A DNA stretch of 64,000 nucleotides from Chryseobacterium taichungense. GTDB lineage: Bacteria; Bacteroidota; Bacteroidia; Flavobacteriales; Weeksellaceae. The stretch is from NCBI RefSeq assembly GCF_900109935.1, contig NZ_FOBV01000002.1:620001-684000 (forward strand), given 5' to 3'. The translations under genes and the position numbers were made by a program. Under the pieces are notes generated by a model. That model was given only the letters and a program-made list of their open reading frames with translations, was not told where the DNA came from and did not search any database. The stretch's first letter is position 1; each line of letters starts with the position of its first letter. Positions 1 through 64,000 of the stretch are shown here, piece after piece.

Positions 1-981
1 GGTGAAGAACTCCATGGAATTTTTAAAATTCACAATGAATATGGTACGGAATGGACAGACGCCGTAAGTCACCAGTTCGGAAACTACGACTACCTGATGG
101 GAGCAGATGTGGAGTACCGTAATCCCCATGTAATCCAGGAAATGAAAAACTGGATCAAATGGTATCTTGAAACGACCAAAGCAGATGGACTAAGACTTGA
201 TGCTCTGAAACACCTTTCTTCTGATTTCCTGAAAGAGTGGATTACGTATATAAAAACAGAAGTAAATCCTGAATGTTTTGTATTAGGCGAATTCTGGAAA
301 GATGATGTAGAAAAAATCGCTGATTTTTCTGATAAAATGAATGATCTGATATCCTGCTTTGATGCACCGTTGCACTATAATTTCTTTAAGGCATCTCAAG
401 AGGCAAGGGATTATGATCTTTCACAAATTTTGAAAGGAAGCTTTTTAGATCAAAAACCGGTGTTTTCAGTTTCATTTGTTGAAAATCATGATACCCAAAA
501 ACTGCAGGCGCTGGAATCTGCTGTTAAAAATTGGTTCAAGCCTCTTGCTTATGCGATTATTTTACTTTCGGAAGATGCATATCCCTGTATATTTTACCCG
601 GATCTTTTCGGAGCCGAATATACCGATACTGTAGACAATAAAGATGTTAAAATCAATATGCCTAAAATTGAGCTTTTACCTAAACTGCTAGAAGCCAGAC
701 AACATTTTGCTGTCGGAGAACAGATCAGATACTTTGATCATCCCAACTGTATTGCATGGATAAGAAAAGGAAATGATGATGTTTTCGGTTGTGTAACAAT
801 AATTTCAAACAGCGATGAGGGTTTTAAAGAAATCAGCCTTGGAAAGGAAAATGCAAACTCAACATTTAAAGATTTCCTTAATCAAAGACAAGAAGAAATA
901 AAAACCGATGAAGATGGAAAAGCCATCTTCAGGGTAAATCCATGTTCGGTAAGTGTTTGGGTTAAGGTTGATACGATATAA
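1..981 (+). CDS. GH13 alpha-amylase, 3' part (cytoplasmic AmyA-like)
   Basis: The reading frame is open from base 1, so the gene begins outside the window; about 326 C-terminal residues are visible. Family-typical catalytic motifs are present: GLRLDALKH with the nucleophile Asp (codon at 199), LGEFW with the acid/base Glu (codon at 289), and VENHDT with the third Asp (codon at 490). The stretch YLMGADVEYRNP is typical of cytoplasmic AmyA-type amylases that cut alpha-1,4-glucans. A C-terminal beta-domain follows and there is no sorting tail, so intracellular action is inferred; any signal peptide would lie outside the window. A bidirectional terminator follows. Confidence 0.88.
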   Translation, partial: GEELHGIFKIHNEYGTEWTDAVSHQFGNYDYLMGADVEYRNPHVIQEMKNWIKWYLETTKADGLRLDALKHLSSDFLKEWITYIKTEVNPECFVLGEFWKDDVEKIADFSDKMNDLISCFDAPLHYNFFKASQEARDYDLSQILKGSFLDQKPVFSVSFVENHDTQKLQALESAVKNWFKPLAYAIILLSEDAYPCIFYPDLFGAEYTDTVDNKDVKINMPKIELLPKLLEARQHFAVGEQIRYFDHPNCIAWIRKGNDDVFGCVTIISNSDEGFKEISLGKENANSTFKDFLNQRQEEIKTDEDGKAIFRVNPCSVSVWVKVDTI

Positions 982-1012
982 GCCAAATTTAAAATGATTT
1001 TTCCAAAAACAA

Positions 1013-1049
1013 AAATCCTGAAAACTTCAGTTCGAGGTTTCCAGGATTT
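1013..1049. terminator. Bidirectional intrinsic terminator
   Basis: AAATCCTG (1013-1020) pairs with CAGGATTT (1042-1049), and the inner AAAC/GTTT extends the stem. T-rich DNA follows on the plus strand and A-rich DNA precedes it. It lies between the convergent amylase and T9SS genes and can serve both. Confidence 0.75.
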
Positions 1050-1092
1050 CTTTAATTTACCAAATCTACTTTTTACTTTTTAAATTTATTTC

Positions 1093-2460
1093 TTACTGTT
1101 TTATAATTTTCTTTACTGAGGTTTTGCCATCATCAAAAGTTGCTTTAAGGAAATAAACACCTTTTGGAGCACCGGAAATATCAACTTTCTGATCCGTAAT
1201 TTTAGCATTCATCGTCTGTCCTGAAGCGCTTGTTACTTCTGCAGATCTTATTTTTTTGTCATTTTTGATGTTAATTACTCCCATTGTAGGATTCGGGTAT
1301 ACCGTGAATGTATCCTTATTTTTAACGTCACTTACAGCTAAAGAATTTAACGAAATTCTTTTTATAACAGTTCCGTTTTGTGTATATGCGACAACAAGAT
1401 AGTTGTTAACAGGATCTACGGCAATATCATTAAAAGTACAAACTCCTGATGAAATAAAATCACCCCCCAACTTTTCCCAATTTCCTGTAGATGAATTAAA
1501 TGTATATACGAAGTTTCTTCCATGATCTGAATAAGAGCTGTCCCAGATGCCCGCAATTACATATGGCGTTCCGTTTGGTGAAACTGCAATCGCTGTGTTG
1601 TTGACTACAGTGTCGGAAAAGTTGGCATTTCCAACCTGCACCCATGAGGTTCCGTCAAATTTTTTTACATTCAGTTTTCTTCCCTCTGCTGTGCTGGAAA
1701 CGTAAACCACAAAAGGTGTATCGTTGTATAATGCAATATCTGAATAAGAATTATCTGAACTGTAAGCACTTCCTACAGGAGCTCCTCCAACTAATGTCCA
1801 TGAATCTGTAGATGAAGCATTCGCACTGATTTTATAGACACTCACAGAGCCGTTGGCAACCTGACAGGTGTAAATATTATTATCTGACCCAACCATCATC
1901 TCTGCAAAGGTAGCTCCACCTGCAAAGCCTGCATTTCCTACCTGCTCCCAAACTCCGTTATTGTACCTTCTTACCGTTCCGGATCCGTCTGATCCATAAG
2001 CAAAAAGAGTATTAGAAGATGAAACAGCTAAAGCCTGATAAGTAAGACTGGTTGTACTAGCCGGCGGCATAAGACTCCATGATCCTGTACTGAATTTTCT
2101 GACTTCCATACCGGTAGAAGGGTAGCTGGCCTGATTACTGTAATACACATTTCCCTGATTATCTGTTGTCAATGCACTGAAAGTGGCAAAGCTGGTTGTG
2201 ATTCCGGCAGATCCACCGAGATATGACCATGAAGTCCCGTCGAATTTCTGTACAGATCCTTTTATTACAGAAACATCATAATATGAAATATAATAATTAC
2301 CCGCAGCATCAATTGCTAAATTATTATAACTGGAATTTCCCGCTGATATAGCGGCCGACGAACCTACGTATTCCCACGACTGGCCATTTGCTAAAAAAGA
2401 AAGTCCTAATCCTAACAGCACAATAGCCTTTTTGAAATTAAAAGAAGAGTTTTTTACCAT
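1093..2460 (-). CDS. Secreted beta-propeller-like protein with T9SS type A sorting domain
   Basis: This 455-residue protein starts with a signal peptide (hydrophobic core AIVLLGLGLSFLANG, residues about 13-27). Its body is made of repeated segments of the type FDGTSW.x.VG, resembling a beta-propeller. The last 70 or so residues form a type 9 secretion sorting domain: VYPNPTMGVINI near residue 388, then GVYFLKATFDDGKTSVKKIIKQ-like strands ending at the C-terminus. It is therefore expected to be exported by the T9SS and released or surface-attached. No catalytic residues were recognised and the ligand is unknown. It stands alone, convergent with the amylase gene. Confidence 0.85.
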   Translation of the reverse strand: MVKNSSFNFKKAIVLLGLGLSFLANGQSWEYVGSSAAISAGNSSYNNLAIDAAGNYYISYYDVSVIKGSVQKFDGTSWSYLGGSAGITTSFATFSALTTDNQGNVYYSNQASYPSTGMEVRKFSTGSWSLMPPASTTSLTYQALAVSSSNTLFAYGSDGSGTVRRYNNGVWEQVGNAGFAGGATFAEMMVGSDNNIYTCQVANGSVSVYKISANASSTDSWTLVGGAPVGSAYSSDNSYSDIALYNDTPFVVYVSSTAEGRKLNVKKFDGTSWVQVGNANFSDTVVNNTAIAVSPNGTPYVIAGIWDSSYSDHGRNFVYTFNSSTGNWEKLGGDFISSGVCTFNDIAVDPVNNYLVVAYTQNGTVIKRISLNSLAVSDVKNKDTFTVYPNPTMGVINIKNDKKIRSAEVTSASGQTMNAKITDQKVDISGAPKGVYFLKATFDDGKTSVKKIIKQ

Positions 2461-2759
2461 AATTAATAATGTTTAATAAATCTGAATTCTAAGTTTTTAG
2501 TTTAATATGATGTGGGTTTATGGTGTTTTGAAGGATTAAATTTCTTGAACAAATTTATGAATTGATTTAAGGAAATGATCGATTAATTGAATATATGATA
2601 AAAAATAAGGTACTCATTTGATACTTTACCCTATTATATGTCGTTATATTTGAATTATTAACAATATTAAATTGGTATCAATTTTTGAAATTAAATAAAA
2701 AAAGACTGAAAATAAATTTCCAGCCCATATATGTTTTAATGAAAACTAAACCAATAATT

Positions 2760-4163
2760 TTAAATATTATCAATCCAGTTATAAATATCAACCGATTGAG
2801 GAATTTCAAGTTTTTTTCTAATTCTGTATTTTTTATTCTGAACTGTCCGGGTTTCTATGAAAGTGTATTTTGCAATCTCTTTGGTGGTAAGTTTCAATTT
2901 CAGGAGTGCACAAAATTCTATTTCCGATTGTTGAAGTTCTGGATTAATCTTTAGCAGTTTATCAGAAAACTCGGGAAAAGCATTCTCGAAAGCAAACATG
3001 AATCCTGGGTCGTTATTTTGTAGAAGAGCTATCAGATGCTGATACAGATCGTGAAGATTCTGATTGTTTTCAACCACTTTTTTCTTTTTTAACCTTACAT
3101 AAAAGAAAACTGAAATAGCCAAAACTATAAGTATTGAAATTCCCAAAATGAAAAAATTTAGCGTCAATTTTTTATTTTGCTCCTCTTCATCCTTATTCAT
3201 AACTTCCTGTAGGGAATTATATTTACTCTGAAGCATCTGCAGATCATTCTGTTTAATTTTGTTTTCATAAAAATCTGCGCTGTCTTTTCTGCCTGTTTCC
3301 CGATAAATTTCATGAAGAGATTTGTAAGTATCATTGATATTCAGTTCAATACCTGTACGCCGACTTATTTTCAGGGCTTTATGAAAGTTTATTATTGATT
3401 TTTCGTATTCTTTTCGTTTCTTATAATATTTACCAATCACCGTAAAATTAGAAATCATAGATTTTTCTTCTGAAATACCTGTTGGCCTTATTTCAATAGA
3501 TTTTTTGGCAAAGTAAAATGCAGAATCGAGATTATATTCAGCATAAATACTGGAGAGATTAGAATAGTTCAGATATTGAAATTCTTCGAATTCACTTTTT
3601 TCTTTTATTTGCTTTCCACTTTTTATTTCCTCCAGAATTTTTTTTGCAGCATTTCTGGGTTCACCCTTATCCAGATAAACATTAGCAAAACTGCTGAGCA
3701 CATTGGCCTTTGCGTAAAATATTTTTTTACTGTCAGACTGATCCTGCTTAAGGATGGAATAGGCATTATTAAGATGAATAATTGCTTTATCATATAATTT
3801 ATTCACCGAATAGGTTTCAGCAATATAAACATTAGCCATCGCTTCATAATATACATTTTTATATTTGTCTGAAGCTTTATGCAGCTCTTCTGAAGAAATT
3901 ATAAGACTATCAACCAGGTTTTTATTGTAAAAATATCTGCATTTCTTTTCCAGCAGTTGCATCTCCGAAAGGGAGTCTTTAAGTATTCTGGAAGCTTTAA
4001 TAAGTGAGTTAAGTTCGCTGTAAGCTTTATTGATATCAGAAGTGAAAAGTTTTGAATTGGCCTTTACTTTATTTTTAAATTCATCATGATTTTTTTGTGA
4101 CTGAGAGTATATCAGAGAGTTAAAAAATAAAATAAACAAAAATGCCAGCCTGACGTTTTTCAT
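2760..4163 (-). CDS. TPR membrane protein with C-terminal HTH (sensor-like regulator)
   Basis: The 467-residue protein has a signal peptide (residues 1-20), a periplasmic helical TPR region (about 30-325), one membrane segment (FFILGISILIVLAISVFFY, about 339-357), a basic stop-transfer KKKK and a cytoplasmic tail. The last 65 residues resemble a LuxR-type helix-turn-helix: SEIEFCALLKLKLTTKEIA, then a recognition-helix-like IETRTVQNKKYRIRKKL. The architecture is common in Flavobacteriia and suggests a one-component regulator coupling an envelope signal to DNA binding. The signal and targets are unknown. It is monocistronic. Confidence 0.75.
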   Translation of the reverse strand: MKNVRLAFLFILFFNSLIYSQSQKNHDEFKNKVKANSKLFTSDINKAYSELNSLIKASRILKDSLSEMQLLEKKCRYFYNKNLVDSLIISSEELHKASDKYKNVYYEAMANVYIAETYSVNKLYDKAIIHLNNAYSILKQDQSDSKKIFYAKANVLSSFANVYLDKGEPRNAAKKILEEIKSGKQIKEKSEFEEFQYLNYSNLSSIYAEYNLDSAFYFAKKSIEIRPTGISEEKSMISNFTVIGKYYKKRKEYEKSIINFHKALKISRRTGIELNINDTYKSLHEIYRETGRKDSADFYENKIKQNDLQMLQSKYNSLQEVMNKDEEEQNKKLTLNFFILGISILIVLAISVFFYVRLKKKKVVENNQNLHDLYQHLIALLQNNDPGFMFAFENAFPEFSDKLLKINPELQQSEIEFCALLKLKLTTKEIAKYTFIETRTVQNKKYRIRKKLEIPQSVDIYNWIDNI

Positions 4164-4328
4164 TTCTTGGATACAACAATTTTAGATTAGGAATTCTATG
4201 TAAATGTAGTCAAAAAATTATTATTTTGCATACATTTCTATATTAAACAGGCATAAACACAACACTTTTAAACATTAATAATAAATACTTAAATATGATC
4301 AGGACAGTCACATTAAAAATTATTACTA

Positions 4329-4336
4329 TATATTTG
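4329..4336 (+). promoter_or_regulatory. -7 promoter element of the HAD phosphatase gene
   Basis: TATATTTG matches the Bacteroidota -7 consensus TAnnTTTG, 32 bp upstream of the ATG at 4369. No TTG stands at the usual distance upstream, so only the -7 half is supported. Confidence 0.5.
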
Positions 4337-4368
4337 TGATGAATTTCTAAACACTGAAAAATATTTTT

Positions 4369-5172
4369 ATGGATGAAATCAGGATGATTGTAACGGATAT
4401 GGATGGAACTTTTCTCAATTCAGAACATGAGGTAAGCCCGGACTTTCCGAAGGTTTATGAAGAACTTAAAAAAAGAAATATTTTATTTGTACCCGCCAGT
4501 GGCAGGCAGATGCTCGGAATTACAAAATACTTCGGAGATCTTGAAAACGAAATGGCTTTTATTGCGGAAAACGGCGGCTATGTGATCTATAAAAACGAAG
4601 AACTTTTTGCAGATAAGATGGATCAGCAATATATCGCTGAAATTATTACAGCCATCCGGAACATTTCGGGTGCAACAGCTGTCTTATCAGGAAAGAAGAA
4701 AGCTTATGTAGAAACATACAATCCGGATTTCATTAACTATATATCACAGTTTTATACCGACAATGAAGTGGTAGAAGACCTTACTGCTGAAAACGATGAC
4801 AGTATTTTTAAAATTGCTGTTTATCATCCCGATGGTTCTGAATTAAACGTTTATCCTTTTCTGAAAGAATTTGAAAAATATAATCTTGAAGTTGTCGTTT
4901 CGGGCCAGTACTGGCTGGATATCATGAATAAAAATATCAATAAAGGAAATGCCTTGGAAAAACTGCAGGAAGCCTTGAATATTTCTCCTCAACAAACCAT
5001 GGCGTTTGGCGATTATATGAATGATATCGAAATGCTCAAAAATTCCAAGTATTCTTACGCGATGAAAAATGCACATCCGTCTGTAAAAAAGGCAGCCCAT
5101 TTTGAAGCCTGCTCAAATGATAATTTTGGTGTTTTAAAAATTATTAAAGACTATCTTAATAGTAGTAATTAG
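4369..5172 (+). CDS. Cof-type HAD-IIB family hydrolase
   Basis: A 267-residue protein with the HAD superfamily motifs in order: motif I DMDGTFLNSEH (residues 9-19, Asp nucleophile and second Asp), motif II PASGRQ (about 44-49), and motif IV GDYMNDIEML (about 216-225). The large cap between motifs II and III is the C2B type of the Cof/YidA family, which dephosphorylates small sugar phosphates and similar metabolites in the cytoplasm. The specific substrate cannot be read from sequence. Start chosen at the first ATG, 33 bp after a -7 element. A strong hairpin follows the stop. Confidence 0.88.
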   Translation: MDEIRMIVTDMDGTFLNSEHEVSPDFPKVYEELKKRNILFVPASGRQMLGITKYFGDLENEMAFIAENGGYVIYKNEELFADKMDQQYIAEIITAIRNISGATAVLSGKKKAYVETYNPDFINYISQFYTDNEVVEDLTAENDDSIFKIAVYHPDGSELNVYPFLKEFEKYNLEVVVSGQYWLDIMNKNINKGNALEKLQEALNISPQQTMAFGDYMNDIEMLKNSKYSYAMKNAHPSVKKAAHFEACSNDNFGVLKIIKDYLNSSN

Positions 5173-5179
5173 GCAAAAA

Positions 5180-5213
5180 AAAGATGCTGTTCAATTTATG
5201 AAGCAGCATCTTT
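5180..5213. terminator. Bidirectional terminator hairpin
   Basis: AAAGATGCTG (5180-5189) pairs perfectly with CAGCATCTTT (5204-5213), with TTCA/TGAA extending inward. It lies between the convergent HAD gene and the 149-residue unknown gene. Confidence 0.8.
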
Positions 5214-5235
5214 CTGATTGGAAAATATATTATAA

Positions 5236-5685
5236 TTAAGATTCGGTGCCTACTAATCCGTAGCTCATAGTTGCCGGTTCTTTGCCAAACAGGCAAGAGA
5301 AGATATTCTGAAATTCGTGAATGTATTTACATCTGATAGAATTTCCATAGATTTTCAATCCCTCTACGATCTTCTTTGAGCTAAGATCAATATCATATTT
5401 TATAAATGCTTCCGGTCTTTCATATCTGATACGCTGATCAGAGCTGTAAGTTCTTAAAAAACCGAATTTTTCCAGCCATTCTTCTGTAATCTGAATCGGC
5501 TTTATAGAGTTTGCCGGAACAGAAAAACTATGAATGTCATTTTCAATTTTCACAAAATAATCTTTTTCATTATGATCCTGAAATATTTCAGTGATGTTAT
5601 AAATCTGATTTTTGTATTCTACTAAATTTTTGATCTTTAAATCTGCAACGTTCATGATATTTTGTGTGTTTGAGTTATTATCCAA
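5236..5685 (-). CDS. Hypothetical protein of a phage/mobile-element-associated Bacteroidota type
   Basis: The 149-residue protein has an N-terminal SH3-like strand region (LKIKNLVEYKNQIYNIT), the phrase IKPIQITEEWLEKFGF (about residues 60-75) and a C-terminal KYIHEFQNIFSCLFGKEP. From memory, short proteins with 'IKPIPLTEEWLLKFGF' and 'KYVHQLQNLYFALTG' recur in Bacteroidota prophages and mobile elements; this resemblance was not searched. No function is known. The start could also be the Met at residue 11 (5655). No other phage genes are adjacent, so it may be an isolated remnant or a domesticated copy. Confidence 0.6.
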   Translation of the reverse strand: MDNNSNTQNIMNVADLKIKNLVEYKNQIYNITEIFQDHNEKDYFVKIENDIHSFSVPANSIKPIQITEEWLEKFGFLRTYSSDQRIRYERPEAFIKYDIDLSSKKIVEGLKIYGNSIRCKYIHEFQNIFSCLFGKEPATMSYGLVGTES

Positions 5686-5934
5686 ATTGGGTGATATGTT
5701 GTGTATTAATATTTACAAATACTATGCCTTATGTTTTGAATACAAATTAAACAGATAATACTTTTTAATCTATTCTACGATTGTAAGCCTTATAATCCCT
5801 TTAAAACAGGCTAACAGCAATAACTAAACAATATTTAAAAAGTTAAAAATGTGGTACACGTGTGGTATGTTAGGATTTAATCTTTTTATTATTTATCAAT
5901 TTAAAGTGACTTATTTAATTATGATATATGGAAT

Positions 5935-6177
5935 ATGGACTTATTTAATTTTTGTTATCCTTACAACTCTCGTTGTTCAGGGGCTAAAATAAATGAAGAT
6001 TCTGATATAAAACTTTCTTCCGAGACCAAAGAGGCATACTTAAAGCTGCTTGATGCTCAAAGGGCATGGCTTATAGAGCAAAATCATGATGAAAAGCAAT
6101 ATTTCGATGAAGATCTTATTCGAAAGCACCTCATGAAAATTGATCTGGAGGAAGAAAGGATTTTATTGATTCATTAA
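5935..6177 (+). CDS. Small ORF resembling the C-terminal tail of CPA1 Na+/H+ antiporters
   Basis: An 80-residue ORF. Residues 30-78 (AYLKLLDAQRAWLIEQN, then DEDLIRKHLMKIDLEEERI) resemble the cytoplasmic tail of NhaP/CPA1 antiporters, where a helix with 'DEE.IR....DLEEERL' closes the protein. No transmembrane domain precedes it: an in-frame stop lies at 5902-5904. It is either a stand-alone small protein or the stub of a deleted antiporter gene. Its 3' end overlaps the opposing gene by 15 bp. No good promoter was seen. Confidence 0.4.
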   Translation: MDLFNFCYPYNSRCSGAKINEDSDIKLSSETKEAYLKLLDAQRAWLIEQNHDEKQYFDEDLIRKHLMKIDLEEERILLIH

Positions 6178-6492
6178 AAATACCAGGACTTTCTGCAGAT
6201 ATTCGTCTTCTTTAAGGACTTTATTATATGACTGCCGTGCATAGACAGGAGAAAGCTCATAATTGTCAGGCTTAGAATTAATATCCTCATTTTCAATGTA
6301 ATTGAGATGACGAGTATAATCTTTAATAAGTTTATTAATCGTTTTTCTCTTCATTTTACACAAGGTATTGTTCTTTATTTTTTGTAAAGAATTAAGAATA
6401 AAGGATTTATCACCGTGAAAATTCACAACGTTTTTTACAAAAGAAAGGTTGTGATTATCCTGCATTACAGAATGGTCATCTTCAAAAATCAT
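6163..6492 (-). CDS. Small hypothetical protein
   Basis: A 109-residue, Lys/Asn-rich, probably helical protein without a signal peptide or recognisable domain. The ATG at 6492 is followed by acidic residues (IFEDDHSV). It converges with, and overlaps by 15 bp, the antiporter-tail-like ORF. It could be a genuine lineage-specific gene or a chance ORF in AT-rich DNA. Confidence 0.35.
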   Translation of the reverse strand: MIFEDDHSVMQDNHNLSFVKNVVNFHGDKSFILNSLQKIKNNTLCKMKRKTINKLIKDYTRHLNYIENEDINSKPDNYELSPVYARQSYNKVLKEDEYLQKVLVFLMNQ

Positions 6493-6833
6493 GATCGTTA
6501 AAGGTGTTAATAATTTAAAAAATGGTTCAAAACACTTAATGATTGTAAAAAATCAATTGACGGGAATAGGAAAGGACTTCCTCAATACCTTGATAAGGCT
6601 GTCTTTCGGTGTTATAAAGTGAGTTGACATCATAATAAATTTTAATGGTTGGTGTGTGAAATGATAAAATATCTTTGATTTTATACTCAAAACTTTTCAT
6701 TCAAATATCTAACCAAATATTAATTTTATTTTAAAAATATTAAATAATTGTAATAAAACTACCGAAAAATGCAATTATTTATTTAAAAATGCAATTTTGT
6801 GGTATCTGTAAATCGTAAACTAAAAAAATAAAA
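6493..6833. other. Non-coding stretch without recognised elements
   Basis: Very AT-rich DNA between two minus-strand genes. No ORF with coding character and no repeat shared with the rest of the window was seen. It probably holds the promoter of the 109-residue gene. Confidence 0.4.
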
Positions 6834-6856
6834 AACCTCTCTGATCAGGAGAGGTT
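6834..6856 (-). terminator. Terminator of the DUF1349 gene
   Basis: AACCTCTC (6834-6841) pairs with GAGAGGTT (6849-6856). Read on the minus strand the hairpin is followed by a T-run (A-run at 6821-6835), 35 bp past the stop codon. Confidence 0.8.
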
Positions 6857-6891
6857 AATAAAATTGACTTGTATATTGAATTTAATTCAAT

Positions 6892-7539
6892 CTATTTGTT
6901 GTTTTTCAGCCATTTGAGTCGTCGTTCATCAGGTAGATGCTTCACACTGAAATTTTCAAAAACAGCATTAAATCCATCACCATCCGGACAGGCAGCCATA
7001 AGGCCCACCATAACAGGAGAATTATCCTGAAGATGGGCATTACGCATCATGATATAGTTTTTATCGTCAAAAGAATAGAATATTTCCACGGCATCAAGTC
7101 TTCTTACCGCTTTTATCCACATATCGGATGGTGTTTTATCTAATGTTATCACACTCCAGTCACTGGTCGTATGGGTAACAACTGTGCTGAGATTGTATTT
7201 CCCGTCTACAAATTCAATTCCTGCTTTTATATAGTTTTCCTTATCAATCCTCAGCATAATGCCCATCTGGTCAAATCTTGCCTTGTAATTTCCTTTTATT
7301 TTCACTTTAGCTTCGAACTCTCCACCATACGTTGAGTATAAAAATGGAGCATCGTCTACTGTAAATCCGTAATGTGAGATCCTCCAGTAATCGCTTTGAG
7401 GGGTCACAAACATGCTTAACGTATTATTTTTAATCTCCCATTTCGAAGGCTCATTAAACCATATCATTTTTTCTAATGTCTGTGCAGCGATTTTATTAAC
7501 CATGCCCAATACACAAAAACTTAAAAATATTTTCTTCAT
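6892..7539 (-). CDS. DUF1349 family secreted protein (concanavalin-like fold)
   Basis: A 215-residue protein. The start is placed at the second Met (7539), which opens a signal peptide, MKKIFLSFCVLGMVNKIAA; a Met four residues earlier is possible. The mature part carries the DUF1349 pattern: MIWFNEPSKWEIKNNTLSMFV, YGGEFEAKVKIKG, DQMGIMLRIDKENYIKAGIEF and VGLMAACPDGDGFNAVFENF. DUF1349 proteins adopt a lectin-like beta-sandwich; some are annotated as regulating enolase, and the real role is unclear. Here it is expected to act in the periplasm. It is monocistronic with its own terminator. Confidence 0.8.
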   Translation of the reverse strand: MKKIFLSFCVLGMVNKIAAQTLEKMIWFNEPSKWEIKNNTLSMFVTPQSDYWRISHYGFTVDDAPFLYSTYGGEFEAKVKIKGNYKARFDQMGIMLRIDKENYIKAGIEFVDGKYNLSTVVTHTTSDWSVITLDKTPSDMWIKAVRRLDAVEIFYSFDDKNYIMMRNAHLQDNSPVMVGLMAACPDGDGFNAVFENFSVKHLPDERRLKWLKNNK

Positions 7540-7635
7540 TTTAAATCTCACGGATTAATCCACGTGTAATTATTATTAATTTAGCAAAAATATTATTTAA
7601 AGGTATTTGGTTCAATACTGAAAAATAACCATTTT

Positions 7636-8397
7636 ATGAAAATTGTAAAGAAACTTAGTGAGACTCTGCTGCAACATCAAGAAGATAAACTTTGTCTGAT
7701 GGATGTTGAAACATATAAGTCTATTGCAGAAGCTTACACCAAAGCCGAAAATTCACTTGCAGTTCTGAGTGATATGCAGCTCAATAAAAGCTATATTTTT
7801 AGTTCTAGGACAGCATCGGAGCTTGGATTAAGTTTTACGCATTATCCAACGGTTATCAATTCTATATGGGAAGAAGAAATTCTTAAAAAAATTCATCCGG
7901 ATGATAAACTGAAAAAATATGTTCATGAACTCAGATTCTTTAAATTTTCAGAATCAGTACAGCATGAAAAACGTTCTGAATTCAGCGTTCTTTCAAAGAT
8001 CAGAATGAAAGATAAAAATGAAATCTATAAGTTTATAAGGCATAGAATGTTTTATTTTTTCTCATCTTATAATGCAAAGCTTAGGTTTGCCCTATGCCTT
8101 TATGACATCGATCTGGATCAATCAAAGCTGTCATCCTCTGAATTTTTAATTATAAACTCCGTAAAAGGGGAAATTGTAATTGATGATAAATTGGATTATA
8201 ATAGTATTCTTTCTAAACGCGAAGTTGAAGTTCTTAAGTATGTTGGCGAAGGCTATACCAGTAAAGAAATTGCAGATCATCTATCCATAAGTATCAATAC
8301 GGTACATCGACACCGACAGAATATTCTCGAAAAACTGAAGGTTAAAAATTCAGTAAGTGCCGTCAATGAAATAAAAAAAGATAAAAATTTATACTAA
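7636..8397 (+). CDS. LuxR-family transcriptional regulator with PAS-like N-terminus
   Basis: A 253-residue protein. Residues about 50-160 (HYPTVINSIWEEEILKKIHPDD, then RMFYFFSSYNAKLRFALCLYDID) resemble a PAS-type sensor. The C-terminus (about 190-250) is a LuxR/GerE helix-turn-helix: LSKREVEVLKYVGEGYTSKEI, then INTVHRHRQNILEKLKVKN. It lacks a receiver domain, so it is probably a one-component regulator. It precedes the alpha-oxoamine synthase gene by about 200 bp in the same direction, but that gene has its own full promoter, so a regulatory link is only possible. Confidence 0.82.
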   Translation: MKIVKKLSETLLQHQEDKLCLMDVETYKSIAEAYTKAENSLAVLSDMQLNKSYIFSSRTASELGLSFTHYPTVINSIWEEEILKKIHPDDKLKKYVHELRFFKFSESVQHEKRSEFSVLSKIRMKDKNEIYKFIRHRMFYFFSSYNAKLRFALCLYDIDLDQSKLSSSEFLIINSVKGEIVIDDKLDYNSILSKREVEVLKYVGEGYTSKEIADHLSISINTVHRHRQNILEKLKVKNSVSAVNEIKKDKNLY

Positions 8398-8546
8398 ATT
8401 GATTAATAACTATTTAAAATATATTAACAAATATTACGTAATTTGCCTTTTTTATTCTATTTAGTGGTGAATATTGAGAATGTGGTACACTTTTATGACT
8501 TTTTAATAAAAAATAATTCAATCATTGTATTTTTTTTAATGAAAAA

Positions 8547-8577
8547 TTGATTTTATTTTAAATAAATCCTATATTTG
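8547..8577 (+). promoter_or_regulatory. Full Bacteroidota promoter of the alpha-oxoamine synthase gene
   Basis: TTG (8547-8549), 20 nt, then TATATTTG (8570-8577), matching -33/-7 consensus spacing. The ATG at 8604 follows 26 bp later. Confidence 0.8.
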
Positions 8578-8603
8578 TTATAACAACAACAAACATTTAA
8601 AGG

Positions 8604-9860
8604 ATGAATATTAATTTTACAACGGCAACATTTAAAGATTTCGAAAATATCCCTGGAATGGATATGATGGAACGAGCGGATATTTATTATGATTTTCTGG
8701 AATATATGAAAAAAAACGGTCACAGATATAGATTACAGAACAACACTGGCTGTAGCTCTGTCATGAAGGTCGGCACGGAAAATGTAACAAAAGAATTCAT
8801 AAGTTTCGTTACAAGTGATTATTTAGGGTTTACGCAGCATCCAAAAGTAAAGGAAGCTGCAATAGAAGGTGTCAGAAAGTTTGGTACAGGTTCTGCTGCA
8901 ACTCCTCTTATCGGAGGATATTATTCATATCATAATGATCTCGAATCGAAAATAGCAAGTTTTTTTGGGCGTTCGGCAGATGAAGCGGTAACTTTTACTA
9001 CAGGATATACTGCAAATAGCGCTACTCTGCAAATTTTACTGCAAAAAGAAGATATTGCAATTATTGATATGGCGGTACATGCAAGCGTTTATGAAGGATG
9101 TCTGCTTACCAATAGAAAAACATTTCCTCATAATAACTTAGAAGCACTGGAACAGATTTTAAAACTATCTAAAAATCAGTTTCGTACAAAATTGGTAGTG
9201 ATTGATGGTGTATATTCTCAGGATGGAGACATTGCACCTATTGAAGAAATTTATAAATTAGTGCAAAAATACGGAGCCTACCTTATGATTGATGATGTAC
9301 ATGGAGTAGGGATTTTAGGAAAAACAGGAAGAGGAACTATTGAAGACACAGGATTGTTGGATAAAGTTGATATTATCACCGGAACATTCAGTAAAACATT
9401 TGGGAATCTCGGTGGATATGTCATTGCAAACAAAAAACTTACAAATTTTATCAGATTCCAGTCTCGGCAGCAGATATTTTCAGCTACAATCACTCCTGGA
9501 ACTGCAGCAGGCACTATTAAAGCAATTGATTTAATTGACGAAGAACCGCATTGGCGCCTGAAACTTTGGGAAAATATTAATTATTTCAAAAAAGGGCTCA
9601 ATGATTTGAAATTAGACACAGGAACAACATGCTCTGCGGTCGTTCCTGTAAAAATTGGAGATCTGCATGTCACTATGGATTGTGGTAAAATGCTTTTAGA
9701 AAGAGGTATTTATACAAATCCGATTATGTATCCCGCAGTATCAAGAAAGGATGCAAGAATCAGAATGAGTGTTACGGCAGCACACGAAAAGGAACATCTT
9801 GATCAAACACTCAATGCATTTGAGGATATCAATAAAAAGTTGCATATTGCAAAAAAATAA
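8604..9860 (+). CDS. Alpha-oxoamine synthase (PLP-dependent acyltransferase)
   Basis: A 418-residue fold-type I PLP enzyme of the family of 8-amino-7-oxononanoate synthase, 2-amino-3-ketobutyrate ligase and serine palmitoyltransferase. Visible are the glycine-rich entry GTGSAATPLIGGYYSYHNDLE, the cofactor-binding DDVHGVGILG (Asp and His), and the Schiff-base Lys in GTFSKTFG. These enzymes condense an acyl thioester with an amino acid and release CO2. No biotin or threonine genes are near. In this lineage a serine palmitoyltransferase or a cysteate acyltransferase for sulfonolipids is plausible; the substrate cannot be decided here. A TetR gene starts 6 bp after the stop. Confidence 0.85.
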   Translation: MNINFTTATFKDFENIPGMDMMERADIYYDFLEYMKKNGHRYRLQNNTGCSSVMKVGTENVTKEFISFVTSDYLGFTQHPKVKEAAIEGVRKFGTGSAATPLIGGYYSYHNDLESKIASFFGRSADEAVTFTTGYTANSATLQILLQKEDIAIIDMAVHASVYEGCLLTNRKTFPHNNLEALEQILKLSKNQFRTKLVVIDGVYSQDGDIAPIEEIYKLVQKYGAYLMIDDVHGVGILGKTGRGTIEDTGLLDKVDIITGTFSKTFGNLGGYVIANKKLTNFIRFQSRQQIFSATITPGTAAGTIKAIDLIDEEPHWRLKLWENINYFKKGLNDLKLDTGTTCSAVVPVKIGDLHVTMDCGKMLLERGIYTNPIMYPAVSRKDARIRMSVTAAHEKEHLDQTLNAFEDINKKLHIAKK

Positions 9861-9866
9861 TTACAA

Positions 9867-10496
9867 ATGGCTAGAAAAGTTGTACAAGGCCCTATTAGGG
9901 ATAAAGAAAAGACGAAACAAAAGCTGCTTGGAGCAGTTGGAAAAATTTTAAGAACAAAAGGCTATGCCGGACTGAAAGTCAGCAAGATAGCCGCTGTAGC
10001 AGGATTTGACAAAAAACTTATTTACGAGTATTTCGGAAGCACCGATAAACTGATTGATGAATATATCAGAACTCAGGATTATTGGAGCAAAATGAATCAG
10101 GATAATATCGAAGTAGATATTTCTGATGGCGGAAAAGAACTTTCCAAGATGGCAATTTTAAATCAATATGAGCAGATCAAGAAGAACAAAGAACTTCAGA
10201 AGATCATTCTATGGGGACTTTCAGAAAGTAAGCCACTCCTGAAAAAGATAGCAGATGAAAGAGAAGAAATGGGTGAATTGCTGTTTAAAAACATTGTAGA
10301 TCCGCATTTTAAAGAAAAATCAACAAGATATCGTGCCATAGCAGCGCTTTTGGTATCAGGGGCCTATTATCTGAATCTTTATACAGCTTATAACGCAAGT
10401 ACGTTCTGTGGTATTGATCTGAAATCTGATGAAGGTAGAAATGAGATCGAAAAAGCGATTAGTGAGATCATTGATTTTGCGTATTCTGAAAGATAA
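9867..10496 (+). CDS. TetR/AcrR-family transcriptional regulator
   Basis: A 209-residue protein with an N-terminal TetR helix-turn-helix (about residues 15-60): KQKLLGAVGKILRTKGYAGL, then KIAAVAGFDKKLIYEYFGS. The C-terminal helical ligand domain has no recognised specificity. It follows the alpha-oxoamine synthase by 6 bp and is almost certainly co-transcribed, which suggests local control by a lipid or acyl-derived ligand (inference). Confidence 0.88.
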   Translation: MARKVVQGPIRDKEKTKQKLLGAVGKILRTKGYAGLKVSKIAAVAGFDKKLIYEYFGSTDKLIDEYIRTQDYWSKMNQDNIEVDISDGGKELSKMAILNQYEQIKKNKELQKIILWGLSESKPLLKKIADEREEMGELLFKNIVDPHFKEKSTRYRAIAALLVSGAYYLNLYTAYNASTFCGIDLKSDEGRNEIEKAISEIIDFAYSER

Positions 10497-10583
10497 ATGA
10501 TGAGAAAAAATTTTCCTATTGACCAATAATGAGTTTTGTGGATAACTTGAAATTGAAAATTTTCAAATTACAACTATATTTCT

Positions 10584-10591
10584 TACTTTTG
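10584..10591 (+). promoter_or_regulatory. dnaX: -7 element immediately before dnaX
   Basis: TACTTTTG fits TAnnTTTG and ends only 4 bp before the ATG at 10596. If used, the dnaX mRNA would be leaderless or nearly so. No TTG lies 20 nt upstream. Confidence 0.45.
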
Positions 10592-10595
10592 GCCA

Positions 10596-11681
10596 ATGGA
10601 AAATTTTATCGTATCTGCACGAAAGTATCGTCCACAACAATTTGACACTGTTGTCGGGCAATCTCACATTACGGATACTTTAGAACATGCAATCGGAGAA
10701 AATCAGCTCGCTCAGGCTTTGCTATTTTGCGGACCAAGAGGTGTAGGTAAAACTACCTGCGCAAGGATCCTCGCCAGAAAAATCAATGAAAAAGACGGTT
10801 CCGTTTCAGAGGACGGCTTTGCCTATAATATCTATGAGCTCGATGCTGCTTCAAACAACTCCGTAGATGATATCCGCGAACTGATAGATCAGGTACGTTT
10901 TGCTCCTCAGGTTGGTAAATACAAAGTGTACATCATTGACGAGGTACACATGCTATCTTCTGCAGCCTTTAATGCTTTCCTTAAAACACTGGAAGAACCA
11001 CCTGCGCATGCCATTTTTATTCTGGCAACAACCGAAAAACATAAGATCATTCCTACCATCTTATCACGTTGTCAGATTTACGATTTTAAAAGAATCACAA
11101 TTGAAGATATTCAGGGACACTTAAGAAACATCGCTCAGAAAGAGAACATTCAATATGAAGACGATGCTCTTTATCTGATTGCTCAAAAAGCTGATGGTGC
11201 ATTGAGAGATGCCTTGTCTATTTTTGACAGACTTTCCACTTTTTCGCAGAAAAATATTACATTGGCAAAAGCTGCTGAAGTATTGAATATTCTGGATTAT
11301 GATCAATATCTGAAAATTGTAGATCTTGCCAAAGAAAATAAGATTCCGGAAGTGCTTGCGGCATTCAACGAAATCGTGAAAAAAGGTTTTGATCCCCATA
11401 TTTTTATAGCAGGACTTGGAAGTCATTTCAGAGACCTTATGATGGCCCAAAATACGGCTACAATTGATCTTATTGAAGTTGGAGAACAAACTAAATCCAA
11501 ATTTGTACAGCAGGCTCAGAACTGGAACGCTCAACAGCTCATCGATGCTATTGAAATCTGTAACCATGCAGATATCAATTATAAAAATTCTAAAAATCCA
11601 AGACTTACCATAGAAATTGCATTAATGCAATTAACTTCTATTACATCGAATTCTGATATTTCTAAAAAAAAAAGTTTATAA
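10596..11681 (+). CDS. dnaX: DNA polymerase III subunit gamma/tau, zero-frame (gamma-like) product
   Basis: The clamp-loader ATPase: residues 1-361 contain Walker A GPRGVGKTTCARILA (about 45-59), DEVHML (Walker B), the SRC sensor (ILSRCQIYDF) and domain III. The four-Cys zinc knuckle found after Walker A in many DnaX proteins is replaced by a short Cys-free linker (INEKDGSVSEDGFAYN). The zero frame stops right after an A10 tract (11664-11673), ending KKKSL. The collar and tau region continue in the -1 frame to 12301. A product ending here corresponds to a short gamma form with domains I-III. Separate promoter; no operon partners seen. Confidence 0.93.
   Translation: MENFIVSARKYRPQQFDTVVGQSHITDTLEHAIGENQLAQALLFCGPRGVGKTTCARILARKINEKDGSVSEDGFAYNIYELDAASNNSVDDIRELIDQVRFAPQVGKYKVYIIDEVHMLSSAAFNAFLKTLEEPPAHAIFILATTEKHKIIPTILSRCQIYDFKRITIEDIQGHLRNIAQKENIQYEDDALYLIAQKADGALRDALSIFDRLSTFSQKNITLAKAAEVLNILDYDQYLKIVDLAKENKIPEVLAAFNEIVKKGFDPHIFIAGLGSHFRDLMMAQNTATIDLIEVGEQTKSKFVQQAQNWNAQQLIDAIEICNHADINYKNSKNPRLTIEIALMQLTSITSNSDISKKKSL
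11664..11673 (+). other. dnaX: A10 slippage/frameshift site in dnaX
   Basis: Ten consecutive A residues. In the zero frame they read Lys-Lys-Lys-Ser-Leu-stop; one slip to the -1 frame opens a reading frame running without stop to 12301. Two hairpins follow: TTCTC/GAGAA (11694-11706) and CAGGAA/TTCCTG (11708-11726). Homopolymer slippage during transcription, as described for Thermus dnaX, or ribosomal frameshifting, as in E. coli dnaX, would give both products. A miscounted homopolymer (A11) is the simple alternative. Confidence 0.7.
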
Positions 11682-12301
11682 TATTAGCTCCGTTTCTCAA
11701 TGAGAAGCAGGAAATAAAACTTCCTGAAAAAGCTATTGAAAAAAAAATAGAGGTAAAAATCAGCCAATCGCAAACAGAAGAGCTGAATAAACCTCACGAA
11801 ACGGAAATAAAAAAGACAACGAAGCCATTAACCAGGCAGGTAGTTTCCTCCGGATTCAGCATTAATGCTTTTTTAAATAAGGATGAAAAATCTGAAGAAG
11901 AGGAAACTGTCGTTATAAAAACAGAAAGTCTTCCTCAAAACCATTTTACGGATACAGATTTGCAGGCAGAATGGAATTTATTACTGAAGCAGCTGCAAAA
12001 GAAAGATACCTTTGTTTTTAATGCCATTAAATCATTTAAGCTTGTAAAATCAGGTGAAAACCAGATTACAGTAATGTTCCCTTCAGATTCTGCCAAGATA
12101 GAATTTGACAAAGTGAGCCGCGAATTTTTTAATCATTTTAAAACTAAAGTTCATAATTTTTCCATTGAGATTGTTTATCAGCGTGACGTTGAAAATCTGA
12201 AGATCGAAGTGATGACCAAAAGAAAAATCTTTGAAAAATTTGTTCAGAAAAATCCTTTATTAAAAGATCTTGATGATCTCATGAGATTTGATCTTACATA
12301 G
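11672..12301 (+). CDS. dnaX: DnaX tau extension in the -1 frame
   Basis: Continuous open frame from the A10 tract: it begins KFIILAPFLNEKQEI, passes a charged, low-complexity linker (to about 11950), then a compact domain starting LQAEWNLLLKQLQKKDTFVF and ending LLKDLDDLMRFDLT. The C-terminal domain resembles the tau C-terminus of Flavobacteriia DnaX, which connects the clamp loader to the polymerase and helicase. There is no plausible independent start at the beginning, so it must be reached by frameshift or slippage from the upstream ORF, unless the assembly lacks one A. Confidence 0.8.
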   Translation, partial: KFIILAPFLNEKQEIKLPEKAIEKKIEVKISQSQTEELNKPHETEIKKTTKPLTRQVVSSGFSINAFLNKDEKSEEEETVVIKTESLPQNHFTDTDLQAEWNLLLKQLQKKDTFVFNAIKSFKLVKSGENQITVMFPSDSAKIEFDKVSREFFNHFKTKVHNFSIEIVYQRDVENLKIEVMTKRKIFEKFVQKNPLLKDLDDLMRFDLT

Positions 12302-12358
12302 GCCCCAATGCAAAAACAGATTTTTATAAAATTCAATCTACCATATAAATAAATTTTA

Positions 12359-12366
12359 TATATTTG
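12359..12366 (+). promoter_or_regulatory. -7 element upstream of the aromatic leader
   Basis: TATATTTG fits TAnnTTTG. A transcript starting about 7 nt later would carry the leader ORF (12442-12570) and the DAHP synthase gene (12727). The -33 TTG is not evident. Confidence 0.5.
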
Positions 12367-12441
12367 CTAAACATTTGCACAGAAAATCTTTTTTCAATAA
12401 TAGCAAATTAAAAAGAAAAGCTCATAAATAAACGATCAATA

Positions 12442-12570
12442 GTGGAAAATCTGGTAAAACCATTTATATCTGTTTCTGCGCCCGCTGAATATTTTAGCGG
12501 TTATTTTAGCTTTTCTTCAACTTATTTTGGAAGTTCAGAAAGAAATTATCGATTTTATTGGTATTGCTAA
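12442..12570 (+). CDS. Candidate aromatic amino acid leader peptide (attenuation)
   Basis: A 42-codon ORF from GTG (12442) to TAA (12568-12570). Thirteen residues are aromatic, twelve of them in the last 26: the segment holds EYFSGYFSF, STYFG and the end NYRFYWYC. It ends 156 bp before the DAHP synthase/chorismate mutase gene. Such enrichment in Phe, Tyr and Trp codons upstream of the first enzyme of aromatic biosynthesis is the hallmark of a ribosome-mediated attenuator. The start is uncertain: no ATG is in frame after the stop at 12409. I know of no described flavobacterial case. Confidence 0.6.
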   Translation: MENLVKPFISVSAPAEYFSGYFSFSSTYFGSSERNYRFYWYC

Positions 12571-12618
12571 CTGAATTTCTTTCCAAAAAATAACAGGATC
12601 AATGGCTTCCATTTCCTG
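12482..12618 (+). promoter_or_regulatory. Hairpins of a putative attenuator before the DAHP synthase gene
   Basis: Three stems are visible. CCGCT (12482-12486) pairs with AGCGG (12496-12500). GAAAGAAATT (12538-12547) pairs perfectly with AATTTCTTTC (12574-12583), its loop containing the RFYWYC codons. CAGGA (12594-12598) and AATGG (12601-12605) pair with CCATT and TCCTG (12609-12618) around a 3-nt loop. A ribosome stalled on the aromatic codons would mask the second stem. The third hairpin lacks a clean U-run, so termination there is uncertain. Confidence 0.5.
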
Positions 12619-12726
12619 ATTCCTTAATAAAAATTTTAACGGCATTTTTTAGAAAGAATTATAAAGTAAATTTATAATGCTACTGCTATGTATATAAACA
12701 AATAAGAATAAAATAATTAAGAATAA

Positions 12727-13806
12727 ATGAATCTAAAAGAATTACAGAACGACTGGATCAACGCTTTTTCGCAACCGATGATGATTGCGGGGCCATGCAG
12801 TGCGGAAAGCGAATCTCAGATGCTGGAAACAGCCCGAAGAATTAAAGAAACTAATGCTAATGTTCCGATATTCCGTGCTGGAATCTGGAAGCCACGTACC
12901 AAGCCAAACGGATTTGAAGGGGTAGGAGTGATCGGTCTAAACTGGCTAAAGAAAGTAAAAGAAGAATACGGATTTAAAACAGCTACCGAAGTTGCCAATG
13001 CCCACCATGTCTTTGCAGCACTGGAAGCAGATGTTGATATTCTTTGGATCGGCGCCCGTTCTACTGTGAATCCATTTACTGTTCAGGAAATCGCTATGGC
13101 ATTACGAGGTACAGAAAAAACAATTTTGGTAAAGAATCCTGTTAATCCGGATCTTGCTTTATGGATCGGTGCTTTGGAAAGACTTTTAGGCCAGGGAATA
13201 AAAAACCTGGGAGTTATTCACAGAGGATTTTCAACGTATCAGAAAACAAAATACAGAAATAATCCAAACTGGCAGATTGCCCTGGATTTTAAGAGCCAGT
13301 TTCCCAATATCCCGATGCTTATCGATCCTTCTCACATCTGTGGAAATAGAATAGGCTTGGCAGATATTACTCAGGAAGCCCTGAATGTAGGTTACCAAGG
13401 AGCTATTATTGAAACGCATGCAAATCCTGATGAGGCATGGAGCGACGCTGCACAACAGATCACACCGGAAATTCTGGCAGAGCTAATTGGTAATCTGAAA
13501 ATGAGAAATACAGATCTTGCGGGCTTTGAAGGTGATATGGGAAGACACAGAACATTAATCTCCGACATTGATTTTCAACTTATTGAATTACTGTCACAAA
13601 GAATGAAAATTTCAGAGAAAATCGGAAGACTTAAAAAAGAAAATGATATTGCCATATTTCAACCGGAACGCTGGAAAGTGATTACCGAATATGCAATACA
13701 GAAAGCTGTAGAAACAGGAATGTCTAAAGAATTTATTGAAAAGGTTTTTAAAGCCATTCACGAAGAATCTATTGAAGTTCAGAATAATATTATGATCAAC
13801 AGATAA
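12727..13806 (+). CDS. Bifunctional DAHP synthase (type I-beta) / chorismate mutase
   Basis: A 359-residue fusion. Residues 1-265 are a KDPG-aldolase-fold DAHP synthase: MIAGPCSAESESQMLETA, FRAGIWKPRTKPNGFEG and IDPSHICGNR with substrate- and metal-binding residues. Residues about 270-355 are an AroQ chorismate mutase (three-helix domain: ISDIDFQLIELLSQRMKIS and EKIGRLKKEN). The protein catalyses the first shikimate-pathway step (PEP + erythrose 4-phosphate) and the branch step chorismate to prephenate. The fused mutase domain commonly acts as a feedback sensor in such enzymes. The long upstream leader suggests additional control by attenuation. Confidence 0.92.
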   Translation: MNLKELQNDWINAFSQPMMIAGPCSAESESQMLETARRIKETNANVPIFRAGIWKPRTKPNGFEGVGVIGLNWLKKVKEEYGFKTATEVANAHHVFAALEADVDILWIGARSTVNPFTVQEIAMALRGTEKTILVKNPVNPDLALWIGALERLLGQGIKNLGVIHRGFSTYQKTKYRNNPNWQIALDFKSQFPNIPMLIDPSHICGNRIGLADITQEALNVGYQGAIIETHANPDEAWSDAAQQITPEILAELIGNLKMRNTDLAGFEGDMGRHRTLISDIDFQLIELLSQRMKISEKIGRLKKENDIAIFQPERWKVITEYAIQKAVETGMSKEFIEKVFKAIHEESIEVQNNIMINR

Positions 13807-13829
13807 AAGCACTGTTTATAAATTTTTCA

Positions 13830-13899
13830 AGGGCTTGGAACTTAGAAATTAACTTTTACATTTCGCTGTAAATTGCTTAAATTCTAAATTCTAAGCCCT
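13830..13899. terminator. Long inverted repeat after the DAHP synthase gene
   Basis: AGGGCTT (13830-13836) and TTAGAA (13842-13847) pair with TTCTAA (13882-13887) and AAGCCCT (13893-13899). A stem with internal loop separates this gene from rsgA. No clean U-run follows, so terminator function is tentative. Confidence 0.4.
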
Positions 13900-13906
13900 A
13901 ATTCGT

Positions 13907-13914
13907 TATATTTG
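13907..13914 (+). promoter_or_regulatory. rsgA: -7 element of rsgA
   Basis: TATATTTG, 14 bp before the ATG at 13929; implies a very short 5' leader. Confidence 0.6.
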
Positions 13915-13928
13915 CATCAAGTTACGAT

Positions 13929-14855
13929 ATGAAAGGAAAAGTTATTAAATCTACGGGAAGTTGGTATCAGGTTTTGGAAACGGAAACCGGCAAAATCTTT
14001 GAAGCCAGGATTCGCGGTAAATTTAAACTGATAAAAACAAGACTTACCAATCCACTTGCTGTAGGTGATTTTGTGGAATTTCAGCTTGAACAGGATGATA
14101 TCGCATGGATTACAAAAATTGAACCCCGTAGAAATTATCTGATCAGAAAATCTGTAAACCTTTCAAAAGAAGCTCATATAATCGCTTCCAATATTGATCT
14201 CGCTTGTTTTATTTTTACTTTAAAGCACCCAGAAACCTCTCTTGGTTTTTTAGACCGATTTCTGGCGTGTTGTGAAGCTTACAATATTACACCACTTATT
14301 TTATTCAATAAAATTGATGTTCTTCATGAAGAAGAAATAGAAATTGTAAAGGATATTGAATTTCTCTACAGCGAAATAGGATATGAATCTCTTGAAATTT
14401 CTTCATATTCTAAATTAAACCTCGACCAGCTAAAGGAATTGCTAAAAGATAAAACTTCTGTTTTTTTCGGACATTCCGGTTGTGGTAAATCTACGCTGGT
14501 TAATGCATTGCAGCCCGGATTAAATTTAAAAACATCCGAAATTTCCGATACTCATCTAAAAGGAAAACATACAACAACTTTTGCCCAAATGCATTTCTGG
14601 GATTTTGGCGGTAATGTGATCGATACGCCAGGAGTAAGGGAATTTGCAATGATTGATATAGAAAAAGAAGAAGTACAACATTACTTCCCTGAAATCTTCA
14701 AGAAAAGAGAAGAATGTAAATTTCATAATTGCCTTCACATTAATGAACCAAAGTGCGCTGTAATTGCTGGGCTTGAAACAGGAGAGATTCAGCACTCCAG
14801 ATATTCCACTTATATTAAGTTGATGGAGGAAGCCGAAGAATCCGTTCAGAAATAA
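13929..14855 (+). CDS. rsgA: Ribosome small-subunit-dependent GTPase A
   Basis: A 308-residue circularly permuted GTPase. An N-terminal OB-fold (about 1-70) is followed by G4 NKID (about 122), then G1 GHSGCGKST (about 180) and G3 DTPG (about 235): the permuted order typical of RsgA/YjeQ. The C-terminal zinc module is visible as ECKFHNCLHINEPKC. RsgA checks and matures the 30S subunit in the cytoplasm. Start chosen from the OB-fold and the promoter spacing; monocistronic. Confidence 0.95.
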   Translation: MKGKVIKSTGSWYQVLETETGKIFEARIRGKFKLIKTRLTNPLAVGDFVEFQLEQDDIAWITKIEPRRNYLIRKSVNLSKEAHIIASNIDLACFIFTLKHPETSLGFLDRFLACCEAYNITPLILFNKIDVLHEEEIEIVKDIEFLYSEIGYESLEISSYSKLNLDQLKELLKDKTSVFFGHSGCGKSTLVNALQPGLNLKTSEISDTHLKGKHTTTFAQMHFWDFGGNVIDTPGVREFAMIDIEKEEVQHYFPEIFKKREECKFHNCLHINEPKCAVIAGLETGEIQHSRYSTYIKLMEEAEESVQK

Positions 14856-14992
14856 TTCAAGATTTAGTTAAAAATAATTCATTTCAACCTTCATTGATTT
14901 AAAATGAAGCAATAATCTATTGATTTCATTAACGTTATATTCTCCTTATTATTTTTTATGATAAGAAATCCTTGAAACATGCACAATAAAAA

Positions 14993-15010
14993 ACCCAGCC
15001 GAAGCTGGGT
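14993..15010 (-). terminator. Hairpin with minus-strand terminator polarity and no minus-strand gene
   Basis: ACCCAGC, loop CGAA, GCTGGGT. Read on the minus strand it is followed by six T residues; on the plus strand it is followed by AAAAA. No annotated minus-strand gene ends here, so it either terminates antisense transcription or is a 5' leader hairpin. Confidence 0.5.
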
Positions 15011-15024
15011 AAAAACTAATAACC

Positions 15025-15102
15025 ATGAAAACTCAAATTAAACATGAGAATCGGAATATTAGAAACAATTACTGTGCCAAAGTTTTATTTACTATTTCTT
15101 AA
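15025..15102 (+). CDS. Possible 25-residue peptide after a conserved-looking leader
   Basis: ATG to TAA encodes 25 residues (MKTQIKHENRNIR, then NNYCAKVLFTIS). It is preceded directly by AAAACTAATAACC (15012-15024), a 13-mer that recurs exactly at 15814-15826, and by a tetraloop hairpin. No homology is recognised. It could be a spurious ORF in a leader RNA. Confidence 0.25.
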   Translation: MKTQIKHENRNIRNNYCAKVLFTIS

Positions 15103-15158
15103 CAAATGTTATTTTTATGTTAAAATTTGTTTAAAATATAAGTAACAGATTTTTTTTG

Positions 15159-15166
15159 TATTTTTG
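15159..15166 (+). promoter_or_regulatory. ndk: -7 element of ndk
   Basis: TATTTTTG fits TAnnTTTG, 23 bp before the ATG at 15190. Confidence 0.6.
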
Positions 15167-15189
15167 CGCCATTAAAAAAATATACATAT

Positions 15190-15606
15190 ATGTCTAACAT
15201 TACATTCACCATGATTAAACCAGATGCTGTTGCAGACGGACATATCGGTGCTATATTAGGGAAAATCGCAGAAGGAGGTTTTAAAATTAAAGCATTAAAA
15301 TTAACGCAGCTTACCGTTGATGATGCAAAAAAATTCTACGAAGTTCACGCTGAAAGACCATTCTATGGAGAATTGGTTGAATTTATGAGCTCAGGACCAA
15401 TCGTTGCAGCAGTTCTTGAAAAAGATAATGCTGTTGAAGATTTCAGAACTTTAATTGGTGCTACAAACCCTGCTGAAGCTGCAGAAGGCACAATCAGAAA
15501 AATGTTTGCAAGAAGCATCGGAGAGAATGCTGTTCACGGTTCTGATTCTGATGAAAACGCTCTTATTGAAGCTAAATTTCATTTTTCAGGAAGAGAAATT
15601 TTCTAA
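15190..15606 (+). CDS. ndk: Nucleoside diphosphate kinase
   Basis: A 138-residue protein of normal family length. It opens [15 protein letters not shown] and carries the active-site His in ENAVHGSDS (about residue 117), which is phosphorylated during transfer of phosphate between nucleoside triphosphates and diphosphates. [15 protein letters not shown] is the conserved central segment. Cytoplasmic housekeeping enzyme with its own promoter and a strong terminator. Confidence 0.97.
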
Positions 15607-15631
15607 GAAAAATTCACTCAACAATATATGT

Positions 15632-15664
15632 CCGGAGAAAAATATTTCTCCGGATTTTTTTTGT
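15632..15664 (+). terminator. Intrinsic terminator of ndk
   Basis: CCGGAGAAA, loop AATA, TTTCTCCGG (15632-15653), followed by A and a long T-run. A textbook intrinsic terminator 26 bp after the stop. Confidence 0.95.
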
Positions 15665-15689
15665 CCATAAATAATTAACTATAAATCAT

Positions 15690-15855
15690 GCTAAAGCATC
15701 GATCAACAATTAAGATTCCGTATTTATACGCAATGATAAATTCAGTATTTATACGGATGTTTGTTGTGGTATTTTTTTGCAATTTTACAGTGTTAAAACA
15801 ACAAGGAAAATTTAAAACTAATAACCGTAAGGACTTAATTTCAGTGAAGAAGGAA
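15690..15855 (+). ncRNA. Candidate small RNA between ndk and rpe
   Basis: No ORF is present, but the region ends in a strong terminator (15856-15882) on the plus strand although no plus-strand gene precedes it after the ndk terminator. It contains AAAACTAATAACC (15814-15826), also present at 15012-15024, and a near-repeat GTATTTATACGnAATG-like stretch at 15719-15755. A transcript of roughly 100 nt is inferred. Confidence 0.35.
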
Positions 15856-15882
15856 AAGGCAGCTTAATAAGCTGCCTTTTTG
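15856..15882. terminator. Bidirectional terminator hairpin
   Basis: AAGGCAGCTT, loop AAT, AAGCTGCCTT, with T-run after and A-rich DNA before. It can end rpe transcription on the minus strand and a short plus-strand transcript. Confidence 0.85.
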
Positions 15883-15901
15883 TCATATTTTTTGGTCGGA
15901 T

Positions 15902-16552
15902 TTAAATTTTAAGAAGTTCTATTGTCCTTTCCGGATTTTCTGCTGAAAATACAGCATTTCCAGCTACTAATACATCTGCTCCGGCCTCGAAAAGTTTAGC
16001 TGCATTATCGATATTTATCCCCCCGTCAATTTCAATAAGAGCGGTAGAATTATTACTTAAAATAAGATCTTTGGTTTCTGCAATTTTCTTGTATGTATTC
16101 TCAATGAATTTTTGTCCGCCAAAACCTGGGTTTACACTCATAAGCAACACAAGGTCAACATCTGCAATGATATCTTCCAGCATCAGTACAGGAGTGGAAG
16201 GATTCAGGACAACGCCAGCCTTCGCTCCCAAACTCTGAATATGATGAATGGTTCGGTGAAGATGGGTGCAAGCTTCATAATGTACAGAAACAAGATCAGC
16301 GCCCTGATTGATGAATTCTTCCACATATTTTTCAGGTTCCACAATCATGAGATGCACATCAACAAACTTTTTGGCATGCTGCTGAACTGTCTTCATCACA
16401 GGAAAACCAAATGAGATGTTGGGAACGAATCTTCCGTCCATTACATCCACATGAAGCCAATCGGCCTGTGAATTATTTATCATCTCTATATCTCTCTGCA
16501 GGTTTCCGAAATCTGCAGCCAACAGGGAAGGAGCAATAAGTTTTGTTTTCAT
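15902..16552 (-). CDS. rpe: Ribulose-phosphate 3-epimerase
   Basis: A 216-residue TIM-barrel enzyme interconverting ribulose 5-phosphate and xylulose 5-phosphate. Conserved features: LIAPSLLAADFGNL, the metal ligands in LHVDVMDGRFVPN and DVHLMI, VNPGFGGQKF, and the phosphate-binding IDGGIN and VAGNAVF. Full family length. It is followed upstream, on the same strand, by two further genes (16579 and 16868), so a three-gene unit is plausible. Confidence 0.96.
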   Translation of the reverse strand: MKTKLIAPSLLAADFGNLQRDIEMINNSQADWLHVDVMDGRFVPNISFGFPVMKTVQQHAKKFVDVHLMIVEPEKYVEEFINQGADLVSVHYEACTHLHRTIHHIQSLGAKAGVVLNPSTPVLMLEDIIADVDLVLLMSVNPGFGGQKFIENTYKKIAETKDLILSNNSTALIEIDGGINIDNAAKLFEAGADVLVAGNAVFSAENPERTIELLKI

Positions 16553-16578
16553 TTTTACTTTTATACTTTTCTATTATA

Positions 16579-16866
16579 TTATTGAATCAAACAATACACA
16601 AAAACACTTCCTAAAATAATTGTTTCAATGACTGTTAACTTAATATTACTGAATTTGAGCACCAGTAATCGGTCAACGATGAATAATACCAAAGGTACTA
16701 CGCTGCACACGAGTAAAGTTTCGAGAATCATTTTATATGCCGAACCTATTTTCGGTGGATCAAACCATTTATATACGATCAAAAAAAGAACATAACTAAA
16801 ATATAATGCTGTCAAAACGGATACAAATGTCGGCTTACTGACAAGATGATTCAAGAAATTGCTCAT
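16579..16866 (-). CDS. Small integral membrane protein
   Basis: A 95-residue protein with three predicted membrane helices: FVSVLTALYFSYVLFLIVYK, ETLLVCSVVPLVLFIVDRLL and TVIETIILGSVFVYCLI. No family recognised. Its start codon lies 1 bp from the stop of the M42 peptidase gene, indicating tight co-transcription. Confidence 0.7.
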   Translation of the reverse strand: MSNFLNHLVSKPTFVSVLTALYFSYVLFLIVYKWFDPPKIGSAYKMILETLLVCSVVPLVLFIVDRLLVLKFSNIKLTVIETIILGSVFVYCLIQ

Positions 16867-16867
16867 T

Positions 16868-17941
16868 TTAATGATACTTAAGTTTCATTTCCGGTTGAAT
16901 TTTAAGAAGAGTTTCATAAATCAGCTTAATCACATTTCCTACGTCTTCTTTAGAAACCATTTCTACCGTCGTGTGCATGTACCGTAACGGCAATGAAATC
17001 AGTGCACTTGGAACTCCACCGTTAGAGTGTGCAAAAGCATCCGTATCAGTACCGGTCATTCTGCTTGCAGCAGCTCTTTGGAAAGGAATTTTTTCAGTTT
17101 TTGCTGTTTCTATGATCAATTCTCTGATCGTATGATGAACGCTTGGTGCAAAAAATACAACCGGTCCGTCACCACATTTCTGATCACCTTCTTTTTTCTT
17201 TTCGATCATCGGAGTAGAAGTATCGTGGGTAACATCTGTTACGATTGCAATATTTGGCTTTATCGTATCTGCAATCATATCAGCACCATACAATCCCACT
17301 TCTTCCTGAACAGAATTGGTAATGTACAAACCGAAAGGAAGTGATTTTTTATTTTCCTTTAAAAGACGTGCCACTTCAGCAATCATGAAACCTCCGATCC
17401 TGTTATCTAAAGCTCTACAGACAAAATACCTGTTGTTCATTTCAAAAAATTCATCAGGATAAGTAATCATGCACCCGATATAGATTCCCATTTCCTCTAC
17501 TTCTTTTTTTGAAGTTGCCCCACAGTCGATAAAAATATTTTCAATTTTAGGAGTAGGCTCGTTCTGATTCGTTCTGGTATGAATAGCCGGCCATCCGAAA
17601 ACACCTTTTACAATTCCGTTTTCTCCATGAATGTGAACAACTTTGGAAGGAGCTATCGTCTGATCTGAACCGCCGTTTCTGATTACATAAATCAATCCGT
17701 CATCTGTAATATAATTCACGTACCATGAAATTTCGTCTGCATGGGCTTCGATCACCACTTTAAATTCAGCTTCATGATTGATAATACCATAGCATGTACC
17801 ATAATGATCGACCTCAGTTTTGTCAACATAAGATTTTATATAATCCATCCAGATTTTCTGGCCTTCATGCTCATATCCGGTAGGGGAAGAAGTATTTAAA
17901 TATTTTTCTAAAAATTTCAAAGATTTCTTATCAAATTTCAT
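16868..17941 (-). CDS. M42 family metallopeptidase (aminopeptidase)
   Basis: A 357-residue co-catalytic zinc aminopeptidase of the FrvX/glutamyl-aminopeptidase type. Visible metal-ligand regions: VIEAHADEISWYV (His-x-Asp), CRALDNRIGG (bridging Asp), SVQEEVGLYGA (Glu-Glu), TDVTHDTSTP (Asp) and a late His in LRYMHTTVEMV. It hydrolyses N-terminal residues from peptides in the cytoplasm, usually as a dodecamer. Divergent from the DUF4294 gene and first gene of a likely unit with the small membrane protein and rpe. Confidence 0.92.
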   Translation of the reverse strand: MKFDKKSLKFLEKYLNTSSPTGYEHEGQKIWMDYIKSYVDKTEVDHYGTCYGIINHEAEFKVVIEAHADEISWYVNYITDDGLIYVIRNGGSDQTIAPSKVVHIHGENGIVKGVFGWPAIHTRTNQNEPTPKIENIFIDCGATSKKEVEEMGIYIGCMITYPDEFFEMNNRYFVCRALDNRIGGFMIAEVARLLKENKKSLPFGLYITNSVQEEVGLYGADMIADTIKPNIAIVTDVTHDTSTPMIEKKKEGDQKCGDGPVVFFAPSVHHTIRELIIETAKTEKIPFQRAAASRMTGTDTDAFAHSNGGVPSALISLPLRYMHTTVEMVSKEDVGNVIKLIYETLLKIQPEMKLKYH

Positions 17942-17992
17942 AAAAAGGAATGATTTTTGCGTTTAATTTTCTTTATAATAGGTGTAAAAATA

Positions 17993-18697
17993 ATGAAATT
18001 TAGCAAGATTTTTTGTCTTTATCTTTTCTTTTTTGGGGTGAGTGTTTTTGGTCAGAAAGATTCTGTTATTGCAAAGCCATTAAGCCAATACCCTCAGGAA
18101 CTTTTAAAGGTAGACGAATTCGGAAATAAATATTTTTATGATGAACGGCAGAAAGCGAAAATCTATGAAATAAATGGCGAGACGGTGGTTGTAATGGATG
18201 AATTGATTTTGCTTAACAAACCGAAATTCAACAATCAGCTCGATAGGAATTATTACTATTTTTTAAATAAAAAACTATACAGGGTTTATCCACTGTTTGT
18301 AACTGCTCTGCAGCAATATAGAGACATTCAGGGAGAAATGAATAATCTTGACAGTAAAGCAAAAAGAAAATACATAAAAGATCGTCAGAATATCCTTGCG
18401 GACCAATATGAGAAGCAGCTTCGGGATTTGACCACAACAGAAGGACAGATTTTTGCGAAGTTGATGAACAGAGCTACCGGAAAAAATGTGTATGAAATTA
18501 TTAAGGAGCTAAGAGGCGGCTGGAGTGCATTCTGGTGGAATCTTAAAGGTAAAATGGCAGATATCGATCTCAAAGACAAATATGATCCGCACAATAAAAC
18601 TACCGATCAATACCTTGAGTCACTGCTTCAGTCAAACTGGAACTCAGGCTACCTTCAGCCTTATCCGGGAGCAAATAATTTCAAAGTTTACAAATAA
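17993..18697 (+). CDS. DUF4294 family exported protein
   Basis: A 234-residue protein. The start at 17993 opens a signal peptide (MKFSKIFCLYLFFFGVSVFG); the longer TTG-initiated frame from 17957 is less likely. The body matches DUF4294 of Flavobacteriia: NKPKFNNQLDRNYYYFLNKK, LYRVYPLFVTALQQY and IIKELRGGWSAFWWNLKGK. DUF4294 has no known function; conserved Trp/Gly segments suggest an enzyme or binding protein in the periplasm. Terminated by a strong hairpin. Confidence 0.85.
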   Translation: MKFSKIFCLYLFFFGVSVFGQKDSVIAKPLSQYPQELLKVDEFGNKYFYDERQKAKIYEINGETVVVMDELILLNKPKFNNQLDRNYYYFLNKKLYRVYPLFVTALQQYRDIQGEMNNLDSKAKRKYIKDRQNILADQYEKQLRDLTTTEGQIFAKLMNRATGKNVYEIIKELRGGWSAFWWNLKGKMADIDLKDKYDPHNKTTDQYLESLLQSNWNSGYLQPYPGANNFKVYK

Positions 18698-18713
18698 TAA
18701 TCAGCATAATTAA

Positions 18714-18743
18714 AATTCCTGTAAGTATTTTCTTACAGGAATT
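18714..18743. terminator. Bidirectional terminator, overlapping the NUDIX stop
   Basis: AATTCCTGTAAG (18714-18725), loop TATTTT, CTTACAGGAATT (18732-18743), then TTTT. The right arm lies inside the last codons of the opposing NUDIX gene. Confidence 0.9.
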
Positions 18744-19149
18744 TTTCTTTCAGTTTATCAAAAACGATTTTATCGACGGGCAAAACAAAAGGATTTTCAG
18801 GGGTATCAATATCAGTCCATTCGGTCTTTTCGATGCACGGATCAAGGATCAGAAAATCTTCTTCATTGATGATATCTACGAGATAATAAATCGTCAGCAG
18901 CTGCTCATTTTCTCTGAAACGTGAGACCAGGAAATTTTCCTGTGTGTAAAAATGTTCAACCACGTTTATCTTTACGTTTAGTTCTTCATCAAATTCACGA
19001 TGAAGACATTCTATTACTCCCTCACCGAATTCCAGGCCACCACCCGGAAATTTCATTAGTGGCTCACCTGCATATTCCTCAAATAAAGCCAAAACTTTTT
19101 TGTCCTTTACAGCACATGCATAAACCCTAATGTTTATCTTGTCTATCAT
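18733..19149 (-). CDS. NUDIX hydrolase
   Basis: A 138-residue protein with a complete Nudix box (GX5EX7REUXEEXGU) reading GGGLEFGEGVIECLHREFDEE at about residues 36-56, with the Glu residues that bind Mg2+. Such enzymes hydrolyse nucleoside diphosphates linked to another moiety. The substrate is not evident; the short length fits MutT-like house-cleaning enzymes. Its 3' end carries the terminator shared with the DUF4294 gene. Confidence 0.9.
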   Translation of the reverse strand: MIDKINIRVYACAVKDKKVLALFEEYAGEPLMKFPGGGLEFGEGVIECLHREFDEELNVKINVVEHFYTQENFLVSRFRENEQLLTIYYLVDIINEEDFLILDPCIEKTEWTDIDTPENPFVLPVDKIVFDKLKEKFL

Positions 19150-19445
19150 ATATAATAATTTGTAAAGCTAAAATAAGCAATTATGGTTAAAAGGACAATA
19201 CAACAGAATGATAATCCAATTTTGAATATAATTTTGAATTAAAAATAATTTTAACTAAATTAAGATGGATAAACGTTTAACCAAAAAAGCAAGAAAGTAT
19301 CATAATTTCGAATATTTCATTATAACGATTCATAATACTTAAAATTTAAATATGTAATAATCAAAACTTTAAGGAACAAAAAAATAATTATTTAAAAAGC
19401 CGCGAAACTACAATTATTTTTTAAATGTCCAAAAAATAATGCTAT
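19150..19445. other. Intergenic region between divergent NUDIX and LacI genes
   Basis: AT-rich, no ORF with coding character. It must hold the NUDIX promoter on the minus strand and possibly operators for the LacI-type regulator; no clear LacI palindrome was seen. Confidence 0.4.
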
Positions 19446-19476
19446 TGTTTTTTAGTGCTTTTATGAGATATTTTTG
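19446..19476 (+). promoter_or_regulatory. Full Bacteroidota promoter of the LacI-type regulator
   Basis: TTG (19446-19448), 20 nt, TATTTTTG (19469-19476), 17 bp before the ATG at 19494. Same spacing as the promoter at 8547. Confidence 0.8.
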
Positions 19477-19493
19477 CGGTAAAGTCAACCATA

Positions 19494-20492
19494 ATGAAAA
19501 GAGCTTCTATAAAAGATATTGCAAGATTGGCAGAAGTTTCTGTCGCGACTGTTTCCTATGTTCTCAATCAGAAAGAGGGAAGCCGAATAAGTGAAGCTAC
19601 TAGAAAAAGGATTTTGGAAGTCGCACAAAACATCAATTATACACCCAATAAAATTGCCAAAAGCCTTAAAATGCGAAAAAGCAAATTGATAGGCCTTATT
19701 GTGGCGGATATTTCCAATGATTTTTATTCTAATATCGCCCGCAGCATTGAAGACGAAGCCATGAAACTTGGTTACACTCTTCTGATCGGAAGCTGCGACG
19801 AAAATCCGGAAAAATTCAAAAGACTTACGGAATTGTTCTCCGAGCAGCAGGTAGATGGGATGATCATTGCTCCTGTAGTAGATTCAGATGAAGCCATCAA
19901 CAAGCTGATCAGAGAAGAATATCCTATTGTAACGATTGACAGGTATCTTAAAAATATAGATCTTCCTGGGGTAATGATCAATAATTCAGAAATCTCGGAA
20001 CAGATTTGTGATTATTTGCTAAAGAAAAACTTTACAGAACTTATTTATGTCGGATATGATACTGAATTACCACATTTGCTTGACCGAGAAAATGGTTTTG
20101 AAAAAAGAATTGAAAAATCAGATGTTAAAGTAAAAAGAATTTTAACGGGCATTCATAATATTACGGAAGAAGTGCACCATCAGCTGAAAGCAAACCTCGA
20201 TCTTTCTAAAAAAACGGCCATTTATTTTTCAAGTAATAAATTGGGAATTGCCGGGCTGAGATATCTTATCGACAATGAGATAAAGGTGCCTGCAGATGTG
20301 TCACTGGTTGCTTTTGATGAGACAGAAGCTTATTATCTTTTTCCTAGTGAAGTAAGTTTTGTACAACAGCCGCTGGCCGAAATGGCAAGAGAGTCTGTTA
20401 AACTTCTTGATAACCAAATTAACAATTACAATCCGAAAGGAGAAAGAATGATTTTGCAGGCAAAATTTATGGAACGTAACTCTGTAGAATAA
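19494..20492 (+). CDS. LacI-family transcriptional regulator
   Basis: A 332-residue protein with an N-terminal LacI helix-turn-helix and hinge (SIKDIARLAEVSVATVSYVL, ISEATRKRILEVAQNINYTP, ANKIAKSLK-like hinge) and a periplasmic-binding-like sugar domain (LIGLIVADISNDFYSNIA, DGMIIAPV, VSLVAFDETE). It lies 18 bp before a fructokinase-type PfkB gene, so it probably controls uptake or phosphorylation of a sugar, fructose being the best guess from the kinase. Confidence 0.9.
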   Translation: MKRASIKDIARLAEVSVATVSYVLNQKEGSRISEATRKRILEVAQNINYTPNKIAKSLKMRKSKLIGLIVADISNDFYSNIARSIEDEAMKLGYTLLIGSCDENPEKFKRLTELFSEQQVDGMIIAPVVDSDEAINKLIREEYPIVTIDRYLKNIDLPGVMINNSEISEQICDYLLKKNFTELIYVGYDTELPHLLDRENGFEKRIEKSDVKVKRILTGIHNITEEVHHQLKANLDLSKKTAIYFSSNKLGIAGLRYLIDNEIKVPADVSLVAFDETEAYYLFPSEVSFVQQPLAEMARESVKLLDNQINNYNPKGERMILQAKFMERNSVE

Positions 20493-20510
20493 TAATATTT
20501 AAATGACAAT

Positions 20511-21422
20511 ATGAAAGATAAAAATGCTTATATCGTATGTTTTGGGGAGGTTCTTTGGGATATTTTCCCAGAAGGTTCAAGAGCAGGAGGGGCGCCATTT
20601 AATGTAGCTTATCACGTTCATAAGGCGGGGATTGATGTAAAAGTACTCAGCAGAACAGGAAATGATGAGCTGGGCGGCGAGTTAAAACAGAAAATAAAAA
20701 ACTGGGGTATTTCAACAGATTTCATACAAAACGACAATATACACCCGACCAGTATTGTAATCGCTAAAATTGATGAACATAACGAAGCAACATATGAAAT
20801 TATTGATAATGTTGCATGGGATCATATTGAATATCTTCCTGAACACAATGATTTGATTTCTAACGCTGAAGCATTTGTATACGGAAGTCTTTCTTCAAGA
20901 AATGAAAAGACAAAAAACACACTGCTCCAGCTTTTGGAAAAGGCTCAACTCAAAATTTTTGATGTCAACTTCAGGCCTCCTTTTATTGATACAGAGCATA
21001 TTGAAACACTTTTACATAAAGCCGACATTGTAAAAATCAATAAATCCGAACTACAACAAATTTTGGATTTTACCGGCGAAAAATATACGACGGAAGAAGA
21101 GGCTGTACAATATATTCAGAAACGTTTTCAGATTAAAGAAGTTGTTTTAACCAAGGGAAGTGAAGGAGCAAAATATTTCGTAGGTGAAAAAGTGTACACC
21201 GCAGATGCTGTGCCAGTGACGGTTGTCGATACCGTAGGAAGCGGGGATTCATTTCTTTCAGGTTTTATATCAAAAAGAATTTATGATGAAAGTCCTGAAG
21301 AAATCCTTCAACAAGCTGTCGCATTAGGAGCTTTTATTACTTCAAAATCAGGCGCGTGTCCTGAATATGAGTATTCCGATTTTCAGGAATTTAAAAAGAG
21401 TATAAATGCTTCTACCACATAA
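20511..21422 (+). CDS. PfkB-family carbohydrate kinase (fructokinase-like)
   Basis: A 303-residue ribokinase-fold enzyme. N-terminal ICFGEVLWDIFPEG-type motif with GGAPFNVAYHVHKAG (sugar binding), and the C-terminal PfkB signature VDTVGSGDSFLSGF with the catalytic Asp in GSGDSF. Closest in character to bacterial fructokinases (ATP + fructose to fructose 6-phosphate). Co-transcribed with the LacI-type gene 18 bp upstream. Confidence 0.88.
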   Translation: MKDKNAYIVCFGEVLWDIFPEGSRAGGAPFNVAYHVHKAGIDVKVLSRTGNDELGGELKQKIKNWGISTDFIQNDNIHPTSIVIAKIDEHNEATYEIIDNVAWDHIEYLPEHNDLISNAEAFVYGSLSSRNEKTKNTLLQLLEKAQLKIFDVNFRPPFIDTEHIETLLHKADIVKINKSELQQILDFTGEKYTTEEEAVQYIQKRFQIKEVVLTKGSEGAKYFVGEKVYTADAVPVTVVDTVGSGDSFLSGFISKRIYDESPEEILQQAVALGAFITSKSGACPEYEYSDFQEFKKSINASTT

Positions 21423-21508
21423 ATGAAAATCATGGAATATTTTACTAAAAAACTGTAATATTCATGAATAAACTTCGTTTTATATTTAACCAACAAAATT
21501 AAAGCGAT

Positions 21509-21643
21509 ATGAAAAATTTAAAGAAACTGACAAAAACAGAACTTAAGTCAACGTACGGCGGACAACCAAAAAAGTATTGCGTATACTGTGAAAGATTAAA
21601 TAAAACAGTTTGCAGTGAAGTCCCGATCGCACAATGTCCTTAA
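21509..21643 (+). CDS. Double-glycine leader peptide, bacteriocin-like
   Basis: A 44-residue ORF. The first 18 residues form a double-glycine leader: MKNLKKLTKTELKSTYGG, with the hydrophobic/acidic pattern (Leu-Glu-Leu, then Gly-Gly) recognised by PCAT/C39 peptidase transporters. The 26-residue core has four Cys (in KYCVYC, TVCSE and AQCP) and could form two disulfides or be modified. A terminator follows 10 bp later. 'MKNLKKL..EELK.V.GG' peptides occur in Chryseobacterium and are annotated as bacteriocin-like. No transporter or modifying enzyme lies in the window. Start fixed by the leader. Confidence 0.75.
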   Translation: MKNLKKLTKTELKSTYGGQPKKYCVYCERLNKTVCSEVPIAQCP

Positions 21644-21653
21644 CAACTTATGA

Positions 21654-21680
21654 AACCGCTTTTCTGAGGCGGTTTTTCAT
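21654..21680 (+). terminator. Terminator of the double-glycine peptide gene
   Basis: AACCGC (21654-21659) pairs with GCGGTT (21669-21674), followed by TTT and a T-rich tail. Confidence 0.85.
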
Positions 21681-21770
21681 TTTTTATTTAATTATAATTC
21701 TTTATTGTTTAATAATTCTATTCTGTTAAAACTTAAAGGCAATAACCATATATTATACAACAAAAATTAA

Positions 21771-21778
21771 TACATTTG
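21771..21778 (+). promoter_or_regulatory. -7 element of the DUF421 gene
   Basis: TACATTTG fits TAnnTTTG, 18 bp before the GTG start at 21797. Confidence 0.55.
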
Positions 21779-21796
21779 ATGGTATAATAAAAACTT

Positions 21797-22309
21797 GTGA
21801 ACCCTATTTTAGATGTCGTTGTACGATCACTTTGCGTTTATCTTTTTATGGTAGTCGCGATTCGGCTTTTTGGTAAAAATCAGCTTTCACAGCTGAATGC
21901 CGGAGATGTTGTTCTGCTTTTGCTTATTTCCAACGCTGTTCAGAATGCTATGGTTGGAGAAAACACTTCTCTTGAAGGTGGGCTTGTTGCAGCACTTGTA
22001 CTTTTTATTGCCAATTTTATTGTTAAAAGATTAATGTTTTCCAACAGAAAATTAAGCAGTTTTCTTGAGGATAATCCTGTAATTTTAGTGAAAGACGGTA
22101 AAGTAGATCAAGATGCTTTAGATAAGGTAAAAATCAACAAAGATGAACTGGAAGAAGCCATCCGCGAGCATGGTGTTGACAGTATAGATAAAGTGAAGCT
22201 TTCCATCCTTGAAGTTGATGGAAATATAAGCGTAGTATCCGAAGACGAACAAAATAAGCAAACACATTATTCCAGAATTAAAAGAAAATATAAACGCAAA
22301 TACCATTAA
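21797..22309 (+). CDS. DUF421 (YetF-type) membrane protein
   Basis: A 170-residue protein starting at GTG. Helical membrane segments occupy residues about 8-75 (SLCVYLFMVVAIRLFGKNQL; LNAGDVVLLLLISNAVQNAM; EGGLVAALVLFIANFIVKRL), followed by a soluble domain (NPVILVKDGKVDQDALDKVK; LSILEVDGNISVVSEDEQ). This matches the YetF/DUF421 family of unknown function found in the cytoplasmic membrane. It stands alone with its own promoter. Confidence 0.85.
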   Translation: MNPILDVVVRSLCVYLFMVVAIRLFGKNQLSQLNAGDVVLLLLISNAVQNAMVGENTSLEGGLVAALVLFIANFIVKRLMFSNRKLSSFLEDNPVILVKDGKVDQDALDKVKINKDELEEAIREHGVDSIDKVKLSILEVDGNISVVSEDEQNKQTHYSRIKRKYKRKYH

Positions 22310-22432
22310 TTTTCAAAATTAATATTTGTATAAAGTCAGTATTAAAGCATATTTCAAAAGATTTAAATAACTTAATTCACTTTTTTGGCATCAACATTGT
22401 TCCATATATCCGGAAATTTGAAAAGTGAAAAA

Positions 22433-22624
22433 ATGAAAAGTTTGATTAAAATTGTTGGGGTTGCAACAGTTATGCTGATGATGACTTCATGTATTGTTCA
22501 TGAACATCATGGGAGAAGAGGGATGCCTCCGGGACATGCAAAAAAAGTGTATATCTATGAAAAGAGAGGCCACGGACCAGGACATGGTCACCATAAAGGA
22601 CATGGACATGGACGTCACAGGTAA
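22433..22624 (+). CDS. His/Gly-rich small lipoprotein
   Basis: A 63-residue protein with a lipoprotein signal peptide (VGVATVMLMMTSC, lipobox MTSC, Cys 20) and a mature part dominated by His, Gly and Lys (GHGPGHGHHKGHGHGRHR at the end). The start is the Met at 22433; a longer frame from 22385 would bury the signal peptide. Metal binding in the envelope is likely from composition but not shown. Own terminator downstream; paired with another tiny lipoprotein gene. Confidence 0.75.
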   Translation: MKSLIKIVGVATVMLMMTSCIVHEHHGRRGMPPGHAKKVYIYEKRGHGPGHGHHKGHGHGRHR

Positions 22625-22639
22625 AATTAAAAATAGAGA

Positions 22640-22665
22640 GCATCGAATTTTCGGTGCTTTTGTTT
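22640..22665 (+). terminator. Terminator after the His-rich lipoprotein gene
   Basis: GCATCGAA (22640-22647) pairs with TTCGGTGC (22650-22657), one G-T pair, then a T-rich tail. Confidence 0.8.
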
Positions 22666-22723
22666 TTTAACTAATATTTGGCATCCAGCTTGATAAATAT
22701 ATTACAATCACAAACAAAAATTT

Positions 22724-22837
22724 ATGAAAAACTTATCCAAAATGTTACTGGCACTGGCTATGTTTGCTGTGCTATCTTCTTGTCTGCACAGACCGCCGGC
22801 TCCGCCAAGACCGCCTGCACCTCCGCACAGAAGGTAA
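22724..22837 (+). CDS. Tiny Pro-rich lipoprotein
   Basis: A 37-residue ORF: signal peptide with lipobox LSSC (Cys 20) followed by only 17 residues made of Pro, Ala, Arg and His (HRPPAPPRPPAPPHRR). A strong terminator lies 9 bp after the stop, supporting a real transcription unit. The mature part is a short polyproline tail, perhaps a spacer. No family recognised. Confidence 0.6.
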   Translation: MKNLSKMLLALAMFAVLSSCLHRPPAPPRPPAPPHRR

Positions 22838-22845
22838 AAATTAAA

Positions 22846-22867
22846 CCCGGAATTTTCCGGGCTTTTT
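22846..22867 (+). terminator. Terminator of the tiny lipoprotein gene
   Basis: CCCGGAA (22846-22852) and TTCCGGG (22855-22861) followed by C and TTTTTT. Confidence 0.9.
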
Positions 22868-22898
22868 TATTTAGAAAAAAATATTTTAAAAAATTAGT

Positions 22899-23213
22899 TC
22901 AAAATCTTGATTTCTTTGGATTTAAAAAAGTATTAAAGATCATTACTTCCTGTCCAAATTTATCTTCTACACGTTCAGCAATATTCTGAAGCTCACTTTT
23001 CACAAAATCTTCTCTAAGATCATCATTATCAAAAACCAGCAGCAGATTATAATTTTTCCCTTCTTCAATATAGTCGCTATCCACTTCCGAAAGAATATAT
23101 TTATTGACATCCATTAAGTTTTCAGCCATTAAAATCAATGTTTCGTCGATATAATTTTCCCATTCCTCCAGATTGCTTTTCGTACAGTGGAAAGTTATGC
23201 TTAATACGCTCAT
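22899..23213 (-). CDS. DUF4286 family protein
   Basis: A 104-residue protein matching DUF4286 of Bacteroidota: SVLSITFHCTKSNLEEWENY, YILSEVDSDYIEEGKNYNLL and FGQEVMIFNTFLNPK. Small ferredoxin-like alpha/beta fold predicted from the alternating pattern; function unknown; cytoplasmic. Divergent from gyrA. Confidence 0.8.
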   Translation of the reverse strand: MSVLSITFHCTKSNLEEWENYIDETLILMAENLMDVNKYILSEVDSDYIEEGKNYNLLLVFDNDDLREDFVKSELQNIAERVEDKFGQEVMIFNTFLNPKKSRF

Positions 23214-23361
23214 ATTTTATGATTTTTTTAATATTTTGAGTAAAATTCTAAGGCAAAAATCGGCAAATTTTTCGTAAATTAGCCCGTTAATAAAAATTCA
23301 AAAAAAATAATTTTCAGACGTACAGCTAAGGGTCTGACTGTCATTATAATAAAATTTGTTT

Positions 23362-25938
23362 ATGCAAAAAGAAGGAGAAAGACTGATTCCCATCAATATT
23401 GTTGATGAAATGAAGTCGTCTTATATTGATTATTCAATGTCTGTTATCGTTTCAAGAGCGCTACCTGACGTAAGAGACGGCTTGAAACCCGTTCATAGAA
23501 GAGTACTGTATGGTATGTATGGATTAGGGGTTTTTTCTAATAGAAAATATTTAAAATCTGCTAGAATTGTTGGAGACGTTTTAGGTAAATACCACCCTCA
23601 CGGAGATTCTTCTGTATACGATGCAATGGTGAGAATGGCTCAGGACTGGAGTCTTCGTTATCCTCAGGTAGACGGCCAAGGTAACTTCGGTTCAATGGAT
23701 GGTGATCCGCCTGCGGCTATGCGTTATACCGAAGCACGATTGAAAAAGATTTCTGATGAAGTGCTTTCAGACTTAGACAAAGAAACGGTAGATTTTCAGA
23801 ATAACTTCGACGACAGTTTACAGGAGCCTACTGTTTTGCCTTCTAAAATTCCTAATCTTCTGGTAAACGGGACTTCCGGTATTGCCGTAGGGATGGCCAC
23901 AAACATGGCCCCGCACAATTTATCTGAATCGGTAGATGCAATCTGCGCATATATTGATAATAAAGAGATTACCATTGATGAATTAATGCAGCACATCATC
24001 GCCCCGGATTTTCCTACAGGTGGAATTATCTACGGATATGACGGTGTAAGAGATGCATTCCATACGGGTAGAGGAAGGGTAGTGCTTCGTGCTAAAGTTG
24101 CCTTTGAAGAAATAGGAAACAGAAATGCCATTATTGTCAATGAAGTTCCTTATCAGGTAAACAAAGCCGAGATGATTGCCAGAACCGCAGAATTGGTGAA
24201 GGAAGAAAAAATCCCGGGAATTTACGAAATCAGAGATGAGTCGGATAGAAGGGGGCTTCGTATTGTTTATGAATTGAAAAATGATGCAATTCCGAATGTT
24301 GTTCTGAACTTATTATATAAATATACAGCGCTTCAGACCTCTTTCAGTGTTAATAATATTGCTTTGGTACATGGAAGACCGGAACAATTAAATCTGAAAG
24401 ACATTATCCACCATTTTGTGGAGCACAGACATGAAGTTATTGTAAGAAGAACCCAATTTGAGCTTAGAAAAGCAAAAGAAAGAGCTCATATTTTGGAAGG
24501 TTTCATGAAGGTGATCGGAACTCAGGATTCCCTGGACAGAGCAATTTCTATCATTCGTCACTCTGCTAATCCGCAGGCTGCAAAAGAAGGATTAATTGAA
24601 GCTTTTGAACTTTCTGAAATTCAGGCTCAGGCAATTCTTGATCTACGTCTTGCGCGTCTTACAGGAATGGAGCTTGATAAAATCCGTGATGAATACGATG
24701 CGATCATGAAAGAAATTGCTGATCTTGAAGATATCCTGGCTAATGAACCAAGAAGATTCCAGATCATTAAAGATGAATTGATTGAAGTTAAAGAAAAATA
24801 CGGCGACGAAAGAAGGACCGAAATCGATTATTCCGGAGGTGAAATGTCTATCGAAGATATCATCCCGAACGAATCTGTAGTATTGACCATTTCACATGCC
24901 GGATATATCAAAAGAACTTCACTTTCAGAATATAAAATTCAAAGTAGGGGCGGTGTAGGAAATAAAGCGGCAACAACAAGGGATTCAGATTTCCTTGAGT
25001 ATATTGTTTCTGCTACCAACCACCAGTATATGCTGTTCTTTACTGAAAAAGGACGATGTTACTGGCTGAGGGTATTCGAAATTCCTGAAGGCTCTAAAAC
25101 AGCAAAAGGAAGAGCGGTACAGAATTTAATTAACATCGAACCTGATGATAAAATTAAAGCTTACATCAGAACCAATAACCTTAAAGATTCTGAATATGTG
25201 AATCAAATGAGTGTCGTGATGGTAACCAAAAATGGTACGATCAAAAAAACCTCATTGGAAGCTTATTCAAGACCAAGGGTAAATGGGGTAAATGCGATCG
25301 AAATCAGGGATAATGACCAGTTGTTAGGAGCATACTTAACGAATGGTACATCACAGATCATGATTGCTACTAAAAATGGTAAATGTATCCGTTTCCCAGA
25401 AGAAAAAGTAAGAGAAGTAGGAAGAGGTTCCATTGGTGTTCGTGGTATTGCCATGGATGATAATGATGAAGTAATCGGTATGATTGTAGTAAATGATGTA
25501 GAAAAGGAAACCGTTCTTGTAGTATCTGAAAAGGGATACGGAAAGAGAACAGCCGTTGAAGACTACAGAATTACCAATAGAGGAGGAAAAGGAGTAATCA
25601 CCTTAAACATTACTGAAAAAACAGGAAATCTGATTGCCATCCAAAACGTAACAGATGAAGACGGATTAATGATCATCAATAAATCTGGCGTTGCCATCAG
25701 AATGGGAATGGATGAAATGAGAGTAATGGGTAGAAATACACAAGGTGTAAAACTCATCAATCTTAAGAAAAACGATGAAATTGCCGCCATTGCCAAAGTT
25801 GAAATGGACAAAGAAGTAGAAGATTCTGAAGAAATCGAAGAAATAGAAGGAACTGTAGCTGATAACCAAGAAAACGATACAGAAACTCCGCAGACAGATC
25901 ATGCTGAGGAAAATGAGAATTCTGATTCGGAAGAATAA
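23362..25938 (+). CDS. gyrA: DNA gyrase subunit A
   Basis: An 858-residue type IIA topoisomerase subunit that introduces negative supercoils with GyrB. The catalytic Tyr in [10 protein letters not shown] is at residue 122, exactly as in E. coli. The quinolone-determining region [17 protein letters not shown] keeps Ser and Asp at the positions of E. coli Ser83 and Asp87. The C-terminal beta-pinwheel includes [10 protein letters not shown] at the GyrA-box position (degenerate against QRRGGKG), and a long acidic tail ends the protein. The ATG at 23362 is preferred over the in-frame TTG at 23356. Confidence 0.97.
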
Positions 25939-25965
25939 TTGTATAACTAATATAAAATAGTGATT

Positions 25966-27000
25966 ATGAAAAAGCTAATTTTAGGTATGGCTATCGTAGC
26001 ATCAGCTTTGGTTTTCGGACAAAAAGGCGATGTGAACGCTCAGCTACAAGAAGCCAACAAAGTAGCAATGGATGCGTACAACGCGAAAAACTATGCTGTA
26101 GCAGCCCCTAAGTTTATGGAAGTTTATAACTTACTAAAAACGAGCGGACAGGATAATAAAGTATATATGTATTATGCAGGTTTAAATTATGCATTGGCAA
26201 ACGATATTCCTCAGGCTACAAAAATATATACAGACCTTATCAATTCAGGATACACGGGCGTTGAAACAACTTACACTGCTAAAGAGAACAAAACAGGACA
26301 GGTTGTAAGCTACGACAAAAATACCTGGGAACTTTTAAAGAAAACTTCCTCAAAAGATTATTCTGATTTCAAAACAGAACAGTCTAAAAGTGTTGAAGCT
26401 GATCTTTACGAAACATTATCAACTCTTCTGTTGAATGCGAAGAAAAATGACGAAGCTTTAGCGATTATTGAAAAAGGACTTGCGAAATTTCCTAACAATG
26501 CTAAATTGAAAGAATATCAGGGTAGTGCATTATATGCTTCCGGTAATACGGATAAATTTATGCAAAACCTGAAGGAGCAATTAGCAAAAAATCCTAATGA
26601 TGCGACCAACTGGTACAACCTTGGGGTTCTTCAGTCTAAAAATCCGGAAACGGTAAATGACGCGATCACTTCTTTCCAAAAAGCTATTGAGCTAAAACCT
26701 GATTTTGCGAATGCTTACCAAAATTTAGTTTACACGGTAATTGGTGATGATGAAAAAGCTGTCAGTGAAATTAATGCATTGAGAAAGACAAAGCCGGACG
26801 AAGCAACCAAACTTATTGAAGCGAGAAAAGAAAGATTCAATAAATCGGTACCTTACGGAGAAAAATGGCTTCAGGCAATGCCAAATGATATTACCGCTGT
26901 TCAGGTAATGAAAGATGTCTATAACACGACAAAAAATACGGCTAAATACAATGAAATGAAAGCTAAAGAAGCTGAACTTCAGGCAAAGCAGCCAAAATAA
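25966..27000 (+). CDS. Exported tetratricopeptide-repeat protein
   Basis: A 344-residue protein with a signal peptide (MKKLILGMAIVASALVFGQ) and a chain of TPR-like helices, clearest at ATNWYNLGVLQSKNPETVND and AIELKPDFANAYQNLVYTVI. The start is the ATG at 25966 rather than the GTG at 25960. It follows gyrA by 27 bp and is probably co-transcribed. A scaffold role in the periplasm is inferred; partners are unknown. Confidence 0.85.
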   Translation: MKKLILGMAIVASALVFGQKGDVNAQLQEANKVAMDAYNAKNYAVAAPKFMEVYNLLKTSGQDNKVYMYYAGLNYALANDIPQATKIYTDLINSGYTGVETTYTAKENKTGQVVSYDKNTWELLKKTSSKDYSDFKTEQSKSVEADLYETLSTLLLNAKKNDEALAIIEKGLAKFPNNAKLKEYQGSALYASGNTDKFMQNLKEQLAKNPNDATNWYNLGVLQSKNPETVNDAITSFQKAIELKPDFANAYQNLVYTVIGDDEKAVSEINALRKTKPDEATKLIEARKERFNKSVPYGEKWLQAMPNDITAVQVMKDVYNTTKNTAKYNEMKAKEAELQAKQPK

Positions 27001-27010
27001 ATTAATAGAA

Positions 27011-27040
27011 AACCGGAACATTTAAGTTCCGGTTTTTTTA
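27011..27040 (+). terminator. Terminator of the gyrA-TPR unit
   Basis: AACCGGAAC (27011-27019), loop ATTTAA, GTTCCGGTT (27026-27034), followed by TTTTTT. Confidence 0.95.
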
Positions 27041-27069
27041 TGTTTAAAATCCTGATAAGATTTAATCTC

Positions 27070-27675
27070 CTAACCAAGAACGGTTACTCCTTTCTGAATC
27101 ATTTCATAAATGGCGTCTCTGCCATTATCCGGTTTTACATTTACCGCTTTTGTTCCGTTGAAATGAAGACAGGTGATATATCCGCTGTTTACCGCATCAA
27201 TACAGGTAAATTTCACACAATAATCCATTGCAAGACCGACAATTTCCAATAACTGAATATCGTGGTATTTCAGAAAATCATCCAATCCGGTTTTCATAAA
27301 ATGATTATTGTCCTGGAAACCACTGTAGCTGTCAATTTCAACATTTTTCCCTTTCTGAATGATATGAGTTACTTTATCTCTGTTAAGATCTTTGTGAAAC
27401 TCAGCTCCGAAAGTTCCCTGGATACAGTGATCCGGCCACATAAACTGTGGAATGCCATTTAAAATAATACTTTCACCAACCTTTCTGCCATTATTGCTGG
27501 CAAAACTTTTATGATTAGCAGGATGCCAGTCCTGAGTCAAAACAATCTGATCGTATTCGTTTTCTTCCATTAATGCATTGATGTATGGAATTACCTCATT
27601 TGCATCCGGAACTGCCAATGCTCCTCCTTCACAAAAATCATTCTGTACGTCTACGATTATTAACGCTTTTTTCAT
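27070..27675 (-). CDS. pncA: Nicotinamidase / pyrazinamidase
   Basis: A 201-residue isochorismatase-fold amidase converting nicotinamide to nicotinate for NAD salvage. The catalytic triad regions are visible: Asp in IIVDVQNDFCEGGAL, Lys in HIIQKGK, and Cys in GLAMDYCVKFT. Metal ligands appear in LTQDWHP and a following His (PDHC). The frame extends 26 codons upstream, but the Met at 27675 opens the conserved strand KKALIIVDVQ and is chosen. Confidence 0.93.
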   Translation of the reverse strand: MKKALIIVDVQNDFCEGGALAVPDANEVIPYINALMEENEYDQIVLTQDWHPANHKSFASNNGRKVGESIILNGIPQFMWPDHCIQGTFGAEFHKDLNRDKVTHIIQKGKNVEIDSYSGFQDNNHFMKTGLDDFLKYHDIQLLEIVGLAMDYCVKFTCIDAVNSGYITCLHFNGTKAVNVKPDNGRDAIYEMIQKGVTVLG

Positions 27676-27785
27676 ATTTAATATTCTCGAATTTTTGATA
27701 AATTTACAAAAACTAATATTCAAAAAATTGTCCAAATAACATTTATCGGACAAATAGACATTACGAAAATCTTTTAAAAATAAAA

Positions 27786-28322
27786 ATGAACACTATAGAA
27801 CAAAAAAAGTATCCAATAGGCAGGTTTGAGGTGCCTGAAAATATCTGTGATATCAAATTGGATGAATATATAAAAGTCATCAAAGATTTTCCCGGAAGAC
27901 TGAAAAATTTAATTGAAGATTTCTCAGATGATCAGCTTGACACACAATACAGAGAAGGCGGCTGGACAGTGCGCCAGCTCGTAAATCATATTGCAGACAG
28001 CCATATTAACAGCTTTACCCGATTTAAATTGGCTTTAACGGAAGACAATCCAACAATAAAGCCTTATGATGAAGCAAAATGGGCGGAACTTCAGGACAGC
28101 CAGAATATGCCTGTAAAACCCGCAATGAGAATGATCAAAGGAACTCATCAAAGATGGACGGTATTATTGAAAAGCATGACGAATAAACAGTTTGAAAGAA
28201 CATTTCATCATCCCGAGCACAATAAGAACTACGATCTCCGACATTGTCTTGCCATTTATGTCTGGCATTGCAATCATCATTTTGCTCATATAGAAAATCT
28301 TAAGAAAGAAAAGGGTTGGTAA
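27786..28322 (+). CDS. YfiT/BstA-family bacillithiol transferase (DinB fold)
   Basis: A 178-residue DinB-like four-helix protein with the three-His metal site: His in RQLVNHIADSH (about residue 66) and HxxxH in WHCNHHFAHI (about 161-165). The opening KKYPIGRFEVPENI is typical of the YfiT family, which transfers bacillithiol to electrophiles. It leads a tight cluster with DUF1569, ytxJ and a Crp-type regulator, the second and third also bacillithiol-linked or DinB-like, which supports the assignment. Confidence 0.87.
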   Translation: MNTIEQKKYPIGRFEVPENICDIKLDEYIKVIKDFPGRLKNLIEDFSDDQLDTQYREGGWTVRQLVNHIADSHINSFTRFKLALTEDNPTIKPYDEAKWAELQDSQNMPVKPAMRMIKGTHQRWTVLLKSMTNKQFERTFHHPEHNKNYDLRHCLAIYVWHCNHHFAHIENLKKEKGW

Positions 28323-28777
28323 AAAAAAGTCTTCATAATCCGGTTTTTTTTGACGAGATTATAAATAGAATTCACAATTTACAGCAACATTCAAAGCCAA
28401 GATGGGGAAAAATGAATGTCTGTCAGATGATGAGACATTGTAATCATGTTCTTCAGGTACCTCTCAGAAAAATTGAGCTTCCTGAAATTAATCGTCTGTT
28501 TACAGCAATCGGAATTATAACCAAATGGGAGATTCAGGTTTTTAATAACGGAATTCCCCGAAATATGCCGACTTTTCAAAAACTTATTATTAATTTTGAG
28601 TGTGATTTTGAAGAAGAAAAGGAAAGCCTTTTAAGAACACTTGAAGAGTACCATGTATGCTTTAAAAATGAAAATCTCCCGGATCATCATGTTCTTTTTG
28701 GTAAAATGCAAAGCAAAGACTGGGGATTTCTGGAATACAAACATCTTCATCATCATCTAAAACAATTTAGCGTATGA
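28316..28777 (+). CDS. DUF1569 family protein (DinB-like)
   Basis: A 153-residue protein overlapping the end of the YfiT gene by 7 bp. DUF1569 features: RWGKMNVCQMMRHCNHVLQ near residue 30 and DHHVLFGKMQSKDWGFLEYK followed by HLHHHLKQF at the end. These His clusters suggest a metal site as in DinB-type thiol transferases. Exact reaction unknown; translational coupling with YfiT implies a shared thiol-related role. Confidence 0.82.
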   Translation: MVKKSLHNPVFFDEIINRIHNLQQHSKPRWGKMNVCQMMRHCNHVLQVPLRKIELPEINRLFTAIGIITKWEIQVFNNGIPRNMPTFQKLIINFECDFEEEKESLLRTLEEYHVCFKNENLPDHHVLFGKMQSKDWGFLEYKHLHHHLKQFSV

Positions 28778-29151
28778 GTTTTTTTGACAAAATATTCGGA
28801 GGAAAAGAAGAAGAATCTGAAAAGAGTCCGGTCTGGAAATATATAGAATCTGAGGAAGATCTGAAAAAAGCAATTGAAAGCTCTTTCACTCAGAAAATTG
28901 GAATTTTTAAGCATTCCACAAGTTGCTTTATCAGTAAAACAGTATTAAGGAATTTTGAAAAAGAAATTCAAAACCTGGCCCAAAAGCCTGAATTATATTT
29001 TCTGGATTTGCTGGCTTACCGAGCAATTTCAAATAAAATTGCTGAAGATCTGCAAATACGACATGAAAGCCCTCAATTTCTGGTTATTGAAAACGGAAAG
29101 GTAATTAACAATGCATCTCACCAACATATTTCAGCAGAACAAATTGTATAA
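28774..29151 (+). CDS. ytxJ: Bacillithiol-system redox protein YtxJ
   Basis: A 125-residue thioredoxin-like protein. The signature is IFKHSTSCFISKTVLRNFEK (about residues 45-64) with a single redox Cys; an early cis-Pro segment (ESPQFLVIENGKVI) follows. YtxJ is a monothiol bacilliredoxin-type protein that removes bacillithiol from proteins. The start overlaps the DUF1569 stop by 4 bp and the stop overlaps the next gene's ATG. Confidence 0.85.
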   Translation: MSFFDKIFGGKEEESEKSPVWKYIESEEDLKKAIESSFTQKIGIFKHSTSCFISKTVLRNFEKEIQNLAQKPELYFLDLLAYRAISNKIAEDLQIRHESPQFLVIENGKVINNASHQHISAEQIV

Positions 29152-29747
29152 TGAAGAATATCAATAATTATTTATCCAAAGTTCTGGATGTTCCCGTTGA
29201 TAAAGTAAACATGTGCAGCCTGCATTATGAAGTAAAGAAAATTCAGAAAAATCAGTTTCTTTTGCAGTACGGCGAAATTTGCAGGTACATTTATTTTGTT
29301 GAAAAAGGACTTCTTAAGATGTATTCTATCGACAAAAACGGAAAGGAGCATATCATTCAGTTTGCCCCGGAAAGCTGGCTTATTTCGGATCGAAGCAGTC
29401 TTTATTTTAACGAAAAATCCATTTATTATATTGAAGCGGTAGAAGATTCTGAAGTTTTGCTTCTGCATCCTGATTTTATCAATAAGCTGATCGGTGAGTT
29501 TCCAAACAGTCTTGAAAAAAGTGATATTCTTCTGCAGAAACATATCAAAAGTCTTCAGGACAGGATCAATTCTTTATTGGGAGAGACAGCGGAAGAACGC
29601 TATATGAAATTTATCAAAATGTATCCTGATCTCCTGTTAAGAGTTCCCCAATGGATGATTGCATCTTATCTTGGAATTACTCCGGAAAGCCTTAGCCGTG
29701 TAAGAAAGGAGCTTGCAAGAAAAAATTTCGTTCCGGACAGTAAATAA
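29151..29747 (+). CDS. Crp/Fnr-family regulator at the end of the bacillithiol cluster
   Basis: A 198-residue protein with a cyclic-nucleotide-binding-type beta-roll (about 20-130) and a C-terminal winged helix (QWMIASYLGITPESLSRVRK, about 165-184). It has no FeS-type Cys cluster; the Cys in VNMCSLHYE and GEICRYIY might respond to thiol state (speculative). It overlaps ytxJ by 1 bp, making a four-gene operon. Confidence 0.87.
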   Translation: MKNINNYLSKVLDVPVDKVNMCSLHYEVKKIQKNQFLLQYGEICRYIYFVEKGLLKMYSIDKNGKEHIIQFAPESWLISDRSSLYFNEKSIYYIEAVEDSEVLLLHPDFINKLIGEFPNSLEKSDILLQKHIKSLQDRINSLLGETAEERYMKFIKMYPDLLLRVPQWMIASYLGITPESLSRVRKELARKNFVPDSK

Positions 29748-29787
29748 GAATACTTTATTTTTAATTTAACATACATTAAGTCTAAAT

Positions 29788-29801
29788 ATGACTGTAGTCA
29801 T
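29788..29801. promoter_or_regulatory. Palindromic operator-like site
   Basis: ATGACT, spacer GT, AGTCAT: a perfect 6+6 inverted repeat. It lies 22 bp upstream of the -7 element TACATTTG (29824-29831), where an activator such as a Crp/Fnr-family protein would bind. The identity of the binder is inferred only from the three neighbouring Crp/Fnr genes. Confidence 0.45.
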
Positions 29802-29823
29802 GTTTATATTCATAATATTGGTT

Positions 29824-29831
29824 TACATTTG
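29824..29831 (+). promoter_or_regulatory. -7 element of the small Cys-containing peptide gene
   Basis: TACATTTG fits TAnnTTTG, 22 bp before the ATG at 29854. The region at -33 has the palindrome rather than a TTG, which fits an activator-dependent promoter. Confidence 0.55.
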
Positions 29832-29853
29832 TTAAACACACACACATAATATT

Positions 29854-29970
29854 ATGAAATTTTCAAATTCTAACTCGTTGAAGGCTCCAATATCATGCGA
29901 AGCCGATTTCCAGACCTATAAAGTCCGTTGCATTGACGATCTCACTTATATCAGATGCAAGATGTCCTGA
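29854..29970 (+). CDS. Candidate 38-residue Cys-containing peptide
   Basis: ORF MKFSNSNSLKAPISCEA, then DFQTYKVRCIDDLTYIRCKMS, with three Cys (15, 26, 35). It has its own -7 element, a palindrome upstream, and a terminator downstream (30013-30047), so it is a self-contained unit between Crp/Fnr genes. No leader peptide or hydrophobic core. Function unknown; it may equally be part of a small RNA of about 210 nt. Confidence 0.45.
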   Translation: MKFSNSNSLKAPISCEADFQTYKVRCIDDLTYIRCKMS

Positions 29971-30012
29971 TATAAACTCAAAACTTATTTTACAATTCTG
30001 ATAGATTTATAT

Positions 30013-30047
30013 GCCCGTTTATCTTTGAGTAACGGGACATTTTTTTA
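30013..30047 (+). terminator. Terminator after the 38-residue ORF
   Basis: CCCGTT (30013-30018) pairs with AACGGG (30031-30036), followed by ACA and a run of seven T. Confidence 0.75.
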
Positions 30048-30206
30048 TAAAATACTAATTTGTTAATTACATTGTCAGAAGTTAAAGTTCTTTAAAGATA
30101 ATTATAATTATCTGTCTAGAATATAGCAAGGTGTGAAATTTGCATTCACAAAACAAACTATCAATTTTATTTTATTAGGAATGCTAAAACATCAAAATCA
30201 ACTCAC

Positions 30207-30803
30207 ATGGTTATTAAAGAAGAAATTTTGCATTCAGTAGGAGCAATTATAAGACATTATCAACCCTCGGAAATTATATTTAATGAGGGGGATATTCCTA
30301 AATACTATTACCAGATCGTTTCCGGAGAAGCAAAACTGAACAATTATACTGACGATGGAAAAGAAGTTATACAAACACTGTTGGAAGAAGGACAAAGCAT
30401 AGGTGAGTCATTACTTTTCATCGACAAACTCTATCCCGTGAATGCTGTCGCCATTACAAAATGTAAGGTTTTACGACTTCCTAAAGCTATGTTCCTTGAC
30501 CTTATAAAGCTTTACCCGGAAGTATCTTTTAATATGAATAAAACGCTTTCGCAAAAACTGTATTTTAAGCTTATCATGGCACAAAACATGGCATCACAGA
30601 GCCCGACCGCCAAACTTAAAGTTTTAATGGATTATTTAAAAAGCTTTCAGAAAGAACAGTCTCCGTATTCATTTATGATTCCTTTGACCAGACAACAAAT
30701 GGCAAGCCTTACAGGACTTCGGGTGGAAACGGCAATCAGAACTATAAAAGTCATGGAGAAAGAAAAAATAGTAAAAATTAAAGATCGTAAAATTTTATAT
30801 TAA
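30207..30803 (+). CDS. Crp/Fnr-family transcriptional regulator (paralogue A)
   Basis: A 198-residue protein: beta-roll sensor domain (GDIPKYYYQIVSGEAKLNNY; SIGESLLFIDKLYPVNAVAI), dimerisation helix and winged helix (LTRQQMASLTGLRVETAIRT, about 170-190). It lacks the conserved cAMP-binding Arg-Ser pair of true CRP, so the ligand is unknown. It is very similar to the next gene, sharing IGESLLFI/FGDSLLFI and the same ending KIKDRKILY: a tandem duplication. Confidence 0.9.
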   Translation: MVIKEEILHSVGAIIRHYQPSEIIFNEGDIPKYYYQIVSGEAKLNNYTDDGKEVIQTLLEEGQSIGESLLFIDKLYPVNAVAITKCKVLRLPKAMFLDLIKLYPEVSFNMNKTLSQKLYFKLIMAQNMASQSPTAKLKVLMDYLKSFQKEQSPYSFMIPLTRQQMASLTGLRVETAIRTIKVMEKEKIVKIKDRKILY

Positions 30804-30859
30804 TCTTGCATCAGTACTAATTTTTTACGAACTTTTTAATCCTAAAATAACTGTAGAAA

Positions 30860-31474
30860 ATGAAAACAATCAGTTGCATGAATATCGATCCCGAAATTCT
30901 TTATAAATTCGGAGCCGAAAATAAATCTTATAATCAAGATGAAATCATATACAGAGAAGGAGATCATGCAGCCTTTTATTACCAGATTATAAAAGGTAAA
31001 ATCAAGCTGAACAGTTATAATGAAGAAGGAAAAGAATTCATCCATAATATTATAGGCGAAAAACAAAGCTTCGGAGATTCATTACTTTTTATCGAAAAAT
31101 TTTATGTAATGAATGCCATATGCCTTACAGCAACTGAAATGATAAGGCTTCCCAAAAACAATTTTCTTGAGCTGCTACAAAACAATCCTCAAATTTCTCT
31201 TGAAATGAATGCCTGCCTTTCACAGAGGTTATACTTCAAGGCTATCATGCTTCAAAATATGTCTTCTCAAAATCCGGCTGTAAGATTGGAAGGTTTACTC
31301 AATTATTTAAAAAGTTATCATGACGGTGACTGCGAGCAGTGCTTTCCCGTAGAACTTACCCGCCAGCAGATTGCCAATCTTACGGGACTGAGAGTTGAAA
31401 CTGTTATTAGGACTCTCAAAAAGATGGAAAAAGAAGGCAAGCTTAAAATAAAAGACCGGAAAATTTTATATTAA
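30860..31474 (+). CDS. Crp/Fnr-family transcriptional regulator (paralogue B)
   Basis: A 204-residue paralogue of the preceding regulator, 56 bp downstream. It shares FYYQIIKGKIKLNSYNEEGK, SLLFIEKFY and LTRQQIANLTGLRVETVIRT, and an identical C-terminus. Extra Cys residues (CMN near the start, NACLSQ, and CEQCF around residue 152) are absent from paralogue A and could give different signal sensing. It directly precedes the stress cluster and is a candidate controller of it. Confidence 0.9.
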   Translation: MKTISCMNIDPEILYKFGAENKSYNQDEIIYREGDHAAFYYQIIKGKIKLNSYNEEGKEFIHNIIGEKQSFGDSLLFIEKFYVMNAICLTATEMIRLPKNNFLELLQNNPQISLEMNACLSQRLYFKAIMLQNMSSQNPAVRLEGLLNYLKSYHDGDCEQCFPVELTRQQIANLTGLRVETVIRTLKKMEKEGKLKIKDRKILY

Positions 31475-31521
31475 TACCTTCCAACATGATTTGGGTCATA
31501 AATTGGTGATATATTCTAACG

Positions 31522-31529
31522 TAAATTTG
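31522..31529 (+). promoter_or_regulatory. -7 element upstream of the stress cluster
   Basis: TAAATTTG fits TAnnTTTG; a TTG lies at 31503-31505, only 16 nt upstream. It gives a leader of about 150 nt before the ATG at 31691. Confidence 0.5.
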
Positions 31530-31690
31530 AGTTAAATAATTCATCCATATTTCTTAAAGCCTCGGCAGGAGGTACATGTTAAGCTCTTTTAGCTTTTTGT
31601 TCAATATCAATTAACCAAAACTCATTGCTGTCTAATACTAGTCACGGCCGGCAATACCATCACTATAATATTAATATAAAAAATTCAGTT

Positions 31691-32539
31691 ATGAACACTA
31701 GAAATTCAAGAAATCGTAGTTCCAGAGGAAACTCAGATTCATCAAGCAATCTTGAAGAAATTTATCAATTAGGTTATGACCACGGTTATAACGATGCGTC
31801 ACAGGACGAAGAATATGACGATGACTTCTCCGAGTATGAAGATTACTTCGACGAAGACTATGATGATGACGATGAAGATTACGACGACTATGATGATGAA
31901 GATTATGACGATTACGACGACGATGATTATGATGATGACGATGAAGACTATGATGACGACGAAGATGATAATAGAGGAAGAGGCAGAGGAAGATCAGGTA
32001 ACGGAAACCAGCAGAGAGACAGCCAGGGAAGATTTACTTCCGGAAGCGGCAGAGGTGGTTCACGTGGAGGATCAGGATCAGGACGTGGTTCTGGTTCGGG
32101 TTCAAACTCTGGCTCAGGAAGAGGAAGAAACTCAGGAGGATCCGGGGGATCAAGATCTGGAGGAAGAGGCAGGTCTTCGAGAGGATCATCCAATTCAAAC
32201 AGTGACAACTATGATCACAGACATGATAATCCGGGAAGACCGAGAGGAAGCAGAAACGGAGGTGGAAGATCTTCAGGATCAGGCTCCAGCTCAAATTCAA
32301 ATTCAGGAAGATCAGGATCAGGTAGCAGCAGAGGCGGCTCCAGATCAGGAAATAACGGCGGTTCAGGTCGAAGTTCCAACTCAGGTTCTGGTTCAGGAAC
32401 ATCTAGAAGAGGTTTTGCATCAATGAGCAAATCTGAACGTACGAGAATTGCTCGTATGGGCGGACAGGCATCTCATGGTGGCGGAAGATCTTCAGGTTCC
32501 GGCAGATCCGGATTTGGAGGCAGACGTAATAATTCATAA
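31691..32539 (+). CDS. Low-complexity acidic/RGS-rich protein with a C-terminal KGG motif
   Basis: A 282-residue protein. The start at 31691 is preferred; the frame extends 22 codons upstream. Residues about 35-95 are an Asp/Glu/Tyr tract (DEDYDDYDDDDYDDD-like). About 100-250 are Ser/Gly/Arg repeats. The end, RRGFASMSKSERTRIARMGG then QASHGG, matches the stress-induced KGG motif (consensus GFASM...R.IA.KGG.A). An intrinsically disordered stress protein is likely. The triplet-repetitive DNA also opens long meaningless frames on both strands. Confidence 0.75.
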   Translation: MNTRNSRNRSSRGNSDSSSNLEEIYQLGYDHGYNDASQDEEYDDDFSEYEDYFDEDYDDDDEDYDDYDDEDYDDYDDDDYDDDDEDYDDDEDDNRGRGRGRSGNGNQQRDSQGRFTSGSGRGGSRGGSGSGRGSGSGSNSGSGRGRNSGGSGGSRSGGRGRSSRGSSNSNSDNYDHRHDNPGRPRGSRNGGGRSSGSGSSSNSNSGRSGSGSSRGGSRSGNNGGSGRSSNSGSGSGTSRRGFASMSKSERTRIARMGGQASHGGGRSSGSGRSGFGGRRNNS

Positions 32540-32551
32540 TTCTTTTTCCAC

Positions 32552-32591
32552 GATTACCTCTTTATTGTTTAAGTAAAGGGGTAATCTTTTA
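32552..32591 (+). terminator. Terminator after the KGG gene
   Basis: GATTACCTCTTTA (from 32552) pairs with TAAAGGGGTAATC (to 32586), one G-T pair, followed by TTTTA. Confidence 0.8.
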
Positions 32592-32616
32592 TAAAACCAA
32601 ACACCACTTTCACATT

Positions 32617-33243
32617 ATGGCAACGAAAACATTAGATAATAAAGACAACAGTACAACAGGTACAGGTACCTCATCTACATCTACGACAGGCTCATCAAAA
32701 AAAACAGCATCCGTTGATAATGCTACGGTAGACAAAAACGAGATGAGCAATTCACCTTTACATAAATTTTTTGTTTCTGCTCTTAAAGATATTTACTACG
32801 CAGAAAACGCGATCATTGAAGCATTGGGAAAAATGCAGGAAGCTGCCACTACGGAAGAGCTGAAAGAAGCATTTGAAGACCACCAGCTTCAGACTCAGAA
32901 ACATGTAAGCAGACTTGAAAAAGTCTTCAAACTGATTAATGAAACCCCTGAGAAAAAAGAATGCAAAGCCATCAAAGGAATCATCGAAGAAGGTGAAGAA
33001 ATCATAAAGTCTACAGAAGAAGGCTCTATGACGCGTGATGCAGCATTGATCATTGCCGCCCAAAAAGTTGAACATTACGAAATCGCAACCTACGGCGGAC
33101 TTGCCCAACTGGCTATCACCATGGGACATGATAAGGCGGCCGATCTTCTCGAAAAAACATTACAGGAGGAAGAAGATACAGATTATGATCTGACAGAAAT
33201 CGCCGAAACCTACATCAATTTTGATGCAGAACAGGAAGATTAA
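32617..33243 (+). CDS. DUF892 (YciE/YciF-type) ferritin-like protein
   Basis: A 208-residue protein. The first 45 residues are a Thr/Ser-rich disordered tail (KDNSTTGTGTSSTSTTGSSK). The rest is a four-helix ferritin-like DUF892 domain: LHKFFVSALKDIYYAENAII, LQTQKHVSRLEKVF and AAQKVEHYEIATYGGLAQLA, with Glu and His residues at the di-iron positions. YciE/YciF proteins are stress-induced in enterobacteria. It lies between a KGG protein and a catalase, fitting an oxidative/desiccation stress role. Confidence 0.88.
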   Translation: MATKTLDNKDNSTTGTGTSSTSTTGSSKKTASVDNATVDKNEMSNSPLHKFFVSALKDIYYAENAIIEALGKMQEAATTEELKEAFEDHQLQTQKHVSRLEKVFKLINETPEKKECKAIKGIIEEGEEIIKSTEEGSMTRDAALIIAAQKVEHYEIATYGGLAQLAITMGHDKAADLLEKTLQEEEDTDYDLTEIAETYINFDAEQED

Positions 33244-33254
33244 TTTTAAAATAT

Positions 33255-33287
33255 AAAGCCATGTAGTGCTTGTCTATATGGCTTTTT
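33255..33287 (+). terminator. Terminator after the DUF892 gene
   Basis: AAAGCCAT (33255-33262) pairs with ATGGCTTT (33278-33285), followed by T residues. Confidence 0.8.
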
Positions 33288-33356
33288 AAAATATCAAACC
33301 AAAGTTATGTTTCCCGCGACATTTACTTTATCACTACATCACAAACAATAAGAATT

Positions 33357-35498
33357 ATGAAAGACAACAAACCGACCAACGAAAAACTTAACCAGTTGGA
33401 ATCTCACATGACTTCCAATGAAAATGAAAAACTGACAACCAATCAGGGACTGAAAATCAACAACAATCAGGATTCACTGAAGGCAGGAGACAGAGGTCCT
33501 ACCTTACTTGAAGATTTTATTCTTAGAGAAAAAATTACACATTTCGATCACGAAAGAATTCCTGAAAGGGTAGTACATGCCCGTGGCTCCGGCGCACATG
33601 GAGTGTTTAAATTAACTAAAAGTCTTGCAGAATATACAAGAGCAAATTTCCTGTCGGAAGTAGGTAAAGAAACGCCTGTTTTTGTAAGATTTTCAACTGT
33701 TGCCGGAAACAGGGGAAGCACCGATCTCGCAAGAGACGTTCGTGGATTTGCCGTAAAATTTTACACAGACGAAGGAAATTACGATCTTGTAGGGAATAAT
33801 ATTCCCGTATTCTTTATTCAGGATGCCATTAAGTTTCCTGATCTTGTTCATGCCGTAAAGCCTGAACCACACAACGAAATACCGCAGGCACAGTCTGCTC
33901 ACGATACATTTTGGGACTTTATATCTCTAATGCCTGAAAGCATGCATATGATCATGTGGCTGATGAGCGACAGGGCAATCCCAAGAAGCTTTTCAAGAAT
34001 GGAAGGATTCGGAGTACATTCCTTTAAATTGATTAATGATGAAGGAAAAGCTCATTTCGTTAAATTCCATTTTAAGCCAAAACTGGGTGTACATTCGGTT
34101 GCCTGGGATGAAGCGCAGAGAATTTCCGGGGTAGATCCCGATTTTCATAAAAGAGATCTTTGGGAATCTATTGAAAACGGCATTTTCCCTGAGTGGGATT
34201 TTGGAGTACAGCTGATTCCTGAAGAAGATGAATTTAAATATGATTTTGATCTTCTCGATCCAACCAAAATTGTTCCTGAAGAAGTGGTACCGGTACAGCT
34301 TATCGGAACCTTAACATTAAATAAAAATCCGGAAAACTTTTTTGCAGAAACAGAACAGGTTGCGTTTCACCCCGGACATATTGTTCCCGGAATCGATTTC
34401 ACCAATGACCCGTTGCTGCAGGGAAGACTATTTTCCTATACAGATACACAACTGATTAGACTTGGAGGCCCGAATTTCCATGAAATTCCGATTAATAAAT
34501 CTGTAAATACTGTTCACAACAACCAGAGAGACGGTTACATGAGACAGCAGATTGCTAAAGGAAAAGTAAGCTACGAACCGAATTCTATCGGTGGAGGATG
34601 CCCTTTCCAGGCAATGATGAAAGAAGGAGGTTTTGTATCCCAGGAATCAAGAGTTTCGGGAGCAAAAGTGAGAGAAAGAAGCAAAAGTTTTGTGGATCAT
34701 TATTCACAAGCAAAATTATTCTATAACAGCCAGTCTGCTCCGGAAAAGATGCACCTTCAGAAAGCATTGATCTTTGAGCTTTCGAAGGTAACAATTCCTG
34801 AAATCAGAGAAAGAGTGGTAGGTCAACTTGCTTTCATTAATAAAGATCTTGCTTCAAAAGTTGCAGAAAAAACAGGCGTTGAAGTCAAAAAACTTCAGTT
34901 ACCGAATCAAAGTATTCCTGCAGATGCAGATCCAAAAGATTTGCAGAGTGAAGAAAGAGAGCCTGATACTAAAATTTCAGAAGCGTTAAGCATGCAGAAT
35001 ACCGTTAAAGATACCATTATGGGTAGAAAAATAGGCTTCATTATGGCAAATGGCGCTGATACCGGTTCTGTTAATGATTTAAAAACCAAACTGGAAGCTG
35101 AAAATGCCGTCGTGGAAATTATCGGTACAAGTATGGCTCCTGTGAAAACGGATGATGGATCTTTACTGACTCCCAAACACTCTTTAACAAGCAATTCCAG
35201 CGTCTCTTTTGATGCACTTTATATAGCGGCAGGAGAAAACTCAACGAAAGAGCTTCTTACTCCGGAAAATAAGCCTCATGCATTAAGTTTCGTAAACGAA
35301 GCGTATAAACACTGTAAGGCTATTTACTTCGGAGAAGGAACGGAACCTCTTTATATGAACAGTAATGTCAGCATGAAAAGTCACATCGACCCCGCTATCG
35401 TTATTGCAGAAGACGAAAATCCTTCCGATAAGTTCATTACGGCCATTGCCAATCACAGAGTCTGGGATCTTGAATTAGAGCGAAATGCCCAGAATTAA
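33357..35498 (+). CDS. katE: Large-subunit monofunctional catalase (HPII type)
   Basis: A 713-residue catalase, clade 2 length. The start at 33357 is preferred over the open frame from 33270. Heme-site features: HFDHERIPERVVHARGSGAHG with the essential His, the Asn region NNIPVFFIQDA, and the proximal Tyr in RLFSYTDTQLIRLG. The C-terminal 170 residues form the flavodoxin/DJ-1-like domain of HPII (GRKIGFIMANGADTGSVND; ALYIAAGENS). It degrades hydrogen peroxide in the cytoplasm. Third gene of the stress cluster. Confidence 0.95.
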   Translation: MKDNKPTNEKLNQLESHMTSNENEKLTTNQGLKINNNQDSLKAGDRGPTLLEDFILREKITHFDHERIPERVVHARGSGAHGVFKLTKSLAEYTRANFLSEVGKETPVFVRFSTVAGNRGSTDLARDVRGFAVKFYTDEGNYDLVGNNIPVFFIQDAIKFPDLVHAVKPEPHNEIPQAQSAHDTFWDFISLMPESMHMIMWLMSDRAIPRSFSRMEGFGVHSFKLINDEGKAHFVKFHFKPKLGVHSVAWDEAQRISGVDPDFHKRDLWESIENGIFPEWDFGVQLIPEEDEFKYDFDLLDPTKIVPEEVVPVQLIGTLTLNKNPENFFAETEQVAFHPGHIVPGIDFTNDPLLQGRLFSYTDTQLIRLGGPNFHEIPINKSVNTVHNNQRDGYMRQQIAKGKVSYEPNSIGGGCPFQAMMKEGGFVSQESRVSGAKVRERSKSFVDHYSQAKLFYNSQSAPEKMHLQKALIFELSKVTIPEIRERVVGQLAFINKDLASKVAEKTGVEVKKLQLPNQSIPADADPKDLQSEEREPDTKISEALSMQNTVKDTIMGRKIGFIMANGADTGSVNDLKTKLEAENAVVEIIGTSMAPVKTDDGSLLTPKHSLTSNSSVSFDALYIAAGENSTKELLTPENKPHALSFVNEAYKHCKAIYFGEGTEPLYMNSNVSMKSHIDPAIVIAEDENPSDKFITAIANHRVWDLELERNAQN

Positions 35499-35536
35499 AT
35501 AAGCACCTTCACACCAACACACTAAATATTAAAATT

Positions 35537-36715
35537 ATGAAAGCAGCAGTTATCCACGGGCCAGGCCTTATCAAATGTGATACCGTCGACGATCCCATCA
35601 TCAAAGAATCAAATGACATTATTCTGAAAGTAACTTCAACAGCCATTTGCGGAAGCGACCTGCATATGTATTCAGGAGGAATTCCCCAGGTAAGACCTAT
35701 GGTGATGGGGCATGAATTCATGGGGATTGTTGAGGAAGTGGGACAGCACATCACCAATCTTAAAGTAGGAGACAGGGTGGTAGTTCCGTTTCCGATTTCC
35801 TGCGGAAGCTGCTATTTCTGTCAGCACGATCTGCCAACAGCCTGCGAACACAGTAATCCCGAACATTATGGCCCAGAAGGCGGAATTCTTACCGATAAAG
35901 GAGGAGCACTTTTTGGTTATTCAGATCTTTACGGCGGCTATGACGGTGGCCAGGCACAATATGTAAGGGTTCCTTATGCACATTTCGGTCCTCGGAAAGT
36001 TCCGGATAATCTTACCGATGAGCAGGTTCTTTTCCTTACCGATATTTTCCCTACCGGATACATGGGTGTCTTATGGGGAGAATTAAAAGGAGGCGAAACA
36101 GTGGCCATCTTTGGAGCCGGACCGGTTGGTTCAATGTCGGTAAAATCAGCGATTCTGCATAATGCAAAAAAAGTAATCGTTGTAGATACCCAACAATACC
36201 GACTTGATCAAATTAAAAATCTCACCGGTTGCGATACCATCTTATGGGAAGACGGCCAGAACGTTATCGACCAGATCCGTGATATGACGGATGGTAGAGG
36301 AGCAGACCTTTGTATTGATGCTGTAGGCTTTGAACCGGACAGAAACCTCATCGACCGTGCGAAAGCCGTGATCAATTTTGAAAAAGGTTCCATTAAAGTT
36401 CTGGAAGCCTGCATGAGTGCCGTAAGAAGAGGCGGAATCGTGTCCATCCTTGGAGTTTATCCTGTAAACTATGATAATTTTAAACTTGGACAGATTTTTG
36501 ATAAAGGAATTACTATAAAGGCCGGACAATGCAATGTTCACGCAATCATTGATGAATTGCTGGATCATGTACAGAGCGGCAGGGTACAGCTGAATGACAT
36601 TATTACCCATCGTCTTTCTCTTGAAGATGTTTCTAAAGGTTATGAAATCTTTGACAAGAAACAGGACGGATGTGTAAAGGTTGTTCTTGATCCGTGGAAG
36701 GCTTCAAGTCTCTAA
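35537..36715 (+). CDS. Zinc-dependent alcohol dehydrogenase
   Basis: A 392-residue medium-chain dehydrogenase. Catalytic zinc ligands in ICGSDLHMYSGG and MGHEFMGIVEEVG; the structural-zinc Cys cluster SCGSCYFCQHDLPTACEH; Rossmann motif GAGPVGSMSV. The long central insert (YGPEGGILTDKGGALFGY) resembles glutathione-independent formaldehyde dehydrogenase-like enzymes. The substrate is not known. 38 bp after katE and in the same direction. Confidence 0.9.
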   Translation: MKAAVIHGPGLIKCDTVDDPIIKESNDIILKVTSTAICGSDLHMYSGGIPQVRPMVMGHEFMGIVEEVGQHITNLKVGDRVVVPFPISCGSCYFCQHDLPTACEHSNPEHYGPEGGILTDKGGALFGYSDLYGGYDGGQAQYVRVPYAHFGPRKVPDNLTDEQVLFLTDIFPTGYMGVLWGELKGGETVAIFGAGPVGSMSVKSAILHNAKKVIVVDTQQYRLDQIKNLTGCDTILWEDGQNVIDQIRDMTDGRGADLCIDAVGFEPDRNLIDRAKAVINFEKGSIKVLEACMSAVRRGGIVSILGVYPVNYDNFKLGQIFDKGITIKAGQCNVHAIIDELLDHVQSGRVQLNDIITHRLSLEDVSKGYEIFDKKQDGCVKVVLDPWKASSL

Positions 36716-36746
36716 AAATACACACAAACACATAAATATTAAAAGT

Positions 36747-37247
36747 ATGGAATTTCAAAAAAATCTTCTGGAATATATCAGCCAGTCTTTAATGACTACA
36801 GATGAAACCATTTCAGTAGCAGAAAGCGTTACATCCGGCTGTTTACAGCTGGCGTTTTCACAGATGCCGAATGCCTCAATGTTTTATAAAGGCGGACTTA
36901 CAGCCTATACATTGCAGGAAAAAGTAAAATTACTGAATGTTGATGCACACGAAGCAGAAGAATGCGACTGTGTGTCAGAAAATATTGCGGAAACAATGGC
37001 CCTGAATGTAGCAAAACTTTTCGAGTCCGACTGGTCAATTGCTACAACCGGTTATTGTACACCAATACGCAATTCTTCATATAAAATTTTTGCATTCTTT
37101 TCATTCTCTTACAAAGGCGAAATCATTTTGACGAAAAAACTGGAACTGCATCCTAAAACCCAGGCATTAAATGCCCAGCTTTATTATACGGAATTTATTC
37201 TGGGATGCTTTAAAAGTGAAATTAATCAATTATTAATTTTAAAATAA
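36747..37247 (+). CDS. CinA C-terminal domain protein (PncC-like)
   Basis: A 166-residue stand-alone CinA-type domain; start at 36747 because the upstream extension overlaps the dehydrogenase gene. SVAESVTSGCLQLAFSQMPN is the signature (Glu-Ser and Ser-Gly-Cys), then FYKGGLTAYTLQEKVKLL. Such proteins can deamidate nicotinamide mononucleotide, linking to NAD recycling with pncA at 27 kb. The G.AGP.GG..KPVG segment of active CinA is replaced by ATTGYCTPIRNSSYKI, so activity is doubtful. Confidence 0.78.
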   Translation: MEFQKNLLEYISQSLMTTDETISVAESVTSGCLQLAFSQMPNASMFYKGGLTAYTLQEKVKLLNVDAHEAEECDCVSENIAETMALNVAKLFESDWSIATTGYCTPIRNSSYKIFAFFSFSYKGEIILTKKLELHPKTQALNAQLYYTEFILGCFKSEINQLLILK

Positions 37248-37251
37248 GGTG

Positions 37252-38049
37252 ATGAATAAAAAAAATGAATACGCGCTGATTACGGGAGCAACCAGCGGGA
37301 TCGGCTATGAGCTTGCAAAACAGTTTGCAAAGAACGGATATGATCTTGTCATGGTGGCCCGAAATCATGACGAACTGAAAACCAAGGCAGATGAGTTCAA
37401 AAGCTGTGGAGTTAATGTAATTACCATTGCTAAGAATCTCTTTATCGAAGAAGATGCCTACGCTTTATATTCTGAACTGAAACTCAACGGAATCAGTCCC
37501 TCCATCCTTGTCAATGATGCAGGACAGGGCGTGTACGGAAAGTTTCAGGATACGGACATTCACAGAGAAGTTGATATTGTTAATTTAAATATTGTTTCTG
37601 TCATTATTCTGACAAAAATGTTTTTGAAAGACCGTTTACCAAAAGGATCAGGGAAAATCCTGAATCTTGCTTCTATTGCAAGTAAAGCCCCCGGTCCTTG
37701 GCATTCGGTATATCACGGGACAAAAGCATTTATCCTATCCTGGTCTGAGGCAATACGTGAAGAGCTTAAAGATACAGGAATTACGGTAACGGCACTTCTG
37801 CCGGGACCTACCGACACCGATTTCTTTAATAAAGCCGACATGAATGAAAGCAAAATCATGGAAGATAAAGACAATTTTTCTTCGCCCGAAGAAGTGGCGC
37901 TTGATGGATACAATGCTTTAATGAATGGGGATGATAAAGTGGTTTCAGGATTAAAAAATAAACTGACCGTAGCCATGTCGAATATCGCAACAGACAGTAT
38001 GGCTGCACACAGAATGGCAGAAATGCAAAAACCGGTAAATGAAAAATAG
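37252..38049 (+). CDS. SDR-family oxidoreductase
   Basis: A 265-residue classical short-chain dehydrogenase: cofactor motif TGATSGIGYELAKQF (TGxxxGxG), NDAGQGVYG (NAG-like), and the active site Ser in NLASIASKAPG with YHGTKAF (YxxxK). The following PGPTDTDFF is typical. NAD(P)-dependent; substrate unknown. The ATG at 37252 is preferred to the overlapping GTG at 37249. Second-last enzyme pair of the stress cluster. Confidence 0.9.
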   Translation: MNKKNEYALITGATSGIGYELAKQFAKNGYDLVMVARNHDELKTKADEFKSCGVNVITIAKNLFIEEDAYALYSELKLNGISPSILVNDAGQGVYGKFQDTDIHREVDIVNLNIVSVIILTKMFLKDRLPKGSGKILNLASIASKAPGPWHSVYHGTKAFILSWSEAIREELKDTGITVTALLPGPTDTDFFNKADMNESKIMEDKDNFSSPEEVALDGYNALMNGDDKVVSGLKNKLTVAMSNIATDSMAAHRMAEMQKPVNEK

Positions 38050-38055
38050 ATTTTT

Positions 38056-38808
38056 ATGGGGAACTTAAAATTAGAAAATAAGACTGTACTGATCACAGGA
38101 GCAGACAGCGGAATCGGCAAAGCAGTCGCTTTACTTTTTGCAAAAGAAGGAGCAAATATTGCAATCATTTATTATTCCGACGATAAAGATGCTGAAAAAG
38201 CAAAATCAGAAATTGAAAGCCTGGGAAGAAAAGCTTCGATTTTTCAGGGAGATGTTAATGACTATAAATTCTGCGAAGAAACAACAAAGAAAGTTGTATC
38301 CGAATTTGGTGGTATTGATATTTTGGTGAATAATGCCGGCGTACAGTTCCCTGCTGATAATATCCTTGATCTGGAAGAAGAAAATATCAGAGCAACCTTC
38401 AATTCTAATATTATAGGAATGATTCTTCTTACAAAAGTTGTTTTCCCTCATTTAAAACAGGGAAGCTCTGTTATTAATACTACTTCGGCAACTGCTTACC
38501 AGGGGCATGAGGAATTATTGGATTACTCGGCTACAAAAGGAGCAATTGTTTCCTTCACCCGTTCGCTGGCATTACAATCTAAACCAAAAGGTATTCGCGT
38601 AAATGCAGTAGCACCCGGCCCTGTAGCCACACCACTGACAAAAGAGACTTTTGGTGAGGAAGAAGACGATCCGAACAAACCACCTTTCGAAAGAAATGCA
38701 ACTCCGGAAGAAGTAGCAACCAGCTTCCTATTCCTGGCAAGTGATGATGCAGCCCAGATCACCGGGCAGGTTCTTCATCCTAATGGCGGAATTGTCGTTA
38801 ATGGATAA
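38056..38808 (+). CDS. SDR-family oxidoreductase (YhdF/YghA-like)
   Basis: A 250-residue classical SDR beginning 6 bp after the previous stop. TGADSGIGKAVALLF, NNAGVQFPADN, TTSATAYQGHEELLDYSATK (Ser, Tyr, Lys catalytic residues) and the end GQVLHPNGGIVVNG are typical of the stress-associated YhdF/YghA subgroup that often accompanies catalases and DUF892 proteins. Substrate not known. Confidence 0.9.
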   Translation: MGNLKLENKTVLITGADSGIGKAVALLFAKEGANIAIIYYSDDKDAEKAKSEIESLGRKASIFQGDVNDYKFCEETTKKVVSEFGGIDILVNNAGVQFPADNILDLEEENIRATFNSNIIGMILLTKVVFPHLKQGSSVINTTSATAYQGHEELLDYSATKGAIVSFTRSLALQSKPKGIRVNAVAPGPVATPLTKETFGEEEDDPNKPPFERNATPEEVATSFLFLASDDAAQITGQVLHPNGGIVVNG

Positions 38809-38832
38809 ACTAAAAAAAACAATATAATGATT

Positions 38833-39000
38833 ATGAAAACAGCCACATTGGTTTTGGGAATTTTAAGTCTTTTCGTATTCTCATCTTGCAGATGCGGCTT
38901 TGATGAAGACGAGCCCAGAAATAAATATGACGGAAATAATTCCGACAGCAGCCAGAACAAAACCGGAACACCGGAAAGTGATACGCTGCAGATCAAGTAA
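38833..39000 (+). CDS. Small acidic lipoprotein
   Basis: A 55-residue protein with signal peptide ATLVLGILSLFVFSSC (lipobox FSSC) and a hydrophilic Asp/Asn/Ser-rich mature part (CGFDEDEPRNKYDGNNSD). An ATG two codons upstream (38827) is also possible. It lies between the SDR and the FAD/Rieske genes in the same direction with 18-21 bp gaps, so it is part of the operon. No family recognised. Confidence 0.65.
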   Translation: MKTATLVLGILSLFVFSSCRCGFDEDEPRNKYDGNNSDSSQNKTGTPESDTLQIK

Positions 39001-39021
39001 GTTTAACTAAAATTCTAAGTC

Positions 39022-40545
39022 ATGCACAGAGACGGCGCAAGAAAAAGTATATGGCAGGAAGAAATAAGGAAATTTTCCTCGGAAGCCGACCTCCACCAGC
39101 TATATGATGTAGCAATAGTTGGTGGGGGGATCACCGGCGTTTCTACTGCCCTGAAACTACAACAGGCAGGTAAAAGATGCATCCTTCTGGAAGCTGCCAA
39201 TATCGGTTTCGGAACAACCGGCGGAACAACCGCACATCTTAACGATTTTTTCGACACCACCTTTAAAGAAGCAATTAACGATTTTGGGTTAGATAACGCA
39301 AAACTTCTTGCCAATGCAGGTAGGGAAGCTATTGCCCTCATAGAAAACAATATTCAACAATTCGGTATCGGTTGTGATTTTGAAAGAAAAACAGGCTATC
39401 TTTTTGCTTTGGATGAACAACAACAGAAGCAACTGAAAGATATTGTAGAAGGGGCAGCTGAAGTAGGCCATGAGATGACTTACGTAGAAGAAATACCATT
39501 TCCGATTCCGTTTAAGGAGGCGGTAAGCATTCCGGATCAGGCTCAGTTTCATCCTGTAAAATATATTAAAGGTTTATGTGAAGCTTTTCTTGGTTTGGGC
39601 GGTGTTATCATCGAAGATTGCCGCAGTGAAAGCCATGATGAGCAGCAAAATCATGTTATCCTGAAAACGTCAGGAGGAGAAATTAAAGCCAAAAATGTGA
39701 TCTATGCTACTCATATTCCTCCGGGAATGAGTGTTCTGCATATCACCAATGCACCTTACAGAAGCTATGCTCTGGCGTTCAGTCTGAAAGACGGCAAATA
39801 TCCGGAGGGCCTGGGATACGATCTCATCGATCCTTATCATTATTACAGGGTTCAGGAAATTGACGGACAAAAACTTTTGATCGCCGGAGGAGAAGACCAT
39901 AAAACCGGGCACGAAGAAGATACCGGAGAATGTTTTTCGAGACTTGAAAATTATGTCAGAAAATATTTTGATGTAGAAACGGTTTATTACAGCTGGTCAA
40001 GCCAGTATTACGAACCGGTGGATGGATTTCCATATATCGGCAAGCTTCCAGGAAGTGATGGTAAAATATTTACTGCTACAGGTTTCAGAGGAAACGGAAT
40101 GATATTCGGAACCATATCGTCACAGATTTTGTCTGATCTGATCGTTACAGGAAGCAGTAAGTATGAAGATGCTTTCAGTCCGTCACGAATTAAGCCGATT
40201 GCAGGCTTTGCCGATTTTGTAAAAGAAAATGCGGTCGTAGCTTATGATTTCATTAAAGACAAACTTTTTGCTGAAAAAATCAATTCACTTACAGAAGTGA
40301 AAGAAGGAGAAGCAAAAGTGGTGAAATATGAAGGCGAATCCTATGCTTTATATAAAGAATCCAATGGAAAAGTACATCTCGTAAAAAGTACCTGTCCACA
40401 TGCTAAATGTGAAGTACGGTGGAACAGTGCAGAGCTCAGCTGGGACTGTCCATGTCACGGGTCACGTTTTAATGTTAACGGGAAATTGCTTACAGGGCCT
40501 ACGGTCAGAGATCTTCCCCGTGTAGATACCGATTCAGAAATTTAA
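39022..40545 (+). CDS. FAD-dependent oxidoreductase with C-terminal Rieske domain
   Basis: A 507-residue fusion. The N-terminal DAO-type domain has the FAD dinucleotide motif DVAIVGGGITGVSTALKLQQ (about 28-47) and TGGTTAHLND. The last 90 residues form a Rieske [2Fe-2S] domain: ligands in CPHAKCEV (Cys-x-His) and CPCHGSRF (Cys-x-x-His). Such fusions move electrons from a substrate via FAD to the cluster; the substrate is unknown. Part of the stress cluster. Confidence 0.9.
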   Translation: MHRDGARKSIWQEEIRKFSSEADLHQLYDVAIVGGGITGVSTALKLQQAGKRCILLEAANIGFGTTGGTTAHLNDFFDTTFKEAINDFGLDNAKLLANAGREAIALIENNIQQFGIGCDFERKTGYLFALDEQQQKQLKDIVEGAAEVGHEMTYVEEIPFPIPFKEAVSIPDQAQFHPVKYIKGLCEAFLGLGGVIIEDCRSESHDEQQNHVILKTSGGEIKAKNVIYATHIPPGMSVLHITNAPYRSYALAFSLKDGKYPEGLGYDLIDPYHYYRVQEIDGQKLLIAGGEDHKTGHEEDTGECFSRLENYVRKYFDVETVYYSWSSQYYEPVDGFPYIGKLPGSDGKIFTATGFRGNGMIFGTISSQILSDLIVTGSSKYEDAFSPSRIKPIAGFADFVKENAVVAYDFIKDKLFAEKINSLTEVKEGEAKVVKYEGESYALYKESNGKVHLVKSTCPHAKCEVRWNSAELSWDCPCHGSRFNVNGKLLTGPTVRDLPRVDTDSEI

Positions 40546-40555
40546 TTCTAAAGTT

Positions 40556-41212
40556 ATGTCTAAAAAAGGGTTTTTATACAGAAACAGCTTAAGCATTGTT
40601 CTGATTATTTTCATGATTACCTGTCTTGCCGCACAGTTTTTTACAGGCTGGAAAACAGAAAATAAAGAACTTATGGAGAACGGGGATGCGGCATTAAGTC
40701 TGGGACAATACATTCACAGCGGGCATTTTATTCAGGCAACTTTTGAAAACTGGGAAAGTGAATTTCTTCAGATGATGCTGTATGTGTTATTAACGATTTC
40801 GCTTCGTCAGAAAGGTTCCAGTGAATCAAAATCATTGGAAGAGGAAGAAGATGTCGACAAAGAACCTGTTCCTCATCCTGATGCACCATGGCCGGTAAAA
40901 AAAGGGGGAATATGGCTTACCATTTATAAGCATTCTTTATCAATAGCCTTTGCAATCTTGTTCATCCTCAGTTTTTCCCTTCATTTCTACGGAAGTTTGA
41001 AGGATTATAATGAAGAACAGATTTCAAAAGAAAAACCCACGATCAGTGCATCACAGTATATCACAGAATCCCGTTTCTGGTTTGAATCTTTTCAGAACTG
41101 GCAAAGCGAATTTCTCGCCGTTGCATCTCTGGTAATTCTTTCCATCTGGCTTCGGGAAAAAGGCTCTCCGGAATCTAAACCTGTAGATATGCCTCACGAC
41201 GAGACACCTTAA
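40556..41212 (+). CDS. DUF6766 family membrane protein
   Basis: A 218-residue protein built from two similar halves, each with a membrane helix, a GxY/AxYI-type segment and a second helix: SLSIVLIIFMITCLAAQFFTG with WESEFLQMMLYVLLTISLRQ, then SLSIAFAILFILSFSLHFYG with WQSEFLAVASLVILSIWLRE. The repeat F..NWxSEFL...LRxKGSxESK matches DUF6766. Function unknown. Last gene of the stress cluster; a terminator follows at 41235-41270. Confidence 0.82.
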   Translation: MSKKGFLYRNSLSIVLIIFMITCLAAQFFTGWKTENKELMENGDAALSLGQYIHSGHFIQATFENWESEFLQMMLYVLLTISLRQKGSSESKSLEEEEDVDKEPVPHPDAPWPVKKGGIWLTIYKHSLSIAFAILFILSFSLHFYGSLKDYNEEQISKEKPTISASQYITESRFWFESFQNWQSEFLAVASLVILSIWLREKGSPESKPVDMPHDETP

Positions 41213-41234
41213 TACCATTTGAGTTCATACCATA

Positions 41235-41270
41235 AAAAGGGCTGTCCGAAAATTTCGGACAGCCCTTTTT
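41235..41270. terminator. Strong bidirectional terminator
   Basis: GGGCTGTCCGAAA pairs with TTTCGGACAGCCC, flanked by AAAAA and TTTTT. It ends the DUF6766 gene and starts the tandem repeat array; close variants recur at 41511, 41783, 42061, 57529 and 57805. Confidence 0.95.
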
Positions 41271-41324
41271 GAGTTTTCTTTTAATCATAATTTTACAGCA
41301 TAAAGAGTCAAATATATTTTTAAT

Positions 41325-41477
41325 TTGCTCGGAAGGAGCAATATCTGTGTAGAACTTTATTAGTTGCTTGTAATACCGGAACTCCATAAGAGTTCTATCC
41401 TATGATAGCACACCTACGGCGTGCTTGCGATTATCCTATTACTTTTTATGCTACACAGATATTGCTCCTACGGAGCA
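41325..41477. repeat. Structured repeat, copy 1 of a tandem array
   Basis: GGAGCAATATCTGTGTAG (41335-41352) is the exact inverse complement of 41451-41468. Between them lie hairpins around GAACTCCATAAGAGTTC and AGCACACCTACGGCGTGCT. At each end a small hairpin (TTGCTC/GAGCAA and TGCTC/GAGCA) competes with the long stem. Copies start every 273-275 bp. A 64-residue ORF (41402-41596) inside is a by-product. Confidence 0.9.
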
Positions 41478-41510
41478 TAAGATTACTTTGTTCATTTCTG
41501 GCAGAAAAAA

Positions 41511-41545
41511 AGCGGCTGTCCGAAAAGTTCGGACAGCCGCTTTTA
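41511..41545. terminator. Terminator-like hairpin between repeat copies 1 and 2
   Basis: AGCGGCTGTCCGAA pairs with TTCGGACAGCCGCT, followed by TTTT. It is a variant of the hairpin at 41235 with compensating arm changes. Confidence 0.85.
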
Positions 41546-41597
41546 AGTTTTCTTTTAATCGTAATTTTACAGCATAAAGAGTCAAATATATTTTAAT

Positions 41598-41750
41598 TTG
41601 CTCCGTAGGAGCAATATCTGTGTAGAACTTTATAGTTGCCAGTAATACCGGAACTCCATAGGAGTTCTATCCTATGATAGCACACCTACGGCGTGCTTGT
41701 GATTATCCTATTTACTTTTTCTGCTACACAGATATTGCTCCTACGGAGCA
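41598..41750. repeat. Structured repeat, copy 2
   Basis: Same architecture as copy 1: the 18-nt GGAGCAATATCTGTGTAG (41608-41625) and its exact inverse complement (41724-41741), with the same inner hairpins. It is slightly diverged in loops (CTCCGTAGGAG instead of CTCGGAAGGAG). Confidence 0.9.
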
Positions 41751-41782
41751 TAGAATTACTTTGTTTATTTCTGGTAGAAAAA

Positions 41783-41818
41783 AAAGAGCCTGTCCAAAAA
41801 AGTTGGACTGGCTCTTTT
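41783..41818. terminator. Terminator-like hairpin between copies 2 and 3
   Basis: AAAGAGCCTGTCCAA pairs with TTGGACTGGCTCTTT (one mismatch), then T. Another variant of the family. Confidence 0.8.
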
Positions 41819-41872
41819 GAGTTTTATTTTAATAATAATTTTACAGCATAAAGAGTGAAGTATATTTTTAAT

Positions 41873-42026
41873 TTGCTCGGAAGGAGCAATATCTGTGTAG
41901 AACTTTATTAGTTGCTTGTAATACCGGAACTCCATAGGAGTTCTATCCTATGATAGCACACCTACGGCGTGCTTGTGATTATCCTATTTACTTTTTCTGC
42001 TACACAGATATTGCTCCTACGGAGCA
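41873..42026. repeat. Structured repeat, copy 3
   Basis: 18-nt arm at 41883-41900 and exact inverse complement at 42000-42017; inner hairpins as in copies 1 and 2. It is followed by the hairpin AGACTGTCC/GGACAGTCT (42061-42086), just before the 3' end of the opposing gene. Confidence 0.9.
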
Positions 42027-42109
42027 TAAGATTACTTTGTTCATTCCGGATAAAAAAAAGAGACTGTCCAAACTCTCGGACAGTCTATCAATTCTTTATC
42101 TAAAGATCT

Positions 42110-42619
42110 TTAAATTTTTGCTTTTCCTTCCACACCGTCTGAATTATCGGTGGTGTTTCCTGTAACGGCTGCTGTGACAAAATTAACTAGACTTACCAGT
42201 TTGCCCACTTTTGTATCCCAATAATAAGATTCTCTTGGTTCCACACGAATGATGGAAACGTTTGGATCGTCTTTTCCGTCCTCAAACCATGCTTTTGCCA
42301 TTGGCGACCATTTATCTTCAATGGTTGATCGGTCTTTATAGATGGTAGCATCCCCGAATACCGAAAGATACTGATAGTCTCCATTGTTCATAAAAAACAG
42401 CTGGACTCTTTTATCATCTTTAATTTCAAAATTTTTGTTGCTTGTATCGCTGCTGATAAACCAAAGATTCCCTTCATCGTCGGTTTCCTGTAAGGTCATC
42501 GGTCTTGAATTGATAGGAAGTGTTTCCAGTTCTGTACAGAACATACAGATTTTTGCACTTTCCGATAAATCCTTAATTTTTTTTACAGCGTCATGATGTG
42601 TAAGATTTTCTGTTGACAT
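42110..42619 (-). CDS. Pyridoxamine 5'-phosphate oxidase-like general stress protein
   Basis: A 169-residue flavin-binding split-barrel protein. The Met at 42619 (MSTENLTHHDAVKKI) is the start; the frame extends 27 codons further upstream. Typical segments: AKICMFCTELETLPINSRPM, NLWFISSDTSNKNFEIK, QLFFMNNGDYQYLSVFGDAT and ESYYWDTKVGKLV. Related proteins are called general stress protein 26 and bind FMN or F420-like cofactors; activity unknown. Its convergence with the stress cluster across the repeat array fits the theme. Confidence 0.88.
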   Translation of the reverse strand: MSTENLTHHDAVKKIKDLSESAKICMFCTELETLPINSRPMTLQETDDEGNLWFISSDTSNKNFEIKDDKRVQLFFMNNGDYQYLSVFGDATIYKDRSTIEDKWSPMAKAWFEDGKDDPNVSIIRVEPRESYYWDTKVGKLVSLVNFVTAAVTGNTTDNSDGVEGKAKI

Positions 42620-42759
42620 AATTTTATATTTTAGTGATTTGATAAATAAAAAGTACTGATTACTATTCAAAAATCCGACCATAGTGAACGGTGTATTCAA
42701 AATTTACATACGATAAGTAAGCATTTATAAATATTCTTTTTCAATTAAAAATTGAAATA

Positions 42760-42981
42760 CTAAGAGCCTGTTTAAATTTTACTAAATAACTTTATAGTTT
42801 CTTCCTTAATTTTTCTAAATTAAATAAACTTTGTTTATTCTTCTATTTAAAATTAGGGTTTTAGCGAGTTAGACTTATTCAAGTTAAGGAATCAATAAAT
42901 TAATTTTATTAAGCTTTTTAAGCTAAACGGGCTTAATTCCTTAATGTTAAAAATATATTATAAATTTAAACAGGCCCTTAG
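42760..42981. mobile_element. MITE-like element with 20-bp terminal inverted repeats
   Basis: CTAAGAGCCTGTTTAAATTT (42760-42779) and the inverse complement at 42962-42981 differ at one base in 20. The 222-bp interior has no ORF and is AT-rich. No clear target duplication was found. The size and TIRs suggest a non-autonomous element mobilised by an IS not present here. Confidence 0.6.
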
Positions 42982-43042
42982 CTTGAAGCATTAATTCATT
43001 GATAAATAATTTTAGCATATTAAGGATGCGGAAGTATTATAA

Positions 43043-43121
43043 AAAACCTGCGCAGGTTTTACTTAATCGGTGCTTAGGTTTTGATCAAAAGCTGCCTAGG
43101 TTTTAGGTAAAAGGTGAGCAG
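43043..43121. repeat. 22-bp periodic palindrome array, left cluster
   Basis: The perfect palindrome AAAACCTGCGCAGGTTTT (43043-43060) starts a series of 10-mers (CCTGCGCAGG, GGTGCTTAGG, GCTGCCTAGG, GGTGAGCAG) alternating with 12-mers (TTTTACTTAATC, TTTTGATCAAAA, TTTTAGGTAAAA). The period is 22 bp. A second cluster with the same period is at 44382-44425, on the other side of the XRE/SymE genes. Confidence 0.75.
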
Positions 43122-43302
43122 TAAATGCAAAATTTCGTTTTCCATTTTCGATGTCGCTTATTGTAGCTTTAGTAATTTTTGAGCTGTTTAAAACGACATC
43201 ATCTTGAGTAAGCCGAGATTTAAGCCTTAATTCTTTGACATGCTCACCAAATTTCTTTAATAATTCATCTTGTAAACGTCCATCTATTAACAGTTTATAC
43301 AA
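43096..43302 (-). pseudogene. Truncated XRE-family regulator
   Basis: 68 residues with an XRE helix-turn-helix (FGEHVKELRLKSRLTQDDVV; ATISDIENGKRNFAFT). Intact relatives continue with a helix ending near 'PKELFDF', as the two neighbours do. Here the coding sequence passes into the 22-bp palindrome array after FAFT, and the last residues AHLLPKT are encoded by array units. The gene has therefore lost its end, probably through the repeat. Confidence 0.65.
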
Positions 43303-43314
43303 AAAACAGCTAAG

Positions 43315-43575
43315 TTATTCATCAATTTTATACTTTTCTATATCGAAGTCGAAATCAAATAATTCTTTCGGCGGAATATTAAATGCGGAAGCCATTTTAA
43401 GAAGAGTTTCTATCGTTGGATTGCCTTTTCCATTTTCATACTTATTATAATTGCTGGAATCAAAAGCAGAATTTTGCGCAACAGCATCCATAGAATTATA
43501 CTTATCCTTCCTGATCTCTTTAAGATGTTCAGAAAAAGCCTTCATATACAATTTTAAAACGTGCTTACTATCCAT
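43315..43575 (-). CDS. XRE-family transcriptional regulator
   Basis: An 86-residue protein (start at Met 43575; the frame extends 11 codons more). One helix-turn-helix domain: FSEHLKEIRKDKYNSMDAVA, DSSNYNKYENGKGNPTIETL, ending PPKELFDFDFDIEKYKID. Tandem with two related genes on the same strand. Probably a small DNA-binding regulator of the island; targets unknown. Confidence 0.8.
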   Translation of the reverse strand: MDSKHVLKLYMKAFSEHLKEIRKDKYNSMDAVAQNSAFDSSNYNKYENGKGNPTIETLLKMASAFNIPPKELFDFDFDIEKYKIDE

Positions 43576-43622
43576 TTTTATAATAATTGTCTGTAAGACA
43601 TAGTCCAACTTTTATTAGATTA

Positions 43623-43847
43623 CTAATCCATTTTAAAATCAAACAATTCTTGCGGATGAACTTCTAAGCCTTTAGCCAGTTCCTGTATAGTTGAAATTCT
43701 TAGATCAACTTCTCCTTTTTCAATTTTACTGATATTACTATGGTCAATGTCACATTTTTGAGCTAACTGCCGATAGCTCAATCCCAACTTCTTTCTAAAA
43801 TTTTCGACTCTTTTTCCAAAAGCTACTCTAAATTCAATTTTATCCAT
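43623..43847 (-). CDS. XRE-family transcriptional regulator
   Basis: A 74-residue helix-turn-helix protein (start at Met 43847; the frame extends 13 codons more): FGKRVENFRKKLGLSYRQLA, IDHSNISKIEKGEVDLRIST, ending VHPQELFDFKMD. It is the first gene of the three-XRE unit and divergent from symE, so it may regulate the shared intergenic region. Confidence 0.85.
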   Translation of the reverse strand: MDKIEFRVAFGKRVENFRKKLGLSYRQLAQKCDIDHSNISKIEKGEVDLRISTIQELAKGLEVHPQELFDFKMD

Positions 43848-43928
43848 TATAGATATGTTATAAAAGCAATTTGGAAAGTTTATCATAAAATATTGTAGTT
43901 TAATTAACCTACATATCGAAAATTATTT

Positions 43929-43936
43929 TACATTTG
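43929..43936 (+). promoter_or_regulatory. -7 element upstream of symE
   Basis: TACATTTG fits TAnnTTTG, giving a leader of about 110 nt before the symE start. A long leader is the place where antisense control of SymE-type toxins would act. Confidence 0.5.
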
Positions 43937-44053
43937 TCACATAAATTACTCAGTCAGATAAAACACAATCTATCATATTACCTTGGCTTGTATAGGCAGG
44001 AAGTTCAGGCATTTTCAAACTTCCTCCTTTACAGCCAACAAAAACTAAAAAAC

Positions 44054-44239
44054 ATGATCATGATGAATTCAAGAAGAATTAAAATCAACACAACGTACCA
44101 GAAAAGCAGTAACCGGATGATAACGGTTTCCGAAATCCGGCTTAAAGGGAAATGGCTTGAAAAGCTCGGTTTCGAAAAAGGGAAAACAATAAACATCAAA
44201 CAAAATAAAAACAAACTGACGATCACTGTTGCGAAATAG
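44054..44239 (+). CDS. SymE-family toxin (SpoVT/AbrB-like fold)
   Basis: About 61 residues from the Met at 44054 (alternatives 44060 and 44063). The core RMITVSEIRLKGKWLEKLGF, then GKTINIKQNKNKLTITVAK, matches SymE, whose E. coli version is a type I toxin inhibited by the antisense RNA SymR. The conserved IRLKGKWLE..GF is intact. No antisense gene can be read directly. It sits beside three XRE genes and repeat clusters, typical of an accessory locus. Confidence 0.8.
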   Translation: MIMMNSRRIKINTTYQKSSNRMITVSEIRLKGKWLEKLGFEKGKTINIKQNKNKLTITVAK

Positions 44240-44257
44240 CAAAACCTAGAAACAGTA

Positions 44258-44375
44258 TTTGGTTTCCCACATGTTGCGCAAGACTTCCGTAGTCCTCCGG
44301 AAGTTTAAAACAAGTGTGTTTGTAACCTCCTGCAAGTGCTTTTGGTTTCCCGCGGCTTACGGTAAGACCTCCTTC
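44258..44375. repeat. Degenerate direct repeats after symE
   Basis: TTTGGTTTCCC at 44259-44269 recurs at 44341-44351, each followed about 10 bp later by GCAAGACTTCC or GTAAGACCTCC. A partial middle copy (TTTGTAACCTCC) lies at 44320-44331. Non-coding. They may be remnants of an interspersed flavobacterial repeat. Confidence 0.5.
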
Positions 44376-44381
44376 GTTAAG

Positions 44382-44425
44382 TTTTGACTAAAAGGTGCGC
44401 AAATTTTTACCAAAAGCAGGTGAAT
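44382..44425. repeat. 22-bp periodic palindrome array, right cluster
   Basis: TTTTGACTAAAA, GGTGCGCAAA, TTTTTACCAAAA and GCAGGTGAAT follow each other without gaps: the same 12+10 design and 22-bp period as the cluster at 43043-43121. Confidence 0.65.
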
Positions 44426-44500
44426 TCGGTATTTGCTCTAAATTATTTCTGATTCTGAAACTTTCTCAGTATTTTTACTGAACTTTTAATACCAAAGAAA

Positions 44501-45310
44501 ATGATCCAGTATTTAGATAATATTCATCACAAAGATTCCAAAAACTTTTTCCTGATTGCAGGACCTTGTATCATCGAAGGTGAAGATATGGCGCTTAAAA
44601 TCGCCGAAAAGGTAGTTGAACTGACTAATAAATACAATATTCCTTATATCTTTAAAGGAAGCTTTAAAAAAGCCAACCGAAGCAGGGTAGATTCGTTTAC
44701 GACGATCGGTGAGGAAAAATCTCTTGAAATCCTTAAAAAAGTAGGAGAGACATTCAATATTCCTACCACAACGGATATCCATGAGAATGAGCATGCAGCC
44801 CTTGCTGCACAATATGTGGATGTATTGCAAATTCCTGCATTTCTCGTTCGTCAGACAGATCTTCTGGTGGCTGCTGCAGAAACAGGAAAATGTGTAACTT
44901 TAAAGAAAGGACAATTCCTTTCTCCGGAATCCATGAAGTTTGCCGTTCAGAAAATTACTGATTCCAACAACCAGAAAGTTGCCATCATCGAAAGAGGAAA
45001 TTCATTCGGATATACAGATTTAATCGTAGATTACAGGGGTATTCCAACGATGAGAAATTATGCTCCGGTGATTCTTGACGTGACCCATTCTTTACAGCAG
45101 CCCAATCAGAGCTCAGGCGTTACAGGAGGTAGACCGGATCTTATCGAAACTGTCGCTAAAGCCGGAATCGCAGTAGGAGCAGACGGAATTTTCATAGAAA
45201 CACACCCGACTCCGGAAACCGCTTTATCCGATGGTGCCAATATGCTGAGACTTGATCTGCTGGAAGATCTTTTGCAAAAATTAACCAGAGTAAGAGAAGC
45301 AATCCTTTAA
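44501..45310 (+). CDS. kdsA: 3-deoxy-8-phosphooctulonate synthase
   Basis: A 269-residue class I aldolase-fold enzyme condensing PEP with arabinose 5-phosphate to KDO 8-phosphate for lipopolysaccharide. Conserved: FFLIAGPCIIEGEDMA, FKGSFKKANRSR, DVLQIPAFLVRQTDLL, GTPTMRNY-like RGIPTMRNYAPVILDVTHS, and GADGIFIETHP. Full family length. Located just outside the repeat island; monocistronic as far as visible. Confidence 0.96.
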   Translation: MIQYLDNIHHKDSKNFFLIAGPCIIEGEDMALKIAEKVVELTNKYNIPYIFKGSFKKANRSRVDSFTTIGEEKSLEILKKVGETFNIPTTTDIHENEHAALAAQYVDVLQIPAFLVRQTDLLVAAAETGKCVTLKKGQFLSPESMKFAVQKITDSNNQKVAIIERGNSFGYTDLIVDYRGIPTMRNYAPVILDVTHSLQQPNQSSGVTGGRPDLIETVAKAGIAVGADGIFIETHPTPETALSDGANMLRLDLLEDLLQKLTRVREAIL

Positions 45311-45425
45311 TTTATTCTTTTATTTTTATTAAACGTTTTGCAGGTATCTTAACAAATGTTAATAAAGTTTAAATAAGTTAAAATAAAATTTATATATTCA
45401 CGTTTGAAATTCTAAAACATTTCTT

Positions 45426-47645
45426 TTGAAAAAACTAGTTTTACCATTGAGCCTTATGGTTCCTGCATTAGTATTCTCCCAGGTAAGAAAAAAGAAGGAT
45501 ACAATGAAAACCGCCACGATTGAAGAAGTGGTATTTCAGAAAAAGGTGACAGGAAGAACCAATGATCTTACCACTGTGAAAATTTCAGCTAAAGATGCTC
45601 AGAATGTAGCGAGCATTTCCGGAGGTATTGAAGGAATTATCAAAACCTTACCTTCCGTAAACTCCAATACGGAGCTTTCTTCACAGTATATGGTTCGTGG
45701 CGGAAACTATGACGAAAACCTGATCTACATTAATGATATTGAAATCTACCGGCCTTTCCTGATCAGGAATTCCCAGCAGGAAGGTTTGAGTATCATTAAT
45801 CCGGATATGGTTTCTACGGTGAATTTCTCTGCCGGAGGTTTTGAACCAAGATACGGCGATAAAATGTCTTCAGCATTAAATATCTACTATCGCGAACCTG
45901 AAAAATTTGAGCTTTCAGGAGAAGGAAGCTTAATTGGCGGAAGACTTACCACAGGGTTTGCAGCAGGCAAAGATAAAGATGACAACAGAAAATTTACTGC
46001 CTTATTTTCCGGGAGATACAGAAATACAAACCTTGTTCTCAACACGTTAAAAGAAGATACAGATTTTAATCCTAAGTATATGGATTTTCAGACGTATCTC
46101 AACTATCATTTCAGTCCAAAACTAACGTTGTCATTTATAGGATATTATTCAAATAATGACTACGAAATGATTCCGAAAACAAGAGAAGTTGATTTCGGAA
46201 GTCTTTTGCAGCCGCTTAAACTGAATGTAGGATACATCGGGCGCGAAGACGATAAGTATAAGAATATGATGGGAACAGCATCGATGAACTTTAAACCGTC
46301 GGATAAATGGCGTTTTACCCTTGATGCTTTTGCTTATCAGAATCGTGAACGAGAATATTATACTATAAATTCCAGGTATTCTTTAGAAACTTTTGATCCG
46401 GTAACCGGCGCTCCCGTTACTTCGTATGATTCAGGAGGCCAGATAGAGCATGCAAGAAACGATTTATATGTAAAAACTTACGGAGCACAGTTCAGGACAC
46501 GTTTTTCACCAAACATCAATACCGATATCGAACTTGGCTTTAAATATGAAAAAGAAAATTTAAAGGATCTTACCAACGAATGGAAACTGGTGGATTCCGC
46601 AGGATATAGTCTTCCGCATGAGGAATTTATAGTTCCACGGGACGCTGAAGATCTTAGACTGATGTACAACATTGCAGGCAAAAACCATATACAGCCGACA
46701 CGATTTTCTGCTTATGCTCAATATTCTCAGAAGTTTTTCTGGGGCAGCAATAAAGTTTTCGTAAATGCCGGAGCGAGAGTTGCCCACTGGAGCTTTAACA
46801 ATGAAACGATCTTTTCACCAAGAGCTCAGTTTGCCATCAAACCGGATTGGGATACAGATATGTTGTTCAGACTTTCAGGAGGAGTTTATTATCAGGCACC
46901 TTTTTACAAAGAAATAAAAGATCTTGATGGAAATTTCAATTCCTCTATAAAATCTCAGCGATCCATTCAGGCTATCTTGGCCAATGACTACGAATTTTAT
47001 ATGTATGATCGTCCTTTTAAACTGACGACAGAACTTTATTATAAGAAGATGAATGACCTTATTCCGTATTATATGGATAATGTCAGAATCCGCTATACCG
47101 GTAAAAACAATGCTTCCGGATATGCATATGGAATTGACACAAGACTCTTCGGGGAATTTGTTCCGGGTATAGATTCCTGGCTGTCGGCAAGTTATGCAAG
47201 AGTATACGAAAACATTGATGATAAAGGGAATATCCCTAGACCGACCGATCAGCGGTTCAGATTCGCGATGTTCTATCAGGATTATATGCCGGCATTTCCA
47301 CAAATGCGTGTCAACCTTACATTAACCTATGCGATGGGACTTCCTACAGGAGCACCGGTGCTTACAGATCCTTATCAATATCAGAAAACATTGCCTTCCT
47401 ACAAAAGGGTGGATTTGGGATTATCATATGTATTTATAGATCCGAAGGAAAAGAAAGGAGGATATGGATTCTGGGGTAATTTTGATGAGCTGACTTTAGG
47501 CGTACAGGTTTTTAATGCGTTTAACATCAGAAATACAGTAGCCAACCAGTGGATTACGGATGCAAATACCAATTTTATGTATCCTGTTCCGGTACGTCTT
47601 ACAGGACGATTTTTCAATGTAAAGCTTGAATTTAAAATTAAATAA
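45426..47645 (+). CDS. TonB-dependent outer membrane receptor
   Basis: A 739-residue protein starting at TTG (45426), required to keep the signal peptide (KLVLPLSLMVPALVFSQ). A plug domain (IEGIIKTLPSVNSNTELSSQ; YMVRGGNYDENLIYINDIEI; SAGGFEPRYGDKMSSALNI) is followed by a 22-strand barrel rich in aromatic-terminated strands, ending RFFNVKLEFKIK. There is no SusD partner and no N-terminal CarboxypepD-like domain. The ligand is unknown. A terminator follows directly. Confidence 0.9.
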   Translation: MKKLVLPLSLMVPALVFSQVRKKKDTMKTATIEEVVFQKKVTGRTNDLTTVKISAKDAQNVASISGGIEGIIKTLPSVNSNTELSSQYMVRGGNYDENLIYINDIEIYRPFLIRNSQQEGLSIINPDMVSTVNFSAGGFEPRYGDKMSSALNIYYREPEKFELSGEGSLIGGRLTTGFAAGKDKDDNRKFTALFSGRYRNTNLVLNTLKEDTDFNPKYMDFQTYLNYHFSPKLTLSFIGYYSNNDYEMIPKTREVDFGSLLQPLKLNVGYIGREDDKYKNMMGTASMNFKPSDKWRFTLDAFAYQNREREYYTINSRYSLETFDPVTGAPVTSYDSGGQIEHARNDLYVKTYGAQFRTRFSPNINTDIELGFKYEKENLKDLTNEWKLVDSAGYSLPHEEFIVPRDAEDLRLMYNIAGKNHIQPTRFSAYAQYSQKFFWGSNKVFVNAGARVAHWSFNNETIFSPRAQFAIKPDWDTDMLFRLSGGVYYQAPFYKEIKDLDGNFNSSIKSQRSIQAILANDYEFYMYDRPFKLTTELYYKKMNDLIPYYMDNVRIRYTGKNNASGYAYGIDTRLFGEFVPGIDSWLSASYARVYENIDDKGNIPRPTDQRFRFAMFYQDYMPAFPQMRVNLTLTYAMGLPTGAPVLTDPYQYQKTLPSYKRVDLGLSYVFIDPKEKKGGYGFWGNFDELTLGVQVFNAFNIRNTVANQWITDANTNFMYPVPVRLTGRFFNVKLEFKIK

Positions 47646-47651
47646 ATAATA

Positions 47652-47683
47652 AAAGAACTTCTGGATATTCAGAGGTTCTTTTT
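47652..47683 (+). terminator. Terminator of the TonB receptor gene
   Basis: AAAGAAC and TCTG pair with CAGA and GTTCTTT around loop GATATT, followed by TTT. Confidence 0.85.
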
Positions 47684-47735
47684 GATTCTGTAACAACCTT
47701 CCAGAATTTTATAACAACAATATCACATATATTTT

Positions 47736-47743
47736 TAAATTTG
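47736..47743 (+). promoter_or_regulatory. -7 element of the DUF3347 gene
   Basis: TAAATTTG fits TAnnTTTG, 28 bp before the ATG at 47772. Confidence 0.55.
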
Positions 47744-47771
47744 TGTGTTAAATAATTTTATATCCGTTTAA

Positions 47772-48245
47772 ATGAAAAAGTATATTATTACGGCAGTAAT
47801 GTCTGTATTTTCAATAATTTCGATATCAGCACAAACTAAAAAAGATGCTCAGGTTTCAGAATTGTATCACCATTATATTGCTATTAAATCTGCTTTGGCT
47901 TCTGATGATGCTGCTAAAACGTCAAAAGCGGCTTCAGAATTTGTCGAAACATCTTCTAAAATCAACAATAAGATTATTTCTGAAAAGGAATTAAATATTC
48001 TTCGAAAAGATGCTAAAACTATTGCAGACAATAAGAATATCTCGTCACAAAGGCAGACTTTTCATCAACTTTCTGACCACATGATCGGACTTGCAAAGGA
48101 GTTTAAGCTATCACAAAATCCAGTTTACGTTCAATATTGCCCGATGGCTGATGGAAGCTGGCTGAGCGATGAATCAAAGATTATTAATCCTTATTATGGA
48201 AAATCGATGCTGTCTTGCGGAAGTGTAAAGTCTACAATTAAATAA
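47772..48245 (+). CDS. DUF3347 family exported protein
   Basis: A 157-residue protein with signal peptide (ITAVMSVFSIISISAQ). The helical body (SELYHHYIAIKSALASDDAA) and the C-terminal VQYCPMADGSWLSDESKIIN, then PYYGKSMLSCG, match DUF3347, found in heavy-metal efflux proteins and as stand-alone periplasmic proteins. The conserved Cys, Met and His could bind copper (inference). Own promoter. Confidence 0.85.
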   Translation: MKKYIITAVMSVFSIISISAQTKKDAQVSELYHHYIAIKSALASDDAAKTSKAASEFVETSSKINNKIISEKELNILRKDAKTIADNKNISSQRQTFHQLSDHMIGLAKEFKLSQNPVYVQYCPMADGSWLSDESKIINPYYGKSMLSCGSVKSTIK

Positions 48246-48360
48246 ACCCCATAAATTATAGATTATTTGCTACTTACATATTTTAAAACAATAATAACTT
48301 TAATAAAATATAAAAAGAAATTCAGTTTTGGATTTCTTTTCTTGTTTACAAAATAAAAAA

Positions 48361-48390
48361 ACGGAACCTGAAAATCAAGCTCCGCTATTA
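48361..48390 (-). terminator. Possible terminator of the sigma factor gene
   Basis: CGGAAC and GCTCCG-type arms around 48363-48386 flank an A-rich loop; on the minus strand a T-run follows. Pairing is imperfect, so confidence is moderate. Confidence 0.5.
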
Positions 48391-48405
48391 TTTTTAACTT
48401 AAAAA

Positions 48406-49272
48406 TTATTTACCTAAATAAGATTTCAAAATCTTACTTCTGGTATTGTGTTTCAATCTCTTGATCGCTTTTTCTTTGATCTGACGTACTCTCTCTCTCG
48501 TAAGGTCGAAAGTCTCACCGATTTCTTCCAAGGTCATTGGATGTTTCCCGTTTAAACCGAAATACAATCTTACAAGATCCGCTTCTCTTGGAGTCAGCGT
48601 ATTCAATGCTCTTTCGATTTCGATTTGAAGAGATTCAAGCATTAGATCTTTATCCGGGCTTGGAGATTCTCCTGAACGTAATACATCATAAAGATTGGAA
48701 TCTTCACCTTCTACCAAAGGCGCATCCATAGACAAATGTCTTCCAGAGTTTTTCATTGATTCCTTGATATCTTCCTCGCTCATGTCAAGAACTTCAGCCA
48801 ATTCTTCCGGTGAAGGTGGTCTTTCATTTTCCTGTTCAAGGTGAGCGTAAGCTTTATTGATCTTGTTGATCGATCCGATCTTGTTCAATGGTAATCTTAC
48901 AATTCTCGACTGTTCAGCCAAAGCCTGTAAAATCGACTGACGGATCCACCAAACTGCGTAAGAGATAAATTTGAAACCTCTAGTTTCATCGTACCTTTTT
49001 GCCGCTTTCATAAGTCCCAAGTTACCTTCATTAATTAAATCCGGTAAAGAAAGACCCTGATTTTGGTACTGTTTGGATACCGATACTACGAAACGAAGGT
49101 TGGCTTTGATTAATTTTTCCAGCGCTGCTCGGTCGCCCGCACGGATTCTTTGTGCCAATTCTACTTCTTCGTCCGCAGTGATTAGTTCCACTTTACCAAT
49201 TTCCTGCAAATACTTGTCTAATGAAGCAGTTTCCCTGTTGGTTACCTGCTTAGTGATTTTTAATTGTCTCAT
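48406..49272 (-). CDS. rpoD: Primary RNA polymerase sigma factor (RpoD/SigA, short Bacteroidota type)
   Basis: A 288-residue sigma-70 factor without region 1.1. It begins [20 protein letters not shown] then region 1.2 [20 protein letters not shown]; region 2 [54 protein letters not shown]; region 3; region 4 [16 protein letters not shown] with the helix-turn-helix [20 protein letters not shown]. Size and sequence match the primary sigma (sigma-ABfr) of Bacteroidota, which reads the TAnnTTTG/TTG promoters seen across this window. Confidence 0.94.
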
Positions 49273-49608
49273 CTATTATTTCCTCAAAAAAGAGTTTCTA
49301 TATATTATACGTATGAGATATCAAAAAGGTTACAATCTTTTCAATAATTTTTTATTTAATTAAATCGGATCTGAAAAATTAGTTGTAAATTATCGCTCTT
49401 ACAACATAAATAGCAGGTTTTATTTTATAAGGAGTTATTAATTGAAAAGCAATATTTTTTTTATTTGAAGCTTTTTCCCGCTTTCCGTTGCAATCTTTTT
49501 TTTCAAAAAAGGATTTTCACTGCAATCGGGGCTAGGATAGAGGTCAAAAATATTACAACTAGACGTCATAAAGAATTCATCATTCAATTGCGTAGCATAT
49601 TCGCTTTC
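49273..49608. other. Intergenic region upstream of the sigma factor gene, with a low-confidence ORF
   Basis: AT-rich. It should contain the sigma factor promoter on the minus strand. A minus-strand frame (49438-49626, 62 residues, GWFYESEYATQLNDEFFMTS near its start) is open and extends upstream through the palindromic repeat at 49610-49672. It looks more like a by-product or remnant linked to that repeat than a gene. Confidence 0.3.
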
Positions 49609-49609
49609 A

Positions 49610-49672
49610 TAAAACCACCCCGACAAAAATTCTTCGAATTTTCGCCACCTCTCCAGAGGAGGGGAATTTTAA
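49610..49672. repeat. REP-like palindromic element
   Basis: Two adjacent hairpins: AAAATTC, loop TTC, GAATTTT (about 49627-49643), then CCTC, loop TCCA, GAGG within CCACCTCTCCAGAGGAGGGG (49647-49666). Similar 'accacccc...ccagaggagggg' elements are, from memory, interspersed in flavobacterial genomes; copy number here is one. Confidence 0.45.
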
Positions 49673-49758
49673 TACCGCTGAAAATTAACTTATTATTTCC
49701 GATCGAGTCGCTATTGATTATTAGCTCATTCACCGATTTACTAATTCTTTAACAAAAA

Positions 49759-49782
49759 AAAGCGAAACCGAAGTTCCGCTTA
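49759..49782 (-). terminator. Terminator of the S1/P1 nuclease gene
   Basis: AAGCG and AAC pair with GTT and CGCTT (49760-49781); on the minus strand the hairpin is followed by a long T-run (A-run at 49753-49760). Confidence 0.75.
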
Positions 49783-49833
49783 TAATATATAATGAATAGT
49801 AAAATTGACTATTCACAATTCATGATTCATTCT

Positions 49834-50625
49834 TTAAAAAAGCTCATTCAACCATTTTGCAAGTCTTAAGCCGCCGTACAAAAGCTGTCTTTCCATCGTA
49901 TCGTTGAATTTGTACTGATAGTCGTAAGACAACTTAGAATCCATCGGTGTCTGTGCATAGATCTTGTTGGCAATTTTGTGTGAATCATACAACCAGTCTT
50001 CCAGTGTTCCTTTCTGGATTTGCTTTACTTCATCATCAGATTTAATGTCCAACAGTTTTGCATATTCTGTATAACTGTATTTTTGAGAATCCACCAGTTT
50101 CCCGTCCCATACAGAATGTAAATTTGTTTTTTCTCCGAAATACGTGACATTAATTTTATTCCCTCCTAAATCTTCAGCTCTTCCTACATGTAAAGGCTGG
50201 GCAAGATCTCCCATGATGTGGATAAGAAAAATCAAAGCAATTTTTCTGTCTTTTTCAGAAGTTTTTTGGTCTTTGAGCTGACTGGAAAGAACATTCACCT
50301 GAGTATACAAGCTTGGTCCTGCCTGAGCTTTAAGCTTCTCTTCAAAAACTTTGAAATCTGTTTGCGGGTCAATATTCACATAATGCCATGAAGAAGCCTG
50401 TTTCCATACGCCGGTAGTATCAGATTTAATAAAATCCGGCCAGTTGGCCCAGTACGCAAGACGTTCTTTCCCCATGATTTTTCTAACCTCTCTTCTCGCT
50501 TTCCCGGAAAGATGGTTCTCCGCAATTTCTGCAATAATTCTGTGCCCTGTCAACCCCCATGCATATGAATAAAGGGAAGATGCGATGAACGCCATAACCA
50601 GGATTTTTGAATACATACTTTTCAT
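49834..50625 (-). CDS. S1/P1-type zinc nuclease, exported
   Basis: A 263-residue protein starting at Met 50625 (50616 possible). The signal peptide ends ...SSLYSYA, so the mature protein begins with Trp in WGLTGHRIIAEIAENHL; in S1/P1 nucleases the N-terminal Trp is itself a zinc ligand. Further ligands: His in HYVNIDP, Asp in FLIHIMGDLAQPLHVG and His/Asp in LHSVWDGKLVD. It cleaves single-stranded nucleic acids in the periplasm or outside. Monocistronic. Confidence 0.92.
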   Translation of the reverse strand: MKSMYSKILVMAFIASSLYSYAWGLTGHRIIAEIAENHLSGKARREVRKIMGKERLAYWANWPDFIKSDTTGVWKQASSWHYVNIDPQTDFKVFEEKLKAQAGPSLYTQVNVLSSQLKDQKTSEKDRKIALIFLIHIMGDLAQPLHVGRAEDLGGNKINVTYFGEKTNLHSVWDGKLVDSQKYSYTEYAKLLDIKSDDEVKQIQKGTLEDWLYDSHKIANKIYAQTPMDSKLSYDYQYKFNDTMERQLLYGGLRLAKWLNELF

Positions 50626-50649
50626 TGTAATAACATTTTCAGGCTGCAA

Positions 50650-51193
50650 AGATACGGTTAATTTTAAGGTTCAGATTAAGGTTGAAAGAAGGATCAGGAA
50701 ATTTAATCAAATCTTAATTTCAGTGGAGAAGGGAAAGGTTGAGGCCGAGACTAAGGTTTAGTCAGGTTGTAACGTTGATTTATTCATTTAATAATTCTTT
50801 ATTTATAGTGTAAAGTTCTAATTCAACCTTATATATTATTTTTAGAAATCAAAGCAAATTAAAAATTGCTAAGCCTTGGAAACGCAGCTTTATCAATTAA
50901 TTTGTTGATTCTTCTTTGCTCACTTAAAAGATTAAGTCTTCAAATAAAATCTTTGCGCCAAAAATGAATGATGATTTTGTAACATTTAATCAAATTTAAA
51001 CAGACTCTCACCCTCAACCTCAGCCTTAACCTCAACCTTAATCTTAGTCTCAGCCTTACCTTCAACCATATTTTTCTCTTTTTCTTCTTTTAATCACAAT
51101 TATTTACTATTTTTAGAATAAAATTAATTGTAAAATATTTTTTCAAGAATTTGAGAAATATTATTTTTACAGGCCAAAATCACAGCAAACACT
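50650..51193. repeat. Non-coding region framed by inverted, purine/pyrimidine-biased short repeats
   Basis: The left part (about 50661-50770) contains AAGGTT-type words such as GGTTGAGGCCGAGACTAAGG. The right part (51004-51068) is a run of CCTCAACC, CCTTAACC and CTTAGTCTCAGCC words. Read in opposite orientation they match: GAGACTAAG at 50747-50755 against CTTAGTCTC at 51043-51051. The 230-bp centre has no ORF. It probably also holds the tssG promoter. Confidence 0.5.
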
Positions 51194-52135
51194 ATGTATG
51201 AGAATAATATTGTAGAAATGCATTACAATAAACTGCAGACAGACTTCAAAGCGGAAGCTGTAGCAGTCAATCTCTTGAAATATCACAGAGCAGTAAGCAA
51301 TATTTTTATCGAACGGATCGGCATTAACGACCGTGCTTATCTTAAGGATATTAAGGGCATCACAAGTGACTACCTCGGATTCGATGAAGAGGTTTTCACT
51401 ATAGAAACATATAGGGAAGGTATTTACGATTATCTTCCGGAAGGACTTTTCCATCCGCCTTCACTAGGTGCAACCAGGAAAAATGTAGAAAATGTTGTCC
51501 GGGAAATCCGTAAGCAGAAAAGAGTAGAAGAAGACGCCCGAAAATTTTTCAAGCCTTTTGAACTGGAAATATTTTTCACTGAAATAAGCGCTCTTCTTAA
51601 AGAATTCGATTTTGAAATTGCCAGCGATACAGATGCGCTGCTGGATACAGTAAGCGAACTGTGGCCCCTGATTAAAATGATGGATCAGCAGAATGCTTAT
51701 ATTTTCATTTATATTTTGCCCTTTTTTCATCAGATACGCGGTGATAAAGCCTGGTTTGAAAGATGCATGACCGCCTTTCTTCAAATTCCTGTGCAGATAA
51801 CTTTCGCACCGAATATCATCGCAGGTATTGAAGAGGAAAATGATTCTATGCTGTTGGGTAATTCACGGCTGGGAGTCACTTATATTCCCAGCGGAAATCA
51901 CATGGACGGACAGCGAAACTGGGTCGTCAACATTGGGCCGATTCCTTATGCGGAAATGAAAAAATATATCAACGGTAGTCCTTTCCGGAAGGTGCTTCAG
52001 GCGATGTATGATTATTTCCTGCCGGTAAGTGTTGATATTGAAGAAAATTTCATCACTGAAAAAAAAGAATATTCTTTCGCTTTAGAAGATGATGAAAGAA
52101 ATGCAAACAGGCTTGGATACTCAACATTCCTCTGA
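51194..52135 (+). CDS. tssG: Type VI secretion baseplate subunit TssG (subtype iii)
   Basis: A 313-residue protein. The C-terminus carries the TssG pattern: LGNSRLGVTYIPSGNHMDGQ, NWVVNIGPIPYAEMKKYING, SPFRKVLQAMYDYFLPV and the final RLGYSTFL (compare LG.RLG.D......R..I.LGPL and RLG..TWL of other TssG). The first half includes EVFTIETYREGIYDYLPEGL and FHPPSLGATR. TssG forms the baseplate wedge with TssF. No tssF is next to it; tssN and tssK follow. Confidence 0.75.
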   Translation: MYENNIVEMHYNKLQTDFKAEAVAVNLLKYHRAVSNIFIERIGINDRAYLKDIKGITSDYLGFDEEVFTIETYREGIYDYLPEGLFHPPSLGATRKNVENVVREIRKQKRVEEDARKFFKPFELEIFFTEISALLKEFDFEIASDTDALLDTVSELWPLIKMMDQQNAYIFIYILPFFHQIRGDKAWFERCMTAFLQIPVQITFAPNIIAGIEEENDSMLLGNSRLGVTYIPSGNHMDGQRNWVVNIGPIPYAEMKKYINGSPFRKVLQAMYDYFLPVSVDIEENFITEKKEYSFALEDDERNANRLGYSTFL

Positions 52136-52191
52136 AAATTTTTAACTATATTTACTTCACCAATTAAAAATATTAATTCGAAAAAAGACAC

Positions 52192-53106
52192 ATGGAAATT
52201 TCTTCAGTAAAGGGAATCTTTTTAAGGTATATTCTGATGCCTTTGTTTGCGGTTATAATGATGGTAATTCTGGGAATTATCAGAAGAAATAAGCCTGCCA
52301 TAAAGATCAAAACCATTATCATCTATGTTTTGTTGTGCAGTTTGTGTCTGGCCATTCCGGGGATTTTCGGCTTTGCGGGAAATCTTTTTAATCCGTATTG
52401 GTACCTTATTGCGCAAATCATTTATCTTATTTTGGGCATCATCCATGTAAACCTCTCAGACAGATATTTTAAAAAGCATTTTAATTCTCTTACAAAAAGT
52501 ATCCTGTTTGAATCTATATTATCTATAACGTGTATCGGCTTTGGAGGGTATCTGTTTTATCTTATCTTTAACTGGATGAGTAAAGGAACCGGATATCCTA
52601 TAATGGCGGCCACGAGTATTTTAACTTTTCTCGTTCCGTTGGTATTCCATTACTGCTATGTACAATTGATCAGTATTCCTGTAGATATTTATAAGACCTG
52701 GAGATATTCGCCGGATCAGAAGCTTCCTGATTTTGAAGGCGCAGATTTCGACAGATTGATGGTACTTAATGTTGAACTCAGCAAAAATCTCGAAGACGCC
52801 AACAGATTTAGAATTAAAGCGAAGACACTACCAACAGGAGTGACTTTCGGTGACTGGTTTTACAGGGTTGTGGATGACTATAATCACAAGAACCCGAATT
52901 CCGTAATTCATTTGTCTGATCAGGAAAGCGAGCCTTATTACTGGATTTTTTACACTAAAAAATCGTTCTTCAGCTTTAGGAAGTATATTGATTTTGACCA
53001 GGATATTACAGAAAACAGAATCGCGGAAAATGATGTTGTTATCTGCAAAAGAGTAATACAGCACGAAGAAGAAGGACTACGAAGAACACAAACACACCCA
53101 TTTTAA
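52192..53106 (+). CDS. tssN: Type VI secretion protein TssN (Bacteroidota-specific)
   Basis: A 304-residue membrane protein with five or so helices in the first half (YILMPLFAVIMMVILGII; IIIYVLLCSLCLAIPGIFGF; YWYLIAQIIYLILGIIHV; ILSITCIGFGGYLFYLIF; LTFLVPLVFHYCYVQLI) and a cytoplasmic C-terminal domain (LNVELSKNLEDANRFRIKAK; GDWFYRVVDDYNHKNP). TssN is specific to subtype iii type VI systems and thought to belong to their membrane complex. Between tssG and tssK, same direction. Confidence 0.78.
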   Translation: MEISSVKGIFLRYILMPLFAVIMMVILGIIRRNKPAIKIKTIIIYVLLCSLCLAIPGIFGFAGNLFNPYWYLIAQIIYLILGIIHVNLSDRYFKKHFNSLTKSILFESILSITCIGFGGYLFYLIFNWMSKGTGYPIMAATSILTFLVPLVFHYCYVQLISIPVDIYKTWRYSPDQKLPDFEGADFDRLMVLNVELSKNLEDANRFRIKAKTLPTGVTFGDWFYRVVDDYNHKNPNSVIHLSDQESEPYYWIFYTKKSFFSFRKYIDFDQDITENRIAENDVVICKRVIQHEEEGLRRTQTHPF

Positions 53107-53118
53107 AAAATATTAAAT

Positions 53119-54258
53119 ATGATACAGCCTATTAAGCATTTTGCCATCAATTGGGTTGACGGGATGAAAGTTTCCCAGAGACATCTTAACGATCAGGATA
53201 ACTTTTTGATTGATAATATAAGAGACTCCAATTCATTAGGCATTACCACATATAATTACGGATTATTGCCGATATCGAATGATTTTACAGACCGTACGAT
53301 ATTTGATGTTCATAATACGGCAACCAACGATGTACAGCTCGTTATCAAGCATTGCAGTGCTGTTACCCTTGCGGGCTACAGAATTGAGCTAAATGACAGA
53401 AGAGTCAGCGTCAAATCACTTGCGAAGCTGATGAATGATGAGCAGGCAGACGGAGATTACTATATTTTAATTTCAGTAAATCCTTTTGATAAAGTGCCAT
53501 TCGGAGATATTGATCCAGAAGAAATTCCGCCGCGTCATCCGAATACACAGCCCAATCATCATATTGAACTTCTACCCGTAACCTCTCTGAACAGCAGCTA
53601 TTCCGGAGGAAATTACCTGATCATCGGTAAAGTAGACTTAAAAGGAAATATCGCACAGGTAGATTCTAATTTTATTCCACCGTGTACTTCCATCCAAAGC
53701 CATCCGGCGCTGCTTGATTATTATAACAATTTTGCGAGATCTATCGGTAATCTTCAGCAATATGCTTTCAAAATTGTTCAGAAAGCTTCGCATAAAAATC
53801 AGAATACCGCATTGGCACAGAACGTAAAGTTTTTGTGCAATACCATGATCAATACCTTTGGAGATATGTATTTTCAATTCAGAAATATTACTCCTTATCA
53901 GCCACCGGTATTTTTGATCGAATCTTTTGCAAAACTGGCGCTACGTCTTTATAATGCGACCCAGATTCTCATTCCTGCAGAGCTTGAGGAAATGCTTAAT
54001 TACAGCCTTGAATGGAGTGAGATTGCTCCACATACGTTACTTAATCAACTGTCTATTGTGGCAGAAACAAATTATGATCATCACAACTGTGGCGAGCCTT
54101 TATTATATATCCAGCAGATGCTGAGAAGCCTCGAAACGATTTTCTCCAAGCTGAGCGAACTGGATTATATCGGACAGCGAAAAGAAAATATCATTGTCAA
54201 CGAACAGGAAGTTTCGAATAACAACAACCCGAAAAGAGGCTGGAGTGTTTTAGATTAA
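53119..54258 (+). CDS. tssK: Type VI secretion baseplate subunit TssK (subtype iii)
   Basis: A 379-residue protein. The N-terminal shell domain has NWVDGMKVSQRHLNDQDNFL, equivalent to the 'W..G..L.P.HFQ' start of TssK, and LGITTYNYGLLPI; the middle is helical (AKLALRLYNATQILIPAELE; MLRSLETIFSKLSELDYIG). TssK links the baseplate to the membrane complex. 12 bp after tssN. A terminator closes the three-gene unit. Confidence 0.8.
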   Translation: MIQPIKHFAINWVDGMKVSQRHLNDQDNFLIDNIRDSNSLGITTYNYGLLPISNDFTDRTIFDVHNTATNDVQLVIKHCSAVTLAGYRIELNDRRVSVKSLAKLMNDEQADGDYYILISVNPFDKVPFGDIDPEEIPPRHPNTQPNHHIELLPVTSLNSSYSGGNYLIIGKVDLKGNIAQVDSNFIPPCTSIQSHPALLDYYNNFARSIGNLQQYAFKIVQKASHKNQNTALAQNVKFLCNTMINTFGDMYFQFRNITPYQPPVFLIESFAKLALRLYNATQILIPAELEEMLNYSLEWSEIAPHTLLNQLSIVAETNYDHHNCGEPLLYIQQMLRSLETIFSKLSELDYIGQRKENIIVNEQEVSNNNNPKRGWSVLD

Positions 54259-54281
54259 TTTAAAAAACTTTAAAAATACTG

Positions 54282-54310
54282 ATCCCGAAATTTTTATTCG
54301 GGATTTTTTA
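54282..54310 (+). terminator. Terminator after tssK
   Basis: ATCCCGAA (54282-54289) pairs with TTCGGGAT (54297-54304), followed by TTTTT. Confidence 0.9.
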
Positions 54311-54346
54311 TGTAAAATTGTTGCTTCATAAAGGATAAACCAAAAA

Positions 54347-55525
54347 ATGAATACAGATAAAATACGACAAGACATCAGAGGACTTTCAGACGGGAAAATT
54401 TTTCTTAATAATGCAGGATCATCGTTAATGCCATCCGTAGTTGTTGATTCTATGATCAATTATTTACAGCAGGAAGAGCAACTGGGAGGTTATGAAGTTG
54501 CGGATCGGAACGCAAAGCACCTGGAAGAATTTTATGATGAAACAGCAACATTAATTCATTCTAAACCTTCCAATATTGCTTTTGCCACAAGCGCTACCGA
54601 AGCGTATACGATGGCATTGTCAAGTATTGTATTTAAAGAAGGGGATGTTATTATTACGACGGCCGATGATTATATTTCCAATCAGATCACCTTTATTTTC
54701 CTGCAGAAGAAAATGAACATCAGAGTCATCAGAATGAAAAATCTGCAGGATTATGAGCTTGATCTCGACGATCTGGAAATATTAATTAAAAAATACAATC
54801 CCAAACTTGTTGCCGTGACTCATATTCCTACCAATTCAGGATTGATTCAGAATGTGGAAGGGGTAGGGAAAATCTGCCGGCAATATGACATTCTGTATCT
54901 TGTTGATGCTTGTCAGTCGGTCGGACAAATGGTTGTTGATGTACAAAAAATTGGCTGTGATTTTCTTACGGCAACCGGAAGGAAATTCATGAGAGGCCCA
55001 AGGGGAACAGGATTTCTGTATGTTTCTGATAAATTGCTTGAACAAAACTATGCACCTCTGCTTTTAGATATGAGGGGCGCAAAATGGTCAGCATTTGACG
55101 ATTATGAGCTTTTTGATTCCGCCAAAAGATTCGAGCACTGGGAACTTTCCTATGCCTCTTTGCTCGGATTTACCGAAGCTTTAAAATATGCCAATACCAT
55201 CGGCATGAATCATATTGAAGAATACAATAAAAAACTGTCACAAACGCTCCGCAGTAATCTTCAAAACAGTGGATTTCACGTCTGGGATTTGGGTAATCAT
55301 TTAAGCAGTATAATAACATTCTCCGGTCCAGGAGGAGATCTTGAGAACATTCAGAAAGTTTTGAAAGAGAATAATATATTCTTTTCGGTAACCTATAAAA
55401 ATTCAGCATTAATTGATTTTACCAGGAAAAATATCAGTGGAATTGTACGGCTGTCACCACATTATTTCAATACACGAGAGGAAATTGAAACAGTATCAGA
55501 GCTATTAAAGCAAAGTCTGCTTTAG
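54347..55525 (+). CDS. Class V aminotransferase-fold PLP enzyme
   Basis: A 392-residue enzyme of the SufS/NifS/isopenicillin-epimerase fold: IAFATSATEAYTMALSSIVF, VAVTHIPTNSGLIQNVEGVG, LVDACQSVGQMVVDVQKIGC (PLP-binding Asp and Gln) and the PLP Lys in TATGRKFMRGPRGTGFLYV. No suf genes are adjacent and no active-site Cys loop is obvious, so a desulfurase role is doubtful. Substrate unknown. Monocistronic. Confidence 0.85.
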   Translation: MNTDKIRQDIRGLSDGKIFLNNAGSSLMPSVVVDSMINYLQQEEQLGGYEVADRNAKHLEEFYDETATLIHSKPSNIAFATSATEAYTMALSSIVFKEGDVIITTADDYISNQITFIFLQKKMNIRVIRMKNLQDYELDLDDLEILIKKYNPKLVAVTHIPTNSGLIQNVEGVGKICRQYDILYLVDACQSVGQMVVDVQKIGCDFLTATGRKFMRGPRGTGFLYVSDKLLEQNYAPLLLDMRGAKWSAFDDYELFDSAKRFEHWELSYASLLGFTEALKYANTIGMNHIEEYNKKLSQTLRSNLQNSGFHVWDLGNHLSSIITFSGPGGDLENIQKVLKENNIFFSVTYKNSALIDFTRKNISGIVRLSPHYFNTREEIETVSELLKQSLL

Positions 55526-55845
55526 ATGCATAAATAAACCGTTTTTAAGATACAACCTTGATACATATAATATCGGTTCAACTTAAAATATATTTCACTG
55601 TTTAATTTTCATAAAGTCAGAAAATCATAATCTTTCTTTAATACTTATACTTAAAAGAAGATCAAGAACTGATGAAAAATAATTTCTTAGCAGTGATTTT
55701 GTTACAATGCGAAACAAATATAATTCTTTAATATAAATAAGACATTAATAATATTTATAACACATTGTATTTTAATAATATATATTCATTTTTAAACTTT
55801 AAAAATGGATAGCTCTAAAATTTATCAGGATAAACTGAACAAATT
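55526..55845. other. AT-rich intergenic stretch
   Basis: No coding frame or shared repeat was seen except a first ATCAGGAT (55824-55831) that duplicates the arm of the hairpin at 55846. Confidence 0.4.
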
Positions 55846-55905
55846 ATCAGGATGAATTGGGAAAATTACCAGCATAATTTTCCAGATTTATCCTGATCAT
55901 TTTTT
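55846..55905 (+). terminator. Two-stem terminator-like hairpin, orphan
   Basis: ATCAGGAT (55846-55853) pairs with ATCCTGAT (55890-55897), and GGAAAATT (55860-55867) with AATTTTCC (55876-55883), separated by a symmetric 6x6 internal loop and an 8-nt apical loop. CA and a T-run follow. It lies 320 bp past the nearest gene end, so it may end a short unannotated RNA. Confidence 0.6.
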
Positions 55906-56042
55906 TCAACGATTGGTATGAATTAAAAACGGAGATCGCAAGCTTCCTAAAATTAATCAGAGAAAAAGAATTATTTTTTGAAATTACAGCTTAAGAATTT
56001 TAAAGATTTACAAACTGTTTAATTTTTCTATTAATTAGAGAG

Positions 56043-56146
56043 CGTCAGTTCGAGAAGGTTTTTCGAAATGTAATGGAGAAAACCGTATCGAGAACCTGTA
56101 ATGAAAACCTCCATTCTCGATACAAAATTCTTTCAGAATTTCACTC
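56043..56146. repeat. Palindromic repeat, left copy, split by the IS110 insertion
   Basis: CGTCAGTTCGAG starts a unit also found complete at 57373-57484. This copy stops at TTCACTC (56140-56146); its missing end GAATTGACG is found at 57334-57342, directly after the IS. The unit's ends are inverse complements (CGTCAGTTCGAGT and ACTCGAATTGACG), so it is a long imperfect palindrome of about 112 bp. Confidence 0.85.
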
Positions 56147-56149
56147 CTT

Positions 56150-56157
56150 TAGATTTG
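56150..56157 (+). promoter_or_regulatory. -7 half-promoter at the left edge of the IS110 element
   Basis: TAGATTTG fits TAnnTTTG. In the integrated state no TTG lies 20 nt upstream. In a circle, the TTG at 57314-57316 would lie exactly 20 nt upstream (17 nt of right end + 3 nt of left end). Confidence 0.7.
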
Positions 56158-56164
56158 TAAAAGA

Positions 56165-56330
56165 AATCAATACATTTATTAACAAGAGAAAAGTGTTTAA
56201 GTAAACTAAGATTCACTCAGAGAAAAACTCATAGTTCGATTAAGACTTAAACACTTTCTTATCAAAAACTCAGATAGAAATTCGGGATTGGAGCCCATTA
56301 TTAAGGAGTTGAGATGATGATAAGTTTCTC
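56165..56330 (+). ncRNA. Predicted IS110 bridge RNA
   Basis: Hairpin 1: AAAGTGTTTAAGT (56190-56202) pairs perfectly with 56245-56257. Its loop holds TTCACTC (56212-56218), identical to the left target, and TTCGA (56235-56239), the inverse complement of TCGAA across the core and right target. Hairpin 2: CTTATCA (56258-56264) pairs with 56318-56324. Its loop holds ATAGAAAT (56274-56281), identical to the element's right end (57325-57332), and AAGGA (56303-56307), the inverse complement of core TC plus left end CTT. This is the target-loop/donor-loop layout of bridge RNAs. RNA ends are estimates. Confidence 0.75.
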
Positions 56331-56350
56331 TTTATTAATCAAACAAATTT

Positions 56351-57328
56351 ATGGAAAAAGTTTTTATTGGAATTGACATTAGTAAGCTAACTCTGGATGT
56401 TTTTGTTAACAGTTGCTCTAAAACACAACATTATCAAATTAAAAATTGTTCAAAAGCGATTAAAAAGTTTTTTAAAAGCTTCTCCAATGATGCAAATACC
56501 GTTGTAGGCATGGAAAATACAGGAAGATACAATTTTGAACTGTACGAAGTTTTAAGTAGTATGAACATTCCGGTTTTTGTTATAAACCCACTTCATTTAA
56601 AGAAAAGCATCGGTCTTTTAAGAGGTAAAAATGATAAATTGGACAGTCAAAGAATCTGTGCGTTTTTGGAGAAAAATTACATGGATCTACAACCGTGGAT
56701 CCCTAAATCCTTGGATATTCAAAAAATAAACTTACTTAATACGGAACGCAGACACAGAGTGAAAATAAGAGCAGGTTTATTGAGACAGATGAAAGATTTA
56801 AGCTTTCTTAAAAATCATACAGATAAGGAAATTATAAAGCTTAACAAGCAATTGATTTTACTTTTAGATAAACAGATTAAAACAATTGAAAAAAAGATTG
56901 TAGAGATTATTGAATCAAACACAGAACTAAAGGATCAATATATAAGAATCCAGACCGTTCCGGGTGTTGGGAGAGTATTGGCCACTATGCTCATTGTTAA
57001 GACCAATGGGTTTACGGAAATTCAATCGGCAAGAAAGATGGCTTGCTATTCTGGTGTAGTTCCATTTGATCATCGCTCTGGTTCGTCAATTTATTATAAA
57101 CCCAGAATCTCTACAATGGCTGATAAAGAACTAAAAAAGATTTTACATTTAGCTGCCTTGAGTTCCATAAGATTAAAGAATGATCTCGCTTTATATTTTC
57201 AAAGAAAAGTTTTAGAAGGGAAGAATAAGATGTCTGTTTTAAATGCAATTAGAAATAAAATCATACACAGAGTTTATGCTTTGATAAAAAATAATTCTGT
57301 GTATGAAAATAACTTGCAGATGTCATAG
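56351..57328 (+). CDS. IS110-family transposase (bridge-RNA-guided recombinase)
   Basis: A 325-residue protein. The N-terminal RuvC-like DEDD domain shows Asp in FIGIDISKLTLDVF (residue 9), Glu in VVGMENTGRYNFELY, and two Asp in LRGKNDKLDSQRIC. A coiled-coil follows (DKQIKTIEKKIVEIIESN). The C-terminal Tnp domain has QTVPGVGRVLATMLIV and the catalytic-Ser region GVVPFDHRSGSSIYYKPRIS. Full length and apparently intact. The stop codon lies within the segment matched by the left donor guide. Confidence 0.92.
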   Translation: MEKVFIGIDISKLTLDVFVNSCSKTQHYQIKNCSKAIKKFFKSFSNDANTVVGMENTGRYNFELYEVLSSMNIPVFVINPLHLKKSIGLLRGKNDKLDSQRICAFLEKNYMDLQPWIPKSLDIQKINLLNTERRHRVKIRAGLLRQMKDLSFLKNHTDKEIIKLNKQLILLLDKQIKTIEKKIVEIIESNTELKDQYIRIQTVPGVGRVLATMLIVKTNGFTEIQSARKMACYSGVVPFDHRSGSSIYYKPRISTMADKELKKILHLAALSSIRLKNDLALYFQRKVLEGKNKMSVLNAIRNKIIHRVYALIKNNSVYENNLQMS

Positions 57329-57372
57329 AAATCGAATTGACGTCATGTTTATCATCAATTCTCTAATCAGCA

Positions 57373-57484
57373 CGTCAGTTCGAGTAGGTTTTTCGAAATG
57401 TAATGGAGAAAACCGTATCGAGAACCTGTAATGAAAACCTCCATTTCCGATACAAATTCTTTCAGAATTTCACTCGAATTGACG
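57373..57484. repeat. Palindromic repeat, intact right copy
   Basis: 112-bp unit from CGTCAGTTCGAGT to ACTCGAATTGACG, nearly identical to the left copy at 56043. In the uninterrupted chromosome the two copies would be 30 bp apart. Internal complementary words (TAATGGAG/CTCCATT; TATCG/CGATA) suggest an RNA or cruciform fold. Confidence 0.85.
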
Positions 57485-57528
57485 AAAGTTACGCCTACAA
57501 AAGCTATACATTATCTACCAATAAAAAA

Positions 57529-57558
57529 GAAGCTATCCTAAAATTTTGGATAGTCTCT
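57529..57558. terminator. Terminator-like hairpin before the fourth structured repeat
   Basis: AGCTATCC with AAAA pairs with TTTTGGATAGT, flanked by A- and T-rich DNA. It has the same position relative to the repeat as the hairpins at 41235 and 41511. Confidence 0.65.
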
Positions 57559-57625
57559 ATTTTAAAACTTTGCTCCTTTTTTAATTATCATTTTACAGCA
57601 AATGGCGTGAAGTCATGATTTTAAT

Positions 57626-57777
57626 TTGCTCCGGAAGGAGCAATATCTGTGTAGACCTTCGTCAGTTTCTTGTAATATGAGAACTCCGGAGGAGTTCTAT
57701 CTCATTATAGCACACCTCCGGCGTGCTTGTATGTTCTATCGTTTTTTCTGCTACACAGATATTGCTCATACTGAGCA
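57626..57777. repeat. Structured repeat, diverged fourth copy
   Basis: GGAGCAATATCTGTGTAG (57637-57654) pairs with 57751-57767 (17 of 18). Inner hairpins GAACTCCGGAGGAGTTC and AGCACACCTCCGGCGTGCT keep pairing despite base changes against the copies at 41.3-42.0 kb, that is, compensatory change. The final hairpin is degenerate (CTCATACTGAG). It lies between convergent gene ends, as the other copies do. Confidence 0.88.
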
Positions 57778-57804
57778 AAATTTACTTATCCATCTTTAAT
57801 GCTA

Positions 57805-57840
57805 AAAAAAGGCTGCCCCAACTTTTAGGACAGCCTTTTT
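57805..57840. terminator. Terminator of uvrA / end of repeat unit
   Basis: AAAAAGGCTG and CC pair with GG and CAGCCTTTTT. Bidirectional; 6 bp before the uvrA stop codon. Confidence 0.85.
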
Positions 57841-57845
57841 TAAAT

Positions 57846-60638
57846 TTATTGTTCCAGCTTTTCTCTGATATACTTGGCTGTGTAAGATTTTTTGTCATTT
57901 GCCAGCTCTTCCGGTGTTCCGGTGAATACCACTTCACCACCATGTTTTCCCGCTTCAGGACCGATATCAATGATGTAATCTGCACATTTGATGATATCCG
58001 GCTGATGCTCGATCACAATGACAGAATGTCCAAGATCAATTAATGCCTGCAAAGATTTCAGTAATTTCTTGATATCATGGAAGTGCAGACCTGTCGAAGG
58101 TTCATCAAAAATAAACAGCGTCTTATCAGTAGTAACCCCTTTTACCAGGAATGAGGCCAGCTTCACACGTTGCGCTTCACCTCCGGAAAGAGTCGAAGAA
58201 CTCTGTCCCAGCTGCAGGTATCCGAGTCCTACTTCCTGTAGCGGTTTCAGCTTGGTTACAATTTTATCTTCATGATTATCTTTAAAAAACTCAAGGGCAT
58301 CGTCTACCGTCATGTGAAGAATATCGGAGATATTCTTTTCGTCATATTTGACTTCAAGAATTTCGTTCTTAAAACGGGTTCCTTTACAGACTTCACACTG
58401 AAGCTCAATATCAGCCATAAACTGCATCGATACATTGATGACTCCTTCGCCTTTACATTCATCACATCTTCCGCCATCTACGTTGAAGGAGAAATGTTTA
58501 GGCTTATATCCCATCATTTTTGCTACTTTCTGCTTGGCAAACAAATCCCTGATGTCATCGTATGCTTTCAGATAGGTAACAGGATTTGAACGTGAAGATT
58601 TTCCTATGGGGTTCTGATCGATCAGTTCGATATGCTTAATCAGCTTTTTTGGAAACTCAACCGAATCGTAATCTCCTTTCTTTCCGCCCATACCCAGCTG
58701 AATCTGGATATCATTGGTAAGAATTTCTTTCATTAAAGTCGACTTTCCACTACCGGAAACTCCTGAAATGACAACAAGATTTTCCAACGGAACATCTACA
58801 TCTACATTTTTGAGATTATTCTGTCGGGCGCCTCTGATGTTAATCCATTCTTTTGCTTTCCTTCGGTCCTTGGGAATTTCTATCTCCAGTCTTCCGGTAA
58901 GGTATTTAGATGTTAAAGTATCAGCATTTTTAAGCTCTTTATAATCTCCCGCAAATACCAGTTCACCTCCTAAATATCCTGCTTCAGGGCCGATATCAAT
59001 AATATAATCTGCGGCTTTCATTACATCTTCATCATGCTCCACAACAATTACGGTATTGCCTAAGTCGCGCAGATTTTTCAAAACTCCGATAAGATTTTCC
59101 GTATCTCTGGAATGCAGTCCGATCGAAGGTTCATCCAGAATATAAATGGAACCCACCAGCGAACTTCCCAAACTTGTAGCAAGATTGATTCTCTGGCTTT
59201 CTCCTCCCGAAAGGGTATTGGAGGTACGGTTAAGCGTTAAATATCCCAACCCAACTTTTAATAAAAATTCAATACGGGTAGTGATTTCATAAAGCAATCT
59301 TTTGGCTACTTCCTGATCATGTTCTGATAATTTTAAACTGTTAATCAAAGGGAACAGTTCATCCAAAGGAAGCTCAATCATCGACTGGATATTATGTCCG
59401 TCGATCTTTACCCAGGTTGTTTCTTCACGCAGTCTTAATCCTTCGCAGGTAGGGCAGAGGGTTTTTCCACGGTATCTGGAAAGCATCACCCGGTACTGTA
59501 TTTTATAAAGATTTTCTTCCAGCATTCTGAAGAAGTTGTCGATGGATGGGAATGTGCTTTTGCCGTCACCTTTCCAAAGGTATTTCTTCTGTTCCTTAGT
59601 CAGCTGATGATAAGGTTTATGAATCGGAAAATCTTTTGCTTTTTTGATGAAATCTTTCTTCCATTCGCTCATGCTTTCTCCTCTCCATGAAGCTACCGCA
59701 TCTTCGAAAATAGATAAAGCTTTATTGGGAATTACCAGATCTTCATCAATACCGATCACTTTACCGTAGCCTTCACAGGTCGGACAGGCACCATAAGGAT
59801 TATTAAAACTGAAAAAGTGAATATTCGGTTCCAGGAACTCTATGCCATCAAGTTCAAATTTGTTGGAGAATTCTTTTGTTGCTCCTGTATCTGTATTTTT
59901 CAGATAACAGTATCCGCGACCTTCATAAAATGCCATCTGTATGGAATCCGCAAGACGCTGCAGGAAGCTTTCATCTTCCTCGTAAGAAAAACGGTCGATC
60001 ATGAGATTGATTTCCATTCCTTTTTCGGGAGTAAATCCGAAGCTTTCCAGATCTTCAATTCCTGCTACATTACCGTTGATCTCAAGTCTTGTAAATCCGG
60101 CAAGCTTGAGAATATTAAGATTTTCTGCAAAGTTTTCTGCATCATATTCGTAAGGAGCCGTGAGTAAAAATGATGAATCTTTTTTTGAATCTTTAATAAA
60201 ATCTACCACATCAGAAACCGAATCTTTCTTTACTTCTTCACCTGAAACGGGAGAAAATGTTTTCCCGATCCTTGCAAAAAGAAGCTTCAGATAATCGTAA
60301 ATTTCCGTTGAAGTCCCCACCGTTGACCTCGGGTTTGAGGAAATTACTTTCTGCTGAATAGCAATGGAAGGGGCGAGCCCTTTAATATCATCAACCTTAG
60401 GCTTTTCGAGCTTGCCTAAAAACTGACGTGCATAAGAGCTGAGACTCTCTACATATCTTCTTTGTCCTTCCGCATAAATCGTATCAAAAGCCAATGAAGA
60501 TTTTCCGCTTCCGGAAACTCCTGTGATGACAATCAGTTTATTTTTAGGGATGAGAACATCGATGTGTTTCAGATTGTTAAGGTGTGCATTCTTAACGAAA
60601 ATCTGTTTTTTAATATCTATATCTGTTGTATTAGCCAT
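57846..60638 (-). CDS. uvrA: Excinuclease ABC subunit A
   Basis: A 930-residue DNA damage sensor of nucleotide excision repair. Two ABC ATPase modules: Walker A GVSGSGKSSLAFDTIYAEGQ (about 40-59) and GVSGSGKSTLMKEI (about 630), signatures LSGGESQRINLA and LSGGEAQRVKLA. Zinc Cys pairs: CPTCEGYG, CPTCEGL, CDECKGEG and CEVCKG. Normal length. Acts with UvrB/UvrC on lesions. Single gene with its own terminator. Confidence 0.97.
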   Translation of the reverse strand: MANTTDIDIKKQIFVKNAHLNNLKHIDVLIPKNKLIVITGVSGSGKSSLAFDTIYAEGQRRYVESLSSYARQFLGKLEKPKVDDIKGLAPSIAIQQKVISSNPRSTVGTSTEIYDYLKLLFARIGKTFSPVSGEEVKKDSVSDVVDFIKDSKKDSSFLLTAPYEYDAENFAENLNILKLAGFTRLEINGNVAGIEDLESFGFTPEKGMEINLMIDRFSYEEDESFLQRLADSIQMAFYEGRGYCYLKNTDTGATKEFSNKFELDGIEFLEPNIHFFSFNNPYGACPTCEGYGKVIGIDEDLVIPNKALSIFEDAVASWRGESMSEWKKDFIKKAKDFPIHKPYHQLTKEQKKYLWKGDGKSTFPSIDNFFRMLEENLYKIQYRVMLSRYRGKTLCPTCEGLRLREETTWVKIDGHNIQSMIELPLDELFPLINSLKLSEHDQEVAKRLLYEITTRIEFLLKVGLGYLTLNRTSNTLSGGESQRINLATSLGSSLVGSIYILDEPSIGLHSRDTENLIGVLKNLRDLGNTVIVVEHDEDVMKAADYIIDIGPEAGYLGGELVFAGDYKELKNADTLTSKYLTGRLEIEIPKDRRKAKEWINIRGARQNNLKNVDVDVPLENLVVISGVSGSGKSTLMKEILTNDIQIQLGMGGKKGDYDSVEFPKKLIKHIELIDQNPIGKSSRSNPVTYLKAYDDIRDLFAKQKVAKMMGYKPKHFSFNVDGGRCDECKGEGVINVSMQFMADIELQCEVCKGTRFKNEILEVKYDEKNISDILHMTVDDALEFFKDNHEDKIVTKLKPLQEVGLGYLQLGQSSSTLSGGEAQRVKLASFLVKGVTTDKTLFIFDEPSTGLHFHDIKKLLKSLQALIDLGHSVIVIEHQPDIIKCADYIIDIGPEAGKHGGEVVFTGTPEELANDKKSYTAKYIREKLEQ

Positions 60639-60774
60639 AGTAAAATTAAGACTAACAAAATTACGAAATTCTGATGGATTTTTTTATGCAATTAAAGCTA
60701 AATTACGACACGTTATCATCATTATATTCTCCATGTATTGTTTTGATACCATAGAATTATTTAAATTGCACAGA
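60639..60774. other. Divergent promoter region between uvrA and the TonB receptor gene
   Basis: AT-rich, no ORF. It should hold the uvrA promoter (minus strand). Confidence 0.4.
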
Positions 60775-60782
60775 TAAATTTG
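60775..60782 (+). promoter_or_regulatory. -7 element before the structured leader
   Basis: TAAATTTG fits TAnnTTTG. It would start a transcript about 60790 carrying the leader hairpins and the receptor gene at 60964. Confidence 0.5.
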
Positions 60783-60802
60783 CAACAGAATGAGAAAGTT
60801 TT

Positions 60803-60913
60803 TCAGAGATCTGATTGCACATTTGATGAGAAAGCGCTAACAACGATATTTCCCACATGCAGTTTTACCCAACTGCATTTTTTTATGACAACTATCATTT
60901 GTAGGTGTTAGCG
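60803..60913 (+). promoter_or_regulatory. Structured leader with internal terminator (candidate attenuator or riboswitch)
   Basis: TCAGA-GA-TCTGA (60803-60814) is a small hairpin. ATGCAGTT (60857-60864), loop TTACCC, AACTGCAT (60871-60878) is followed by T residues: an intrinsic terminator 85 bp before the receptor start codon. CGCTAACA (60835-60842) is the exact inverse complement of TGTTAGCG (60906-60913), enclosing the terminator. I could not match it to a known riboswitch class. Confidence 0.5.
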
Positions 60914-60963
60914 AACTCCACTACTTTTGGGCTCAGTAAAAATAACCGGTATAATTTTAAGGT

Positions 60964-62775
60964 ATGATCAAAAAAGCAGGAAGTATTTTTTTTCTCGGAA
61001 CATTGTTTTTCGCACACGCACAGGAAAAATCAACTGATATAGAAACTATTGAAATTCAGGGAAAACTTTTTTCCACGCCGTATAAAAGCGCGAATCAAAA
61101 CATTACCGTTATCACCAAAGAGGAAATTCTCAATTCTCCTGCGCAAAGTATCGACGAAGTGCTGCAACAGATTGCCGGAATGGACATCAGAAGGAGAGGT
61201 GCTAACGGCGTACAAAGTGATATTGGTTTCCGGGGAAGTTCTTTTGAACAGGTTCTTTTACTCCTGAACGGAATCAGGATGAATGATTCACAAACCGGTC
61301 ACAACACCATGAATCTGCCTGTCGACCTTGATGATGTAGAAAGAATAGAAGTTATTAAAGGTCCTGCAGCAAGACGTTTCGGACAAAATGCCTATGCGGG
61401 CGTTATCAATGTTATTACAAAAACAGATCCGGGAAAAAGAGTGAGAGTAAAAGCTGAAGCCGGAGATTACGAAACGTATGGTTTAGGCCTGAATGCCCAG
61501 CTGGGAAATGAAAAATTCTCAAATTCTTTACAGGTCAATTCTTCCGGTTCGCAGGGATATATGTACAATACCGATTATGAAATCAGAAATGTTTTTTATC
61601 AAAGTAAGCTTAACATTAAAGATGGAGATATAAGACTTCAGGCGGGCTTTTCTGAAAAGAAATTCGGTGCCAATGGCTTTTATTCCTCAAAAGCTGCCAC
61701 AGAACAATATGAAGAAACACAGGCTTCCATCGTAAGTCTGGCTCATCAACAAACCTTTGGAAAATTAAAATTAAACTCAAACGTATATTGGAGAAGAGGG
61801 CAGGATATGTATCTCTATAACAGGGAAAAACCTGAAGTCTACCGAAATATGCATATTGGTAATAATGTGGGCGGAGAAGTGAATTCCAGCTATCAATGGG
61901 GATTGGGAACTACAGGAATTGGCGTAGAGGTAAGAAAGGAATTTCTTGCAAGCAATAACCTTGGAGAGAGAAACCGGTTTGTTTCCCAGGTTTTCTTTGA
62001 ACATCATTTTTCACTGCTGAACAACAAACTAAACATCAGTCCGGGAATTTCATGGGCAAATTATTCTAATGAAGGAAACTTTTTTTATCCCGGTTTAGAC
62101 GTTGGCTACAGCTTTGACCAGAACAATAAAATTTATGGAAACATTGCAAAAGTTCACAGAATTCCATCCTTCACAGATCTGTATTATGTAAGCAAAACCG
62201 AGCAAGGTAATCAGAATTTATTGCCTGAAAATGCGGTTTATGCCGAAATAGGTTATCAGTTTCAGACAAAAAATATACTGGCAAAACTGAGCGGATTCCT
62301 GAGAGATTCTGATAATGCCATCGACTGGACCAAAATAAGTAACAACGACCCGGTATGGTATGCCCAGAATATCAGAGAAACCACAATCAAAGGGATTGAA
62401 GCAGAGATAAATCATCGCATCAACAACTGGCTGAAATACACGGTCAGCTATACTTATCTGGATAATAAATTAAATAAACCCGGTGATTTTTTGGCAAGGT
62501 ATGCTCTGGATAATTTAAAACATCAGTTCATTACAAAACTGGAAACAAGATTTTTGAAAAATTTTACTAATGAAGTTATTTATCGTTATAATGAAAGATT
62601 GAATAGCGGCAGTTATAACCTTTTGGATGATAAATTAAGTTTTGTTAAAACAGACTTTTCGATATATATTCTTATTAATAATTTAACAAATACTTCATAT
62701 ACAGAAACATTTGGTGTTGCAATGCCTCAAAGATGGTTCCATATTGGGTTATCTTATAATATCAATATTAAATAA
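60964..62775 (+). CDS. TonB-dependent receptor (BtuB-like size)
   Basis: A 603-residue outer membrane receptor. Signal peptide KKAGSIFFLGTLFFAHAQ; plug with TVITKEEILNSPAQSIDEVL, IQSDIGFRGSSFEQ-type segment VLLLLNGIRMNDSQTGHNTM and DVERIEVIKGPAARRFGQNA, YAGVINVITKT; then a barrel ending FHIGLSYNINIK. The short length and single plug resemble cobalamin/siderophore receptors rather than SusC. Ligand unknown. A structured leader with terminator precedes it, suggesting ligand- or metabolite-dependent control. Confidence 0.9.
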   Translation: MIKKAGSIFFLGTLFFAHAQEKSTDIETIEIQGKLFSTPYKSANQNITVITKEEILNSPAQSIDEVLQQIAGMDIRRRGANGVQSDIGFRGSSFEQVLLLLNGIRMNDSQTGHNTMNLPVDLDDVERIEVIKGPAARRFGQNAYAGVINVITKTDPGKRVRVKAEAGDYETYGLGLNAQLGNEKFSNSLQVNSSGSQGYMYNTDYEIRNVFYQSKLNIKDGDIRLQAGFSEKKFGANGFYSSKAATEQYEETQASIVSLAHQQTFGKLKLNSNVYWRRGQDMYLYNREKPEVYRNMHIGNNVGGEVNSSYQWGLGTTGIGVEVRKEFLASNNLGERNRFVSQVFFEHHFSLLNNKLNISPGISWANYSNEGNFFYPGLDVGYSFDQNNKIYGNIAKVHRIPSFTDLYYVSKTEQGNQNLLPENAVYAEIGYQFQTKNILAKLSGFLRDSDNAIDWTKISNNDPVWYAQNIRETTIKGIEAEINHRINNWLKYTVSYTYLDNKLNKPGDFLARYALDNLKHQFITKLETRFLKNFTNEVIYRYNERLNSGSYNLLDDKLSFVKTDFSIYILINNLTNTSYTETFGVAMPQRWFHIGLSYNINIK

Positions 62776-62826
62776 TTGTTAATTGATAATGAATTAAAGT
62801 TAATATTAAGAAATTGTTAATTCATT

Positions 62827-62834
62827 TACATTTG
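62827..62834 (+). promoter_or_regulatory. -7 element of the DUF2490 gene
   Basis: TACATTTG fits TAnnTTTG, 16 bp before the ATG at 62851. Confidence 0.6.
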
Positions 62835-62850
62835 CAAAAATTTTTTTTGA

Positions 62851-63573
62851 ATGAAACTGTCAGTAGCCTTAGGTCTGAGTTTATTTTTAAGTACAATATT
62901 TATCAAAGCGCAGGAACATATTTCCAGCTTTAATGCACTGACGATAACTTATAAATTTCATCCGAAGTTTTTTCTATATGCAGAAGGCCAATCGAGAGGG
63001 ATTGAAGAATATACGTATCCTGATTATTACGAAATAAAAGGTGGATTGGGATATAATCTTACCAAAAACCACAAGCCTTTTGTCGGGTTGGGGAGATATG
63101 CCACCTATAAAGATCACGCGATCAATAAAGAGGAATTCAGAATCTGGCTTCAGGATGTCATTGATTTCAAAAAAGGTGTTGTGAAATTTGAAAACCGATT
63201 CCGTGCGGAAAAATCGTGGTTTTACGAGCCTCAAACAGATAAAAATTCGCAGAGAATGCGTTACCGTTATCGTCTGAATATTTCGGTTCCTTTAAATGCG
63301 AAAAAAATAGGCCCTAAAACTTTGTTTGCCAATGCTTATGATGAAATATTCATTGTATCTCCTATAAAACCTGCTTTTGCAAGAAACAGGGTATATGGAG
63401 GTTTAGGATACCAGATCGATGAAAACTTCGGTGTTCTGGGCGGATATTTGTGGCAAAGAGAATTTGATGCAAAAGGCAATAAAAACTTTCATTTTGTATA
63501 CCTTGCTTTAAATATCAATATTGATGATACAAATCCTCCTGCCAAAACTTACCATTTTCCGGGAGCCGATTAA
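62851..63573 (+). CDS. DUF2490 family outer membrane beta-barrel protein
   Basis: A 240-residue protein with signal peptide (LSVALGLSLFLSTIFIKAQ). Amphipathic strands with DUF2490 features: YKFHPKFFLYAEGQSRGIEE, YYEIKGGLGYNLTKNHKPFV, FENRFRAEKSW and RNRVYGGLGYQIDENFGVLG. Predicted small outer membrane barrel of unknown function. The 3' end overlaps the opposing gene by 59 bp. Confidence 0.82.
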   Translation: MKLSVALGLSLFLSTIFIKAQEHISSFNALTITYKFHPKFFLYAEGQSRGIEEYTYPDYYEIKGGLGYNLTKNHKPFVGLGRYATYKDHAINKEEFRIWLQDVIDFKKGVVKFENRFRAEKSWFYEPQTDKNSQRMRYRYRLNISVPLNAKKIGPKTLFANAYDEIFIVSPIKPAFARNRVYGGLGYQIDENFGVLGGYLWQREFDAKGNKNFHFVYLALNINIDDTNPPAKTYHFPGAD

Positions 63574-64000
63574 CCGATTTCTCAAGTTTCACCTGGAAAC
63601 CGATGAGTTGCTCTTTGCTGAAGATGTACGCTTTATTTAATAGGTTGCGATATTCTCCAACAAAAGAGAATAAAGATTCTACTTCTTTCATAATGTATTT
63701 ATCATGATTAAAATATATGTATTCGGAATCTATAAAATCTATAATCAGTTTTTTGTTTTCGGACGTTAAAAAATCTTTGTATGATGATTCTTCGTTAAAT
63801 TTCTTCAGAACATCTTTAAAAGCTTTTTCTTTTTTAAGTAAAATGCTTCTTTTTTTACGGATTTCTTCTACAGGTAAAGTTACCGTCATAAACGCTAATC
63901 CTTCAGCGAAATGATTTAGTACATTTTCATACATATCGTATTCACGATTAATTGAGGCAAATGTGAGATATGTGTTTTTAAGAATTTCCTTATCCGCATC
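63515..64000 (-). CDS. Unrecognised helical protein, 5' part beyond the window
   Basis: The minus-strand frame is open from the window edge (TYLTFASINREYDMYENVLN precedes an internal Met at 63934), so at least 161 C-terminal residues are visible and the start is outside. The protein is charged and helical (PVEEIRKKRSILLKKEKAFK; FIDSEYIYFNHDKYIMKEVE), with no signal or motif that I recognise. It converges with, and overlaps, the DUF2490 gene. Confidence 0.6.
   Translation of the reverse strand, partial: DADKEILKNTYLTFASINREYDMYENVLNHFAEGLAFMTVTLPVEEIRKKRSILLKKEKAFKDVLKKFNEESSYKDFLTSENKKLIIDFIDSEYIYFNHDKYIMKEVESLFSFVGEYRNLLNKAYIFSKEQLIGFQVKLEKSVNRLPENGKFWQEDLYHQY

Follow-up and report, generated by a model that had tools for sequence, protein, structure and literature searches.

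We are highly confident that positions 56147–57333 of the window (the whole 64,000-nucleotide stretch of Chryseobacterium taichungense DNA analysed here) hold an IS110-group insertion sequence that lies in a REP-like palindrome and whose left end encodes a two-loop bridge RNA, with a recombinase, a promoter completed in the circle and guided insertion around the dinucleotide TC. The basis observed here comprises the anatomy of the element, the covariation of guides with targets and with donor ends, the fold, the catalytic residues, an empty site, and the motif and spacing of the promoter. Excision, the circle, cleavage chemistry, RNA binding and transcription from the circle are carried over from IS621. 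On that model, the left end would yield a bridge RNA of ~170 nt in which an outer stem closes two hairpins. Loop 1 would pair with both sides of the target (the bottom strand at TTCACTC, the top strand at TC-GAATT) and loop 2 with the element's own ends (the right end at ATAGAAAT, the left end at TC-CTT). The recombinase would excise the element as a circle with its right end joined to its left end, and this joining would complete a Bacteroidota housekeeping promoter, TTG-N20-TAnnTTTG, from which the bridge RNA could be transcribed. The RNA-protein complex would then insert this circle around TC, in the repeat to which it is guided.

The element, its insertion site and its recombinase

The element is 1187 bp long, with CTTTAG as its first and GAAATC as its last bases. 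It interrupts a 113-bp REP-like palindrome, of which the left half lies at 56043–56146 and the rest, the right target GAATTGACG, at 57334–57342, as placed by alignment of the joined flanks. The left target TTCACTC (56140–56146, +) ends in the core TC (56145–56146) and is identical to the loop-1 segment at 56212–56218. An intact copy of the palindrome, which constitutes an unoccupied target (TTTCACTC/GAATTGACG), lies 30 bp to the right of the interrupted one (57373–57484) and includes TTTCACTCGAATTGACG. The joined flanks are identical to it at 109 of 113 positions, with TTTCACTC-GAATTGACG unbroken. Because this intact copy matches the joined flanks, the empty site is directly visible and the bounds 56147–57333 are confirmed, as they had been given in the original prediction, which had also correctly placed the target TTCACTC/GAA inside a palindromic repeat. 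The core dinucleotide is TC, present at both junctions (the right copy, at the element's end, is 57332–57333, +) and once in the empty site.

The non-coding left end that carries the bridge RNA is 204 nt long (56147–56350, +), as delimited by the empty site and an alignment of ten related left ends. The right end extends 5 nt past the stop codon, and the longest inverted repeat measures 5 bp. This combination of a long left end and a short right end without a long subterminal inverted repeat places the element in the IS110 group as opposed to IS1111. The genome has a single intact copy of the element. Elsewhere in it (L084, G000:C21:84000-86000, positions 580–1090), what is left of a related right end (ATTATAGAAATAGAACTGACG) adjoins a REP palindrome, and the two are separated by degenerate tandem copies of ~21 bp (CAATCAACCATTCCGAAGAG). 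A further large intergenic inverted repeat (CGGAAGGAGCAATATCTGTGTAG ... CTACACAGATATTGCTC) occupies 57625–57770 of the window, a short way to the right of the intact palindrome.

The gene at 56351–57328 (+) encodes a 325-aa IS110 recombinase (DEDD transposase) with catalytic residues D9, E55, D95, D98 and S243. Pfam assigned it PF01548 (RuvC-like DEDD) and PF02371 (C-terminal Tnp) at 65.6 and 64.2 bits, both above the cut-offs, and NCBIfam assigned it NF033542 (IS110 RNA-guided transposase) at 165.6 bits against a cut-off of 140. The protein aligns with the solved recombinases IS621 (8wt6) and ISCro4 (9t56), its five catalytic residues falling opposite D11, E60, D102, D105 and S241 of IS621 (residues as given in PMC11208158). 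Judged by domains and aligned catalytic residues, it belongs to IS110, in agreement with the transposase originally proposed.

Fold and guide segments of the predicted bridge RNA

Folding of the left end, a check suggested with the original prediction, gave −34.4 kcal/mol (z −2.1) and both of the hairpins that had been predicted, enclosed in an outer closing stem that had not. The predicted bridge RNA would span 56162–56335 (+), with its start placed from the -7 promoter box at -12 to -5 (the box position being that of PMC9723704) and its end just past the outer stem. The 5' arm of that stem (56184–56190, +) pairs with 56326–56332. Hairpin 1, with the target-binding loop, covers 56191–56256 (+; stem 56191–56202/56245–56256), and hairpin 2, with the donor-binding loop, covers 56258–56324 (+; helices 5 and 6). 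In an alignment of ten left ends, both sides changed with pairing kept in 17 of the 40 pairs (for example, GTGTTTAAGT/ACTTAAACAC versus GCATTTAGTT/AACTAAATGC). Two-sided changes affected 4/7 pairs of the outer stem, 5/12 stem pairs of hairpin 1 and 6/12 pairs of hairpin 2. Of the cells, 95.7% were paired, compared to 33–50% when the partners were slid by 1–3 columns. The secondary structure of the bridge RNA is thus conserved among relatives. A search of Rfam with 56147–56350 and eight related loci returned no relevant match.

Loop 1 carries the left target guide TTCACTC (56212–56218, +), equal to the left target at 56140–56146, and the right target guide AGTTCGA (56233–56239, +), whose GA pairs with the core TC. 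The handshake position TT (56240–56241) follows the latter and matches the donor AA. Loop 2 carries the left donor guide ATAGAAAT (56274–56281, +), which equals the left donor sequence at the right end (57325–57332, +, overlapping the stop codon at 57326–57328), and the right donor guide AAGGA (56303–56307, +), the complement of the core TC plus CTT. All four segments had been predicted where we find them and in the right order, and the two donor guides of loop 2 were borne out in full. For the right target guide, given as TTCGA (56235–56239), the position held and the length did not, the segment really being ~7 nt. The matches had also been called independent; all four are present, and their independence is incomplete, the core TC being counted in several. 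The guide AGTTCGA predicts GAACT, and the actual right target GAATT pairs at the fourth base only by G-U wobble. When the left end was shuffled by dinucleotides, the left target, right target, left donor and right donor guides arose singly with frequencies of 0.020, 0.23, 0.030 and 0.52, all four arose together in 5e-5 of the shuffles, and the set in its order arose in 0/20,000. The two 5-mer guides are therefore weak singly, and the combination of all four is strong.

Relatives were taken from 147 genomes, 173 genomes of the genus and named records (Chryseobacterium sp. Leaf201, C. taeanense, C. balustinum, Soonwooa, Faecalibacter and a Flavobacterium MAG). From these, 21 element families in four clades yielded loops and flanks, with a sufficiently long left flank in 20, and cognate and swapped guide-flank pairs were scored with equal freedom. 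Covariation of the loop-1 segments with the flanks, named in the original prediction as its test, was found: the left guide tracks the left flank and the right guide the right flank across families. In clade A, the closest, cognate pairs scored 12.6 and swapped pairs 9.1, with 1 of 200,000 permutations as good. For the pooled families, no permutation in 200,000 was as good on the left side or on the right side, and the corresponding counts were 2/120 in clade C and 2/24 in clade B; all these figures treat families as independent, and shared ancestry makes that independence overstated. Right guides and right targets changed together as AGTTC/GAACT, ACTTC/GAAGT, ATTTC/GAAAT, ATTCC/GGAAT and TGGCT/AGCCA. 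Pairing with the left target was imperfect in some families, and in genome G183 the matching stretch was shifted by two. In a tree, two ACTTC elements were split and an AGTTC element was nested beside one of them, a pattern that points, on weak branches, to repeated change between GAAC and GAAG. A plasmid collection and distant blastn gave no match.

The idea that the matches are chance or repeat leftovers in AT-rich DNA, and the left end merely a regulatory leader of the transposase, draws on the frequency of both 5-mers in shuffled left ends and has next to no probability, being already refuted by covariation: the ordered set never arose by shuffling, the guides track flanks in 20 families and stem pairs change on both sides. 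We also regard it as very improbable that the protein or the palindrome structure does the targeting and that the loop resembles the target because the element inhabits that repeat family. Many of the examined copies do sit in palindromic or interspersed repeats. However, transposases 91–92% identical to that of the window have targets and guides that differ at the same base (GAAC versus GAAG), and the order and strand sense of the left and right guide segments are those that pairing predicts. Target 12-mers were commoner than reversed controls; the 12-mer YGTCGAAATGAC has 16 copies in G183, to whose element it is the guided target, and at most one in seven other genomes. IS621 prefers REP repeats (PMC11208160), and since REP targeting is a known habit of that element, the repeat targeting seen here is not new in kind.

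The donor loop tracks the element ends between clades (ATAGAAAT, TTAGAAT, ATAGAATG, TAGTAAT and ACAGATC). Between clades, 4 of 100,000 permutations matched left donor guides to right ends as well as the true pairing did; for right donor guides and left ends the count was 189 of 100,000, a weaker statistical support. With the handshake guide position taken from IS621, the core complement and the two following loop-1 bases match the donor in 19/21 families, and the match of the handshake bases holds although the core varies from TC to AC to GC between families. Loop 1 thus pairs with both target sides and loop 2 with both donor ends, which is the two-loop arrangement of a bridge RNA, and the interpretation originally given to the left end is supported by guides that track flanks, donor segments that track ends and a fold that covaries. 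A handshake of loop 2 (AAGGAG-T against target AC) was considered and rejected; several clade A targets fit it, and G183 and clades B and D do not. In two relatives from G023 (L071 and L072), the left junction has the core AC and the right junction the core TC, with the donor loop AAGGT, not AAGGA; here the readings of the left and right core seem to have diverged.

A predicted promoter divided between the two ends

Bacteroidota housekeeping promoters have TTTG at -33 and TAnnTTTG at -7 (PMC2483708; PMC9723704). The window element has a -7 box of this type, TAGATTTG, at its extreme left end (56150–56157, +) and a -33 element, TTG, in its right end (57314–57316, +), which comes to lie 20 nt upstream of the box only with the ends joined. 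This division of a Bacteroidota-type promoter between the right and left ends goes beyond the original prediction. Of the 14 families in clades A and B, 12 have the exact TAnnTTTG (G023 in one of its two copies), and the box is one base off in the remaining families of these clades and in clades C and D. At the joined ends, TTG stands exactly 20 nt upstream in 43/43 copies from 21 families, and the flank supplies TTG at the same place in 0/42 integrated left ends; elements of G131 and G059, whose boundaries are ambiguous, are excluded from this count. Spacing was examined in 25 families, and length changes in the two ends compensate. In elements of clades C and D, a left part shorter by one base goes with a right part longer by one, and in a distant element from G032 the spacing is split 16+4, the sum again being 20. 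Elements from G060 have a spacing of 20 with the AT core counted once and of 22 as scored.

The split promoter could conceivably be a by-product, TTG being kept because it encodes the transposase C-terminus and TAnnTTTG because it belongs to the donor site, and we think this unlikely. In clade A the TTG does fall within the last codons of the gene, and the donor guide also binds the first left-end bases. In clade D, however, the TTG sits in a non-coding right end with the stop codon upstream, donor pairing does not reach the TTTG of the box, and the one-base left-end shift of clades C and D is offset by the one-base shift at the right. We consider it likely, on the motif and its spacing, that in Bacteroidota the excised circle is the sole template for transcription of IS110 bridge RNAs, via a phylum-specific housekeeping promoter, TTG-N20-TAnnTTTG, that integration cuts in two, and that selection keeps the 20-nt spacing as the cut point moves (17+3, 18+2, 16+4). 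As the promoter halves are joined only at the circle junction, the guide RNA is predicted to be made mainly from the excised circle. IS621 likewise rebuilds a sigma-70 promoter at its circle junction (PMC11208160, PMC11208158), which makes the Bacteroidota split promoter its phylum-specific counterpart. No assembled right-left junction was found in 173 genomes of the genus, the circle being expected to be transient; three one-mismatch matches were not junction-like in appearance.

Comparison with known elements and atypical relatives

Among the closest known systems, IS621 of Escherichia coli (PMC11208160, PMC11208158; PDB 8wt6) shares with the window element a DEDD recombinase with five identical catalytic residues, a long left end carrying a bridge RNA with the target loop before the donor loop, a 2-bp core, handshake bases, a target inside REP repeats and a promoter rebuilt at the circle junction. 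The two differ in that the proteins align at just 60 bits (E 1.8e-15), the core is CT in IS621 and TC in the window element, IS621 has a separate 5' stem-loop whereas the window element has an outer stem closing both hairpins, and the rebuilt promoter is of the sigma-70 type in IS621 and of the Bacteroidota type here. ISCro4 (PDB 9t56), compared by protein only, belongs to the same protein family and is, among solved structures, the best match by sequence (E 6.4e-18, residues 3–316). In ISEc21 and the other seekRNA elements (PMC11187229), which are also of the IS110 family but enterobacterial, the target is selected by an RNA that derives from non-coding sequence upstream. In IS1111-type elements (PMC11187229), the RNA lies downstream and there are long subterminal inverted repeats, which are absent here.

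The window element is thus a typical bridge-RNA element, with a known mechanism, REP preference included, in a new host lineage; our search of the open-access literature found no paper on a Chryseobacterium or Bacteroidota bridge RNA. With evidence from across the family, the relatives bring an AT-rich Bacteroidota lineage into the range of bridge-RNA recombination, and their guides form a natural series of changes that match the palindromic repeats specific to each species. The split promoter, phylum-specific in type, offers a simple, testable account that would tie the RNA to excision of the element. Recombinases of this kind may be suitable for genome editing in Bacteroidota.

Several relatives depart from this anatomy. 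One locus (L101, G220:C41, 1398–1644) has a left end with bridge-RNA hairpins, no transposase and inverted copies of GCTTCGACAAGCTCCTTTAGATTTGCAAA at its bounds, and resembles a bridge-RNA-only, MITE-like element within a palindrome. Another (L099, G225:C27, from ~485) is a remnant with hairpin 1 of the left end only, followed by AAACTC joined directly to GAAGTGACG; it could reflect recombination at a cryptic CTC within the element's own left end. At L154 (G183:C1:1058500-1060500), ~15 nt resembling the element's own left end open the right flank, after which the target repeat resumes, like the footprint of a tandem insertion. In Faecalibacter macacae, a related element (L169, 74% identity) has a longest transposase frame of just 179 aa, with the left end and its guides apparently intact.
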